Assembly (NCBI GenBank): GCA_024734495.1
Contig: JALMQS010000278.1
Span: 62,001 to 126,000, forward strand
Source: Forficula auricularia
Lineage: Eukaryota > Arthropoda > Insecta > Dermaptera > Forficulidae
Direction: 5' to 3'
DNA: 64,000 nt
The position numbers were made by a program, and so were the translations under genes. The notes beneath the pieces were generated by a model. It had not been told where the DNA came from, did no database searches, and saw only the letters and a list, made by a program, of their open reading frames with translations. Shown here one piece after another: positions 1-64,000 of this stretch. The first letter of the stretch is position 1. Each line of letters opens with the position of its first letter.

Positions 1-155
1 ATTATTACTTTCTTTATTTCTCTATAACAATGATTTTTTTTTAAGATTTTGAAAAGATAAATTCGATTCGATCTTAACTGATATGATTCAATGCAATCTT
101 GAGACCAAAAATTGAGAGCTTAAATAAAAGGTGAGTGTATTTCTTGGTGTAACAG

Positions 156-318
156 GGGTGTGTGCCTGTTGTAGCCCCGCACACTCCGAGGCGCCAGAAG
201 TTGAATCTGCGGATGAAATCTCTCTCGCTAGACTCGCCTGAGTCTTCGGACCCTCATCGACACCAGCAACGGGTTCCAACTGCCGGATCTCACCTCGCCT
301 CTGTCAACAGACTTCAAT
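156..318 (+). CDS. Stac-family adaptor, internal coding exon (linker, start of visible part)
   Basis: The acceptor ...gtaacag precedes GGG (156) and the donor gtaggc follows 318. The open frame of 54 codons plus one base contains KLNLRMKSLSLDSPESS, a basic then serine-rich segment of the kind seen in the linker of Stac-family proteins. The leftover T joins CC at the next exon (4059) to make a serine codon, so the phases agree. The C1 (cysteine-rich) domain and the start codon of the family are not here and should lie upstream of the window. Assignment to Stac comes from the downstream SH3 exons; the family binds voltage-gated calcium channels. I did not find a better acceptor. Confidence 0.72.
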
Positions 319-413
319 GTAGGCAGTAGCCAACATCTCTCCAAAAACCCAACCAGAGACAAGGCAGACTAGCATTCATTTTTATTTATTTTTTTATTAA
401 ATTATTTATTTAT

Positions 414-868
414 TTAATGGGCAATTATACTGAAATTATTGTTTAGGAAAAATTATGAGCTTGGCAAACAATGTACTATATGTATATTTAACCATTTGAA
501 ATCAAATTTGTTAAATATTTAATCTTTATAAAAGTATTTATTAACTAGGTTTCTAAACTAGCTCTGATGACGTACCTGACGTTGGACCAATCAAAAAAAA
601 TAAATGTTATCATACGTTTCTGACTAATCTACTTAACATATGATAGACTTGAAATGAAAACTTATGAAAATAAATATATTGTTGATTGGCTGGACGTAAG
701 TGACGTCATTGGTCAGGAATATGAGTGATTCATTTTGAGTGTAATATTAATATATAATTTTTTTTACATGAAAAAAATTTAATTTTTATTTTAGTACTCG
801 TCAATTAACAATATATTTATATATATAAGACGTATATGCACTTATAAATATAATTATAATTGCCCATT
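414..868. mobile_element. Fold-back MITE in Stac intron
   Basis: The ends are inverted: AATGGGCAATTATA at the left and TATAATTGCCCATT at the right. A second inverted pair lies inside, around 563-593 and 680-713 (TGACGTACCTGACGTTGGACC against its near complement), flanking an AT-rich loop. No transposase is present. The whole unit sits in the intron between Stac exons 156-318 and 4059-4186. Confidence 0.6.
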
Positions 869-1669
869 GTCCTAAATGAATTTCTAAAAGTGACAGAGAA
901 AGAAAAAATAGTAAATCTTCCTTAAAATTAAAAGCTAAGATTCAAATTATTATGTATTTGAAATTAAACATTTTAGTGATATCAAATAATGTTGTTGTTT
1001 TTTAAATCCATAATAGAATTCTAAGCACTGCTTAGATGTTTTTAAAATTTCCATCCAATCTACTATAAAAGGATGTTTCATAGTCATTTAGTATGACTCC
1101 ATCGTAGAAACTAATTCAAACCAACAACCTAATAAACTTCATTTTATTATGCTCTTCTAAATGAATGTACCCTTGTCCTTGGTTGGGGTGATTCTCGCGT
1201 CCTCTTACTAGGTAAAGGTCATGCAGCGGCGCATCTTCGGACAACACTAATATCTTTGACATATTCTTATATTGTAATGTCTCGAGTCCGTTTTAACATC
1301 TTCTAAAAAAAGAAATCTCAATTTGCGCAGCAACGGGTGGGGATCCAAATCTTGTAGGAGATTTTAGTGGAACCTTCACCCGGGTCACCCCGGCGGCTGT
1401 CCCCGGCATCCGGAGGACGATCTTTGTGTCGGATGGCCGCTGTTGGTCAAGTAAACAAAATTTTTGCCCACTAAATCCTTTAGTTGGTCCGCGTCTTGAA
1501 AATCTATCCCTTACATTAATTTATTTATGCTCGTGCACTTTAATATTGGCAACTTAACAGAATATAAGTAAAGGAGAGTTTGTAGATTAAACATTCTTTC
1601 AAAAATAAACAGAAATCGATTATTTTATTTTGAGTTCATCCGTTACCTTATATATATATAATATATATA
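869..1669. other. Stac intron; GC-richer repeat-like patch at about 1150-1450
   Basis: Mostly AT-rich intron sequence without coding signs. The stretch 1150-1450 is clearly richer in G and C than its surroundings (for example CCCGGGTCACCCCGGCGG near 1379) and reads like a SINE or LINE 3' remnant, but no promoter boxes, tail or target duplication could be recognised. Confidence 0.35.
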
Positions 1670-2320
1670 TTAGGGTGGTCCTTATTTTGGGTATTTTGGA
1701 ATTTTTACGCTGGAAGAGGCTCATATGGTTCGAAATAAATAAAAAAATATCCCCCAAATTTCAAGCCCCTATCTCAATTTTAAACTGTCCCTCAGAGCTA
1801 TGTAAGATTCCCATCTAAATAACATGGGGTTTTTGGCATTGAACGATCAATTTTTTATTCGGGCCAAAGCAATGGTTTAAAAAATTTGAAATTCTGTAGA
1901 TTTTATCCTTATAGTGGTAGCTAACCTTCAGAATTTTTACAGATTTGTGTCTATTATAATTTTGGAGTCTATAACTTACTAACACTAAAATATGACAGTA
2001 TTTTATCTAGCTGTAACTCCAAAATTATAATAACTAAAAATCTGAAAAAAAAACTCTGAAGGATAGCTACTATTATAAGGGTAAAGTTTACAGAGATTCA
2101 AATTTTTTGAAATATTACTTTGGCCGGAATAAAAAATTGATCGTTCAATGCCAAAGGCCCCATGTTATTTAGATGGAAAACTTGCATCGCTCTGAGGCAC
2201 ACGTTGAAATTGAGATAGGGACTTGAATCTTGGAAGATATTTTTTTTATTTATTTCGAACCATATGAGCCTCTGCCAGCGTAAAAATTCAAAAATGCCCA
2301 AAGTAAGGACCTCCCTAATA
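1670..2320. mobile_element. Large fold-back element, about 650 bp
   Basis: Two arms of about 300 bp are inverted copies of each other. The left arm begins TTAGGGTGGTCCTTATTTT and the right arm ends with the near complement (AAGTAAGGACCTCCCTAA). Paired landmarks include GGCTCATATGGTTCGAAAT (left) with ATTTCGAACCATATGAGCC (right), and CATTGAACGATCAATTTTT with its complement. TA dinucleotides at both edges fit a Tc1/mariner-type MITE. No real coding region; short open frames are shadows of the repeat. Confidence 0.75.
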
Positions 2321-4058
2321 TACATATATTTTATTTATATAAAGGGTTTTCCCCCAAACGTACAAATTATGTTTTTAAGAATATTTTCCGTTAACTGAAT
2401 TAATATTAGGCAACAAGCAGTCCTCAATAGAATCCAAAAAAAAAATCGATAAAGAAGATATAAATGACTTACTTTGCTACTCTATTTTAAAAAAATGGAC
2501 AAGTAATAAGACAAACATATTTGGTCATATTTGAGTTTTTGTGCTAGCATAACTGAAAGACTCCCTTTTCAATAAGCTTTGCTTAGAAAACCTGATCTTT
2601 AGAATTAATACGTCCTAGTCAGAAATAGGATCTTATGACGTTGAAAAAAATGAAATTATTTCTCAATTTGAATTCAATATAATTGTTTAGTTTGAAAGTC
2701 GAAAGATTATCAGTAAGGTGTCTTTTTGAATTATCAATTAAATGCAATTTATTTTAGTACGTAATGCCTTAAACAGTAAAGAAAGTTTTCAAATGAAAAT
2801 CACTTATGACTTAACAAATGTATCCCTAGAAAAAAAATTCCAACTCAAATAATAACAATAATCGAAAATTCTCAAACGATTTCCTTCAAATACTAAAACT
2901 AAATGCCTAGAAATCAGTAGTGTCATCGCAAATTATGCACTGCTGGAACGCTGAAATTCCGGGGGTCTGGGGGATCCGGGGGTTCTTCCCCGGAAAATTT
3001 TGGAAATATATGTATGTTCCCAAAACCAGTGCCGAAACGCTGTTCCGGCACCATGGTATCACACCACTACTAGAAATAAAAAAGAACACCGTAAAATTAC
3101 ATAAAAATATTCTTAGATAACAGAACGCGTAATGGCTAATTTAAACCATAGACCATACCTCAAATCATTTTATTTAAAAAATCACATTAATACTTTAAGT
3201 TTGGATTTTTAATATGAATCACGAATCATGTATCCAAAGAACTAGAAATATCATTGATCTCAAAAAAGTAATGCATCTTGAATGGGGGGATTTATGAAAT
3301 TGTTGTTAAGGGCAAATGTCCATTTGGAGATCCATCCCCTTTGTGTATGAGACACAAGAACCAATATGAAATCAAATTGTCAGCCAAGTGATAAATCATT
3401 GGAAGTGTTACTTTTATCATCGGTGATATATTTTATGGTATGGCCATAAAGTGATAAACCCTCAGATACATTAAGCTACGCGGAGCTGGAACTCTTTTAT
3501 TTGTGTTCGACACAAAAGTTGCCAAGATTAAGTAGGAGTAGGAAATACTTTTATCATTTATAAGTGTACATTGTTATGACACACATTAGCACATTATTTT
3601 TCTTAATTGGCCATTTGATCCAAGTATTCTCTGAATGATAGTTTGTTATCCATTTTGTATTTTTGACAGAGCGTAGCTGTATGACAAAAGTAGATTGGAA
3701 ACTCAGCCGAACTGCGAAAAGCCAATAGATTCAAAAATGTTTCAAGCAAGTATAGCCAAAATTCATTCATTCATGTTTTATATTCATTTGTTCAATCATT
3801 TTTAAAAATAACATTACATTCCGAAATGTTTTAAGCTGAAATTAACAAAAAAAAAAAAAAGTGAACATAAAATTTTCCAAAGAACCCTCCCCTCCATGTA
3901 GGTCTTTTTAGATGTGTGTATCCTTCATTAATCGTATCCATTCTGAACTTGTCCGAGGCTTGTACGCTTGATCTCCAACCATATTTCAATCTACTTGTTT
4001 AACTTACTGGTTTGTGGTGTGCTCGGTGTGTGCGTGGTGTGTATTTTGTGTTCCGTAG
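2321..4058. other. Stac intron, mostly unremarkable AT-rich DNA
   Basis: No gene seen. A GC-rich patch at 2940-3065 (GGGGGTCTGGGGGATCCGGG and CTGTTCCGGCACC) looks like a fragment of an interspersed repeat. An A run at 3848-3861 and scattered AT-rich stretches complete the interval up to the exon acceptor at 4057-4058. Confidence 0.4.
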
Positions 4059-4186
4059 CCCCATCCAGTCCCGTACACAACCGTCGTCTTTTATGCGCTC
4101 GAAATATGCGGATGAGCTCCGTTGAACTTCCGGACGACAACGATCGCTCGCTCTCCTCGGCGAGCACCTCGCCCTGTCCTTCACCG
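4059..4186 (+). CDS. Stac-family adaptor, linker exon
   Basis: Acceptor tgttccgtag, donor gtaact. The exon adds two bases to the previous codon and then 42 codons, ending in phase 0. The translated part includes NMRMSSVELPDDNDRSLSS and SASTSPCPSP, an acidic and serine/proline-rich low-complexity linker that precedes the SH3 domain in Stac-family proteins. It joins the exon at 6190 in frame. GC content is higher than in the surrounding intron, as expected for coding sequence. The linker is probably flexible and may carry phosphorylation sites, but that is inference. Confidence 0.8.
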
Positions 4187-6189
4187 GTAACTTCATTTGA
4201 ATTAATAATCATTTTCATTTAATATTTTCGAAACCAAATAGAAGCCATTTTACAAACTTTAATTTTAATTCCGGATTTCCGAAGCTTATTGAATTCTATT
4301 ATTTATTTAGTATTACACCGGCAACCGAACAGGATATTAATCTAAAATTCATTCCTTCGTTAATTTTTAAAATTGATTTTTTATTAAAACCATTTTCAAG
4401 TTATGAAAGTTGACTTTAGGTTACTGTTTAATGTAAAATGATTAATATAGTATTTAATTTTAATCGATTAAATAATAATAATAATTTTTTTAATGATAAA
4501 TTAATGAATTTGTCCTTTGTTTGATGCAAATAAAGATAAATGCATATACCAACCAAATATAAATATCCATTAGTATAATTTATTATTATTATTATTATTA
4601 TATGTGAGCTTTCGAGCGTGCTTTCGGCACGCCCTCGAAGCTCAGCCCTCCTCCTCCTTCTAATTTTTGAAAATAAACACCAAAAATGAGGCAGAAGGTC
4701 AAAAATGAAGATTCTAGACCTTTGAACCAAACTCAACCAACATCAGTAAATTCTAGTAGCCACAAAGGTATTCAGTGAAACACGCCTTATCTAGTAGGAA
4801 TCCGTTCTTACTAAAAACGGGTTTTTACTGTAACATATATATATATATATATATATATATTGTATATGGTAATTGAATATTTTATTGAGGGGGGGGGGTA
4901 AGGCAAAGAAATAATCAGACTTCCCAGTCACTGGGGGCGATTCCATTTGAGTTCCCATTGGAACTACCGCAGTGTTAACCGTTGTCGCTTAAGGACGTTC
5001 CTTAATAAATCGATTTTCTTGAAATCCTTATAAAACTTTGAATACACCTGATTATAAGTGTCCTTTATACGTAGAAATTTTTTTCAATGGTCCTTGCGGC
5101 ACTAAATTTGTAAATATTGACCATTGAAATTTGCATATTTAACACGCGAACCCTATCCCGATTGATGTTAAAGCGAATGTTTCATTAAATACCAATCGTA
5201 ATTTTCTTGAAATTATTTTTAAAAACTGAGAATCATTAACTGAAAATATAAGAAATATTTTTCTGTTAAAATAATTGCATCAATCGGTATTCGTTTTGTA
5301 TGAAAAATGTTAAAAGTAAGGTACTTTTGATGTTTTTCATTTTTTCTCTCATGGCATGGCAAGTGAGTGATGACGACTTGGCAACGCCGCACTAAAATCA
5401 CTCAAATTTTCCATATCTAAAAAACTTCTGCAGCTGGTGCATTTGAGATTTTTAGCTAATTCTCTCAACATAACTACACTGTTCTCATCTGGAATTTCGC
5501 ATTGAACTGTTTCATGAAGTGTTTTTTTTTTATTCTTTGTCTTTAAGCGTTCGTAAGAATTCAATGTTGCCAGATCCGAGAAACGACGCAGTGAAAATAT
5601 GTTTGCCTTTCTGCGCATGTGAGAGTAGGGGAAAGAGCGAACTGTATCTGAGCTATATTAGGAAACGTCTTTAAGTCGCGACGTCACCCCAGTCTATGGG
5701 AGGCTTAAAAGTGCAATATAATGCGGTTTTTCTAAAAAAGCTCTAATAGGAGTATTATAAAATTTTAGATGTAAGAATACAAAATACATTAACAACTTGG
5801 CAATGGGAAAAATTCATTCAACAAATTGAATATATGTTAGATTATATGTTTTAAAATACTTTTTATTAATATAAAAATTATATTTTGATATTTTTAAATA
5901 AATTGAATAATTTTAAAAATTACCCCCATGAATGTGTTAATAATAATAACTTTTAACATTTTTGTTAACATTGGATAATGATTATTAATTACAGAGCTGT
6001 ACCCAGGATTTTATTTCGGGGAGAGATATTTCCAAGAAAAGCTGGGTAGGTTTAATTTGCAATCTCTTGATGTACTGTGATTTCACTAGGGGTGTTTTTT
6101 TTCTAGGAAACAATACCCTTGCATGTTCCCCTGGAATTTAGTTACACGATAACATTAATGAAATACTAATAAATTATTATCTTTTGCAG
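4187..6189. other. Stac intron with microsatellites
   Basis: Contains a TTA run (about 4571-4601), an AT run (about 4832-4861), a G run at 4888-4899 and a degenerate minus-strand open frame (5349-5618, listed separately). A repeat-like patch lies at 4605-4650 (TGAGCTTTCGAGCGTGC with a near-inverted partner CACGCCCTCGAAGCTCA). No further exon was recognised. Confidence 0.4.
5349..5618 (-). pseudogene. Unidentified minus-strand open frame, possibly element-derived
   Basis: An 89-codon frame inside the Stac intron, antisense to Stac. It is rich in basic residues (RLKTKNKKKT) and has a CTSCRSF segment that could be half of a zinc-binding site. There is no convincing splice context, and the family is not recognised. 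It may be part of a decayed transposon protein or chance. Listed only because its amino-acid composition is less AT-driven than that of neighbouring shadows. Confidence 0.2.
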
Positions 6190-6272
6190 AAACCACATAG
6201 ACTTCTCCCTACAAATCTCTATGTAGTTCTCTACAATTTTAAATCGCGACACCAAGATGAACTTGATTTAAA
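6190..6272 (+). CDS. Stac-family adaptor, exon carrying the start of the SH3 domain
   Basis: A short exon of 83 nt with a strong acceptor (cttttgcag) and an ideal donor (AA|gtaagt). It starts in phase 0, matching the end of 4059-4186, and leaves two bases that complete a lysine codon with the first base of 9152. It encodes NLYVVLYNFKSRHQDELDLK, which is the canonical first strand and RT loop of an SH3 domain (the ALYDY-like motif here is VLYNF, followed by the acidic ...DELDLKAGY). Found by following the reading phase: the neighbouring exons could not be joined without it. Confidence 0.9.
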
Positions 6273-6615
6273 GTAAGTAATTTCATATAATATAACAGAT
6301 TTTGTTAAGGGAAAAAATGGTGTGGGTTCTTGCTGAAACATTCAAAATAAATTAAAGAAAATTTTAAAAAGTTTCTAAAATTTTTCAAAATTTTCTTTAC
6401 TTTAATATATCAGATCTCATGGTTAATCGCATACTGAATTAAAATACATAATTATATTAAGTGCGGTAAAATCGTCAAACATGTTCGCGATTTTTTTAGG
6501 ATGTGTAGGTACTAAATCATTGAACGACTAAGAATAATTATGTTCATGATTTTTTGTTATCACGAACGATAAATGAACTTGTTTGGATAAAATTCAATTG
6601 TTTAACTATAATTGA

Positions 6616-7013
6616 GTGGATATTGATGAGGCAGTCCAAAAAAAGAAGATAATTTATACTATCTTTTTATTCATAAACCAACGTTTCGGAGGCTATTCCC
6701 TCCTTCAGGGTTTTGAAAAGTCGGTGAAGGAAATCTAATGCGACATCTCCCTTTGTCTCCTCTTTCAGTGGCAGTAATAATATATTGTATTTCATTCTCA
6801 GTTTACTACATTATAATTCTGCTGAGAATGAAATACCATATATTATTGACAGTGACACTGAAAGAAGAGACAGAGGGGAATGTCGCATTGGATTTCCTTC
6901 ACTGACTTTTCAAAACCCTGAAGAAGGAGGGAATAGCCTCCGAAACGTCGGTTTATTAATAAAAAGATATCATAAATTATCTTCTTTTTTAGGACTGCCT
7001 CATCAATATCCAC
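6616..7013. mobile_element. Fold-back element FB1, about 398 bp, with hammerhead motifs in its arms
   Basis: The left end GTGGATATTGATGAGGCAG is mirrored at the right end (CTGCCTCATCAATATCCAC). The two arms of about 185 bp are near-perfect inverted copies around a loop at 6800-6825. The right arm carries an intact hammerhead-type core (6918-6949); the left arm has the complementary version with a three-base loss in the CTGAAGA segment. Related copies lie at 9950-10105, 43080-43250, 46386-46770, 56270-56440 and 57055-58440. Confidence 0.85.
6918..6949 (+). ncRNA. Minimal hammerhead ribozyme motif, family 1
   Basis: CTGAAGA at 6918-6924, stem II GGAGG/CCTCC (26-30 with 37-41) around loop GAATAG, GAAA at 6942-6945, then CGTC. 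With the preceding A, ACGT is self-complementary, so stem III is expected to form best between two copies; cleavage would follow GTC. The flanks AAACC and GGTTT pair as stem I. These are the conserved elements of a type I hammerhead; activity is inferred, not shown. Confidence 0.75.
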
Positions 7014-7186
7014 ACAATTTCACTTATCAGTCCGTCTCCAAAAATTACTCCAATCTTATTTAACTATAATATTCATAAATCTCAAAACGCTTTGTCAATT
7101 ACCTTCTTAGGCATCGGTCACAATGGATGCGTGTTTGAGCGATTTATTACACTAACGTATACGAACGACGTTGTCGTGCGACTGCG

Positions 7187-7352
7187 ATAGTTTCGAAGGC
7201 TTTGGCCCTCATCATCAGTCTTTTTAATTATAAATTTATTTTTCATGGGGTTAGTATCCACAATATCCAAACGATACCTACTGACCCCATGAAAAATAAT
7301 ATTAATAATTAAAAAGACTGATGATGAGGACCAAGCCTTCGAAACTATAGTC
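7187..7352. mobile_element. Fold-back element FB2 with family-2 hammerhead core
   Basis: The left arm begins GATAGTTTCGAAGGCTTTGG and the right arm is its near complement ending at ACTATAGTC. Inside, AAATTTATTTTTCATGGGGT is mirrored at 7285-7310. Followed directly by a (TA)n run and a 60-bp tail (7411-7480, TTTATTTGCATCAAGCAGAG) that also occurs at 34300-34370, 35440-35520 and 50430-50465, so the tail and the ribozyme core seem to belong to one family. Confidence 0.7.
7318..7352 (+). ncRNA. Minimal hammerhead ribozyme motif, family 2
   Basis: CTGATGA at 7318-7324, a stem II of GAGG with CTTC (one G-U pair), GAAA at 7341-7344, then CTATAGTC. ACTATAGT is self-complementary and would form stem III, with cleavage after GTC. 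Stem I pairing is weak (about two base pairs). The complementary arm at 7187-7221 has the same core on the minus strand but ends CTATC, so it is probably inactive. Confidence 0.6.
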
Positions 7353-7363
7353 TCAAACAAATG

Positions 7364-7367
<4 letters not shown>

Positions 7368-7403
<36 letters not shown>
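7368..7403. repeat. (TA)n microsatellite next to FB2
   Basis: About 36 bp of uninterrupted TA, directly between the family-2 ribozyme element and its conserved tail. The same tail-(TA)n arrangement recurs near 34376 and 35430. Confidence 0.9.
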
Positions 7404-7406
<3 letters not shown>

Positions 7407-8110
7407 ATATACCATATATGTGTGTATGTTTATTTGCATCAAGCAGAGGACAACCTCTTTGTTTGTTTCTATGAATCTACCTGTAGTTCATTACAAATAT
7501 TGTTATATATTAAAATTAGAAAATTTAATTAATTAGAGGTATTTTCTATTGAAGACGGAATGTTAGAACTCAATGATGAATAGATGCAAAGGCATGCCTA
7601 AAGATAATGAAAACCACACAATTCGAATAAAATAATTTATTAGGAGCTCATTTTCATCCTCTTAAAAAATCAGACGATTCGAGACGCCTTCTTCAGGGTT
7701 TAAATTGTCAACGTAGGAACCTATCTGTTTATTAATATTATTTTTAATTTCGTTTAATTTCAAATCTTTGTGTATAGCGATGCGTTGATGATGGCAGGGA
7801 GTGGATCAAAACGTTCAAAAAAAAAATTAAATTTTATTTTAGTTTTATTCAATTCTGGCTCCAAATAAAATTCAACCCTTTTACTTGAATTGAAAGTCTA
7901 AAATAATATGAATATATTGCTTTTGACTAAAGACAGGTATTGCGTAAAGAATAGGCTAGTAAAGCTGTCCGCCTGTATCTATGCAACCGATAGGCGCTCC
8001 TGGATCGTTATAGCCTACCCTACAGGCGTCCTTATTAAATGAATAGTTTTCATAATGTTTAAAATTTGACGGCCATCTCCCATGAGCTCATTTCCTACTT
8101 ATCTAATTAG

Positions 8111-8451
8111 CAGTGGCTGTGCCAAGAGTGGGTTGGGCGAGCGCCCAACCTGAATTGTTCTCGCCCAAAATCTCACTAAATTGAGCGTTTAAGAAAAAAA
8201 ATATTGAAAAACCAAGTTGATAAGATAAAAAAAAGGTAAACCATCGCAATAAATATTATAGACTTTATATAATAATATGAATAAAACAATTATACATTAT
8301 ACCTAAACTATTAAAAAAAAATATCTAAATTATACAAAAATCTGAATTACCCGAAATACAGCACATTTTTGCTGCCCGCCTCAGGGCTCACCCTTCAAAT
8401 TTTTCTGTCTAGTATCCCCCAACCGAAAAGAAAAAGATGGCGCTGCCACTG
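8111..8451. mobile_element. hAT-like MITE
   Basis: The left end CAGTGGCTGTGCCA and the right end TGGCGCTGCCACTG are near-perfect inverted repeats of 14 bp with the CAG...CTG ends common in hAT elements. No transposase inside. A clean 8-bp target duplication was not found. A related GC-rich fragment (GGGCGAGAGCAATTTTAGTTG region) lies at 62840-62920. Confidence 0.5.
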
Positions 8452-9151
8452 GGGCCGGCCCAACTCGAAAATATCAAAGAAAACCAAGAAATTCATTTTT
8501 TATAATACCATGAAATAATGTCTTACAAATTATTGATTCAACATGTAAGATTGTTGGTTGATTATGTTCTCTTAAAGAAGAAATAAATTAATTCTCTTTT
8601 TTCGAATGGCCGCGAAGGGATGTATGTTTGAAGATCTTGTAATTACCTCTTTGGAATAAATGCTATAATTTATAACAATTAAAAATTATGGAAACAATTT
8701 CTTGATGAGTGATCTAGATAAAACAGTGCTTCATATTCGCTCACTTCTAAATTGAATCCAGGTTCACAAGATAATGTTTAAAGCAGCGCCGTGTGCAAAT
8801 AAAATGTTATTAAATTCAGTAATTTTTCATTAAAAAAACAAATATTTTTATTTGTTCAATAGACAATTTTTTCTTATTTTTTTCTATGAGCCTCGCAGAA
8901 AAACAATAGTTTATTGTGGTAAAAAATTCAACCTCCCATCCCGGCCCCCAAAAGTCCGAGCACCATTTGTCCCCCTCCCCCCTTGGGCTGCTCCGATTTA
9001 GAGGCCTCACTTCATAGATTAGAACAGTATTTGAGTCAGGGGCGAATCCCGGGCCTTGTACTATCTAAGAAGTGTATCAGTAGCATATGGAAATGTAATA
9101 AAGAAAAAGAAAGTGTTTGGAATTAATATTTACTATCATTTTTTGTTTCAG

Positions 9152-9341
9152 AGCTGGATACAAAGTAACAGTGGTGGATACTTCAGATGCTGATTGGTGG
9201 AAAGGAAAATGTCTTGGAAGAGTAGGATTCTTTCCGTCTAAATATGTCACGAAACTACAATCAGGGGAGCGGCCTTTGCAAGTTACACATAATTTGCAAG
9301 TTTCTGATGGCGACAATGGACTTATGTTACTTCGTGATCAG
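9152..9341 (+). CDS. Stac-family adaptor, main SH3 exon
   Basis: Acceptor ttttgtttcag, donor gtacac. The first base completes the lysine codon left by 6272; 63 codons follow and end in phase 0. The sequence shows the hallmark SH3 motifs DWWKGK (ligand-binding tryptophan pair) and VGFFPSKYV (conserved proline and tyrosine of the binding surface). After the first SH3 the chain continues into the second SH3-like half typical of Stac proteins (LMLLRDQ). Stac proteins are cytoplasmic adaptors that bind and regulate L-type calcium channels in muscle and neurons; this is family knowledge. Confidence 0.92.
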
Positions 9342-9949
9342 GTACACATGGAGCTAGGGGAATGGACTGAGTTGGGTTTTAATCTTGCCCACCAAATTTG
9401 GGAAAAATAAAAAAATAAAAAACATGAAACTCCCAAGATTAGTTTTTTTTTATTTTTTGATCTCATCATGAGAGTTTGATTTATAAATAACTATTAATTA
9501 CACTATTCATTATTTATTATTATAGGCCCTTTTTAAATAGAAAAATTTTGAAATGAAAAATTATTCGTAAAGTAAAATCGTTTTTCTAAATTTCTAACTT
9601 AGTTTATAATTTTTAAATTTTATCATTATTATATTTAGAGTTTTTAATTTAACTTTCCAATTCTTGACAAAAACAATCGAAAGAGAAAAAACCTACCATT
9701 AAACCACTTTCCCCACCTTCGAAAATGTTCTGGCTACTGACGTGATTGATGTCATAAATAGGTACGCTCTATGGTAATTCAAAATTAATTTACAATGTGT
9801 ATTAAAAAAATGAACGTTAAATTTTTACTTCCACTTATTGGTAGTGGGAGTATGCGATCCCCTCTACGTAAATTTTGTTTTTGATAGGCCTTGGAATTGA
9901 ACTAAGATTAATTTTATCGACTCTTTTTTTTAAGTGAAAGTATAATATA

Positions 9950-10105
9950 TCGAGTGGATTTTGATGAGGAAGTCCAAAAAAAAGAGAAATAATTTAAACT
10001 ATATTTTTTATTCAAAAACCGACGTTTCGGAAGCTTATTCTCTCCTTCTTCAGGGTTTTGAAACGTCAGAGAAGAAGGAGGCCCCTAAACGTCGGTTTTT
10101 GAATA
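9950..10105. mobile_element. Short FB1 fold-back copy
   Basis: Begins with GAGTGGATTTTGATGAGG and the AACCGACGTTTCGG arm, then the loop, then a shortened right arm in which the hammerhead core is scrambled (GAAGAAGGAGGCCCCTAAACG). The left arm keeps an intact minus-strand core at 10021-10053. Located in the last Stac intron. Confidence 0.7.
10021..10053 (-). ncRNA. Minimal hammerhead ribozyme motif, family 1 (minus strand)
   Basis: On the minus strand: CTGAAGA, stem II GGAG with CTTC(C), GAAA, CGTC. The flanks AAAACC and GGTTTT give a six-base-pair stem I. All invariant core positions are present. Confidence 0.65.
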
Positions 10106-10297
10106 AAAAAGTAAATCCCAGAACGATAAAATTTCAAATTTTCAATTATTTAAGCATCACCTCACAGAATTTTTTTATATAGTATTATAAGACCAACTAG
10201 TTTATTTTTCTGATAATAAAAATATTTTGGTATAGCTTTAACTTTTTTTTAATCTAAATATAGCAAATTATAAGATGTCTTTATCTTCTTTTTTCAG

Positions 10298-10402
10298 ATT
10301 GTAATTCAAGTAGGTGACGAACTTGATGGAATGGTGATGATTCGTGCAGGCGATACCAACAAACAGGGAGTTTGTCCTCTCAAGTTCCTGCAAGAAGTGT
10401 GA
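10298..10402 (+). CDS. Stac-family adaptor, last coding exon
   Basis: The acceptor ttttttcag precedes ATT in phase 0. 34 codons follow and then TGA at 10400-10402. It encodes DELDGMVMIRAGDTNKQGVC followed by PLKFLQEV and the stop, matching the end of the second SH3 of Stac proteins, where a KKG(L/V)xPLDxLEEI-like ending is usual. The five exons in the window join to 222 residues plus stop. The introns of 3.7, 2.0, 2.9 and 1.0 kb are loaded with repeats. Confidence 0.9.
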   Translation: MVIQVGDELDGMVMIRAGDTNKQGVCPLKFLQEV

Positions 10403-11560
10403 ACATGTACTCCAATTTTTATTAATTTTTTCTACATTGGCCTTGAGGCCGAAATCCCAATTCGTTAAAGCGCCAAGTCCAGTTTGGTGAAGATCCTTAA
10501 ATGTTGATACAGAAAATGAATATTCATCAATATCAATATTTTAGAAAGTTTATTTTCACTTACAAAAATGGTGGTGTTTATTTTCTAAAAAGTAACTCTC
10601 TGCTTTTTGGTTGTGCACACTATGTAATTATCATCCCGTAATAATCGAGTGTTCGTACACGTGTAGAAATGCAATATTGTTGATAAAATGAAGAAAATTT
10701 ATCACTCCAGATGAACAAATATCTATCCTGGCTGAGGATCTTCAAGAGACTCCATATTGAGCTCATTCATTTGCGGAATCTTGATATTTGTATATCTTTG
10801 TTGAGTTTTCAAGATTTTTCTTTCCCTGATTATAAATGAATATTTGGGCTTTTTGAAGCCATGCACTTTGATATTATTCAAGATAATGTTCTACACGACG
10901 TTTCAGTTTGAGTCAATGATACGGTGAAAATGATAATAGATCTCTACATCTATTTAGATTTAAAAACAATAACTATAATACATATATATATTATAACTCA
11001 CTGATCAGTTTTTAATTTTAGAAAAATAAAATCTTCCTATTATATATAAAAATATTAAAAATTAACCCTATTATTTATTGAATCTTTAAACAGAATATAT
11101 GTATACAAAATTATTAATAGTCTAATTTATTTAATATATATTTTGAAAAACAAATATAAAATTACATATAATGGTAAAAATGTATGATGAAGGCACTTAA
11201 TGGAGAAAATAAATTATTTTCGGACTTAATATTAAGATAAACAATTTTTTATTCAATTTTTATATTGCTGACTTATACGTATATTACGTATTTATTGTAA
11301 AGACAAAGTGAATGTGTTTTTTGTTTTTGTTTTTTATTAATATTAAATATTTTCTTTAATTTTTGATTATGTTCATTCCATTCTTTCAAAATCAATAATA
11401 CAGCGGATTATAAATATAAATATATTTCTACTAATTTATTTTATACGAACTCTTTGGAATGTTTAGAATAAGAAGAAAAGAAAATATAATTTTGGTGAAA
11501 ATTGATTTTATCGATTTGAATTTTTTGTAAAGGCCATATCTGAAATAGCCAGGCCAACAA
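10403..11560. other. Stac 3' UTR and downstream AT-rich DNA
   Basis: No gene. AATAAA-type hexamers occur near 11028 and 11208 and could end the Stac transcript. The remainder is AT-rich without recognised repeats. Confidence 0.4.
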
Positions 11561-11639
11561 CGAAGTTAAATAATCATCCCATATGAACGAATAACAAATC
11601 ATTTTTAACAATGTTTGTAAGCAGAAAGATTCTTATTTT

Positions 11640-12200
11640 TAAAGAGAACTAACATTCTCAAATAGGCAATGAATGCAGAGGTAAAACATGAGGCATATGC
11701 ATGTATAGCCATGGAAATAAAATAGCAATGGAAACATTGTGGCAATACTGCACTCACAGCAATATATGTACTGAAACAGCAAAATAATAGAAGGCAATGT
11801 GATAGCCATTATTAAAGGGCTAACAGACTAAGATGAATAGGCAGAAAACAGAAATAAAGTAAGTATTCAAGAAACTGCAATCATAACAGCCTTACAACAA
11901 AATAGACACAACAAAAAAACTAACCAAAAAAATACCAGCATAACAGCATCATAGCTGATGGAATAAAAGTACGAGGCAGCATAACCTGGGTAGCAACAAA
12001 AGACTAAGATGGGTAGGCAATAACAAAATGTGTTAAAGACCACCACCACTAACATAAGGCAGAAGGCAAAATAACAGAGAATGGTGCTCCTAAATAAAAT
12101 TTACAAAAGATAACGCTAAACTTACAGCTGATCAAAGCAGAACTTCAAGAAGGCAGTAAAATAACCCCGATCAACAAAATAAAATCTTAGACACTGATGC
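11640..12200. other. A-rich, T-poor block with recurring AGGCA/ATAGC words
   Basis: The plus strand is dominated by A with few T over about 550 bp, unlike the balanced A/T on both sides. Short words such as AGGCAGAA, AGGCAAAATAA and AATAGC recur without a strict period. The minus-strand open frame at 11867-12055 is a by-product of the skew (poly-Val/Phe/Cys). No family recognised. Confidence 0.4.
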
Positions 12201-13562
12201 AATGAAAGAGAGAAAGAAAGATAAATGCTTCACCACCATCATCACGTTAAATGTATTAAAATAAATAAGCACTATATTTGTTAAACTTGTTAATCAATAA
12301 TAAATACATAATACTAATAAATTATAATAAATGTAAATATTAATACCAACACACCAATACAATAAGATATGAATATTAGGATTATTATGTTAAATGATGT
12401 ATGAATACGCTTTATATTTATTAGAGAAATATTCCTTTCAATTATTTAGTCTATAATTTGTATATTAGCTCATATTTTTATTTTAATTCTATAAGTTAGA
12501 TTCATACTAAAATTAAAAGATTTAACAAATTTATTTCCATTCATTATTTTGAAAGAGTGATCATTTCAAATTCTGATGAAAATTTATATTGTATTAGAAA
12601 GAGAGGAACAAGTGCATTTTTTAAATAATTATCATTGCATTAAGAAAATTCAATTACTTTTTAAGATATGTCTTTCCTTTTTCGGGAAAATTAACTATTA
12701 AAGAATAATAAATTAAACGTTGAATAGTTAGTTAAACGAAAAAGAAAAGAAGAGAAAACTTCTAATAATAATTATTTGCAAAACATATTGTTAATATATT
12801 AACATGTATGTATTCAAAGATACCTAGAATATTGTGATTATTATTTATTATTAGATTGATGTGTTGTTATCAAAGGGGCCATAAAATATTGTTTCAGCAA
12901 ACATAGATGTTTAAATTATTACCAATCTCATCTAAAATAAATCTTCCCTATCCCAAATTCTCTCCTTTCCTATGAGGCTCTACGAAACAGAGAGATCAGC
13001 AAAAATATACTGCGATTGTCACCGACTAAACGACTCGAACCACACCCTGAAATTTTAAGGGTCCTCGAGATGCAAATTTAAATGTTCATTGAAGAATTTT
13101 ATATATCAATAATAAGTATATTTGATAGTAGATTCCGGGTGAAAGTTGTAGATTATTTTGACTTTGATTTTGAATTTAAATAGTAATAACAGTGCTGCCA
13201 TCAACGTTGTTAATTACAAAAGGTGAACTTGGGTCCTTTTAACAATAAACACAATCACACCGGAACAAGAAAAAAATTTACTCGCGATTCAATTCGAGAT
13301 GGAAAAAATAGGAAATTAAACGTAAAATGGATACAAGATGAAAAAGATAAAAGGATTTGATTTTCCAGAAAATAAGAAAATCGAATACTTAATCTAAATC
13401 TAAATGTTAGTATTAGTAGGGCAAGCACATACCTGAAAAAAAAATATAATTAGTAAAATAATATAGTGAATTTAAAGTATTTTTTAGAGAAATATAGGCA
13501 ATAAAATTATATTTAAAAAAAGAAATATTAAAAATTTAGAGTATTTATTAGTTATTTAATTA
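12201..13562. other. AT-rich DNA without recognised features
   Basis: No coding sequence, element ends or tandem repeat recognised. Around 12960-13080 the composition is more mixed (for example CGACTAAACGACTCGAACC), but no frame or RNA gene could be supported. Confidence 0.4.
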
Positions 13563-13592
13563 TCAGAATAGAGTATTATAAAAATATCTAAC

Positions 13593-13763
13593 CTTAGCAG
13601 CCAACTTCTCGTGCATGGATCTGGAATGCTGTCTCCACAGGAAAACAATCACACACTTAATATCGCGCACAAAAAAAATATACACGAGATACATTTCGGT
13701 TTCGAAGGAATAAGGATTTGAGATAGCATGGATTAAATAGGAATAGGATTGAAGATAGGACAT
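13593..13763 (-). CDS. Possible first coding exon of a small minus-strand gene
   Basis: An ATG at 13761-13763 opens 57 codons ending ...MHEKLAAK before a donor-like GTTAGA at 13592. A TATTTATATA motif lies about 80-90 bp upstream (13839-13850). An acceptor-like tract (ttttttttcag) at about 13432-13446 would add ten codons and a stop. Leucine, tyrosine and isoleucine are abundant, as in chance AT-rich frames, so this may well be spurious. No family recognised. Confidence 0.2.
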
Positions 13764-13929
13764 GATTCTCTTGATAAAAGAATCATGAGCTCACGTGAGC
13801 AGGGAGGGAAACCCCTGAAGTAGGACTAACTTCCTTCTTTATATAAATACAAATAAGTACACACTTACCCTTTACCCATTGATATTTTATTCACCATATC
13901 GAATTAATTTCAAAAATATAACGTGTAAT

Positions 13930-15577
13930 CAGGGCCGTGCGGCAGATTTTCTTAGTATGATGCGAGTTTTCGAAATGCCGCCCTTAATAGCCACTTTTGA
14001 AAGATTTTCTCTTTAAAATAACCTTCGATTGAGATTTACAAAAAAAAAACTGTACAAAATATAAGAAAATAATTTTTATGCTATTCAGTTTGAATCACAA
14101 ATTTAATATATGGAATACCTAATGCCTATCTTAATACCGGAATAATACAGACTAATATAAAAAGCGTCACAATCGTCGCCTAAAGATTTTTAATTATTGA
14201 AGGATCTGAATTAATTGTGCCTAATTTTTTTTTTTTTTTGCTGCTAATGCCGCCCCCATAACCATTACCCAATTAAGATAAAACTTTGTTTCAATTGTAG
14301 CAAATTCTATCTAGTTTAAAAATGTCTAGATTTGTCTTTGCCAAAAATGTGCTCCTTCATGGTCAAAATAGGAAAAATGTTCGAGTTTTAGGGATATTCA
14401 AAAATGATCCCGGGGCTGTTTTTTGAATCTCCATAAAAAAATCAAACGATTGGATTAATTTTCTATTTTTTTTACTCGACGCGAAATTTTGTCCTCTTTA
14501 ATTTACTATAGCACGGTTATTTACAAAATATGAACTGTTTTCGAGTTATAAGCGAAAAACTGGAAAAAGTCCGAAAATTTTTAGGATTTTCGGGCTCCAA
14601 AAGTTGTCTCCCACACTTTCGAGGTCGCAAACTTAGATTTGGCATACGCACACCATACCAAGAAATCCTAGAAAAAAATATTTTCCTGCAATTAATGTAA
14701 GCTGGAACCCCCCCCCCCCCACCGATATACTGAGCTTCTGGGCTACTAAGTGTATGTTTTGTTCAAAATATGTATTTATTGTTACCTTTGATGGCTGTTG
14801 GGATATCATGATATACCGAGCTTCTGGGCTAGTAAGTGTTTGTTTTGTTCAAAATATGTATTTACTATTACCTTCGATGGCTGTTGGGATATCATGATTT
14901 TTTTTCAATTCAAAAGTTTTTATTTACAATATATTATACAATTTTCATAAGTAGATTTTAGAATAAAATAGTGGCATTCATTTTAGAAGAAACTGTAACT
15001 ACCTAAGATTTTTTAATTTTAAAAAATATCTATTTTACATTAATATATGTAATAATACATGCAAATTACGTGAAAAAATGGCACAAACAGGAAATAATTC
15101 CTGGCAATTATTGCTGAAATACCTTTATTTGTACTTCAATATTACTACCATAAGTTTTCCCCCCAAATCTGTGTTGTGGAAATATTTCTATGCGCCTCAA
15201 AATGAGAAAATTTCGGAGTTTTCTCAGTTTTTCCTGAATAACTCTAAAACGGCTTATCAAATCTGAATATCTATAAATATAAGAGTTTTATCAAAACAGT
15301 GGTCCAAGTAAACTTTCAAGTCAACAAAATTTACTAGAGAATGAGACAAAAATCAAGTTTCTAGGATGAGTGGTTTTCATTTTATGAAAGAAAAACTGCG
15401 ATTTTGTCCAAAAAACTGTAAATTTCAACCTCATTGCGGGACGGGTTACCATTATCAAATTAAGATGAAACTTTGTTTAAATTATAGCAAATTTAATCTA
15501 GTTTAAAAATGTATAGAGTGGTATTTGTCGAAAACCTGCACCTTCATGGTAAAAATGGGGAAAAATCGAAAAAAGTG
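13930..15577. repeat. Complex repeat block, left part
   Basis: Begins with CAGGGCCGTGCGGCAG at 13932, resembling an hAT-type end. A segment at 14250-14430 recurs as a direct repeat at 15445-15560 (AAATTCTATCTAGTTTAAAAA and CTCCTTCATGGT are shared). A 60-bp duplication lies at 14720-14890 (GAGCTTCTGGGCTA...GTATTTA). The 15140-15265 segment is inverted at 18180-18310 (shared CCACAACACA and TTCTCATTTTGAGG). A C run is at 14709-14720. Confidence 0.55.
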
Positions 15578-15903
15578 TTAGGGCCTCGGTTGAGTGCGTT
15601 GTGGTGCGTGTCCGCGCCCCCCTCCAAGTTCGTGGGGTCCTAACAATGATTTGTGCAGGGCGTTGTTTGTGCCCTGGTGGAAAGCCGGGTTGGGCGCCAC
15701 CCGCATAATTAGCGGGGGAGGGGCTACTAGTTGGTGGATGGCCCCTCTCTCGAATCATTGATCAGTCGAGATCGAATTGCTTCACTTATAGTATGACTGA
15801 AATATTATCAGTCATGCAAAAGTATCGCAACGATCTGACTGAGTCATCTAGCGGTCGTGTTTAAAAGCTCGTAGCCAGAGCAACAGCGAGCCGCTACAAG
15901 AGT
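15578..15903. mobile_element. GC-rich insert of about 325 bp inside a repeat (SINE-like)
   Basis: The flanking repeat reads continuously in the other copy (14375-14400) from GGAAAAATG to GTTTTAGGGATATT. Here the same sequence is split by a GC-rich block starting near GGGCCTCGGTTGAGTGCG and ending near CGCTACAAGAG. No open frame of note, no clear Pol III boxes, no duplication that I can fix exactly. A SINE or structured-RNA derivative is the simplest reading. Confidence 0.45.
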
Positions 15904-16779
15904 TTTAGGGATATTTATAAGTGATCCCGCGGGCTGTTATTTGAAAAGCGCTGGTACCGGTTTTACTTAACCTAATTAGATGGAATTGTTAGTATTCTAC
16001 GCGTAATTTAAAGAGCTTTAATTTACCTAAAAGATATTTTTACTTTATCCAATGCAAAGCATGGGTAAAGTATTGTAATCGCTCTCGGGGCAAGCGTGGC
16101 TTCAAAGGGTCCTCAGGTAAAGACTACGGAACCCATGGACTCAATTAAAGTCACAAATTGTAGTATTCAATTAGGTTGAATTTTAGCACGTGACGGTTTT
16201 GCCAAAAATTACATGGGGTCTCGTGGAGAGGCCAAAAAGTGCGATTTTTTCATTTAGTGCGTGCGGATGTATGTATGTATGGATGGATAGATGTATGTAT
16301 GTATGTATGTTATCGTTTTTTTGGCCCACGATTTTTTCCACACCTTTGCGCTGATTGAAATGAAATTGAAAACCTACCATTAGTTTAACAAAATGAAGCG
16401 CTGATTAGTTTTTGGTACATATCGGCCCACAAACATTAGTACTTTATTTCAGTACTTTTTTAGTTTTTTCTAAATATCTTGAAAATGACTTAACCAATTT
16501 TGATGAAATTTAATATCCTAATTAAGTACCTTGGGGACCACAAAAAGGTTAAATAAAGTTTTTAGTAAAATTATATTTTAAAGTACTTTACTCTAGAGTA
16601 AGAGAGTACTTTTTTAATTTTTTAAATTCTTTAAAATTTATTCATTTGAAAGTTTTAATATAGCTCATTTAGCCTTGCTTAAGTAAGAATGGATAGGCTT
16701 CTCTCTGTGAAATGCTAAAAATTTGGGAGGAATTTTTATAAGTAACCATAGCAACTGCGTTGTTTTCTTATACGTTACC
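15904..16779. repeat. Right continuation of the repeat block with an ATGT microsatellite
   Basis: Continues the 14.4-kb repeat after the insert. An imperfect (ATGT)n/(ATGG)n tract is at 16265-16313. The rest resembles degenerate interspersed repeat (runs such as CCAATTTTGATGAAATTTAA) with no gene. Confidence 0.45.
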
Positions 16780-17745
16780 TTTGCTGAAGACAGAGAAATC
16801 GATTTTAAACCAAAAATAGCGATTGATTCTCATCTAGTACTTGAGGAATAATCATTCTATATTGGATTTTTGACGTTTCGGTTTTTATTAGTAACCATTC
16901 CTGAAGACATAGAGAAATCGACTTTAAACCAAAATTAGCGATTGATTCTCATCTAGTACTTGAGGAATAATCATTCTATATTGGATTTTTGACGTTTCGG
17001 TTTTTATTAGTAACCATTCCTGAAGACATAGAGAAATCGACTTTAAACCAAAATTAGCGATTGATTCTCATCTAGTACTTGAGGAATAATCATTCTATAT
17101 TGGATTTTTGACGTTTCGGTTTTTATTAGTAACCATTCCTGAAGACATAGAGAAATCGACTTTAAACCAAAAATAGCGATTGATTCTCATCTAGTACTTG
17201 AGGAATAATCATTCTATATTGGATTTTTGACGTTTCGGTTTTTATTAGTAACCATTGCTGAAGACATAGAGAAATCGACTTTAAACCAAAATTAGCGATT
17301 GATTCTCATCTAGTACTTGAGGAATAATCATTCTATATTGGATTTTTGACGTTTCGGTTTTTATTAGTAACCATTCCTGAAGACATAGAGAAATCGACTT
17401 TAAACCAAAATTAGCGATTGATTCTCATCTAGTACTTGAGGAATAATCATTCTATATTGGATTTTTGACGTTTCGGTTTTATTAGTAACCATTCCTGAAG
17501 ACATAGAGAAATCGACTTTAAACCAAAAATAGCGATTGATTCTCATCTAGTACTTGAGGAATAATCATTCTATATTGGATTTTTGACGTTTCGGTTTTTA
17601 TTAGTAACCATTCCTGAAGACATAGAGAAATCGACTTTAAACCAAAATTAGCGATTGATTCTCATCTAGTACTTGAGGAATAATCATTCTATATTGGATT
17701 TTTGACGTTTCGGTTTTTATTAGTAACCATTCCTGAAGACAGAGG
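16780..17745. repeat. Tandem array of a 119-bp unit, about eight copies
   Basis: The word TTGAGGAATAATCATTC starts at 16841, 16960, 17079, 17198, 17317 and 17436 (spacing 119 each), with one copy shortened by a base and two more following. Units are almost identical, so the array is young or homogenised. Each unit holds GACGTTTCGG and CCTGAAGACATAGAG. Diverged inverted copies continue at 17760-18050, 19590-19800 and 19940-20290. Confidence 0.95.
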
Positions 17746-20460
17746 TTGCCATTAATAGTCAAAACATCAAAAATGGAATGCAATAAGGTTATTTCTCGAG
17801 TATTAGATAAGAATTGATCGTTATTTTTGATTTTTAAGCCGATACCTCCATGTCTTCAGCAATGGTTACCAATAATAATCGAAGCGTCAAAAATCTAATG
17901 TAGAATTATTATTCCTCAAGTAATAGATGAGACTCAATCGCTATTTTTGATTTTAAGTCGATTCCTCCATGTCTTCAGCAATGGTTACCACAATAATAAC
18001 CGAAATGTCAAAAATCCAATGTAGAATGGTTATTCCTCGACTATTAAATGAGAATTATTTTTAATTAATGTCAACATGAACTACAAATTGCAAGTGATAT
18101 CTGATTAATAATAAAGGAACAAACATATTAATATTTCAAATGAATTTGGATAAAGTTTAGCAACGATCCGTTGCAGTTTATTTTGGTTTTGATAAGCGGT
18201 TTTAGAGTTATTCAAGAAAAACTGAAAAAACTCGAAAATTTTCTCATTTTGAGGCTCGTAGAAAAATTTCCACAACACATATTTGGGGGAAAATTTAGGG
18301 TAGTAATATTGGAGTACCAATGAAGGCATTCCAGCAATAAAATCTTTACCGGGAATTATTTCCTGTTCAAATCGTAATTTGCCTGGACTATTAGTAGTCT
18401 CAACCAATTTATTAACCACCATGCAAACATTCGAATATATATAGGTACATGAGTAATTTCATTATAAACTTAGTATATAAATATGAATCAATTAGCGAAC
18501 TATAGTCCAAGTATATTTTAATATACACATTTAATAGGTAACCCTGTATATTTTCCCCTTGTTCATGCGCACTTTTTGTATGTTTTTAATTTTACAGAGG
18601 GTCAAAATTGCCTCTAAAAACTAATTTTGAAGTCGGAAATTTCAAAATTTTCCTGGGAGGGGGGGTGCCGGTACATGACTAACCCAAATTGAAAGTCTGG
18701 TACCACTCCTAGTATAAAAGTACTATATTTCTATTAAATAAACATTAATTAATTGAATTTCCTACTAAAATAAAAATTTTGTTTTATTCTATATAGTGAT
18801 GAGAATTTTTTTTTTAATTTCGCCCCCCCCCCACCCCATAAAAAATTCCTGGATCCGCCCTTGCGTCCAAGTAAAACTGCTGTTTAAAATTAAGATCGTA
18901 AGTTGTAGAAAAATAAGCTGACGTGTTCTGATATGGCCATCCACTTGACTTTACCATACAACCTGGCCCCTCAATTATATTTAATATTTAATAAAATTAT
19001 TTATAATCATGTAGGCGAGGGGGTTAGTTTTTGCATTTTTAGATTACTGTGGGCCAACTGATTATGTATACAAAATTTGGTTGAGTTTGGTAAATGGCCA
19101 AGATTTTTATTTTTTGAGCCTACACCCCCCCCCTTTTGGGCGGTTAGTTTTTGCATTTTTAGACTTCTAGTGTCCCAGTGATTATGTATACAAAATTTGG
19201 TTGAGTTTGCTCAAATGGCCTAGATTTTAAATTTTTAACTCCTCCCCTTAAGCCCCCTTAATTTTGGGTCGATATTCACCAAAATCTAATCAGCTCTTAA
19301 TCTCAATGAACCAAAACAACCTGTGAAATTTGGTTTTGATATTCGAACTAGTTTTTGAGCTAGCTCGTCCACAAAAATTTGGTAACGCACAAACTAACAG
19401 ACATTTTGAAAAAACAATTATTATCTCAAAAAATATAATTTTTTCGATGTTTACTTATTAGGGCTTTTTTGTAGATTAAAACACCTGGTTTCGTTCAATT
19501 TTTTTAATCAAAATAGTTTGAGCCGTATTTGAGATATTTCGAAAAAAAGAATGAAAAAACACTTTTTTCATGCACGATTACAATACTAAATGAGAATCAA
19601 TCGCTATTTTTGATTTTAATTCGATTCCTCTATGTCTTAAGCAATGTTTGCCAATAAAAACCGAAACGTCAAAAATCGAATATAGAATGATTATCCCTCA
19701 AGTACTAAATGAGAATCAATCGCTATTTTTGATTTTAAGTCGATTCCTCTATGTCTTCAACAATGGTTACCAATAAAAACCGAAACGTCAAAAATTTAAA
19801 CAATTTAAAATAAACTGCAACTGATCGTTGCTAAACTTTATCCAAATTCATTTGAAATATTAATATGTTTATTCCTTTATTATTAATCAGATATCAGTTG
19901 CAATTTGCAGTTCATGTTGACTTTAATTCAAAAATAATGAACAGTCATTTAACAGTCGAGGAATAACCATTCTACATTCTATTTTTGACATTTCGGTTAT
20001 TATTGGTAACCATTGGTGAAGCCGTGGTGGAATCGACTTAAAATCAAAAATAGCGATCGATTCTCATCTAATACTTGAGGAATAACAATTCTACATTGGA
20101 TTTTAAACGTTTCAGTTATTATTGGTAATCATTGCGGAAGACATGGAGGAATCGTCTTAAAATCCAAAATAATGATCGATTCTTATCTAATACCTACTAG
20201 AGGAATAACCTTATTGCATTCTATTTTTGATATGTTTATTAATGACAACCTCCACTGGAAACGTGGAAGAATCGACTTAAAATCAAAAAGACTAAATTCT
20301 TTTTTGGTAAACAACTTAAGCTTGACCTATTTTGGAATTTAAGTCAACATGGACTTCATATAGCAAGTGATATCTGATTAATAATAAAGGAAAAACATAT
20401 TAATATTTTAAATGACTTATGGATCTTGTTTAGCAACAATCCGTTGCAGTTTATTTTTAT
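17746..20460. repeat. Inverted satellite relatives and palindromic repeats
   Basis: Diverged copies of the 119-bp unit in opposite orientation (17760-18050, 19590-19800) and same orientation (19940-20290). A separate 115-bp segment (GTGATATCTGATTAATAATA) occurs at 18069-18183, inverted at 19803-19922 and direct at 20341-20455. An inverted ACTTTACC repeat copy (about 18935-19589) ends abruptly in satellite-like sequence. Confidence 0.6.
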
Positions 20461-22565
20461 TTTTTAAATAATTGGCTTATGCTTTTCCTCAAATCGTCAA
20501 AAACTGCCATTTTATTAGTTATCTGCTAAATGTAATTCTTTTAAATTCTTCCATAGTGGATATATTAAATAAAAACTTTTTTCCCATAAATTTAAAGGAC
20601 TGTAACTTGGAGGGAAGGGATTTTAAACAAAAAAATTATATCAAAAATCCCACTTTATTTTTTAAAATCACCCTTTAAAATATTTCGCATAAATTTAGAA
20701 ACACCCTGTATATATAACATATAAAGGGGTTTCCTAAATTTTCTTCTTATTTCTATATGCTTCCATCAACCTTAATTGATTTCTAGAATATTAGCACCCT
20801 CTTACGGGTGTTTCCAGCAAACGCAACAGCCATCACCTACATTGGTAAACACTGTTCTAGTGCAATAAAAGGTATTTCAGTTGTCATGGAATATTATTAA
20901 TTCAACTTATTTAAGATTTTTATAATCTTGTTTTTTATGTTTTATTTTACATGTTGTCAGTTGGGCAATTACAAACCGGGGAGTACAAATAATGTTCGCA
21001 TCGTACAAATAATTATTATAATGCAAAACTTATAATAAAAAAATCAATTTTAATTTTAAAGTTAGATACTTTAAATGCCCGAAAAAATTATTATTAATTA
21101 ATATTAAATGAAAGCAAATTGCTTTTAACAATTGAGCTGTTGTCCAAATTAAGTCAAAAAAGTCATGTATTTTAAATCATTCATTGGATATTTCCTGACA
21201 ATTTAATAGATCTATAAATATTCAACTTCAAATGGGATTAATCATTTTCAAAATTGGAAGAAACAATGTCAAAACAATAAAAATATATAAACTATTGATG
21301 AAGTCAATATAAATCGAAGAAAGGTTTGCCGGGCATCTTGCGAGCTAAAGAGCAGACTAGAAGAAGAATCATTGAAATCGGTCTATTAACAAAAAAGTTA
21401 TGCGTAAACATACATAACAAAAAAGGTCCAATACCAATGAAATTTAAACGGTACCAATCGGGAGCTAGGCTGAACCCAAAGCAAAAACAATCATCGAAAT
21501 CGGTTCACATGGTAAAGAAAATAAATGTTCAAACACAAAAAACAGACATTCCGTTGAATTGATAACCTCCTCCTTTTTTCAAAGTCGGTTAATATGTGCA
21601 TCATTGAATATTCAAAGCTACTATAAGAATCAAAAGATAAATCTTTTAAGTATAAAATTATTAAGAAAACTAAGAAAAAGTTAAAGAAGGAGTCTGTACT
21701 CCACAAATATTTTCTTTTTCTGATATTTTTAATATCACTCTAAACGAAATAGAATAACTTTGGGTTCTTTTAACTTGGACAGTATAAACATTAGATAATA
21801 CGAATAAGAAATTTTTTTTGAGTAAATTCAATATTCCGCCTGGAGAACCTCACCCATTCGTCAGCGTAAAAAGTAATAATTTTTCATTTCATTTAATCAG
21901 CCAATAGACAATTCTTTTATCTTTTACAATCACGATTGAAAAAATAATAGAGCTTTGTCCGAAATCGGACTTGAATTTGAATTATTTTATTTCATTTAGA
22001 GCTTTTTAACTAATTCAATTTTTTTGCACATATAAGAAAAATATTGAATTATAAAATATAAATAAATAACTGTACTAATTAAAATTCTCAAAATGTAGTC
22101 TGAATTCGAACTTGATTTATGATGTTGGTGCGCCTGTATTTAGGCAACTCATTGGACGTAGAAGAATGAAAGCTGCGTAAGAGCTAGGCGAGTCCAGTCG
22201 TTGATGGAATGAATGCTCCAGAGCTTAGGACATGTAATCCATCAAGTATATATGTATTATACGTTTACACACACAGATAAACTCATAGAAATAAATGCAA
22301 ATAAAAAGATTCCCTTTAAATCTATATAAATAGGCATTGTTCCCGAGGTCTTCTTCTTCTTCTTCTTCTTCTTATTTTTAAACCTATAGGTTTGTTTCTT
22401 CCAGAACGTCATACCATCTCTTCTTAGGACGACCTCTACTTCTTATTCCAACCGAAGGTTCCAGAGGTAACAAGAAAAATAATCGGAGAAGAGATAGGGA
22501 AAAGTTATTAACTTGTACTCGATGATATGTTACTATTAATTTTTGTTTTATTATTTGTTTTTCAG
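20461..22565. other. Intergenic DNA with interspersed repeat remnants
   Basis: A repeat at 21320-21570 (ATCATTGAAATCGG, AAAAAAGGTCCAATA, CATACATAACAAAAAAGG) recurs at 58990-59100, and a related reverse-strand piece is at 44985-45115; its open frame is repeat-derived. A TTC run is at 22349-22376. At 22380-22470 the minus strand reads RSRGRPKKRWYDVLEE, the C-terminal signature of an RTE/L1-like LINE polyprotein. Confidence 0.5.
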
Positions 22566-22729
22566 ATTTTAGAAGCTCGAGCTGACATTGCCTTACTAAA
22601 TTTAGAATATACTCTATACCATTTAGGGTTGATGGATCTTAGTGAGCCATATATTACTGAATGTTATACTTATTTGATAACAGAAGCTTTGACGGATAAC
22701 TCTTGGTTAACATTGATTCTTCCATTCCG
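22566..22729 (+). CDS. Orphan internal exon, unrecognised protein
   Basis: Strong acceptor (tttgtttttcag) and donor (CCG|gtgagt). The exon opens in phase 0 and ends with two bases (CG). It reads ARADIALLNLEYTLYHLGLM and onward to SWLTLILPFR, a helical, leucine-rich sequence with no stop and a balanced composition unlike the surrounding shadows. No partner exon was found with a matching phase except a doubtful junction to an acceptor at 26730, which would add YLS and a stop just upstream of the next gene's ATG. Family not recognised. Confidence 0.6.
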
Positions 22730-23029
22730 GTGAGTTATCAGAAAAAAATTAACCAACTTAAATTGAAATTCCAGACTCAATCAATATTATTAGTATAGTA
22801 TTTATTCCAGACTTGATATGTGAATTGGTATGATTGTAACCACATATTTGGAGGGTTGCTATTCCACGCTTTAGCTCTTTATTATAATTCTTTGCGTCAC
22901 AACATTCCGGTTTCTCAGGGGTAAATACTCTGTTTGTCTCATTATTCTGATTTAATCTACTTTTCTTTTGATTCAAACTGATTGAAATTTTGTGAAGAAA
23001 TATCTTTGTTTGTTGTCCTGTGGGCTCCT

Positions 23030-23270
23030 TTTTTGGGAGCTCATTACTTCTGTAGCAAAAGCTGCTGCATGTAAGCTTGGCTTTCTAGTCCGGGCCAGAC
23101 GCGTTTTCAAGTCCACTTAACTTCTTCCCTACAAGCCTTAAATTTACTCCTATTTTAAATATGACTCGCATCTGTGGAGGGGGGCCTCCAAGCATTTTCT
23201 TTAGTATAATTCAAAGGCTATTTTTCTGACTAATAATAGTTTAACATTAAAAAGCGCCCTCGAGATTCCG
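23030..23270 (+). pseudogene. Decayed non-LTR reverse transcriptase fragment
   Basis: Frame-broken remnant of the C-terminal region of the same LINE type seen at 47 kb: ITSVAKAAACKLGFLVRARR, then after stops SHLWRGASKHFL. These align with VAKSAARKIGFLFRSKR and SHLWRGASKYSL of the better copy. Confidence 0.75.
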
Positions 23271-23904
23271 TGGTTCATAGAATCGTTTTAGCTTATTTCC
23301 TTTTCAAAAAATAATAAAATAATTTTCTAAATGTAGAATTAACATAAGAAATTATTGATTACATTATTTTACTTGCGCGGTTCAAATTTTTAAATTTTAT
23401 TATTACAGAAAATTACAAAAACAAAAATGCCATTTAACTAATTTGAATCTTGTGTATTTCTAAAACTTATAAATTAATACATAAAATTTTAAAATCTTGT
23501 ATAATTTCCTCTGTTAGTTAAAACATTTTTACATCTCTATGGCATCCTATTGATCATGTTGTTGTTCTCATAATGAATTTCCTTCCTAAGAAGACAGAAG
23601 AGGTAGGACTTCAGGCAGTTCTTATAGGTTCAATTGTTGTCTATGGTGGTTTGACTATTCTCTTTTAGTTATAATTTAATAAAAAAAATTGAAACTGAGA
23701 ATTAATGAAAAAGAAGAAGTAATAAATACTTCGTAACTTTGGATCAGGGTTGGTCGATTTTTAAACACCAGAATTTGTGGTTCCCAAAGTGAAATGGGCT
23801 ATTCTGGATAACTTTCACAGTAACATATCGTCACCTTAGAGTGTAAACCTGTTAACTCACTACAAGGATATTTTACAGAGCAGACAAAAAACAAAACAAA
23901 ATTT

Positions 23905-24835
23905 AATATTGTTAATAAATGAATTTAACTTTTAAGGACATCATAGATATTAGAGAAATATTTTTACATTGCATATCAGAGGGTTCGTCCCCTTAGGAAT
24001 AGAACTCCAAGCGCTAACTAAGCTTGCCGGGCCAGTAGCCAAACCCTTAAGACAAATCTCTCTCTGACATGCAACATTTTTTTTTTTCCGAGGGGAGGGG
24101 AGAATCTTCAAAAAGACACCCCTCGGCCGTGCCTCAGGGTAGTGTCAGGTTCCTGTCATTTTCAGGGACTGACTAAACTCCCCTCCCTTATTTCCCCGTC
24201 ACCTGGGACCACAGTGTATTACTTCAGGTGACGAGAATATACCCTTTTCTATCCGGAACTCATAGCGGCGTTTACCATTTCTCTTTCATGGGATGTCTTC
24301 CCCTGGAGAATGGATTTTAGGAAGGCAGCGACCTTATGCTATCCCTCTCCACTCTCCAGCATGATCAGGACCACGGTCTCTCTGTTAAAAACAGCTGCCA
24401 AATCTTGGCAAAGCCTGTTCCTATGTTCTGCCCGACATGCAACATATAATATATTATAAGTATTATAGCTAAAGATTTTTCACTCCCTTCAACTCAAAGG
24501 GAATATTGAAAATTCCTGCTAAACTGAAAAAAGTTTTCAGTGAGGGACCCATTAATTTTACGGTGAAAGCAAGGATTTAAGTATCTTTTTGAGTGTCTTT
24601 TTTTGAAAAAAGATGGAAATTATTTCAATTTGTTAGCGCTTGGGTTCGATTCCTAAGGGGACGAAACTCTCTGATATACAATGTAAAAATATTTCTCTAA
24701 TATCTATAATGTCCTTAAAAGTTAAATTCATTTATTAATATTATAGGTCTGGGTTGATTTTTTAAATAATTTCCATCTTTTTTCAAAAAAAGACACTCAA
24801 AAAGATACTTAAATCTTTGCTTTCGTTGTTTAATA
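23905..24835. repeat. Nested inverted repeats around a GC-rich core
   Basis: The outer arm 23905-24013 is inverted at 24632-24745 (TTCATTTATTAATATT, TTCCTAAGGGGACGAA and complements). A smaller pair lies at 24565-24610 and 24775-24825 (AAAAAGATACTTAAATC and complement). The core at 24090-24440 is GC-richer with no open frame and unknown nature. Confidence 0.6.
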
Positions 24836-24869
24836 TTGTTGTTTAGGAAAGAAACTATTTTTCACATGT

Positions 24870-25917
24870 TTACTTTACCATACATGGTCTAGTATTGTAA
24901 TCGTATATGAAAAAAGTGTTTTTTCCTTCTTTTATTCGAAATATCTCAAAAACGGCTCAAACTATTTTGATTAAAAAAATTGAGCGAAACCATGGCATTT
25001 CGGTCTACAAAAAAGCTCAAATTAGTGAACATCGAAAAAATTATATTTTTTGATTGTTTGATTGTTTTGTCAAAATGTCTGTTAGTATGTCTGTTAGTTA
25101 GTCTGTGCGTTACCAAATATTTGTGGACGAGCTAGCTCAAAAACTAGTGTGAAGAACGAAACCAAATTTCAGACTTAGTTTTGGTCCATAGAGATTAAGA
25201 GCTGATTAGATTTTGGTGCATATCGAGGGGGGTTAAAAATTAAAAATCTAGCCTATTTGAGCAAACTCAACCAAATTTTGTAAACATAATCAGTGGGACC
25301 CCAGAAGTCTAAACATGCAAAAACTAACCCCCCCCTCCTTCCCTACATGAATATAAATAATTTTATTAAAATTGGATGTTGATGAAGGCAGTCCACAGTG
25401 GTAGTTTTGGGGCATTGAGATTAAGAGCTGATTAGATTTTGGTGCACATCGACGCAAAATTAAGGGGTGTGGAGGGGTTAAAAATTAAAAGTCTAGGCCG
25501 TTTGAGCAAATTCAACCAAATTTTGTATACATAATCAGTGGGACCTCAGAAGTCTAAAAATGAAAAAACCGCCCAAAACGGGGGGGGGGAGAGGTCATAA
25601 AATGAAAATCTTGGCCCTTGTACCAAACTCAACCAAATTTTTTATACATAATCTGTGAGCCCCCAGAAGTCTAAAAATGCAAAAACTAATCTCCCAAAAC
25701 GGGGGGGGGGGGTCAGAAAATGAAAATCTAGGCCCCTGTATCAAACTCAACCAAATTTTGTATACATAATCTCTGGGCCTCTAGAGAGCTAGAAATGCAA
25801 AAACTAACCACCCAAAATGGGGGGGGGTCAAAGAATGAAAATTCTTACTCTAGGGCCAAACTCAACCAAATTTTGTATACATAATCTGTGGGTCATTTGA
25901 AGGCTAGAAATGCAAAA
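24870..25917 (+). repeat. ACTTTACC-family repeat with about five internal ~117-bp G-tract units
   Basis: Starts TTTACTTTACCATACATGGT, as do the copies at 29.7, 48.7 and 52.6 kb. The internal unit (CTCAACCAAATTTTGTATAC...AAAATGCAAAAACTAACC...GGGGGGGG) repeats near 25262, 25507, 25627, 25742 and 25858, each with a poly-G tract of about 8-12 bases. It is interrupted near 25370-25400 by an FB1 end (TTGGATGTTGATGAAGGCAG). Confidence 0.75.
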
Positions 25918-26260
25918 ACTGGGTGCGAGGGTTGAATGGGGGGTGGGGTGAGGAGTGAGGCGGTGTAGGGTGGGGTGCAGGGGGTGGTGCGGGGTGGAGT
26001 CCAGGGGCATAGCGGGGTTGGGGTCCAGGGGGCTAAGCGGGGGTGTGGTGCGCAGGGTTGGAGGGTACGGGGTGGTTGGGTTGCGGGGTCCGAGGTGGGT
26101 GGGGTGCGGTTTGTTGTTTGGGGACGAGGGTTGGGAACGGGTGCGGGGGTGGGGGTGCTGGAGGGGATTTGGGGGTAGTGGGTTAGGGTGCAGAATGGAG
26201 TGTTTAGGTGATGGTGGGGGAGGGGGGTTGAGGGGCTGGGGGTCCAGAGGGCGTGCCCCC
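25918..26260 (+). repeat. Strand-asymmetric G-rich block
   Basis: Some 340 bp in which the plus strand is almost entirely G, T and A with dense GGG and GGGG runs (words such as GGGGTGCGG and GGGTGGGG). It follows the last G-tract unit directly. A C-rich counterpart at 37145-37300 also abuts the same repeat family in reverse. Strong potential for G-quadruplex or R-loop structures on the plus strand. Long open frames across it are artefacts of the composition. Confidence 0.85.
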
Positions 26261-26645
26261 TGGCTAGCAAGGGGCCGCCGAAGGCGAGCCTTGCAGTTAG
26301 TTTTAAATATAATTTATTATTTATAATATGTAATAGATTTTAGTAGTACAAAAATTTATTTTCCATTGGTAGTGCCGGGCCCGGGGGTAACTACCCCCCT
26401 CTCGTGGTGTCTGGCCTCTTGCCTTCCCTCGGACTGCGAGGGCGTTAACAGAGTTCTTGCTGTGTATGCGTGATTTCATTTGAAATTTCCCGCTTCCATA
26501 GGAAAGCTGCCAAGATCCTCCACCTTTGCTTCAGCAAATTAATTTAAAATCTAAAAATGGAAATTCTAAACGTCAAACGAAAGCAATAAATATAACCATT
26601 TGTTTATTATTATAATTTGACTGAATATCGTTGGCAAGCATTTTA

Positions 26646-26683
<38 letters not shown>

Positions 26684-26774
26684 TTATTTTTCTAATATTT
26701 GTTTATAATAAGTAGTTTTATTTTATTTTAGATACTTAAGTTAACAATAATTGTTTTAACTGAATTGAATCGCA
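26261..26774. other. GC-rich remnant, (AT)n and upstream region of the next gene
   Basis: GC-rich segments at 26250-26290 and 26370-26470 (GCCGGGCCCGGGGG) of unknown type, then a (AT)n run at 26652-26681. An acceptor-like sequence ttttattttattttag at 26715-26730 precedes a 44-nt stretch before the ATG at 26775, suggesting a spliced 5' leader. Confidence 0.45.
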
Positions 26775-26865
26775 ATGGAATACGATGAAACTGCCGCAAG
26801 AGTTCAGGGAATTTTATTAAATAATAAAAGGACTGAAGGAGCCTTAAATACAATCACCTATGATG
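26775..26865 (+). CDS. Gemin4-like helical protein, exon 1 (start codon)
   Basis: The ATG at 26775 opens 30 codons (MEYDETAARVQGILLNNK and on) and stops at a donor (GATG|gtaagg) leaving one base. That G plus AA at 30513 makes a glutamate codon, so exon 2 continues in frame. The seven exons 26775-26865, 30513-32098, 33787-33918, 34026-34230, 35676-35899, 38397-38642 and 41593-41886 sum to 2778 nt, exactly 925 residues plus stop. An upstream acceptor-like site suggests a 5' UTR intron. See the last exon for the family argument. Confidence 0.8.
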
Positions 26866-27409
26866 GTAAGGTTAATTCTGTTGTCAGTCAAACTAATGAT
26901 CTAGAAGAATTTTTCTGATTCGATTGTCTTTTAATTTAAATTTTCTAGTATTGTCCTTCAGATCGTTAACTTAAATGACTAGATAGGTATCAGTAGAAGA
27001 TCACTACAAAAATAGGGGCCAAAATAATATTAGAAAATTTTGATCAATTTCTATTGTCACTTAATTATAAAAAGAAGTATAGGATTTTAATAAAACCTCT
27101 CCGTAAATCTACTTTGTTAAGCAAGGACGTGCTCAGCTAGGGTCAGGGGACAGGAGCACCCCCCCCCAGAAGAATAAATAAACTCTATTATGTTGGCAAA
27201 TAAAAAATAGAGCATTTAAAAATATTTCTCCTAATTCATAGCGGCAGCTTTTTAAAATAATTTATAATATTAAACTTATAAACTACATATTTATTTCTAT
27301 TTTATTCATTTATTTCGAATTCGCACCTCATATCCCTTGAAACTAATATAAGGTCCTTTGATTCGAGCTCATTGGAATTTCGTGACAAAATATCAATGTT
27401 GGGTGTCAC

Positions 27410-27579
27410 CGAGGGGTCGTGACCTAATATCGCGTACACCTTCCACTTCCACTTTCAATTCCAAGTAGAAGACAATAGATGAAGGGGCATTATCTAATGA
27501 ATTCCAAAATAATTCCGAAAACGTGTACACCTTATTCCAAAGACGTGTACACCTAATTCCAATCGCGGTTGACCCCTCG
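27410..27579. mobile_element. hAT-like MITE (CGAGGGGT family) in the old LINE
   Basis: Ends CGAGGGGTCGTGACC and its near complement ending ACCCCTCG. Flanked by GGTGTCAC (27402-27409) and GGTGTTAC (27580-27587), an 8-bp target duplication with one later change. Shares GTGTACACC and TCCAATCGCGG words with the copy at 41144-41428. Confidence 0.88.
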
Positions 27580-27711
27580 GGTGTTACCTTAGGTTCTGAC
27601 CTTTCTTAGAATGACCATATTATCTCAATAGCAAAAGCTGCAGAATGTAAGCTTGGCTTTCTTTTCCGGGCCAATCGCTTTTTCACCCCCACTCAACTTC
27701 TTACCTTATAC

Positions 27712-28885
27712 ACAATGCAGGATTTACGTATAAGCTATAGCTTAGGGTCCCCACTTTCATGGGGGCCTTCCAAAAAAATTGTCCGAATGAACAATTGTCA
27801 TATATTTATTTTATTTATTTAAATTTAAATGTATTTACATACATATATATTACATTATACTACATAATTACAATTAAGTTCTTCTAACTTAACTTCTAAT
27901 GTCTATGTAACATTTTTCGGTACTTACGTATTAGCGCCACCGCAGCTAGATTTGGCGGTTTTTAAATTTCGCCAATCTACACCTAAACTTTTTGACATAA
28001 ATCATAAAATAGAATAAATCAGTTCCCCTCTGTCAAAAAACAGCTGCGGTGGCGTTAATACGTAAGTACCCATTTTTCAATTATCACTAATATGTTTCCT
28101 TAATTTTATTTTAAATAAAGTTAAATTAGTTGAATTTTTTACATCAGAGGGCAGAGAATTGAATTCCTCAAGCCCTCTAAAATACAGTGAGTTTTTCGTC
28201 AATTATCTATTTACCTTATGTACATAGATATATCATATCATTATACCTGGTATAATGTTCATGCATTTCATTTACTATTGTGAATTCTAAATACTGTGGT
28301 AATTCCCTGTGATACAATTTGTAGACAAAGCTCATTGTTTGTAAGTACAGGAAATCACTTACATTCAAAAAACTTAGGCATTCCAGCATGGTTCTAATTG
28401 GTATCACATTTCAAAATAGTTCTCATACTATTATTTTGTAGTAACTGTAGCTCATTTATATTATTTTTTGTACCAAAGTATAAGATTGTAGGACAATAGT
28501 AAAAATTGGGATTAATTATGCTCTTATAAACTTATAAACTGCAATTCTATTATTTATTAATTATTTATTATTATAAACTTAAATATACCGTAGGATTATT
28601 TGATTATAATGCCGCACGTCCGGATATTTTAATAATAAGCATTTGTAAATTGTGCCTTTTAAAAGAACTTTTGTTTCTTTTTACCAGAGTTTGCATTTTT
28701 AAGTTTGTAATGAATAAAAATGATTTTAAGTTAAAGATTTATTATTTCACTATCTTTATACTTTTTAATTGTATTTCAATTTAACCTTCAAGGAGAATCA
28801 TATTTGGCATTGACAAATATCTGGACTTATAAAGGGCCCCATATCTCAAATAGCTTAGGGCCTTATCAAGTCTAAATCCGGCTCT
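27712..28885. mobile_element. Longer hAT-like non-coding element
   Basis: The left edge (CAGGATTTACGTATAAGC...TTAGGGTCCCC) and right edge (GGGCCCC...TTAGGGCC...AAATCCGGCTCTG) are loosely inverted. Their words resemble ends of widespread hAT elements. No transposase frame. Boundaries are inferred from the break in the surrounding RT fragment. It hosts a smaller MITE at 27919-28070. Confidence 0.55.
27919..28070. mobile_element. 152-bp MITE with perfect 8-bp target duplication
   Basis: The terminal inverted repeat GGTACTTACGTATTAGCGCC is matched at the right end (GGCGTTAATACGTAAGTACC). Flanked on both sides by CATTTTTC (27911-27918 and 28071-28078). This is the size of duplication made by hAT transposases. 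Confidence 0.92.
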
Positions 28886-29699
28886 GATTATAAAAGGCTA
28901 AATTGGCCCCTGTCTCGAATATTGCTCGCATTTGTGGAGAGGAGCCTTCAAGCATTCTCTTGCTACCTTGGATACAATTCAGAGGCGGGCTATCAGACTG
29001 ATAGGAGATCCAACATTAACTTATGATAAAAAAATAATCTTGCTGCCCCCCCCCTCCCTCGCTGAAATCCTGGGCACGCCCTTGTTTTTAAGTCTTCTAA
29101 TCCCAATACGATTACTTTCCATTTGCAAACACTAATTAGGCATACCTTAGTTTTTATAGTTGGATTGCAAGTTTTTCCCAAAAATATACGCTATTTATGA
29201 TATCCATGACCTAAAAAAACTCCCGAAATTCATTGGGCTCTTTAATCACAATAACTCAAAATCAGCAATCTCTCGTAAATTAAATTTAAAAATTAAATCA
29301 TCGTTTGTTTCAATGCATAGCAAAAATTCCCCATACTTCATCTTAGTTAGTTTTTGTTTTTTGAAATACTACTTTAAAGCTTTTTTGTTAAATCCAGTAT
29401 TTTTATCAAGAATCGTCATCTCTTGTCTATTTAATCAAATCAAATGTCTGTGAAAAAATCTATGTCAGTTTGTTTGAAAACATTTAGGAATAGACATGTG
29501 TTGCATTTTTTTACCCATTTCTTTTATTGACAAAATTCGTGTAAAAAAATTTAATTTTCCTTTTTAATCATCTTTTAAATATTATGTTATGAAAATCAAG
29601 TAGTGTGCACACGTTATTCTAACTTGAAAAATCATCCAGATCATGGTATACCTAGAGAGCCTTTCTGAGTTCGGGACAAGTATTTTTGAAGCCATAAAT

Positions 29700-30400
29700 T
29701 TTTACTTTACCATACAGGGTATGGTCAAGTATTGTAATCGTGCATGAAAAAAGTGTTTTTTCCTTCTTTTTTCAAAATATCTCAAAAACGGCTTAAACTA
29801 TTTTGATAAAAAAAATTGATCGAAACCATGGCATTTCGCTCTACAAAAAAGCCCAAATAAGTGAACATCAAAAAAATTATATATTTCTAGATAAAAATTG
29901 TTTTGTCAAAATGTCTGTTAGTTAGTCTGGTTGGCTAGTTGTCTGTTAGTTAGTCTGTGCGTTACCAAATTTTTGTGGACGAGCTATCACAAAAAATAGT
30001 GTGAATATCAAAACCAAATTTCACACGTTGTTTTGGTCCATTGAGATTAAGAGCTGATTAGATTTTGGTGCATATCGATCCAAAATTAAGGGGGGGGGGG
30101 GTTAAAAATTAAAAATCTTGGCCATTTAGCAAACTCAACCATATTTTGTATACATAATCATTGGGACCCCAGAAGTATAAAAATGCAAAAACTAACCTCC
30201 CAAAATGGGGGGGGGGGTGTAGGGTCAAAAAATGGAAATTTTGGCCATTTGCCAAACTCAACCAAATTTTGTATATATAATCAGCGGGACACCAGAAGTC
30301 TAATAATGGAAAAACTAACCCCCCCCCCTACATGATTGTAAATAATTTTAGGAGCCAGGTTGTATGGTAAAGTCAAATGGATGGCCACATCAGAATACGT
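29700..30400 (+). repeat. ACTTTACC-family interspersed repeat, near complete
   Basis: Begins TTTACTTTACCATACAGGGT and ends around TTGTATGGTAAAGTC...GGCCACATCAGAATACGTC. The tips ACTTTACCATACA and TGTATGGTAAAGT are inverted, but conserved sequence continues past the right tip. The middle has two to three G-tract units. No protein. Confidence 0.75.
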
Positions 30401-30512
30401 CAGGTTATTTTTCTAACATATTGAGTTAAAAATGCAACCTTGTGGCCTCTCTTACCTTTCTCTAATACCGTTTCTTTTTTAATAGCTAATCAATTTTCTA
30501 ATCTTATTTCAG

Positions 30513-32098
30513 AAAAAAGAAAACGGCTTGAATCAGTAGCCAAATCCATTCATAAATCATTATTTGAATCTCAAGATCCTAAAGAAGAAGTTTTAAGAAA
30601 AATTACGATTTTTCTTCTCCTTAATTCCAATTTTAACAGCTGTGATCATTTGAAAGAAGATGATTATTGTGGACATTTAGTTGAGTGTGCTCCTATTTTA
30701 AGTAAAGAATTATTTTTAGAATTGGTCACGATCCCTCCTTTGAAAAAATATTTCTTTGAAATTATCTCTTATTGTCCATTTTATATAGTATGTGAACTAA
30801 TTAAAAATTTATTAATTAAAATCAATAAACATTCTAAAGATCCCACAGATCTTTGTATAGATTTATTTAAGGCTATCTATTTAAAATATCTCCGAATTGA
30901 AAAATCATGGGAGACATATAAAAATTCAAAATCTGTCAAAAATAAATTGAAATATTTTTTTAGAATGACAATAAATGATTTAAAAAGTACTATGGAAACT
31001 AATTCTGAAATTGAATCTTTTGATGACTATACAATGAAACATTTGCCAAAAGTTTATAAAACTGCAATTGAGTGTTTGTCATTTAACTGGAAAACTCAAG
31101 ACGATATTCCAATAGTTTATAGCTTTGGCTTTTCTTATGATAATTCATCTGTGATAAAAAGTCAAGAAATTTCAGAAGACATACATTTTGAATTATTAGG
31201 TCTTTTGAAAAAAATTGTTAGTCTCGTTTCATTTGATCTTTGGCATAACTGGGAGGATGGAATTGACGAAGATGGTAATAATCTTCAAAGAAAATTTGGG
31301 GAATTCAATTATAAAACCAAAGAACTTATAAAAAATCTTTATAAGAATCCTCCTCCTGAAGTAGATCATGTTATAGTTATGTTAAGTAGTATTTCAATAA
31401 AGCCTTTTGATGAAGATGATGAAATTAATAGCGCAGATTTAGAAACAATTAAAACAAATATTAACAAAGAAGGTAAAACATCTAACAAATGGTTCAAAGC
31501 TCTTTTAAACCAAGATTTAACATTAGAATCATCTAGAAATTGCATTATCCAAAATATACATATGTTGGAATATGAGGATATGGAATTAATTCTTTCCAAA
31601 ACATTGGATATTATTAAGACAAAACATGTTGATATCAACCCAGTAAAATCCATGGCATTGGATTCCTTAAAACACTTATCTATAGATCACCAAATCAAAA
31701 TAATGTTTAACTATATGAAAAAATATGGGATAACTTCACAATTAAGATTGGATGATTATGAAAACCTCGAAACTGAAATATTTAATAAAACAATAGACTT
31801 TCGAGAAGAAAGTGATACTAATGCCTATCATGAATTATATACAAATTGCATTTATTTAACTATGCAATCACCTGAAGAATGTTTGACAAGAATATTATTA
31901 GAGGGAATTAAAAGTTCTCAGCAGATTAAAGTAGTTTTACTTCTTCTTAACACTGTAGAAATAATTGCTTTACAAAATTATAAAGATGTGATTTGTCAAG
32001 AAAATCAAGAAAAAATGAATTATTTAACATTCCTTCTATTAAAAATCCAAAATGATTCTGTTAAAACGGATTCTGAGAAAAACAATTTCCTTAAAATG
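30513..32098 (+). CDS. Gemin4-like helical protein, exon 2 (large)
   Basis: The acceptor cttatttcag is followed by two bases that complete the exon 1 codon. The frame stays open for 1586 nt to ATG|gtaaga in phase 0. The translation starts KRKRLESVAKSIHKSLF and is a long run of amphipathic helices rich in Leu, Ile and Lys (for example IPPLKKYFFEIISYCPFYIV and FELLGLLKKIVSLVSF), with an acidic loop DEDDEINSADLE near the middle. No membrane segment, signal peptide or enzyme motif is visible. It looks like a HEAT-repeat-type scaffold. The frame reads into the intron for 20 codons after the donor; those should not be counted. Confidence 0.85.
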
Positions 32099-32521
32099 GT
32101 AAGAGCTTCCATTTATTCTATAATATACATATGTTATATTTCTTTTTACTTTATATAAAACTATTTGAGACAATATATGCATATTACTAAACGCTTAACT
32201 GTAATTTAGAATATAATATTAGGGAAAAAGCTATGAGTCTCTTTGATATTATGAAGTTAAAATTTATATAGGACCCACAATTATCATCCTTTTTTTTTAC
32301 TATTCTCAGTGGCGTAGCTGACTGCGCGCCCCAAGCAGCACTTTTTGGGGTACCATTTTTTGCATTAAAAAAGTTTTTAAAACACTTGTAATAAGAAGAA
32401 AAAAAATTATCAACTATTTCCAAATTAGCCGACATTTTAAAAACTTAAATAAATGCTTATGAAAAAAAAAATATATTTCAATCGCTTTTACAATTATTTT
32501 AATGTGATATTTTCTATATTG

Positions 32522-33115
32522 TTTTTTTAATGCAATCGAATGCAAGAAGGGGTGCACCAGTAAAGATGCAGCCCCTATGGATCTCGAAAGACCCTTGCAT
32601 TACCGAAGAGAAGTGAAAGTTGATTAAGTGAGAGGGTGGAGACGTAGGTGTTTATGCACTCGGGTTTTGAAGGTTTGAAGATTATAAGTGCTGGGAAAGA
32701 TGGAGGCTGGAAGAAAGTTCCAGTTCCTTGAAGTCATGGGGATATATGTATTGGCGAATGAAGTGGTCCGGCACCTTTCTAATTTGACCGCGAAAGAGTG
32801 TTGGGAGTCGGCAAAACGCGTGCTACGCGCAAAGCATGCTTTGGGGGAGAATTATTGATTTTATCTCATCAGAGCACCTGCCGTGATAGTATCTATAGAA
32901 AAGGGAAAGGGCAGAGACATTTCTTTGATGAGCCAGCGAGTCGAGGGAGTCGGTGAGGGTAGAATCGTCAATTAGTCTGGCGGCTCATTTCTGAATTGCA
33001 TCCAGGGTAGCAAGAGAATATTTAGAGGCTCCTCTCCCTAGATGAGAGCCATATTCGAGACAGGGGCGGATTCGGGCCTTGTAGATGGTGAGAAGATGTA
33101 GGGGCATGAAAAATC
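32522..33115 (-). pseudogene. LINE copy A, 5'-truncated 3' end
   Basis: A T run and TTAATGCAATCGAATGC mark the poly(A) 3' end on the minus strand. About 590 bp of the RT C-terminal region and 3' UTR follow, nearly identical to copies at 47.0 and 57.1 kb, with frame-breaking changes. A short duplicated piece (GAATTGCATCCAGGGTAGC) recurs at 33416-33461. Confidence 0.85.
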
Positions 33116-33786
33116 GATTTGAAATTATTTAGAAATTATCATTGTGATATGTCTTAAATCATTTGAGTAATTTTTCTACGAGATATTTTTTATCAATTTT
33201 TATATTTTTTATTTGAGACCATGGCAGCATTTTTAGCTTGTCCAAAAATCCGGTACTGGTTTTGTAGGGTTTCTGGTGTATATTGACAAGGGGGAGAATG
33301 ACTCAAATCCAGGAACTACCCTGGGTGGCAAAAGCTCACGCCACTGGCTATTCGTAGCTGATTGTTAGAGTTAGAGACCAAAATTATATATTTTCCAGCT
33401 GATATTTTCATTTCTGAATTGCATCCAGGGTAGCAAGAGAATATTTAGAGGCTCCTCTCACTGGTGAAATTACGATATTAATTAAATGTTTGTATTCAAA
33501 TTGCAACTTTTTGGTTTATACCTGGAACTATTTTAAATCAATTAAGCCATCGACCCCTCATTTCAAAGTGCATGTTGTGAGAGCTTGTTGCTAACTGTTT
33601 ATTAATTAATAAAATCCGAAAAAATTTAGAAAGGTATATTATAGTTTCTTCTTCAGAGCTCATCAAAATTTTAATATTTTTATAATATTCATTTTAATTA
33701 TTATTTTTTTTTTTATTTTAATATAATAAATTTGAAAACCTACCAATTCCACATTTTTATAATTATTTATATTTTCTATCTTTTAG

Positions 33787-33918
33787 CTAACTGCAATTAT
33801 CAATGATGGTCCGTTTTATCCGAATATATATCTTAAAGCTGGCATTTTTCCTGAACTCACTGAATCACTTGTAAAAAATGATTGGGAAAAACTTAACTTT
33901 TATCTTCAAATACTAGAG
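33787..33918 (+). CDS. Gemin4-like helical protein, exon 3
   Basis: The acceptor tcttttag precedes CTA in phase 0. Exactly 44 codons (LTAIINDGPFYPNIYLKAGI and onward to YLQILE) lead to the donor GAG|gtaatt, again in phase 0. The intron to the next exon is only 107 bp. Too short to be called alone; supported by phase, composition and continuity with exons 2 and 4. Confidence 0.82.
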
Positions 33919-34025
33919 GTAATTAAGCAGTTAAATCTTTGCGGACCATGATGATATTTACATCCAGAATCGATGAGACATTTTGTTTGATTAAATTAAT
34001 GAAATTCAATTATTTATTTTTCCAG

Positions 34026-34230
34026 CTATTTGTTTCTGGTAAAATAAAAAAAGAAATTACTTTAAATGATTTGAATGACGCTGCCTTGTCTGTTCTACTC
34101 CTTCAAATTTTAGAAAAAGCTAGATGGGGAATAGACACATTCGCACCGGTACTAGTCATTGTTTGCGAAAAGACCATGATGCTTTTAGAAACAGTTTTAG
34201 ATCGTTTTCTTTTAGATAGATCGCCTGAAG
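34026..34230 (+). CDS. Gemin4-like helical protein, exon 4
   Basis: The acceptor tttttccag begins the exon in phase 0 (LFVSGKIKKEITLNDLNDAA). 68 codons and one base end at GAAG|gtattt. The leftover G joins AT of exon 5 to form aspartate. It contains LLLQILEKARWGIDTFAP; this leucine-rich helix followed by an aromatic TF(A/S)P segment is one of the points compared with Gemin4. Confidence 0.85.
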
Positions 34231-34255
34231 GTATTTAAACTTATAATTTAATTGA

Positions 34256-35520
34256 AAAGTTTTTGTTTTGCCGAGAGTAGCAGAGTTGTTGATTCACAAA
34301 GAGAAACAAAGAGGTTGTCCTCTGCTTGATGCAAATAAACATACACACATATATATCGAGATGATATATCATATATATATATTATTTATTCAAATAAATT
34401 ATTCAATTATTATTATTATTATTCAAATAAATTATTCAATTATTATTATTATTATTCAATTATTATATTCAATTATTCAAACAAATAAATAATATATATA
34501 TAGGGTGGGGCAAAAGTAATCACCCGATGTTCTTTTGCTGTATTTTTTTTAATGATAAACTTTGATTCTGCTTGTGAAATTTGTTTATTTAATCCATTAG
34601 AATTTATTCCTTCAAGTCGAGAAAATGATATCGGCCAAGTGGCCGCCGCCAGAGTTGATGACCATACGGGCCCGTTTTATGGCATTTTCCATCACTCTTG
34701 CCAGAACTTCGGGCGACAGGCTCTCGCATTCCTGGCGAATATTCTCCTTAAGGGCTTCAATAGTCTGAGGCTTGTTGACGTAAACCCGCGACTTCAAAAA
34801 ACCCCATAAAAAGAAGTCTGGAACGGTTAAATCGGGTGATCTGGCCGGCCAGTGCAAATCACCAAAACGAGAGATTAAGCGACCCGGAAATGCTTCCTTC
34901 AGAATATTGGTTGTAGCTCAAGCAGTGTGCGCCGTTGCACCGTCCTGTTGGAACCACATGTTCTCCAGTCCCAATTCATCCAATTGAGGAAGAAAAATTC
35001 GGTAATCATGGCTCTGTAGCGTGCGCCGTCCACAGTCGTCGTTTGGCCCGGGACGTTCTCAAAGAAAAATGGCCCGATGACTCCTCCAGCGTAAACAGCA
35101 CACCATGCAGTAACTTTGAGCGGGTGTAATGGCTCTTCGTGGGTGATACACGGATTTTCGGTGCCCCAGAAACGATTATTTTGTTTATTCACGTAACCGC
35201 TAAGATGGAAATGAGTCTCATCGCTCATGATAATTTTCGATGAAAAATCGTCCTCCTGGAATGGAAACAATTATTCCTCGTTCATGCGGAGTAAACCGAT
35301 TCATGGCTTGTCGATTTGTATTCTGCGTTTGTTTACTTCACAAATGTCAAAAACGAATTGACATTTGGCGCCATTTGCAAAAGTTATAGCGTTTTCCAAT
35401 AGGGTGATTACTTTTGCCTCACCCTATATATATACAGATATTATCATCTCGATATATATGTGTGTATGTTTATTTGCATCAAGCAGAGGACAACCTCTAA
35501 TCTGTTTCTCTTTGTGAAAC
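34256..35520. mobile_element. Palindromic tail element interrupted by a mariner
   Basis: The sequence GAGGTTGTCCTCTGCTTGAT with TGCAAATAAACATACACACA at 34308-34352 is inverted at 35455-35500. The two halves face each other across a TA-rich centre into which the mariner at 34503-35424 has inserted. The same tail accompanies the hammerhead element at 7411-7480. Confidence 0.75.
34503..35424 (-). pseudogene. Mariner-type element, internally deleted, transposase broken
   Basis: Ends GGGTGGGGCAAAAGTAATCA (left) and TGATTACTTTTGCCTCACCC (right) with TA on both sides. The minus strand codes for pieces of a DDE transposase: MSDETHFHLSG (first catalytic Asp), then after a frameshift MWFQQDGATAHTA (second Asp) and a stop, then HWPARSPDLTVPDFFLWG (third Asp). 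The N-terminal DNA-binding part is missing and 922 bp is short for the type. Flanking (TA)n shows the insertion site. Confidence 0.9.
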
Positions 35521-35675
35521 TTATAATTGTTAAAGAATATACCAATATTTTTCTTTTTGCTATTTCATCATTTTAAAAATGCTTTAATAAAATTTCATGA
35601 TTAATTAATTATATATTATTATAATAACTTCATTTAATTAATCTTTTTTAAAGTTTTTTAATGTTTGTATTTTAG

Positions 35676-35899
35676 ATAAAGAAGTTTTATGGCTTCAGAG
35701 CAGATTGAATGAAGGCTTCCAAAGCAATATGTTTTACTTTGGACGTACTTGGAATAAATATCAAATTCGCATTCCTAAAGCTCTAGATCTTCTGCTTGTA
35801 AATATAATGTACTATGTAGATCATCGGGAGGAAGGAATAACGAATTCTCTAAATCTGCTTCCTAAAGATCAGAATTCTATAGAATGCACTTTAGTTCAG
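35676..35899 (+). CDS. Gemin4-like helical protein, exon 5
   Basis: The acceptor gtattttag gives AT to complete an Asp codon, then 74 codons to CAG|gtaaat in phase 0. It contains WLQSRLNEGFQSNMFYFGRT and later ECTLVQ, which continues into exon 6 as LVQ-ILPISTPSEW across the junction. That combined stretch resembles the LVQVMPWCSPQEW segment I recall from vertebrate Gemin4. Confidence 0.85.
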
Positions 35900-36281
35900 G
35901 TAAATTATGAAGGCTATTATTTAAATGGTCAGCTAAATATTGAGGTTTTGGTCAGCTCCAAAATATTTTCTGTCAGCAAATATAGGGAATTGAGACGCTA
36001 CTAGTGGCCAGCAAGAATAAGAAAAGTTATGAGCAAATAATGTCATATTAGGCAGTTCAGAAATTGGTTGCATAGCTAATTAAATATATCTACAACAATA
36101 TTAGTAATAAAGGTGCAAATCGTGAGTCGGATTTAATAAAATTTTTGGCAAGCTGTAAAATTTACTTTAGTCTGCAAAATAATTTTATTTCTACAGCAAC
36201 AAATGTGCGTAACTTCTTGCTGCATTTATTTGTTGAAAACTATTTCAATGTAGCTAATAAATGAATAAATGAATGACTACA

Positions 36282-36284
36282 CTA

Positions 36285-36318
<34 letters not shown>

Positions 36319-36420
36319 GCAATCGAATGCAAGACCAGTAAAGAACCAGCCCCTATGGATCTCGAAAGACCCTTGCATTACCGAAGAGAAGGAAAAGTTG
36401 ATTAAGTGAGGGGGTGGACC
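36282..36420 (-). pseudogene. LINE copy B, very short 3' end
   Basis: A T run of about 30 bases followed by AATGCAATCGAATGCAAG and the next 100 bp of the LINE 3' UTR. A severe 5' truncation in the usual orientation; carries a small internal deletion relative to copy C (GACCAGTAAAG). Confidence 0.85.
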
Positions 36421-37139
36421 TATGGTTATCTTATTTAGTAAACTTAATTAAAATAAAACTAGGAAAATATTTAATCATAATGCTTTAATAAAGATGAGAT
36501 CAATCAAAGTGGTCAAACATTTTTTATAATTGATAATTAAAAATCACAAAAAATATAATTAGTTATTTAGGTTTATAAAATTTTTTATTGAATAATCAAA
36601 GCTCGTTTGGCTTTGGGTGGACGACCTCTCGTTTTCTTTTTCTCCTATCGGAATGTTTTTCGCCTCTGTTGGAGGAGCTACGTATTTTAAACGAATGGCC
36701 ATTCAATTTAACCAAACATGTGGCCGCTTTTTCAGTAAAATCGCACTTCAATTAAATATAATAAAGCTCATTTTAAATTGTTAGTTGACCATGACTTTAA
36801 TATGCAGACCCAATAAACATTATAGCTTGTAGATATTATTTTCGTATTGCTAACCAATGTATTATGACTATTTATTTTGCAAACACCTACATATGATGCT
36901 GACCAAATATGTACTTATTTTCTGATAATACTTATTTTGTTTCCTAACTAAGTATTGCGCCTTTGTTTTGTTTTTCTGCCGACAAAAACATAGTATAATG
37001 TCAAAATGATTTAATAGCTGATTTTTCTTGCTAATCCAATATTTAAATGGCTAATCATTTAATTAGTTCTCAATTATAAAGTTGTATATCGTCTCCGGAG
37101 TTTAAACCTGCTAACTCAATACAAGGATATTTTACAGGG
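36421..37139. other. Intron 5, AT-rich, nothing recognised
   Basis: No element ends, tandem repeats or coding signs recognised apart from a short mixed-composition patch at 36600-36720. Confidence 0.35.
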
Positions 37140-37330
37140 CAGACAAAAACTTCACACCCCCCTCGCCCCCGGACCCAGACCACTTCACCCCCTGCACCCC
37201 CACCCCCGAAACTATTTCCCTCGGCCCTGCCCCCGTACCCCTCCACCACTGCACCCACACCATCACCTCCACCCTCGCCCCCGCCTCCTCAACCATTTTT
37301 TGCATTTCAAGCCTTGTAGTGGCCCACAGA
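37140..37330 (-). repeat. C-rich counterpart of the 25.9-kb G-rich block
   Basis: On the plus strand dense CCC and CCCC runs (CACCCCCACCCCCG) with very few G. The right side reads TTTTTGCATTTCAAGCC and then GGCCCACAGATTATGTG, the reverse of the unit edge in the ACTTTACC repeat family. The same association is thus seen twice in opposite orientations. Confidence 0.75.
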
Positions 37331-37739
37331 TTATGTGTATATATGTAAAGGTATATAAATAAATACCATATAATATTTTTTTAATTAAATAACAATTTTT
37401 TTTTTTTTTTTTTTTAATTTTTATTAAACCAATTATTTTACATTAATTAATGTATACATTGTATTTTAGCTTCGATTCCGGAGATTACTTCTCCGCCATC
37501 GAGTGTCCTTATTCATCTTTAGTCCTTGTTTTTAATAAGAGGAAAAATCTAATTAGATAAAAAAAACTCTTTTCCGATAATTATTTCAATTCCATTATTC
37601 CCCAATCAAGTCGATTGGTATATTCCCATCCTATTAAATAACAATTTTTTAGTTCATCAATTAAATTCTAATTTAGAAAAATACGTTTGTGGGATTTAAA
37701 ACTCGATTTTTAATCAATTCAATTGACTAACTTTTAATA

Positions 37740-37993
37740 TATGAGCCGTTTATTTTGAAAGTGGTCTAAGTCCATTGTTTGTTATTTTGAGATATTTGTA
37801 TTTATATTTTTATAAATCCATATATTTATATATATTTCGATGAGTTTATTTTGATGAATTCATGAGGATATTGTACTCCATTGACTGAAATATTATAAAT
37901 ATAAAAAGAAGACATCTATGTCTAACTGAAACTGACATTAACTCATTTTTTGCAAAATTGGACTTAGACCACTTTCAAAATAAACGGCTCATA
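37740..37993. mobile_element. MITE with TA target site, 254 bp
   Basis: The terminal inverted repeat TATGAGCCGTTTATTTTGAA (continuing to GGTCTAAGTCCA) is mirrored at the right end. Flanked by TA at 37738-37739 and 37994-37995. Non-coding. A T run of 22 bases lies shortly upstream at 37396-37417. Confidence 0.85.
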
Positions 37994-38235
37994 TATAATA
38001 TTTGTAATGATCTTTTAGTGGAATTTAAAATTAAAAATTCAATTAATAATTAAAAGGAAATTGAATAAAAATGTAAATATACATTCGAGACAACCACCTG
38101 TGAATAATTATTTCAAATAACAAAAAACCCATCAAAATCAACTTAGCCAATGATGAGACCGTGTCAAATCGAATGTCCAACACAAAACCCTCCTAGCCCG
38201 TGAATTTCATCCAAATCGTTAGAGCCGTTTTCGAG

Positions 38236-38273
38236 AACCCGATTGGATATATATATATATCCAATCGGGTTCT
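38236..38273. repeat. Short perfect palindrome
   Basis: AACCCGATTGGATATATA is mirrored exactly (TATATATCCAATCGGGTT), giving a hairpin of about 19 bp with almost no loop. TATCCAATCGGGT recurs at 50642-50654. Confidence 0.85.
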
Positions 38274-38396
38274 CGTTTAATATAATAAGATAAGATAAGA
38301 TATGCAATAAAAGATGGATTTAGCAGGTTCACACTCTAAGGCGACTATATATTTATATGTTTACGTTTATTAAAAATAAATTGTTTTATTTTTTAG

Positions 38397-38642
38397 ATTT
38401 TGCCAATTAGCACTCCTAGTGAATGGAAAGTAGCATATATGTGCCTAGTCGATGGAGACCGAAATGGCCTTGGACAGCCCTACCAAGCTCGGGCTCAAAT
38501 TGCCTGTGATAGATTTTTTGCCGCTTTAACCACTTTAGAATTAGTCATTGCCCAAGATTTTCTGGCATCCGAAAAAATCAATGTAGAACCAGTATTAGCA
38601 TGTTTTGAATATTGTATCAGAACATTTTCTTCTCTCTTGTTG
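38397..38642 (+). CDS. Gemin4-like helical protein, exon 6
   Basis: The acceptor ttttttag begins ILPISTPSEWKVAYMCLVDG in phase 0; 82 codons run to TTG|gtaagt. The segment DRNGLGQPYQARAQIACDRF is the most distinctive and probably the most conserved part of the protein. Helical, no cofactor or metal motif seen. Confidence 0.88.
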
Positions 38643-39533
38643 GTAAGTAATTTTATTTACTTAAAATCCGCATAACAGCTTAACAGCCATGATTAAATTA
38701 ATAATCACTAATTATAGTATATAAATGATGGAGCAAGGGAAAAGGCCCCTTATCTTCACCGACCATTTTTTTCAGAAAGGGCAAAAATGTGAAATATAAT
38801 ATAAATAAATAAACACATGAGATATTTAAATATTCAAAAATTCATAACTCAGTCAATTTTTTGAATTATTGGGCGAGACAAAAAGTGTTTTGTTCAGTTG
38901 ATTCTTTAGAAACACGAGATGCCATTACCTCGATTTTGACCAGTGTTCCTAAAGATCAGAAGATAAGGGCCCATTTTCCATCTTACCATCACATTAAAAT
39001 ATTATAAAATTTGTATTGATAATATTCTAGCTAGTACCTATAATATAATTTTAATCTATAAATTTATAATAATTTATTTTTGCCATTTACCTATTTGTTT
39101 CCTCTTTCAATGAAAGATATAAAATAATCTAGTTATTTTTTAACATCTAGATAGGATTGATATTCAAAAGTATTTTACTTTCATGCCATTTAAAAGGGTA
39201 GGGAACATATCTAAAAATCTTATATTTCTTCTAAAAAAAAAATTTTCTAGCTGAGGGTGAGATTACTTTTTCTCATATGTCATGTTTATTTCTTCCTCTT
39301 GTTGCGTCCTAAGTTCTTAGATAATAAAAAATAGTATTTTTTTAAGAACGGTACGAGAAAGAATCTGCAGGTACAATCTGCATTAAATCAATTTTAGGAG
39401 TATACACTCGATGTCAGAAGGAGTGTCATTGCCCAAAATAATAGGACAATTTTGTGAATGAAATAAAAAAGTTGTATTTCGGATGGTACTAGATTTATAT
39501 TTTATAAGAAATATCTATGATTGGTCTTAGATG

Positions 39534-40250
39534 TTATAGATAATTTTGCTTACGTCTTAAAGGATCACCAATGTCCCTTTTAGATTTTTGCCACTTGGGT
39601 GCTTGGGTCCATTGCCGAGGTGGGCAATGACACTCCTTCTGACATCGAGTGTATACTCCTAAAATTGATTTAATGCAACCAACTTTATAACATGCCATCT
39701 GCTCTTTAATTTCTTTCCAAGTCCCAGTTCCCATACTTTTCATTAAATATGCAAAATACTCCAATCTAGGTCTTACCATTCTCCTTTTCTTTCCCTCTTC
39801 GCTCTCTAAAATATCTCTTAGCAATCCCGTCTCTTACCGTGTACCCTGAGCTCTTCTCTTCTTCAGATTATTCCACGATGTTCTCTTTTTTACATTTTTT
39901 CAATAACTTCCAACATTTGTAATTCTATTCACCCATTTAATCGTCCAAATTTCACATGCATTAATATCCACATCAATATCTTCCTACTTTCTAAGCTCAT
40001 TAAGGAGAAGCACAATAATTTGTTTTGAATTAAACCCTATTTTAGTTTGAGCAATTCTGGATTTAATTTATTTTTGGCCTCCACATGATTTTACATACTT
40101 CCCAGATAGCGGACTTCTTTACCATCTTCTAAATTTCCTTCGGCTATTTTTATACCCTCCTGTTTCGTTTGTTCTTTCTGATCTGTCTTTGTACAAACTA
40201 AAACCTTCATCTTGCTATTATATATTTTCATTCTAATCCTCCTTACTAAA
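39534..40250 (-). pseudogene. Decayed second-type LINE reverse transcriptase fragment
   Basis: Minus-strand pieces in three frames read KMKVLVCTKTDQ...VRYLGS and then RPRLEYFAYLMKSMGTGTW, the C-terminal signature of RTE/L2-like retrotransposon polyproteins. Stops and shifts throughout. A 55-bp part (GAGTGTATACTCCTAAAATT) is inverted at 39385-39440. Confidence 0.7.
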
Positions 40251-40424
40251 TGACATTACTCTCTTAAGAAGCAATAAAACCATTTTGAACTGAATCACTC
40301 TTCTGGCATGTAAGCAAAAAAAAGTAAAGAAAATTTTGAAAAATGTTAGAGACTTTTTAAAATATAAAATATAAAATACTAAGTAGGTTTCACAAAAATA
40401 AAAAATAAGATGCTTGTTTAGCAC

Positions 40425-40469
40425 GACTCTATATATATTTCGGGGTATAAGATATAAGCCCTTCTTCAG
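40425..40469 (-). ncRNA. Hammerhead-like motif, family 3
   Basis: On the minus strand: CTGAAGA, stem II GGG with CCC around an AT-rich loop, GAAA, then TATATATAGAGTC. Stem III could be the self-complementary AUAUAUAU, with A as the cleavage-site base, and stem I ACUC with GAGU. A second, slightly damaged copy is at 49671-49698. Confidence 0.45.
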
Positions 40470-40728
40470 GAGTTCACAGAGGGAATTTTAAAAAGTTTCT
40501 AAAATTTTTCAAAATTTTCTTTACTTTATTTAAAATGTTTCACCAAGAACCCACACCATTCTCCCTTAACAAAAAATAATAATAATATATATAATGGGAG
40601 GCGCTGGGATATTTAATTGTTTAATTAATTAATCAAGGCCAACGCTGCGAAAAATGAACGAGGAGAGGATTAAAAAAAGAAATTCCATAATTCATATAGA
40701 CACTAAGTATTAGTTTGGATTCAGGGAT

Positions 40729-40818
40729 CAGTAGCTTAGTGGATATAGGAGCTAAAGCTCTTATGACAAAGCATTGCAGTACACATGCAAAGATCCCGGG
40801 TTCGAGCCCCGGCTGACC
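40729..40818 (+). repeat. tRNA-derived SINE head or tRNA-like pseudogene
   Basis: An A-box-like TAGCTTAGTGGA and a perfect T arm CCGGGTTCGAGCCCCGG (B box GGTTCGAGCC), then CTGACC that can pair with GG(A)TCAG at the 5' end, then TTTT. The anticodon region holds an extra segment (CATTGCAGTACACATGC), so it is not a normal tRNA. Confidence 0.6.
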
Positions 40819-40903
40819 TTTTGTCTGTAATAAAAATAATATTTTCTTCGTTCTCTAAATTTAAATATATATAATATTTCAGATCAAGCACAAGACACCC
40901 TTA

Positions 40904-41089
40904 GGGCCGGTTGTATGTCGGTTGGTAAACTCTTTTTAACCGTTGGCAAAGGGTAAAAGGCTGGGATGGCCAATCAGATGAAAGTGCCTGCCAATCAGAT
41001 GACAGGCGTTTTCATCTGATTGGCCATCCCAGCCTTTTACCCTTTGCCAACGGTTAAAAAGAGTTTACCAACCGACATACAACTGGCCC
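40904..41089. mobile_element. Near-perfect fold-back MITE with TA target site
   Basis: About 80-bp arms starting GGGCCGGTTGTATGTCGGTT, mirrored at the right end with essentially one mismatch. The loop (GCCTGCCAATCAGATGACAGGC) contains its own small hairpin. TA lies at both edges. The near-identity of the arms suggests recent activity or strong structural conservation. Confidence 0.88.
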
Positions 41090-41143
41090 TAAGTGATCTT
41101 CAAACTTTTCTAGTTTCGGCAATAAGAACTTTTTAGCTAACTC

Positions 41144-41428
41144 CGAGGGGTGAACCGCGACCTAATATGCTGTACACCTACTTCCACTTGTACTTCCAAA
41201 TATTTCCAAGTACTTCCAAATATTTTCAAGTACTTCCAAATATTTCCAAGTATTCAAAATATTTCCAAGTAATTCCAAATATTTCCAAGCACTTCCAAAT
41301 ATTTCCAAGTACTTTCAAATATTCCCAAGTACTTTCAAATATTTCCAAGTACTTCCAAATATTTCCAAGTACTTCCAAAATACTTCCAAAGAGGTGTACA
41401 CCTACTTCCAATCGCGGATCACCCCTCG
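41144..41428. mobile_element. hAT-like MITE (CGAGGGGT family) carrying a minisatellite
   Basis: Ends CGAGGGGTGAACCGCGA and its near complement ATCACCCCTCG. Flanked by a perfect 8-bp duplication GCTAACTC (41136-41143 and 41429-41436). The interior (41185-41392) is a run of about 10-bp half units (TTCCAAATA TTTCCAAGTA) repeated some ten times as pairs. The copy at 27410 has only traces of this unit. Confidence 0.92.
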
Positions 41429-41592
41429 GCTAACTCTTATTCATATCTATTCAATCAGAGGCTGTTTTATACAGTTATTTACGTTTTTTTGGAATATTAA
41501 AAAAAATGAAAATTACTTATTAACTAATTATTGTATATTTATTTATTTTATTATTATTAAATGTTTAATGCAATATAAATTTTTTATTTCAG

Positions 41593-41886
41593 AATCAACT
41601 AGTACCTCATATTTCAGAAGGATCAGATGGAGCAGTACTTATCTTTTGTAAATTAGCAAAATTGCTTTCACGAATACCAATCGAAATTCGAAAAGAAGCG
41701 TCAAACAGCTCGGTTAATGTTTTAATATCTTTAATGACTCTTGCAATTGGTGAAAAGTCCTCGCCAGAAAATCGGGAAGAACTTACAAAAGCAATAATCT
41801 TATTAAAAGATGTACCAATTCATCAGTTACTTGCGTCCAAAATGTTCCAACTCTCAAATGTAGAATCCTCTAAAAGCACTGATTAG
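41593..41886 (+). CDS. Gemin4-like helical protein, last exon with stop
   Basis: The acceptor tttatttcag begins NQLVPHISEGSDGAVLIFCK in phase 0; 97 codons end at TAG (41884-41886). The whole 925-residue product is all-helical, without signal peptide or membrane spans, and lysine/leucine rich. Tentative family: Gemin4 (SMN complex, snRNP assembly), based on recalled order of short motifs (TFAP, LVQ-ILPISTPSEW, helical C terminus) and similar length (vertebrate form about 1050). This is weak evidence; another HEAT-type scaffold is possible. The gene ends about 690 bp from the convergent CRAL-TRIO gene. Confidence 0.85.
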   Translation, partial: NQLVPHISEGSDGAVLIFCKLAKLLSRIPIEIRKEASNSSVNVLISLMTLAIGEKSSPENREELTKAIILLKDVPIHQLLASKMFQLSNVESSKSTD

Positions 41887-42182
41887 ATTATTTCAATTCA
41901 AACAAATCGTTCGATCACACATAAATATTTACATATATTTTTTATATTATTTTTTTGTTCATATATTTTTTATATTTTAAAATTTTTAATCAATTGAAAA
42001 TATTTTTTTCCTGAAGTTATGAAAAAATTAGCATCATTTTTATGTTTATATAACAATTTCTAATTAAATTTTTTTAGAGTTTTTTGTGTTTTTCTTTTGT
42101 AAATCCTTTTCATCTTATATTTCTAATTGTATTTTATATTATACTCGATTATAATGTTAATTTTAAAATGCTAAAAATGATT

Positions 42183-42240
42183 ATAATATATATTATAATT
42201 AAAATTAAAATGATTTAATTTTAAAATTAAATCATTTTAA
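42183..42240. repeat. AT-only palindrome between convergent genes
   Basis: AATTAAAATGATTTAATTTT is mirrored immediately (AAAATTAAATCATTTTAATT). It lies between two converging genes and might act in 3' end formation, but it may also be chance in AT-rich DNA. Confidence 0.5.
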
Positions 42241-42573
42241 TTCTCTAAACTAAGCAATAAGCGTTATTATACTATAAACAAACATAACAGAGCAACTAAT
42301 TTGAAAGGAATAAAAGAATGAATTATATAAGTATTAATTAAATGCTAATATTTTAGATCGAACTTTTTATATAAAATAACTAGTATATATACAAACATTT
42401 CTAGGCTAAAAATTTTTATTTAAATATTAAATATCAAAAAAATAATACTACCTACAAAAGAATAAATTATTTTTTTCGTTAATTCTAGATATGAGATATA
42501 AAAATATTGAAGTACTAGGGGATTTCACAAACTATATTAAAAAATTATTATTGATATTTAGTCGGTTATTTTT

Positions 42574-42728
42574 TTAATCAATTTCTAACTTTCTAAAACT
42601 CCCTTCTAGTTCTGTAGTATTTTTCGCAGGATTACGTCTTGTTATTATATTTTTATCACTTAGTAATTCCATATTATCAAGAGCAATCAATCGTTCTCTG
42701 GAACCGTGCAATTCTTTCATCCAGGAAT
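42574..42728 (-). CDS. CRAL-TRIO lipid-binding protein, last coding exon
   Basis: On the minus strand the acceptor ttttttag gives AT, completing an Asp codon after the preceding exon. It reads SWMKELHGSRERLIALDNME and 31 further codons to TAA at 42574-42576. A Trp plus charged helix after the PKEYGG exon and a short basic tail is the usual end of arthropod CRAL-TRIO (clavesin/alpha-TTP-like) proteins. An AATAAA on the minus strand around 42414-42420 may end the transcript. Confidence 0.85.
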
Positions 42729-43079
42729 CTAAAAAAGAAAAAAATAATCAATGATACTAGACCATAAATATTTGACTCCTAGTCAAATAGAAATTAGAGG
42801 AAAATGTTTGCACTTTTTCCGAAACTTGGACTTGGTTTTTTTGTGTAAATATTTTAGATAGTGTGGGGGGAGGGGTGGGGGGGATTTGAGCTATCACAGG
42901 GTGTAGAGGCCTGTAAATATAAATTTAAAAATAAACTATTTAAATTGTATTTCTTGGAACACCTGTTAGTTTGTTTTTTATGCCTTTCCCATTTGGGAAA
43001 ATCTCAAAACAAAATTTCACTCTCTTCTACTGATGATGGAAAGTTTAAAAATATTATCTAGATACACCAACAAACACTG

Positions 43080-43250
43080 AATAAGAAGGCAGGTAGGTGG
43101 ATTACCATATGCTTCCTTCATTGGCCTTTTTGAACCCTGAAGAAGAGGAAGATCCTCCGAAACGTCGGTTACAAAATATTATAAGGGGAAAATATTTCCA
43201 ATAAATACTTTTTTATTGGAAGTAGTCTTTTACTTATTTCTGGACTGCCA
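43080..43250. mobile_element. Partial FB1 fold-back copy in the CRAL-TRIO intron
   Basis: Only a right-arm-like part is present: TTTTTGAACCCTGAAG...CGAAACGTCGGTTA and a diverged distal part ending near CTGGACTGCCATACATCC. The minus-strand open frame across 43169-43423 overlaps it and is not a gene. Confidence 0.6.
43137..43166 (+). ncRNA. Minimal hammerhead ribozyme motif, family 1
   Basis: CTGAAGA at 43137-43143, stem II GAGGA/TCCTC with a three-base loop, GAAA at 43159-43162, then CGTC. The flanks AACC and GGTT pair. Stem II differs in sequence from 6918-6949 yet stays paired, which argues for selection on structure. Confidence 0.68.
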
Positions 43251-43477
43251 TACATCCAATCCTGAGCTAACTCAAAAGAATCTTTAATTTTATTTTTCAC
43301 TTTTTTTAACCACGAGTTCTGAATAGCCCAAAATCTAATCACATCTCCGCTTTGGAAATACACACATTTTGAGACCAGGAAGAACATTTCCGTTTCTGAG
43401 ATATCGTCGGTATCGGAATTCACTCAGACACAAAATCATGATTGAAAATGATTTTTCTCCTCGTTTCAGAGAATTCT

Positions 43478-43860
43478 AAATAAGCTTACGTGTTCTGATG
43501 TGATCATCCACTTGACTTTACCATACAACCTGACCCCTCACTTATATTTAATAAAATTATTTATAATCATGTAGGAGAGGGGGGTTAGTTTTTGCATTTT
43601 TAGACTCCTGTGGGCCCACTGATTATGTATACAAAATTTGGTTGAGTTTGGTACAAGGGCCTATATTTTCATTTTTTGACCCTACACCCCACCCCCATTT
43701 TGGGCGGTTAGTTTTTGCATTTTTAGACTTCTGGGGTCCCACTGATTATGTATACAGAATTTGGTTGAGTTTAGTAAATGGCCGAGATTTTTCATTTTTT
43801 TGACTCCTAAACCCCCCACCCCACCCCCCATTTTTGGGCGGTTAGTTTTTTCTTATTTAT
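43478..43860 (-). repeat. ACTTTACC-family repeat, inverted and truncated
   Basis: Starts CACTTGACTTTACCATACAA (the right tip reversed) and contains two G/C-tract units (GATTATGTATACAAAATTTG). The distal half is missing. Confidence 0.7.
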
Positions 43861-43913
43861 TTAAATAGAACGGAACTTAAAACTAATCAATATTCTGAAT
43901 TTTTAATACTCAC

Positions 43914-44007
43914 CAATCATTTCACTCATTGGTATAACACCTCCATATTCCTTTGGAAGACAATTTCTATCCACTTTATTTGTTAAAGTATCTAAAGAAG
44001 TATGGTA
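43914..44007 (-). CDS. CRAL-TRIO protein, exon ending the lipid-binding domain
   Basis: On the minus strand: acceptor ctttttccag, donor ATTG|gtgagt. 31 codons and one base, phase 0 at the start. The sequence YHTSLDTLTNKVDRNCLPKE then YGG carries the hallmark LPxEYGG motif that closes the CRAL-TRIO domain, preceded by the usual (H)-SLxxL helix. The leftover G joins the last exon. Family members bind retinoids, tocopherol or phosphoinositides in a hydrophobic pocket; the ligand cannot be inferred because the pocket exons are missing. Confidence 0.9.
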
Positions 44008-44074
44008 CTGGAAAAAGAAAAGTATGCAAATTATACTTTTATAAAAATATTTCCGAACTGATCAAGAATTTCTA

Positions 44075-44898
44075 CAGGGTGGCGCAGATGGATCGGGTGG
44101 TTTTAAAATAGTTGTCAAACTGTGTCGGGTGGTTTTAAAATAGTTGTCAAACTGTGTCGGGTGGTTTTAAAATACTTGTCAAACTGTCAATTTTAAAGGT
44201 ATTGGATTGAAATAAAGTGCAAAACGTGTAGTTACAATGGAAGTTTATTAACAAAAAATTAGTAAAGTTAGTTTTTAAAAATTACATCCATCAAATGCTC
44301 CTCCTTCTCGAGCGAGGGGTGCTGGGAGAAGGAATTCTTCAATCATGTTCACATAACGCTGCGAATTAACAGTAACCGCCTGCTCCCACAACGTGAAGAG
44401 AACAATTACGACATGGACAATATGTGGTTCCAACAAGACGAGGCAACTGCACATACCGCTAGGATATCAATGCAAGCTGTACGCGCTCTGTTCCCTGGCC
44501 GTTTGATTTCCCGTAATGGAGATCTCCATTGGCCCCCTCGCTCACCGGACCTCACGGTATGTGACTTCTTCTTATGGGGCTATTTAAAAGCAAGGGTGTA
44601 CATGAACAAACCCCGGACCATTCAGGAGTTGAAGGCAGCAATTCACAACGAAATCACATTAATTCCTGGTGATGTGCTTGAGAGGGCAATGCGGAACGTT
44701 AAGGACCGACTCCAAGAATGCGTCGCTCGAGAAGGAGGGCATTTGATGGATGTAATTTTTAAAAACTAACTTTACTAATTTTTTGTTAATAAACTTCCAT
44801 TGTAACTACACGTTTTGCACTTTATTTCAATCCAATACCTTTAAAATTGACAGTTTGACAAGTATTTTAAAACCACCCGATCCATCTGCGCCACCCTG
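44075..44898 (+). pseudogene. Mariner-type element with an inverted-duplicated end
   Basis: Ends CAGGGTGGCGCAGATGGATC and its complement, with TA on each side (44073-44074 and 44899-44900). The plus strand codes for a C-terminal transposase part from NMWFQQDEATAHTARI (second catalytic Asp) through HWPPRSPDLTVCDFFLWGYL (third Asp) to a stop at 44769. The left 240 bp are an inverted copy of the right end, including the last transposase codons, and carry three copies of a 32-bp unit (GTCGGGTGGTTTTAAAATAG). The N-terminal half is absent, so it is dead. Confidence 0.9.
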
Positions 44899-45132
44899 TA
44901 TATTCAATATTTCATTATACAAATTAATACGAATGCATTTTTACTTTATTTTAACCGACTTCAAAAAAGGAGGAGGAGGTTCTCAATTTGATTGATTTTT
45001 TTTTGTCTGTTACCTGATATCTTGGCCAATTGTGAACCGATTTTGATGATTTTTTTGCATTAGGTTCAGTCTAGTTTCTGATTAGTCCCGTTTTTTTTTC
45101 ATTGGTATCGGACCTTTTTTCTTATTTATTTT

Positions 45133-45232
45133 NNNNNNNNNNNNNNNNNNNNNNNNNNNNNNNNNNNNNNNNNNNNNNNNNNNNNNNNNNNNNNNNNNNN
45201 NNNNNNNNNNNNNNNNNNNNNNNNNNNNNNNN
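45133..45232. other. Assembly gap, 100 N
   Basis: A run of exactly 100 unknown bases, a conventional placeholder, so the real length is unknown. It lies inside the CRAL-TRIO gene, between transposon fragments. Confidence 1.
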
Positions 45233-45337
45233 TGTGGAATTAGTGGGTTTAGTCCAGTGGGCGATTTGGGTTATCAGGGGGGCGATTTGAGGGCGATGAG
45301 TATTCAAAGGGGGAAAAATTAAAATAGCTAGCTAGAT

Positions 45338-45496
45338 AATGAGACTCCTGAACTCTCAGAAGACAAAATTCTAATTTTTACTGATCACCTTGACCAGTTA
45401 AAAACTGACATGGAATCAAGATTTGAAGATTTGACCAAGTTACAAATTCCGGATTGGATTCTAGATCCATTCTCGTTTGAAGCTGTGGATAAGCTT
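45338..45496 (+). pseudogene. ZBED/SCAND3-type hAT transposase fragment
   Basis: The frame ETPELSEDKILIFTDHLDQL continues into MESRFEDLTKLQIPDWILDP, matching the C-terminal portion of the hAT-derived ZBED5/SCAND3-like proteins (the RFEDL...IPDW(V/I)(L/I)(D/N)PF signature). It ends abruptly where an ACTTTACC-family repeat begins (GATCAGTGGGCCCC). Confidence 0.75.
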
Positions 45497-45655
45497 GATC
45501 AGTGGGCCCCAGAAGTCTAAAAATGCAAAAACTACCCCCCCCCTCCCCCTACATGATTATAAATAATTTTATTAAATATTAAATATAAGAGAGGGGTCAG
45601 GGTGTATGGAAAAGTCAAGTGGATGGCCACATCATAACGTGCCAATTTATTTATT
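45497..45655 (+). repeat. ACTTTACC-family repeat, right end only
   Basis: From TCAGTGGGCCCCAGAAGTC to GGATGGCCACATCATAACGT, including a C run at 45534-45545 and the tip TGTATGGAAAAGTC with one change. Confidence 0.75.
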
Positions 45656-46385
45656 TTTTCGAAATCTAGCTTTAAAACGAATTTTATACTTAATGATTTG
45701 TATTGTAAGTGATTAATTTGAATGCACTGAAGTGTTCAATTAGTGTAAATGTGAAAAAGAACAATACTACAATCAGAAATTAATATATAGGAACCATATT
45801 TCTTTTCATTATTTTAATGCAACAGATACGAAACAGTATTAATTCGTCATATATATTAGCCGCAGGCCCCAAGTAAACCCGCCGCGGGTTGGCCAGGCCG
45901 GGAGTAATGAATTTATATGTTATGGACTCGTTACGCTTGTCAGTTTTTGAAATAGAAAAATCAATCTGTTCCAATAATTGAAAGGTTTGTTTAAATTTAA
46001 TACTGATTAGATCAAACTATGTTTAAATGTCATAGACTCGACAGCACTTTCAATCGAAACCATTAAAATTAATTCATGTTTCAGCATTAGTTAATGATCA
46101 TCCGCAACAAATTGAAAAAAAATCGTCACAAATTTCACAAGCCTAAATAAATTCGATTTTAAGATAATCTTGCTGACCTTTCCATTTTGAAATGATGGTA
46201 AATTTCTTATCTATTGGTCAACATCAAACTTTGGACTTCACTTGGAAGTAAAGTTTTTTGTTTTTTGACTGTCCTAAATTTCAATTAAAAAGTATTATAT
46301 CAATTGAAGGACGAAAAGAACGAAACTGCAGGGGAAAGGCACCTGCTTTTTGAAACTTAATACAAAAATGATGGATATGGACCAA
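45656..46385. other. CRAL-TRIO intron, no exon recognised
   Basis: AT-rich; a GC-rich patch at 45860-45905 (CCGCCGCGGGTTGGCC). No minus-strand exon with CRAL-TRIO motifs found. Confidence 0.35.
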
Positions 46386-46770
46386 TTGGATGTTGATGAA
46401 TTAGCAGTCCACGGTGGTTGTAAAAAATAAGACTATAAGAGGTTTTATTATTTTACATTTATTTGTTAAACCGACGTTTCCGAGATTTATTCTCTCCTCT
46501 CAGGGCAACAAAAAGTCAATGACTGATTATTATTTTACTATTTATTTGAAATAACCGGACGTTTCGGAGATTTATTCTCTCCTTCTTCAGGGTAACAAAA
46601 AGTCAATGAAAGTAGTTCAAAAAAATAGTTACTTATTGACTTTTTGTTACTCTCAGATGAGAGGATAAATCTCCTGAAACGTCGGTTTGACTAAATAAAT
46701 GTAAAATAATAAAACCTCTATAGTCTTATTTTTTACAACCACCGTGGACTGCTTTCATCAACATCCAATT
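46386..46770. mobile_element. FB1-related fold-back copy with a doubled left arm
   Basis: Left end TTGGATGTTGATGAATTAGC and right end GCTTTCATCAACATCCAA are mirrored, as are CCACGGTGGTTGTAAAAAAT and complement. The arm segment AACCGACGTTTC...AGTCAATGA occurs twice on the left (46470 and 46550). One of the three hammerhead cores is intact. Confidence 0.75.
46558..46590 (-). ncRNA. Minimal hammerhead ribozyme motif, family 1 (minus strand)
   Basis: CTGAAGA, stem II GGAGA/TCTCC, GAAA, CGTC on the minus strand. Stem I needs a one-base bulge (GTTACC against CGGTT). The neighbouring cores at about 46472-46500 and 46655-46682 are damaged in CTGANGA. Confidence 0.55.
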
Positions 46771-46961
46771 GCATATTTATACCAGTCCGTCTCCTAAAGA
46801 AAATCTCTATCGATGGATATAACATTTGTTTAAGAAATCATTCATGATTATGATTAACGGACTTAAGAGCTACTCAATCAATTTACTAGTGCGTCTTGAT
46901 CCTATGTATTTTGAATTAAGACGAAAATATTATTCATTTTTAACATTTTTTTTTTTCTACC

Positions 46962-48290
46962 CCTTTTTTTTTTTTTTTTTAATGCAATCGAATGCAAGAA
47001 GGGGTGCACCAGTAAAGGTGTAGTCCCTATGGATCTCGAAAGACCCTTGCATTACCGAAGAGAAGGAAAGTTGATTAAGTGAGAGGGTGTAGACGTAGGT
47101 GTCTATGCACCCTGGTTTTGAAGGTTTGAAGATCATAGGTGCTGGGAAAGATAGAGGCTGGGAGAGAGTTCCAGTTCCTTGAAGTCATGGGGATATATGT
47201 ATTCGCGAATGAAGTGGTCCGGCACTTTTCCAATTTGACCGCAAAAGAGTGTTGGGAGTCGGCAAAACGTGTGCTGCGTGCAAAGTATGCTTTGGGGGGA
47301 ATTATTGATTTTATCTCATCAGAGCACCTGCCGTGATAGTATCTATAGAAAAGGGAAAGGGCAGAGACATCTCTTCGATGAGCCAGCGAGTCGAGGGAGT
47401 CGGTGAGGGTAGAATCGTCAATTAGCCTGACGGCTCGTTTCTGAATTGCATCAAGGGTAGCAAGAGAATATTTTGAGGCTCCTCTCCACAGATGAGAGCC
47501 GTATTCGAGACAGGGGCGGATTTGGGCCTTGTAGATGGTGAGAAGATGTGGGGGTTTGTAAAATCGCTTGGACCTGAATAAGAAGCCAATCTTCCTTGCT
47601 GCAGATTTCGCCACAGAGGAGATGTGTTCATTCCAAGACAGGTCAGATGCGACAGAGACGCCCAACATGGATAGGCTGTCACACATTTTCAGGGTATTCG
47701 AATCGAAGTGAATATCAGGGAAATCTCTATTTTCGCGCCTAGAAATTAGACAACATTGAGTCTTATTTGAATTAAAGTTAACTAAATTTTGAGAGCCCCA
47801 TTTATTCAGTTTGTCTAGGTCGAGAGTAATTGAGGAGGCAATATTGATTCGATTATTCGGGAGAGAGGGTTTGCCGTGTAGAGTGCTATCGTCGGCGTAA
47901 CAATGAGTGGGGTTTGCCGTTTGATCAATAAGGTCGTTTATATAAATAAGGAAGAGTGTGGAGGAGATTACAGAGCCTTGGGGAACACCAGAGTTTGTGG
48001 AGAACGATTCAGATGATGTTCCATCCACCACAACTTTTATACTTCGGTTTGTCAGAAAGCTTTCTATCCATTTGCGAAGTGTTGGTGTGAATCCAAAGGC
48101 TGGCAGTTTGGCAAGAAGATTTTTGTACCAAACCTGGTCAAAAGCTTTGGAGATATCAAGGGCTACAGCGAGGGTTTCTTTTCCGGCCTCTAGAGTATTG
48201 TTCAAGGTGTGGGTGACATAGGTTAAGATGTCGCCTGTGGAACGATTTTGTCTGAATCCATATTGCCTATCGTGAATTACCATAATTTAT
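46962..48290 (-). mobile_element. LINE copy C, longest 5'-truncated copy
   Basis: On the minus strand, runs from about 48290 to a poly(A) tail (T run at 46964-46980). Contains an open RT frame (47075-48283) and about 100 bp of 3' UTR. Inserted in the CRAL-TRIO intron in the same orientation as that gene. Confidence 0.9.
47075..48283 (-). CDS. Reverse transcriptase, C-terminal 402 codons of a Jockey/CR1-like LINE
   Basis: Uninterrupted frame. RT blocks in order: YGFRQNRSTGDIL (near residue 8), ALDISKAFDQVWY with the first catalytic Asp (about 40), SGVPQGSVISSTLFLIYIND (about 97), CYADDSTLH with the catalytic YADD (about 128), then LGVSVASDLSW and the thumb/connection region with CLEYGSHLWRGAS. 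The endonuclease domain, ORF1 and the first RT blocks are missing by 5' truncation, so it cannot move itself. The intact frame and near-identity with copy D point to recent insertion. The first methionine is only the first ATG after the truncation. Confidence 0.93.
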   Translation of the reverse strand: MVIHDRQYGFRQNRSTGDILTYVTHTLNNTLEAGKETLAVALDISKAFDQVWYKNLLAKLPAFGFTPTLRKWIESFLTNRSIKVVVDGTSSESFSTNSGVPQGSVISSTLFLIYINDLIDQTANPTHCYADDSTLHGKPSLPNNRINIASSITLDLDKLNKWGSQNLVNFNSNKTQCCLISRRENRDFPDIHFDSNTLKMCDSLSMLGVSVASDLSWNEHISSVAKSAARKIGFLFRSKRFYKPPHLLTIYKAQIRPCLEYGSHLWRGASKYSLATLDAIQKRAVRLIDDSTLTDSLDSLAHRRDVSALSLFYRYYHGRCSDEIKSIIPPKAYFARSTRFADSQHSFAVKLEKCRTTSFANTYIPMTSRNWNSLPASIFPSTYDLQTFKTRVHRHLRLHPLT

Positions 48291-48732
48291 TGTTTTCTAA
48301 GTGATGAAGGACGTGTTGGCCTCGGGAACCTGATGCCCATTTAGCCAGTCGTCACAGATTCACGTCGAATAGGTGTATAAACAAATAAAATAAAACTAAC
48401 ATATTTATTTGAAAAGATTTTGTTTTGCCTAGAGTAACAGAGTTGTTGATTCATAAAGAGAAATCAATCATTGATTATTAGATTATTACATATTTACTTT
48501 TATAGTTTGAAATCATTAATAATAGCATAGCTCTGGTTTATTACTTGAATTGAAATTTGAACTTTACTATATACTTACTGAACAAAATTTGAAAATTACT
48601 TTTATAAACTAAAGACGTGGCTGTATTATAAATTAAGGAAAGAGGAGAAACAGAAAGGAAAAATAAAAATTCAATTTTCTGTTGTCAACATTTCGATTAA
48701 ATATTTAATCTTTCTCAGAACAAAGAATAGTT
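48291..48732. other. CRAL-TRIO intron, repeat remnants
   Basis: A mixed-composition patch at 48305-48365 (CTCGGGAACCTGATGCCC) and a tail-family fragment at 48420-48465 (TTTTGCCTAGAGTAACAGAG). No exon found. Confidence 0.35.
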
Positions 48733-49005
48733 TTTACTTTACCATACAGGGTATGGTCAAGTATTGTAATCGTGCATGAAAAAAGTGGTTTTTTTTGTTT
48801 CGTTTTTTCGAAATATTTCAAAAACTGCTGAACTTATTTTGATTAAAAAAATTGGGCAAAACCATGGTCTTTCGGCCTACAAAAAAGCCCTAATAAGTAA
48901 ACATCGAAAAAATTATATTTTTCGAGATATTAACTGTTTTGTCAAAATGTCTGTTAGTACCTACGTTAGTTAGTACGTAAGTACGTTAGTTACCAAATTT
49001 TTTGA
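48733..49005 (+). repeat. ACTTTACC-family repeat, left half
   Basis: TTTACTTTACCATACAGGGT to the GTCTGTTAGTACCTACG region, then lost. The G-tract units are absent here. Confidence 0.75.
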
Positions 49006-49139
49006 ATAGTATTATGCTCTTGTTCTTGTTGCAAATATTCATAGAAGTACCATAGCAAGGATACAATAAATTGTAATTCTATGTTGTTTCTATGAGTATT
49101 TGCAACAAAAACTATACCATAACACTGTTGAAGGAGACA

Positions 49140-49325
49140 ATAAAAGAGTGTGTCTTCTGTTGAAAAAATAAATTTTCAATTTATTTATAACGAGACTATA
49201 GTTTCGAGGGTTTTATCCTCTTCATCAGTCTCTTCATCAGTTACAATTGATTCACAGGAATTATAAATAAATTACAAATTTATTTTTTCAGCAGAAGACA
49301 CACTCTTTTATTGTCTCCTTCAATT
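49140..49325. mobile_element. FB2-type fold-back element
   Basis: The arms TAAAAGAGTGTGTCTTCTGT and TTTATTTATAACGAG frame the family-2 core and are mirrored around 49255-49315 (CAGAAGACACACTCTTTTA). The same tail (CTCCTTCAATTTATAAAAAT) recurs at 63955-63975. Confidence 0.75.
49194..49228 (-). ncRNA. Minimal hammerhead ribozyme motif, family 2 (minus strand)
   Basis: CTGATGA, stem II GAGG/CCTC with an A-rich loop, GAAA, CTATAGTC on the minus strand. Every conserved core base is present. Stem II is fully paired, better than in 7318-7352. Stem I shows four of five pairs (AGAGA against TCGTT). Confidence 0.65.
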
Positions 49326-49670
49326 TATAAAAATTCTGCTATTCTCGACAAAAAGAAACTTTCAACATAACACTGAAACACTGTTCTTTATCCCGAGGAG
49401 ATTAAATATTTAATCGAAATCGTTAATAATAGACAATTGCATTTTTAATTTTCCTGGCTGCCTCTTCTCTTTTCTTGATTATTTATATAGTTTTAATTCC
49501 AATATTCAATAATTATGGGCTTCCGGATAGTGGCCAAACAGGCACTATAGTCCTCCTAACCCTCTGGGAGAAGTGTTAATTATTTTTGTGGAGCAGGCTC
49601 GTTTTGTTGACTGTGTCAAGAATAAGTCCTATTACCTATAATCCGTTTCTTTGTGAACTCCTGAAGATGG

Positions 49671-49698
49671 GCTTATACCCCGGAAATATATATAGAGT
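49671..49698 (+). ncRNA. Hammerhead-like motif, family 3, slightly damaged
   Basis: CTGAAGA, GGG...CCC stem II, then GGAAATATATATAGAGTC. An extra G before GAAA compared with 40425-40469 probably disrupts the core. The flank AACTC pairs with GAGT. Confidence 0.35.
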
Positions 49699-50160
49699 CT
49701 TGCTAAATAAACAAGCATCTGATCCTTTATTTATGTGAAACCTGCCTAGTATTTTATATTTTAAATTTTTAAAAAATATCTAAAAAAATTTCAATTTTAT
49801 TTTTTTACTTTATTTCAAATGTTTCATCAAGAACCTACACCATTCTCCCTTAACAAAATATAATCCGTTTGTTAAAAAAAATAATAATTAAAATTTATTG
49901 ACTTAATTATTTATCTCAAGCTTCTCTTTCTTTTTTTCTGGACATCCATAACTACAATACATTCATATTTTGTAGAATACTTAAGATATCATATAATAAT
50001 TAGAGATAAAGTATCTATTGGTAAATAGATCAGTCGCCTAAGGGAAAGTCTAGTAAATTGCCATGGTTACCGAATATTGAATACCTACCTGCTTGATAGT
50101 CATTAACAAAATATACTTTTTGGGCGCTCAATATAGTATTTAATTAAGTTTTAAAGGCGG

Positions 50161-50400
50161 GGGGTCAGATAGGCCTGGGGTTAGCGTGCCAGCCTGCTAT
50201 CCAGGGGACGCGGGTTCGAATCCGACTCGATGCATCCAGCTAAAATCTGACCCCGGGGGGTATAGACAAATTTTAAAAATAATATAAGTAGTATCGTAAA
50301 TTGGCTTATGGCTAGAAAGGCCGAAAAAAGTTTTAAAGGCAAAAAAAGGGTTAGACTGGTGTAGGCCAGCTCCTGCTTATATTGGAAATTAGCTATTCTC
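50161..50400 (+). repeat. tRNA-derived SINE
   Basis: A head with a perfect B box GGTTCGAATCC and a weaker A-box region (GGTTAGCGTGCCAGCC), enclosed by GGGGTCAGAT and its complement ATCTGACCCC. It is followed by a body (GGCTAGAAAGGCCGAAAAA) and a tail region ending near TATTGGAAATTAGC. Related tRNA-like head: 40729-40818. Confidence 0.6.
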
Positions 50401-50424
50401 TAAAGGAGTTTAGAGAGAAATCAA

Positions 50425-50580
50425 TGAGGTTATGCTCTGCTTGATGCAAATAAACCTATACATATACAAATATTACCAAACCAGTCTTAGGACTGTATAC
50501 TCAATGATGATGATATATTGTTTCCCTCTATAGTGTTAAAGGTTTGACCTTCATCATCATTCTTTTTAATTAGAAATAAT
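50425..50580. mobile_element. Decayed family-2 ribozyme element with conserved tail
   Basis: The tail TCTGCTTGATGCAAATAAAC is followed about 75 bp later by a minus-strand relic of the core: ATGATGATGAAGGTCAAACC then TTAACACTATAG. Both CTGATGA and CGAAA are mutated, so no activity is expected. Confidence 0.6.
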
Positions 50581-51232
50581 AATAATAATATAACGATTCT
50601 TATGTGGCTGACTTGCTATATCAACAAAACGAACTTTTTCTATATCCAATCGGGTAATGTGGCTTGTCTGGTGGTTGCCCATCTTTTTATTTAGAAGTTT
50701 CTAGCACTTAATAAGGGAGTGTCATTTTACTCTGGAAGTAATTTCTTCTTTAACTATGCAAACATTAGATTTTTTGAAATTCGTAAGTAAGACAGTAGTA
50801 TGATTACTCTTTTGATGAAAATATTTTTGGATCCAATAAAGTATTTTGTTCGATGAAAAAAAAACTGTTTTAAATTTGTTAGTATTTATAAAGCTTAAAT
50901 TATATTTACAGTCTAACCTACGTATAACGATAATCTCTATTTTACGAAGCAATTTAGTCCTCTTCTCATAATACTTCCATTTTAGTTTTAATCAAAATTT
51001 TACATTACTGAAGTGAAATTTACCCAAAATCTGCATCCCTTTGATTACTTCGATCTCTCTAAGTGGCTCTAGATCCCCCTTTAGGCCTCTCGAAAAATTC
51101 CATGAGCATGTAATGTATGTAACCTTACTGAGATTAGGAAGCGTCTATGACTGAATACACTCAATACATTGATACTTACGAGTAACCCTCTTCAGTAATT
51201 GATAAAAATGAATGTAATTATTGATTGATTAC

Positions 51233-51484
51233 CTGTTCTGCAGTTGTGCATATCCCCACTCTTGGCAATCCACTCTCTCAGATGTTGAAGTCCATGCTTT
51301 CTGGCTGAGGCATCCTCCCGGAGATCGGACTTCACTCTTTTCGCTAATTCTGGCGAGAGATCTATTTCTTCATCAGAGTTTTCGGAATATTCAATATGCA
51401 TCTTGCAATTTGTTTGTTTAATAACAAACGGCCGAGAATGCGTGTCCCGGACTGAAATCACTTCGGTGTTACTCATGGATCATT
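51233..51484 (-). CDS. CRAL-TRIO protein, first coding exon
   Basis: On the minus strand an acceptor (ttcttatttcag) at 51485 is followed by eight leader bases and ATG at 51474-51476, so a non-coding first exon lies upstream. 81 codons and one base end at ACAG|gtaatc. The sequence reads LREDASARKHGLQHLREWIA then DMHNCRT, the N-terminal helical CRAL-TRIO-N segment that normally continues into DDxFLLRFLRxRKF. That continuation is not found in the following 7 kb. Predicted cytosolic, no signal peptide. Confidence 0.88.
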
Positions 51485-52635
51485 CTGAAATAAGAAAAAA
51501 GGAAGAAGATAATAGGATAATAAAAGTAATCGTTGGGTAATTTAGATTCATAAAGAGCTATTTGTTGAATGTAATAAGCCTAAAATTGTCCACAACTTAA
51601 AATGTAGTTTAGAAATAAGAACTCACTGTTTTTAATAGAACTAATAGGTAGTTTTGAAAAAAAAATTTGTTTTCTAAGTCTTAAAAATTATAGGTACATT
51701 CTGCTAATCGCATTTGATCAAAATTTTATAGTTTGGTATTACCTTCTAAGAACATTTCTTGTTGTTTTTCCCTCCTGATATGATTTAACTAATTTGCCTG
51801 ACTCTCAACTTAAATGATATTTATAGATGAACCTTGATATAGTACCTATATAGTGAACGTTAGTGAAAGACTAAGAAACTATTAACTTCTCCTTCAAAAC
51901 TTAATAATTAAAGAAATTATTAAAAAAAAATGCAATACAACTTGGAATTTTAACTAGTTACTCGTTTCAGAAATGAACTCAATAAAAATCTTAATACCCT
52001 TGATTACTAACTTTTAAGGAGATAGGTGTTGGTTCTAGTTTACCCTTGATTACCTTTAATTTAATATCAACAATTATATTATGAAGGTTGCAAAGTCTAT
52101 GAAATAATCGTAAGATGATCTCAAATTTTATTAATAAATTCAATGAAAATAATTTATTAAAATCTTATTTATGATTAAGTTATATAATTTTGTTAAATGT
52201 ATTTTAAAACCCCTCTTCGGGCTATTTGAAATCGCTTTAAGATTAATATGAATGGATTTTCGGTTAGGTGGAGATTTCGTAATTCCTGCGGTTATTTATC
52301 AATTATTACTTATCTACATTACTTAATTTTTAGCCCTGGCCAACCTTTATTTCTTAATCATTAATGATACTTGGTGAGTAGGAACAGGGAGTAATTTAAG
52401 AACAGGCTACGGAGGCTATGGGCCCGCACCAAAAGGGTCTACTTTTTTAAAATATATTTAACAAGGTTTCAATAAAGAGTCATGCATGTTTATTTTTAAG
52501 TTTTTAATGGATAATTGCTGAAAATGTGGTTTTTTAGGTTAATTTAAAAAAAATTCCCCGGTAAAGGTCGTTCCACAGGTTCTGTATAGGGGCCCATAGA
52601 TTCTAAATCTGGTTCTGAGTGGGAACGAAATTGCT
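51485..52635. other. Upstream of CRAL-TRIO first coding exon, nothing recognised
   Basis: AT-rich sequence, expected to hold the 5' UTR intron and perhaps the promoter. A short mixed patch at 52390-52440 resembles an interspersed repeat. No promoter motif could be supported. Confidence 0.35.
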
Positions 52636-53250
52636 CTTTTTACTTTACCATACAGGGTATGGTCAAGTATTGTAATCGTGCATGAAAAAAGTGTTTTTTT
52701 CCTTCTTTTTTTCGAAATATCTCAAAAACGGCTGAAACTATTTTGATTAAAAAAATTGAGCAAAACCATGGCATTTCGGTCTACAAAAAAGTTCTAAAAA
52801 GTGAACATCGAAAAAATTATATTTTTCAAGATAATAATTGTTTTGTCAAAATGTCTGTTAGTTAGTCTGTCTGGTTGTTAGTCTGTGCGATACCAAATTT
52901 TTGTGGACGAGCTAGCTCAAAAACTTATGTGAATATCGAAACCAAATTTCACACGTAGTTTTTTGTTCATTGAGATTAAGAGCTGATTAGATTTTGGTAA
53001 ATATCGACCCAAAATTAAGGGGGGTGGAGGGGAGGGGGTTAAAAATTAAAAATCTAAGCCATTTGAGAAAACTCAATCAAATTTTGTATACATAATCAGT
53101 GGGACCCAAGAAGTCTAAAAATGCAAAAACTAACCCCCCTTCCCTACATGATTTTTAATAATTTTATTAAATATTAAATATAAGTGAGGGGCCAGGTTGT
53201 ATGGTAAAGTCGAGTGGATGGCCACATCAGAACACGTCAGCTTATTTTGA
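52636..53250 (+). repeat. ACTTTACC-family repeat, most complete copy
   Basis: From TTTACTTTACCATACAGGGT to CATCAGAACACGTCAGCTTA. The tips ACTTTACCATACA (52642-52654) and TGTATGGTAAAGT (53198-53210) are inverted; the right side continues about 40 bp further in all copies. One G-tract unit, so this is the shortest internal-repeat state. Confidence 0.8.
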
Positions 53251-54174
53251 TTAGTTTTCTCCTCAGTTCTCATGTTATCATTCAAATATTTTTATCTAAT
53301 AGACCAATAGAATCCAAGGCTTACATGTAGTATTTTTTGTATAATAAGTACTGCTCTTAAATGTCCTGCTCAAATTGATTTTGTTCCCGGGGTCAATCAA
53401 AATATGAGAGGGGGGGGGAGCATTATTGGAGAATTATTCAAGTTTAATTTAATGATTTCGAAAATTTGATTAAATGAAATATTAATACACAATAAGTTAT
53501 TCATTCAGACTGCATTCACTAAAGATCTATCCAGATAGACTTGATTTTAAAAACCTATTCGATAAATGACAAAAAATATTTTCTCGTCATTAAAAATTAT
53601 TATTCAACATTATTAGGCAATTTTTCTTCAAAATAAAATTCCATAATAGATGAATACCGGAAAGTTAGTTAAGTGAGTAAAAGGATATATTCTTCTTAAA
53701 AGATAATTGATTTAGATAAGGGAATTAAATAAATATTACTCCTTTTATGAATAATAAGGTATGATATAGATTTCATATATGATAGAAATTTTTATTGATT
53801 CACAACAGATAAAAAAATTAGAAGGTAAAAAAAAGAATATTCGAATAAATAAACATAAAATAAATTAATTCATACTTTGAGGGCTAAATCAGGGGTTCCC
53901 AAACTTTTACGAGTCGTGGCGCCTTTTTTCAGCTACATTTTTTTCAATTAGTTTTCTTTAGGTCGATCTAGGGACATCTTAGAATTATTTCAAAATTTTC
54001 AATTATATTAAATATATAATAGGGACATAGAGTTAGCTAGTTAGATCATTCAAGGGCATTAGAATGTCTTCGTAGAACATATGGTGTTTTTCTTTTTTTT
54101 CTCAGACACAGGGTTTCATCATATCCCTCACGTAGTATTTAGAAAATAGTAATATTCAATTCATTAAAAAAAAT

Positions 54175-54206
<32 letters not shown>

Positions 54207-55111
54207 TAATTTTAAATTCAGATTTATTTTTTTCCATAGATATGAATTAAATTATAAATTTCAAATAAATTTAAAAAATTTAAATAAATAATTATTATTT
54301 TGTTAAAATAAAAATTAGTTAATTTAGAAGAATAGCATTTTCAGTGACCCTTAACCACCTTGAATATCAATCGCATGCCCATGCATGCAAGCGGGCTTAA
54401 AAGACTGGAAGGAAGGATGTGGATTGCTGAGCAATGGATGATGTTGATGGGTGGTTTAGATTAGTGTAAAATGTAAGCAAAACTCGATCTCGTGTCTTCT
54501 CGGATCATGATAAGATGTCTCTCTTTTCATTTAGGTAACCAACCAGTCCAACATACATTCTCACCCGACCACCGAGGGAAATCGCTTCTTGATTAACCAA
54601 ATGATAATCAAGAAGGCTTCAAAAAGGTTTTTCACTGTTTAGAAATTAGGAATGAATAGAATAGAAAGGTGTGTGGCTGGACTAACGATGTTTAGTAATG
54701 TATGTGTCCAATAGGTATAGGGAAAATACTACTCTAATACCTACTAGGGAAGGGATTTCTTTCTAATTTTCTTCCTTTCTCTTGGGGTGTGCAATGTGTT
54801 TATGTGTTTTATTTTCAGGTACAACAGACACATATATTTATTAAAGAGAGTAACCAACCACAAATATACTTTTATATAGTAGTTAGGTTCATTAGTGATT
54901 AATAGGTTATTAATACTGATAATCCCGCGAGATACTGTATATCTTCTCCTAGGTGAGGAATTAGACTTTAGGGGGCAATTTTTAACTATATATATATCTG
55001 CGCTTTCTCCAACGATATAATTATAAGTGGGGTTTAGGCCTTTTAATTTTTAATTACGGATTTTCTGATTTACTTATGTATCGGTTGCAATGACAATGAA
55101 CTATTCAGATC
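53251..55111. other. Intergenic AT-rich DNA with minor repeats
   Basis: A hAT-like end CAGGGGTTCCCAAACTTTTA at 53891 (a related CTGTTTCCCAAACTTTTTT at 55848), a (TTA)n tract at 54176-54206 and a G run at 53410-53419. No gene recognised. Confidence 0.4.
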
Positions 55112-55498
55112 TCAGTCTGGCGTAGGGTATTGTATTAGAACCCCATAGGTACGCGAATGTGCCGGGTTTTTAGGATGCCCGGACATAGGCAGGCATATTT
55201 TTACTTTCGAGCTATTGAGAGGGCTCAGCTGTCTATGGAACCAATACTTAAGAGGTCGATTATATCCTCTATCTGAATGACTGTGTGTTATTTCTCGAAT
55301 TTTTCGAAAGACTATTTCATAAAGTCTTTGATTTGGAAGCCGACGGGTACAGGTCATATGCCGGATCCTCTTGGTACAGGTTAGACGCCCGGCGAGATGT
55401 GCCGTAGGGGTAGCTATGTTCGTTCGATAGGGTTTCTTTTTTTCAGCAGGGCACATTAATTCTTGAATCTTACGCTGTACATAATGATCGGAAGACAA
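55112..55498 (-). CDS. Unidentified minus-strand open frame, 128 codons
   Basis: Open on the minus strand with a mixed, Arg/Lys/Thr-rich composition (RKIQELMCPAEKKKPYRTN, TCTRRLPNQRLYEIVFRKIR). The local GC content is above background. The frame has no ATG start and stays open upstream of 55498, so it may be an exon or a transposon part. No family or motif recognised. Confidence 0.3.
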   Translation of the reverse strand: MSSDHYVQRKIQELMCPAEKKKPYRTNIATPTAHLAGRLTCTKRIRHMTCTRRLPNQRLYEIVFRKIREITHSHSDRGYNRPLKYWFHRQLSPLNSSKVKICLPMSGHPKNPAHSRTYGVLIQYPTPD

Positions 55499-55592
55499 GT
55501 GAACCCTTCGGTTAGTATTTAGTAAATTCCCATTTAATTTTTTTCTTTCAAATTTGACAATAGTTTTTAATTAATTTATTTTTATATTTTAG

Positions 55593-55662
55593 ATGAAGAA
55601 AGTATGGTTGGTTTGTGGGGGGCAAAGGCTTCTCTTCAGCTCTTTCTCGAATCAGTACTACG
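55593..55662 (+). CDS. Candidate 70-nt internal exon, unrecognised gene
   Basis: The acceptor ttttatattttag and donor ACG|gtaggc frame 70 nt. In one frame (two bases, then 22 codons, then two bases) it reads EESMVGLWGAKASLQLFLES then VL, with a protein-like composition. No neighbouring exon with matching phase could be found; it cannot follow 22566-22729 directly. Confidence 0.45.
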
Positions 55663-56036
55663 GTAGGCATTCTTATTTGATACGTGATAATTCTTTAATA
55701 TAAATCATCATTTTTTATTTTATATCATTCTCTTTTCTTTCATGATGTTTTGGAACTCTCTCATCCAACTACAAATTTATTTTCTTTATAAAATAGTGAG
55801 TACATATTTTTATCATAAGTGCATTTATTTAGCTAGATCACTGTTTCCCAAACTTTTTTGTGTCATGTCCCACTTAAGCCTTTCTAAAATTCTCATGCCC
55901 CCTATGTAACATAAACATAATTCTTATATTTAATACAAAAATTTGAGTGACATATTTTTGAAAAATGGATGGAAATTTTTTTCAATGATTGATATTTTGA
56001 TAATGATTTGAAATATATAAATAATAATTCATTTTT

Positions 56037-56039
<3 letters not shown>

Positions 56040-56088
<49 letters not shown>
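56040..56088. repeat. (AT)n microsatellite
   Basis: About 48 bp of uninterrupted AT, followed by a shorter run near 56092-56102. Confidence 0.9.
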
Positions 56089-56091
<3 letters not shown>

Positions 56092-56269
56092 ATATATATA
56101 TATTAGTAGATTATTATATATATATTTTATGTCAGAAGGTTTCGCCATATAATATATAAATAATTAAGAAAAGGAGGAAAAAAATTGTTTTTCTATGCCT
56201 TTGCTAAAAAAGAAGAAAGTTTTGAACACTACTGTGGAGAGAAGAAGGAAACATTTAATTTGTTTCATT

Positions 56270-56440
56270 CATTGATCCTTTGAAACCCCGAAGAAGGAGA
56301 GAAGAATCCTCCGAAACGTCGGTTTGAGAGGAAAGAAGGAAGGATTCCAATAAATTACACCTTATTTGATATGGGTTAATTTTTCTTTCCTCACTACCCC
56401 TGGGCTGCCTTCCATTACATTCAATTATATAAATAATAAT
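56270..56440. mobile_element. Decayed FB1 copy
   Basis: CATTGATCCTTTGAAACCCC and CGAAACGTCGGTTTG are recognisable. The hammerhead core reads CCGAAGA instead of CTGAAGA, removing an invariant U. The distal part ends near GGGCTGCCTTCCATTAC. Confidence 0.65.
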
Positions 56441-57105
56441 CTACTAAGGTCTTTGATAAAATTGTCCTTATTCAATTTCTTGGTGTGTCTATAGATTCAG
56501 ATACACACAATAAATTAAGAAGGAAAAGTCGAAGAAAGTTCGTTCTTGTGCTAATGATTGTATTTTTAATGCGAGGAACTGAATGGATTTTCGGCTTTCA
56601 ATCTCTAGATCTTCTGGTTAAAAGATGTAAAATTATTCAAAAAATATCATTTTTGAATCATTTTTCGAGATTTTAATCCGTTTCTAAACTAAAAAATATT
56701 AAACATTCGAATAGATGTGTTTTACAATTACCATTTAATAAATGGTATACAAAAATAAAAATTTCATTTTTTGAATAAATTTTAATTTAAAAGAATAACC
56801 CGTAGTGGTTAGGCTTAAAAAATGTCATTGAAAAAGTGGTCATTTACCAAATCAATCTATAAAGGCAATGGTTTAAAAAATTAATTCACCAAATCTACGA
56901 ACAGCGTATCGAGACTAAATAATTTTTAGAAAAAAAAAACCGAGACTTCAAAAAAATTAAATGCAACAAATACAATAATAAGAAATCAAAAATAAAATAA
57001 AATGCACTAAAAGGTATAAAATAATAAGATTGGAGTAATTTTTGGAGACGGACTGATAAGTGAATTAAGTGGATATCGATGAGGCAGTCAAAAAAAGAAG
57101 AATAA

Positions 57106-58203
57106 ATTTTTTTTTTTTTTTTAATGCAATCGAATGCAAGAAGGGGTGCACCAGTAAAGATGCAGCCCCTATGGATCTCGAAAGACCCTTGCATTACCGA
57201 AGAGAAGGAAAAGTTGATTAAGTGAGAGGGTGTAGACGTAGGTGTCTATGCACTCCGGTTTTGAAGGTTTGAAGATTATAGGTGCTGGGAAAGATAGAGG
57301 CTGGGAGAGAGTTCCAGTTCCTTGAAGTCATGGGGATATATGTATTTGCGAATGAAGTGGTCCGGCACTTTTCTAATTTGACCACGAGAGAGTGTTGGGA
57401 GTCGGCAAAACGCGTGCTACGTGCAAAGCATGCTTTGGGGGGAATTATTGATTTTATCTCATCAGAGCACCTGCCGTGATAGTATCTATAGAAAAGGGAA
57501 AGGGCAGAGACATTTCTTCGATGAGCCAGCGAGTCGAGGGAGTCGGTGAGGGTAGAATCGTCAATTAGCCTGACGGCTCGTTTCTGAATTGCATCCAGGG
57601 TAGCAAGATAATATTTTGAGGCTCCTCTCCATAGATGAGAGCCATATTCGAGACAGGGGTGGATTTGGGCCTTGTAGATGGTGAGAAGTTGTGGGGGTTT
57701 GTAAAATCGCTTGGACCTGAATAAGAAGCCAATCTTCCTTGCTGCAGATTTCGCCACAGAGGAGGTGTGTTCATTCCAAGACAGGTCAGATGCAACAGAG
57801 ACGCCCAACATGGATAGGCTGTCACACATTTTCAGGGTATTCGAATCGAAGTGAATATCAGGGAAATCTTTATTTTCGCGCCTAGAAATTAGACAACATT
57901 GAGTCTTGTTTGAATTAAAGTTAACTAAATTTTGAGAGCCCCATTTATTCAGTTTGTCTAGGTCAAGAGTAATTGAGGAGGCAACATTGATTCGATTATT
58001 CGGGAGTGAGGGTTTGCCGTGTAGAGTGCTATCGTCGGCGTAACAATGAGTGGGGTTTGCCGTTTGATCGATAAGGTCATTTATATAAATTAGGAAGAGT
58101 GTGGAGGAGATTACAGAGCCTTGGGGAACACCAGAGTTTGTGGAGAACGATTCAGATGATGTTCCATCCACCACAACTTTTATACTTCGGTTTGTCAGAA
58201 AGT
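57106..58203 (-). mobile_element. LINE copy D, 5'-truncated
   Basis: The T run at 57106-57122 and TTAATGCAATCGAATGC mark the 3' end on the minus strand. The copy ends at its 5' side near TTCGGTTTGTCAGAAAG (58200), about 150 bp short of copy C. Confidence 0.9.
57218..58174 (-). CDS. Reverse transcriptase C-terminal fragment, 318 codons
   Basis: Uninterrupted frame nearly identical to the end of copy C, beginning just before SGVPQGSVISSTLFLIYIND and including CYADDSTLH (YADD active site) and LEYGSHLWRGAS. The palm Asp block ALDISKAFD is lost by truncation, so it cannot be an active enzyme. The two copies differ by scattered substitutions without stops. Confidence 0.9.
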   Translation of the reverse strand: MVDGTSSESFSTNSGVPQGSVISSTLFLIYINDLIDQTANPTHCYADDSTLHGKPSLPNNRINVASSITLDLDKLNKWGSQNLVNFNSNKTQCCLISRRENKDFPDIHFDSNTLKMCDSLSMLGVSVASDLSWNEHTSSVAKSAARKIGFLFRSKRFYKPPQLLTIYKAQIHPCLEYGSHLWRGASKYYLATLDAIQKRAVRLIDDSTLTDSLDSLAHRRNVSALSLFYRYYHGRCSDEIKSIIPPKACFARSTRFADSQHSLVVKLEKCRTTSFANTYIPMTSRNWNSLPASIFPSTYNLQTFKTGVHRHLRLHPLT

Positions 58204-58327
58204 TTTTTACATTTACTACATTATAATTCTGCTGAGAATGATATACAATATATTATTGTTACTGCCACTGAAAGAGGAGACAGAAGGGAATGTCGCATTG
58301 GATTTCCTTCACTGACTTTTCAAAACC

Positions 58328-58359
58328 CTGAAGAAGGAGGGAATAGACTCCGAAACGTC
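58328..58359 (+). ncRNA. Minimal hammerhead ribozyme motif, family 1
   Basis: CTGAAGA at 58328-58334, stem II GGAG/CTCC, GAAA at 58352-58355, CGTC. The flanks AAAACC and GGTTTT give a six-base-pair stem I. Core identical to 6918-6949 apart from one stem II change. Confidence 0.75.
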
Positions 58360-58445
58360 GGTTTTATGAATAAAAAGATAGTGTAAATTATCTTCTCTTT
58401 TTTTTAGACCGCCTCATCGATATCCACTTAGTATAAAATAATTAT

Positions 58446-58660
58446 CTTATTTAGTTTCAACTAAACGATGAAATTGTTACATGAAATCACTTTTTGATGT
58501 CGGTGCCAAACATATACATTTTATGAATCGCACTCGATGGATCTTACTTAGTACGTTAGGCGTGTAATGAAGACAACATCGCGTAATCTCGCTTAAATAT
58601 TTTGTTTGGCACCGACTTCAAAAAGTGATTTCATGTAATAATTTCATCGTTTAGTTTAAT
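58446..58660. mobile_element. MITE with 50-bp inverted ends
   Basis: AACTAAACGATGAAATTGTT and on to GTCGGTGCCAAACA at the left is mirrored at the right (TGTTTGGCACCGACTTC...TTTCATCGTTTAGTTT). Middle about 90 bp, non-coding. Confidence 0.82.
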
Positions 58661-59504
58661 TATTTTATATCTTTTAGTGCATTTTATTTTATTTTTGAGT
58701 TCTTATTATTTTATTTGTTGCATTTAATTTTTTTGAAGTCGGTTTTTTTTCTAAAAATTAATTTTATTTTTCTCTTTTTAGTGATGCTAAGAATAGTGAC
58801 TTATCATTCATAAATAGAGAAATTATCTCGAAACATTAGCGGGTTTTAAATGAACGTTTTAAGATTGTTTTTTTTTTTATAAATGATTTTATTTATTATA
58901 ATTTCGATTATTTGCACATAAGAATCGGAGATTTCCGTTATTTTGTCTTTGATAATATTATCAAAACTAAGGTACCCCCTTTCCAATAAAAAAAGAATCA
59001 TTGAAATCGGACCATAAACAAAGAAGTTATGCGTGAACATACATAAGAAAAAAGGTCCAATAGCAATGAAATTTATACGGGACCAATTGGCACCTATTCG
59101 AATTTTTTCACGAAAATGAAAAATTTAATATTTTTGTTTTTAAAATTCTATTAGTAAATTAAACCAATGTTCTAATTAAGTGAAATACTCTATGTATGAG
59201 ATTTTATATTAGAAATGATAATCCTATGATTAAGTGGACGACGCATAATTGTGAATTATTTTACAAGAGTTAGTCGGGTGTCAAGTGTTGAGCTCACCTG
59301 ATGCCTATTTGGACTTTTCTTGACATCTGACGACTCGGCAACAAACTCGAAAGATTAATTATAGTTTAATTATAGTGATAGCCGGTTCGTCCCTGCTCAT
59401 GAGTGGAATAAAGTCTATGCGACTGTTAAAGACTTTCGCAGCTCTCTATTCATTTCAAAGCCGAGCCAGTGTTTTGAAAACATTCTCCCTCTTAGATCGA
59501 TATT
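58661..59504. other. Intergenic repeat remnants
   Basis: A second copy of the 21.3-kb repeat at 58990-59100 (ATCATTGAAATCGGACC). A mixed-composition segment at 59250-59500 with no recognised frame. Confidence 0.4.
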
Positions 59505-59605
59505 AAGGTTGTTGTTTCTGGAATATCATTCCCTTTCTTTTCTAGTAATGATTGGGTTCCTCAGGGTTCTGTCATTACTCCCAAGGTATTCCATTGATAC
59601 TTTCT
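59505..59605 (+). pseudogene. Small LINE reverse transcriptase relic
   Basis: Reads VVVSGISFPFFSSNDWVPQG then SVITP, matching the block VVVDGTSSESFSTNSGVPQG then SVIS of copy C. Plus strand, opposite to the four younger copies. Confidence 0.7.
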
Positions 59606-60216
59606 GTTTATTATTTATTTTAAATTTATGCAAGTACATTATTTTTAAAAAAGTATGAACCAATAAAATAAAAGAGCATTATTTGTGTGTGTGAAAGTAT
59701 AATTTGTCTGCCAACTGAGAAACCACTAAAAAATGATTTCAAATTAAAATATAAATTAATTTATTATTGAAATCTGTTTTGTCCTTTTTCAGAGATATCT
59801 AAAAAATTTGGTCCACTGTAAAATTAAGTAAAAGAATATATAAATTTCACATACACAATTTATGTAATTTACCTTTTTAAATAATCAAACAAATAAATAT
59901 ATTTAAGAGATAGAATTAAAAATTATACTTGCATAAATATTACTCAATTAGAAATAAAATATATTAAGAAAAATAAATAACTATAAATATTTAGCTATTT
60001 AAGGAATACCTAGGGCTAGGCCGAATAATTTCTTATCAACATCCTTTTACAACCTTCTTAGTATTACATTTTACTTTTCAAAATAGTAATAAATAGTTTG
60101 TACTGAATATAAATTTGTGAATTTTATTGTCGTATTCTTCGATTGAATTTTGAAATATTTCTTTATTCGGTTCGAATTGATTGGCCAATGGGAATTTGTT
60201 GCAATTTATCGTATTA

Positions 60217-61730
60217 CTCATGGACAAAATTAGCGGAACAACAAAAAAAGCTATAATTCGATTTAAAGCGACTCTTATCTTTTAGTTTCTTTATTAATTT
60301 GTTAAAATATTATTTTTAAACTTAATTTTATTTAAAAACTCACATAAATATTGATTTTTCCTCAAATCTCACATTTTATTTAAATTTTATAAAATTTATC
60401 TTTATTAGGTACATTGTATCAAATTGCTTATTCTCTTAGAATTAACCTGTTTTTTTAAACATTGATTGAACAAAGTTGATTTATCATTAAAATTGGCTCG
60501 TCAGACATTAAACTTGACATTAAATGCAAAATGACGGATATGAGCGAATTTGAGGTCGCCAGAGCTGTTACGTTAATTGTAAACAGCAAAAAGACATACC
60601 AAGAAGTGGCTGAAATGCTTGGTGTATTGAAATCTACTATAGAACAATGTCACAATATTGGACAATACAAGAGACATGAAGGCCAAGTTAGAAAAAGGGT
60701 TAGATCCACTAGCGACGATAGATTTATTGTTAGCTCTGCTCTGAAAAATCGTGCCCATACCGGAATTGACATCCGAAATCAACTGAAAGTAATGAGACAG
60801 GTGACAGTGTCTGTTAAGACAGTTAAAAGAAGACTGAACGAAGGTGGATTATTATCGGGAAGACCGGCCAAGGGTCCCCATTTAGAGACACGTCATCGAG
60901 TAGAGCGTCCACGATTTGCAAAAAACCATGAGAATTGGTCTGAGATGGAGTGGAGCCATATTTTGTTCATAGACGAATCCAAATTTTGTCTGAAGCCAGA
61001 CGATGGAAAGGTGAGAGTGTGGAGACGCCGCAATCAGAGGTACCATCAATGAAACATTTTTCCGCGGACGGGTTTCGGTGGCGGCTCTGTAATGGTTTGG
61101 GCTGACATTTCTTTGGGGGTGCGTACGGAATTACACACCGAGGAAAATGGGTTAATGAATACTGAAAGGTATATTTCAGACATTCTGGAAGAATATGGAA
61201 TGCCTTTCGCTTATTCTAATGCAAGACAATGCTCGCCTTCACGTAGCCCAGAAAGTTTGTCACTATTTGTCAGCAGTGAATTTGTCGACAATGAATTGGT
61301 CTGCACCCTCCTCAGATTTAAATCCGATTGAGCATGTCTGGGAGATGTTGGGAAGACCATTGAAGAAGAGATCTCTAACTCCTGTTACCTAGAGGAACTG
61401 AAAAATGCACTTCTTGAGGAAGCGTATACCTCAAAAATTAAATTGATAACGCAATTAAGAGCATGCCTATGAGAGTTAAATGTGTTGTCAGAGCCAGGGG
61501 AGTGAATACAAATTATTAAAACAATTGAAATTTTTTATAAAGAAGATAAATACAATCAAACATTAAATCATTTAATTTCATATAAGACATATTTTTTTAA
61601 TTTAAAATTTTGCAATTTGTTAATTAATGTCAAAATTAGTTCAAAATTATCAAAATCACTTATATATTATATAAAATAAGCATATTTTTCAGGCTTTTAT
61701 TCGACGTTCCGCTAATTTTGTCCACGAGCT
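60217..61730 (+). mobile_element. Tc1-like transposon, about 1.5 kb, inactive
   Basis: Ends CTCATGGACAAAATTAGCGG (left) and CCGCTAATTTTGTCCACGAG (right). The exact outer bases are uncertain because the right side has an extra C before TTATA. Contains one transposase gene in broken frames. Confidence 0.88.
60531..61470 (+). pseudogene. Tc1-type (DD34E) transposase, frame-broken
   Basis: ATG at 60531 opens 173 codons: an N-terminal helix-turn-helix (TYQEVAEMLGVLKSTIEQC), a second DNA-binding part with basic linker (TVKRRLNEGGLLSGRPAKG) and the first catalytic Asp in HILFIDESKF, then a stop after RRRNQRYHQ. The remainder continues as GFGGGSVMVWADI, then after a shift LMQDNARLHVAQ (second Asp) and SSDLNPIEHVWEMLGR (catalytic Glu), then further stops. 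At least one stop and two frameshifts, so inactive; the decay is modest. Confidence 0.9.
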
Positions 61731-62249
61731 TATATATATATTGAGATATATACTCTATATGATGTATTTTGTATGTGTATACAAATTTTTTATGTACGAG
61801 TAGGTATATCATCTATTTTAACTTTCATTTGATAAAATTATTTTATCCAAGTATTTTTGTATTATTTTTATTAAAACATTATATCTTATGCATGTTTAAT
61901 TTATGATTCAAACAAGATGTTAATGAAAGTGATATTCAACGACAACATGTTTGAAAACAGGGCAAGTTCAAATAAGATTGTATCATTTAACATAATTGAA
62001 AGTAAACTAGAAATAAAATATTCAATACGTATATATACTTTAGATTATTTTCTCAAGTTTATAGTTTCCGGTTTGAAATATCAATATTATTTTTGAAGCT
62101 TATTATTTATTTTACTGACCTTAACATTTTATTAAATGCATTACTGTTTAGTTTTGCAAGAAATAAAATTTGTTGCAAATAGTAAATTTAATAAGAATAT
62201 TTAACTATAAAATAATATGATATTTTCAGCTGGACATAATAATATGGTG
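61731..62249. other. AT-rich intergenic DNA
   Basis: No feature recognised. Confidence 0.35.
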
Positions 62250-62695
62250 TGGAAACTACCCACCCTTAGTAAAATACCATATTAATTAATGGTTTAAGGA
62301 CGATTCTAGAACAATTTTAATTCATCAACTATAAATATGGCATGAATTGATTTTTATGATCATCCCTTAATCCCCTAAAGGGGGTAACTACCCTTAATTT
62401 AAAATTTTACTAAAAAAATGATTTACCTATATTAGATTCTAGAGCAATTCCAAATCATTAAGTATAAGCATGGCCTGAATTAATTTTCCTTATCAATCCT
62501 TCTTCCTCTATAGGGGGTGACCACCCTTAATATAGAATTTCATTAAAAAATGATTCCAATTTATTAAGTATAAATATGATCTGAATTAATTTTTCTTATC
62601 AACCCTTTAGGGGGTAACCATTCTTAATATAGAATTTCACTAAAAATGATTTCTGCAAGATTCTAGGAAATTCCAAATTACTAAGTATAAATTGG
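62250..62695. repeat. Degenerate tandem repeat, about four units of roughly 115 bp
   Basis: The words GGGGGTAACTACCCTTAAT, GGGGGTGACCACCCTTAAT and GGGGTAACCATTCTTAAT recur with ATTAAGTATAAATATG in between. Units vary in length. No coding capacity. Confidence 0.75.
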
Positions 62696-63865
62696 CTTGT
62701 ATGGTAAAGTCATGTGGATGGCCATATCAGTTTATTTTCAATGTACAAAATTCCTAAATCTGTGAGCCTTTCTTGTGAGACTGTGGTCCTTAAATAAGTT
62801 TATCACATGGGTGTTTCAATATTTTTGCTCATTTTAGCAGGTAGGGCGGACGGCTGGGCGAGAGCAATTTTAGTTGGGCGGTCGCAACACCTCGCCCAAC
62901 CGTGCCGCGGCCACTGTACCTATAATGTGGGGAATCGTGAAAAGAAATTATTGATTTATTTCTATGTAATTAATCCTTGAGTGCCCAAAAAATACCTTTC
63001 CTGAAAGGGCAGAATATTATATGATATTAAATTAATCTTTTTTACTGATTTGAAGCTTTGATTTTTGCGAAATTTATACTAAAGTTATAAAAATTTCTAG
63101 AAAAGTCTATTGTCCTACATTTCTTTTAAATCTATAAGACAGGCGTCCTTCAAAATCGAATATATGATCGGTCCTTCAAAATACATCCTCATAAATTTCC
63201 TTTTATTTATAAAATAGAAGTAAGTCCTTGAGTCGTGAAGCGTCCTTTCAGATTTTTCTCAATGCAATAAAAGTTTTAATAGAGGCAGTAGACATTTTAA
63301 TAGTAGTTGTAGATCAGGCACTTAATCTCTTCCTATACTCCATTATTTTTGGCCATTTATGACAACTTTTGACAAGTTTCATTACTGACCCTGCCTAGTT
63401 CAAAAATTTTCAGAAAGTAATCTGAAACTATTCTTGTAAAACGATTTAATTTAATACTTGTAGTGAATCCGGTGTTGGTAAATTTTTCATCTAAACTTTT
63501 AAGGAAAACTATTTCCGTTTCCTCTTAAATTAACCCTTTATTTACATAAGAATCGAAGGATAGTAAGTTGGAAAATAAATATAATAAAAACAAGCCTTGA
63601 AATTTATTGTGAAAATGAAGTGTAAGCAATTTCACTCTTCCGTGTTATAATGTAGTAAACATTTTCAGTCATTGACCTTTTCTAATGAAAATATTCATCA
63701 TTTTCTTTTAAACTTAAATTGAATGAAATAAAAATTCACAATATACCTACTTCCAAATTATATACCATCGCTGTATATCAAAATGTCGTATGTAAAAATC
63801 AACACTTTTCAATAGCTGGGAAAAACTTACATACATTAATTCCTTTGAAAATCAATTGTAATAAA
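62696..63865. other. Intergenic DNA with repeat ends
   Basis: An isolated right tip of the ACTTTACC family (TTGTATGGTAAAGTCATGTG at 62697) and a hAT-like GC-rich fragment at 62840-62920. No gene seen in the remainder. Confidence 0.4.
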
Positions 63866-63900
63866 CTGATGAAGAGGGCAAAGCTCTCGAAACTATAGTC
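63866..63900 (+). ncRNA. Minimal hammerhead ribozyme motif, family 2
   Basis: CTGATGA at 63866-63872, stem II AGAG/CTCT, GAAA at 63889-63892, CTATAGTC. Followed by TCGTTATAAATAAATT and the family tail (CTCCTTCAATTTATAAAAAT) to the window edge, matching 49140-49325. Stem I is poorly paired. Confidence 0.6.
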
Positions 63901-64000
63901 TCGTTATAAATAAATTAAAAATTTATAATTCCAGCAGAAGACAGTTATTTATTGTCTCCTTCAATTTATAAAAATTCTGCTACTCTCGGCAAAAAGAAAC

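Follow-up and report, generated by a model that had tools for sequence, protein, structure and literature searches.

A minimal type I hammerhead motif in a probable Penelope-derived fold-back insertion of Forficula auricularia

Here we describe a hammerhead motif at positions 6918-6949 of a 64,000-nucleotide stretch of contig JALMQS010000278.1 of Forficula auricularia (the window; plain coordinates below refer to it). The motif is very probably a minimal type I hammerhead such as those of Penelope-like elements (PLEs), and lies in a short non-autonomous PLE-derived insertion in which two 5′-truncated 3′ ends stand head to head. This kind of hammerhead is already known. What stands out is the scale of its presence in this genome, the diversity of its families, an extra base beside the core and the one-tail geometry of the units. 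The activity and in vivo role of PLE hammerheads have been called a mystery in a review (PMC7761336, as excerpted). A genome in which many families contribute about 100,000 core matches offers the statistics to separate RNA constraint from drift, and the copies genome-wide appear to show base 17 obeying the cleavage rule. The combination of divergent motifs, one tail and one target-site duplication (TSD) is a geometric clue to how PLEs insert, and the Rfam hammerhead models miss these copies in this window.

Anatomy of the motif and its fold-back unit

Together with its flanks, the motif (6913-6954) reads AAACC CTGAAGA A GGAGG GAATAG CCTCC GAAA CGTC GGTTT, with stems I and II of 5 bp each (Table 1). 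Re-reading of the sequence bore out the coordinates 6918-6949 given by the sequence-only reading, together with its stem I (AAACC/GGTTT) and five-base-pair stem II. The strict hammerhead core is defined as C3 U4 G5 A6 N7 G8 A9, G12 A13 A14, A15.1-U16.1 and H17 (PMC3088659, as excerpted), and all of these bases are present, H17 being the C at 6949. The same excerpt has the stem II pair 10.1-11.1 directly adjoining A9, a rule that the extra A6925 breaks; the earlier description of the core as intact thus holds for every core base and overlooks this additional one. Stems I and II are supported by pairing, folding and covariation. Stem III is the minimal palindrome that had been proposed, a self-complementary ACGU that has no loop and is not closed within a single copy, as in the PLE-type minimal form, in which helix III is reduced and dimer-capable.

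The fold-back repeat noted earlier is real, its arms being 91% (6603-6706/6923-7026) and 86% (6699-6782/6844-6927) complementary. We take the unit to span 6613-7058 because it is bounded by a 12-bp direct repeat. Beyond the motif, the left arm continues for 71 nt and the right arm for 113 nt, and the extra ~40 nt of the right arm are common to other family-A copies in the family alignment. The minus-strand partner motif at 6683-6708 reads GTT. Inverted ends, a tail on one arm and a TSD are the features given for inverted pLTRs (PMC3846280, as excerpted). Within 6613-7058 there is no reverse transcriptase (RT) or endonuclease coding sequence, and no listed open reading frame of at least 100 aa (from ATG, GTG or TTG) overlaps it, in agreement with the earlier statement that no protein gene explains the motif. 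The unit appears to be non-autonomous and, because its arms are 87% alike, an old copy or relic. The dimer envisaged in the sequence-only reading could not form in cis from this unit alone: its two motifs are opposite in direction and one is broken.

Folded in isolation, RNA 6905-6966 has a best structure made up of stems I and II and nothing else; the pair probabilities are 0.99 (stem II) and 0.44-0.52 (stem I). For the right arm alone (6813-7058), the values are 0.78-0.98 and about 0.07, and in the whole-unit transcript (-276 kcal/mol) both ribozyme stems have probability 0. Given this zero probability, activity of the motif in place is predicted to be unlikely; the whole-unit hairpin should hide it.

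Table 1 Features of the window. R1 is a covariance model built from ten other families of the same genome.
Feature	Position	Strand	Basis
TSD, left copy TTTAACTATAAT	6601-6612	.	12-bp exact direct repeat flanking unit
Whole fold-back, putative PLE-derived non-autonomous unit, 446 bp	6613-7058	+	Self-inverted 6610-7019 at 87%, TSD-bounded
Left (inverted) arm without tail, midpoint approximate	6613-6811	-	Self-comparison, TSD
Degenerate partner hammerhead motif, core region 3 bases short	6683-6708	-	R1 28.8 bits at 6674-6714
Right arm with hammerhead motif and tail	6812-7058	+	Self-comparison, family alignment
Stem I, 5′ strand AAACC	6913-6917	+	Sequence, folding
Core CUGAAGA (C3-A9)	6918-6924	+	Sequence, R1
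Extra base A6925, between A9 and stem II	6925	+	One extra base in 64/66 sampled copies
Stem II, GGAGG 6926-6930 / CCUCC 6937-6941, 6-nt loop	6926-6941	+	Pair probability 0.99 isolated; covariation in other families
Core GAAA (G12-A15.1)	6942-6945	+	Sequence, R1
CGUC, rest of self-complementary ACGU and C17; predicted cut after 6949	6946-6949	+	Sequence, base-17 counts
Stem I, 3′ strand GGUUU	6950-6954	+	Sequence, folding
Tail, extending past the other arm's end, start approximate	7018-7058	+	Family alignment; arm lengths 71 and 113 nt
TSD, right copy TTTAACTATAAT	7059-7070	.	12-bp exact direct repeat
Neighbouring family-B fold-back, motifs 7218 (-) and 7318 (+); stem III ACUAUAGU in plus copy	7187-7348	+	Self-comparison, exact-core clusters
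Family-A motif copy	10015-10059	-	R1 37.1 bits
Family-A motif copy	43131-43172	+	R1 27.9 bits
Family-A motif copy; neighbours 46467-46509 (-), 46648-46689 (+)	46552-46596	-	R1 32.7, 17.0, 12.7 bits
Family-A motif copy, C for U at the second core base	56282-56326	+	R1 27.3 bits
Second family-A1 unit: tailed left arm, LINE-like fragment, right half with motif 58328	57026-58430	+	12-bp direct repeat 57014-57025 / 58431-58442

Abundance, pairing and the base at the cut site

The pattern CTGANGA-N5..30-CGAAAC has 105,611 matches (52,816 + 52,795) in the whole 1.06-Gb genome of 845 contigs, counted as copies and not as independent events. Because the reversed pattern gives only 720 (380 + 340) in the same genome, the motif is not a chance occurrence. 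Within the window a looser pattern matched 69 times, many of these rows being one place with several 3′ ends, whereas 100 shuffles averaged 17.8 and always stayed below 69.

Copies were compared in a 270-kb sample composed of the window, 20 stretches (19 of 10 kb and one of 695 bases) and five 3-kb match-centred loci. Densities in the sample are biased because part of it was picked for matches: seven of the 20 stretches were chosen for listed matches, and an eighth also has one. Allowing one substitution per half and requiring a stem II of at least 4 bp, the sample holds 66 copies, and in 64 of them a single base separates A9 from the longest possible stem II. Its 81 exact-core matches form many clusters that differ in flanks and stems; 19 of these are singletons, some of which look like chance. 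Invariance of the core is partly by construction, most copies having been found by a pattern that fixes it, and because the searches required the core it cannot be claimed from these sets.

Pairing was assessed on an alignment of ten ACGU-class families that excluded family A as well as families B and C; the model was built from these ten because MAFFT had misaligned families C2 and C3 in A1. With the hammerhead stems imposed, 84.4% of cells were paired (shuffled mean 53.8%), 27 cells were changed on both sides (9.8 shuffled) and the covariation score was 0.775 (0.215 shuffled), values reached by none of 500 shuffles. The number of pair types was reached by one of 500 shuffles and a weaker measure, the number of pairs with a double change, by 22 of 500, while six of six slid registers were lower on both cells paired and score. 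Families with unrelated stems thereby appear to keep stems I and II by compensatory change. In a hand-picked set of 21 copies, the paired fraction of positions is 0.905 for stem II (0.523 partner-shuffled) and 0.798 for stem I (0.433 partner-shuffled; 0/10,000 in both cases). Stem III is self-complementary in all 21, with lengths set by hand, a choice that matters in AU-rich families, and none of the 21 has G at position 17.

The covariance model R1, built from the ten families and thus never exposed to family A, placed 6912-6955 at the top of the window (40.3 bits, E 2.2e-8), and its next six places there were all family A. The check that had been suggested, a search with Rfam covariance models, gave a different result. 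No hammerhead was matched in the window at E up to 5, in 6500-7500 at E up to 10, or in the window at gathering thresholds, the last run being not exhaustive (its listing was empty, yet a tRNA match in the permissive run lay above the gathering score). We attribute this failure, tentatively, to the extra base and to a stem III that lacks a loop. Matches to miRNA families at 6.7-7.35 kb were rejected as long hairpins that score well under the cut-offs of those families. In viral contigs, the family-B pattern found nothing and the family-A pattern gave three matches, with L001 and L003 sharing one stretch; these GC-rich matches, unlike the window, are probably chance occurrences in phage genes. 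They score 21.2, 21.2 and 14.6 bits with R1 and, because they were chosen by the pattern, are no fair negative for it.

Genome-wide, the base following CGAAACGT is C in 30,716, T in 20,095, A in 1,898 and G in 974 matches (7, 15, 6 and 6 in the reversed-pattern controls). Base 17 is therefore other than G in 52,709 of the 53,683 core matches covered; the other 51,928 do not continue with GT. This bias is best read as the cleavage rule NUH, and the order C > T > A > G fits what we take to be the hammerhead preferences. GTG after CGAAAC occurs in a family with the stem GTCG../..CGAC, as a NUH exception or with a shifted cut site. Among the matches listed, the GTG rows come mostly from one family, and in at least one lineage it would seem that position 17 is G or that the cut site lies elsewhere.

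Divergent pairs and the link to Penelope-like elements

Close neighbours are mostly divergent pairs (minus then plus), which make up 18 of 27 in the 270-kb sample and 20 of 24 among 89 places listed on contig C3, two sets that overlap. In ten of ten pairs with both arms aligned (families A1, A2 and B1; by eye), the tail is on exactly one arm, and the window pair 6613-7058, also one-tailed, brings the number to 11. Direct repeats of at least 11 bp flank 12 of 21 divergent pairs versus 17 of 398 different-locus flank pairs (Fisher p 2e-10), with a threshold set after the first direct-repeat comparison and with the window pair included after its repeat had been seen; without that pair the count is 11 of 20. 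A direct repeat of 11 bp is absent from the other nine of the 21. A first permutation, in which 1,420 of 20,000 reached the observed mean, was spoiled by neighbouring loci with shared flanks, and the comparison was redone with different loci only. In the 12 repeat-flanked pairs, the repeats measure 12-20 bp, the shorter arm 66-126 nt and the longer arm 103-177 nt, with a difference of 19-64 nt.

The link to PLEs made in the sequence-only reading gains support from this fold-back anatomy and from the position of the motif 3′ of PLE endonuclease loci in other families. The motif lies downstream of a PLE endonuclease in 19 of the 19 loci examined, which belong to families other than A and of which 15 are one family. 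Those 15 are the close copies returned by a whole-genome endonuclease search (9,276 candidate places, 150 scored), and in each of them the motif follows the stop codon by 342-351 nt. Within the sample, L019 holds an endonuclease-like open frame, and L023 and L027 hold relatives of its C-terminal part. All three fragments are 5′-truncated and have a same-strand motif roughly 210-360 nt after the stop (with a damaged stem II in L023), and each is preceded by an inverted copy of the sequence 3′ of the motif. In L019 this inverted arm is 104 nt long at 97% and starts inside the core; those of L023 and L027 were read by eye. Neither Pfam nor NCBIfam gives a GIY-YIG match for the L019 fragment; its database relatives read SGVYK..FYIGQTGRSF..R..EH, and in three of five scanned relatives Pfam GIY-YIG is the sole match, below cut-off. 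One further locus has an 827-codon open frame with RVT_1 (E 1.5e-9), a motif 358 nt after the stop, and 175-bp direct repeats (97.7%) that start inside the motif. This is how an autonomous, pseudo-LTR-bearing Penelope-like element is laid out. For family A, the probable link is based on anatomy and motif: the coding loci examined belong to other families, and no PLE coding sequence of family A turned up.

Minimal type I hammerheads of Penelope-like elements were reportedly described by Cervera and de la Pena in 2014 and by Lunse, Weinberg and Breaker in 2017. De la Pena and Flores are said to have described, in 2001, a viroid hammerhead with one extra base between A9 and stem II, as here, but in viroid RNA and with an ordinary stem III. 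In excerpts of two reviews (PMC6155905, PMC7761336), the PLE hammerheads have a reduced helix III suited to dimers and are dispersed by the thousands in animal genomes, in PLE pseudo-LTRs. The copies described here share with them the core, stems I and II and the reduced helix III. They differ from what these excerpts describe in their number (core matches exceed 100,000 in a single 1-Gb genome), in the extra base after A9 (64/66 sampled copies) and in close neighbours that are mostly divergent rather than tandem. Inverted pLTRs in head-to-head order, with an optional tail on one of them and TSDs, have likewise been described for PLEs (PMC3846280, as excerpted). Copies of Penelope in the rotifer Adineta vaga, treated in that excerpt, share with the present loci the inverted pLTRs, the single tail, the TSD and 5′ truncation; the word hammerhead is absent from that paper.

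How the units may arise, and other features

In the RNA of a parent PLE, the motif would fold into stems I and II and cut after GUC, either in a dimer whose stem III is formed jointly by the palindromic ACGU of both copies or with the PLE protein assisting. The protein would start reverse transcription at one of two sites, ~70 and ~110 nt 3′ of GAAA in family A, by analogy with the Anolis PLE study, and arms ending at these sites would lack or carry the tail. Both broken target ends would be extended on PLE RNA; priming at both is expected to give head-to-head 3′ ends, outward-pointing motifs and a TSD. The sampled loci show these predicted products: inverted arms, two outward-pointing motifs, a single tail and a target duplication. 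The inserted copies continue across the cut site, which means that their templates had not been cleaved at that point. Formation of the inserted end does not require the ribozyme, which may serve to trim or regulate tandem RNA.

The Anolis element PAc (PMC11167929, as excerpted) is the closest parallel in mechanism, with its hammerhead at the pLTR-ORF junction, two adjacent RT start sites that lie tens of nt 3′ of the cut and enclose the tail, and an enzyme that cleaves and extends both target strands. Its hammerhead did not cleave without protein. PAc is autonomous and full-length, whereas the unit 6613-7058 has no ORF. A wider reading, which we offer tentatively, is that two-ended target-primed reverse transcription, one end from the far and the other from the near RNA start site, is the one-tail rule that filled this genome with many thousands of fold-back ribozyme units, and that these hammerheads, whose extra base is constant, form a subclass of their own that depends on protein or on dimer formation, and are not ordinary ones in decay. 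For head-to-head structures in the rotifer, self-priming on antisense RNA has instead been proposed as the cause (PMC3846280, as excerpted), and it may apply to the present units too.

Another reading is that the motif might be no ribozyme at all but a structural signal, a stem-loop with flanks kept for binding of the PLE protein in packaging or priming, with cleavage absent or incidental. We consider this unlikely, though several points favour it: inserted copies extend uncut across the cut site, catalysis should suffer from the extra base and from a stem III without a loop, and in the Anolis system hammerhead mutants still insert in vitro while cleavage needs protein (PMC11167929, as excerpted). 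A binding site, however, need not follow the cleavage rule at base 17, as these copies do, nor need it keep stem III self-complementary as in the 21 hand-picked copies, whose stem III lengths were set by hand. 

Two further readings place the unit in other classes of mobile element. The sequence-only reading had named retrozymes, non-autonomous non-LTR elements that spread as circular RNA cut by tandem hammerheads. Metazoan retrozymes share the type I hammerhead and a short non-coding unit, and differ in the direct tandem repeats that give circular RNA (PMC7229834 and PMC7761336, as excerpted). Tandem arrays do exist in the same genome (a 119-bp unit five times in L048; nine copies mostly 226 bp apart on C4), but the unit 6613-7058 holds an inverted pair in place of direct copies, and divergent pairs predominate among close neighbours in both sets counted above. 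The kinship is a poor fit, and we regard it as very improbable. Least credible is a fold-back DNA transposon or MITE family with the motif in its terminal inverted repeats by accident. Short palindromic units without coding capacity, outward inverted ends and target duplications would all suit such a family, but the length of the 12 direct repeats ranges from 12 to 20 bp, the tail makes one arm longer, the end sequence differs between families, and in relatives similar ends are attached to coding sequence for PLE endonuclease or RT.

Several other features of the window were recorded. Two RT ORFs (47078-48283 and 57221-58174) match RVT_1 and were set aside as LINE rather than PLE, an identity that we presume from their look and a T-run. 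The LINE-like fragment of the second family-A1 unit (57107-58214, minus strand) has its T-run against the left arm, is 97% like 46965-48073 and replaces about 130-150 nt of the unit 57026-58430; it could reflect either a template switch in PLE reverse transcription or a LINE insertion with deletion. At the thresholds applied, searches of Pfam, PDB and protein databases found no relative of the 572-aa open frame P0003 (30440-32155). At 60531-61049 and 44272-44766 there are a Tc3-type transposase fragment (Pfam) and an open frame without a Pfam match that we take to be mariner-like. In the permissive Rfam run, 40725-40820 matched a tRNA family (40.3 bits versus a gathering score of 29), and a GC-rich (49%) hairpin at 40943-41050 matched several miRNA models below their cut-offs.

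Repeated arrangements also occur. In the window, 46406-46750 is a palindrome that contains, within about 220 bp, a tandem pair of minus-strand motifs and a single plus-strand motif, and 16901-17663 is a tandem array with CTGAAGACATAGAGAAATCG and seven looser-pattern rows 118-119 bp apart. Elsewhere, G000:C4:3474873-3476686 holds, among the matches listed, nine same-strand GTT-family copies mostly 226 bp apart, a retrozyme-like spacing. In L048 (273-863; G000:C4:1022301-1023500), five tandem 119-bp motif repeats lie behind one inverted copy, a dimer-capable array within a fold-back.
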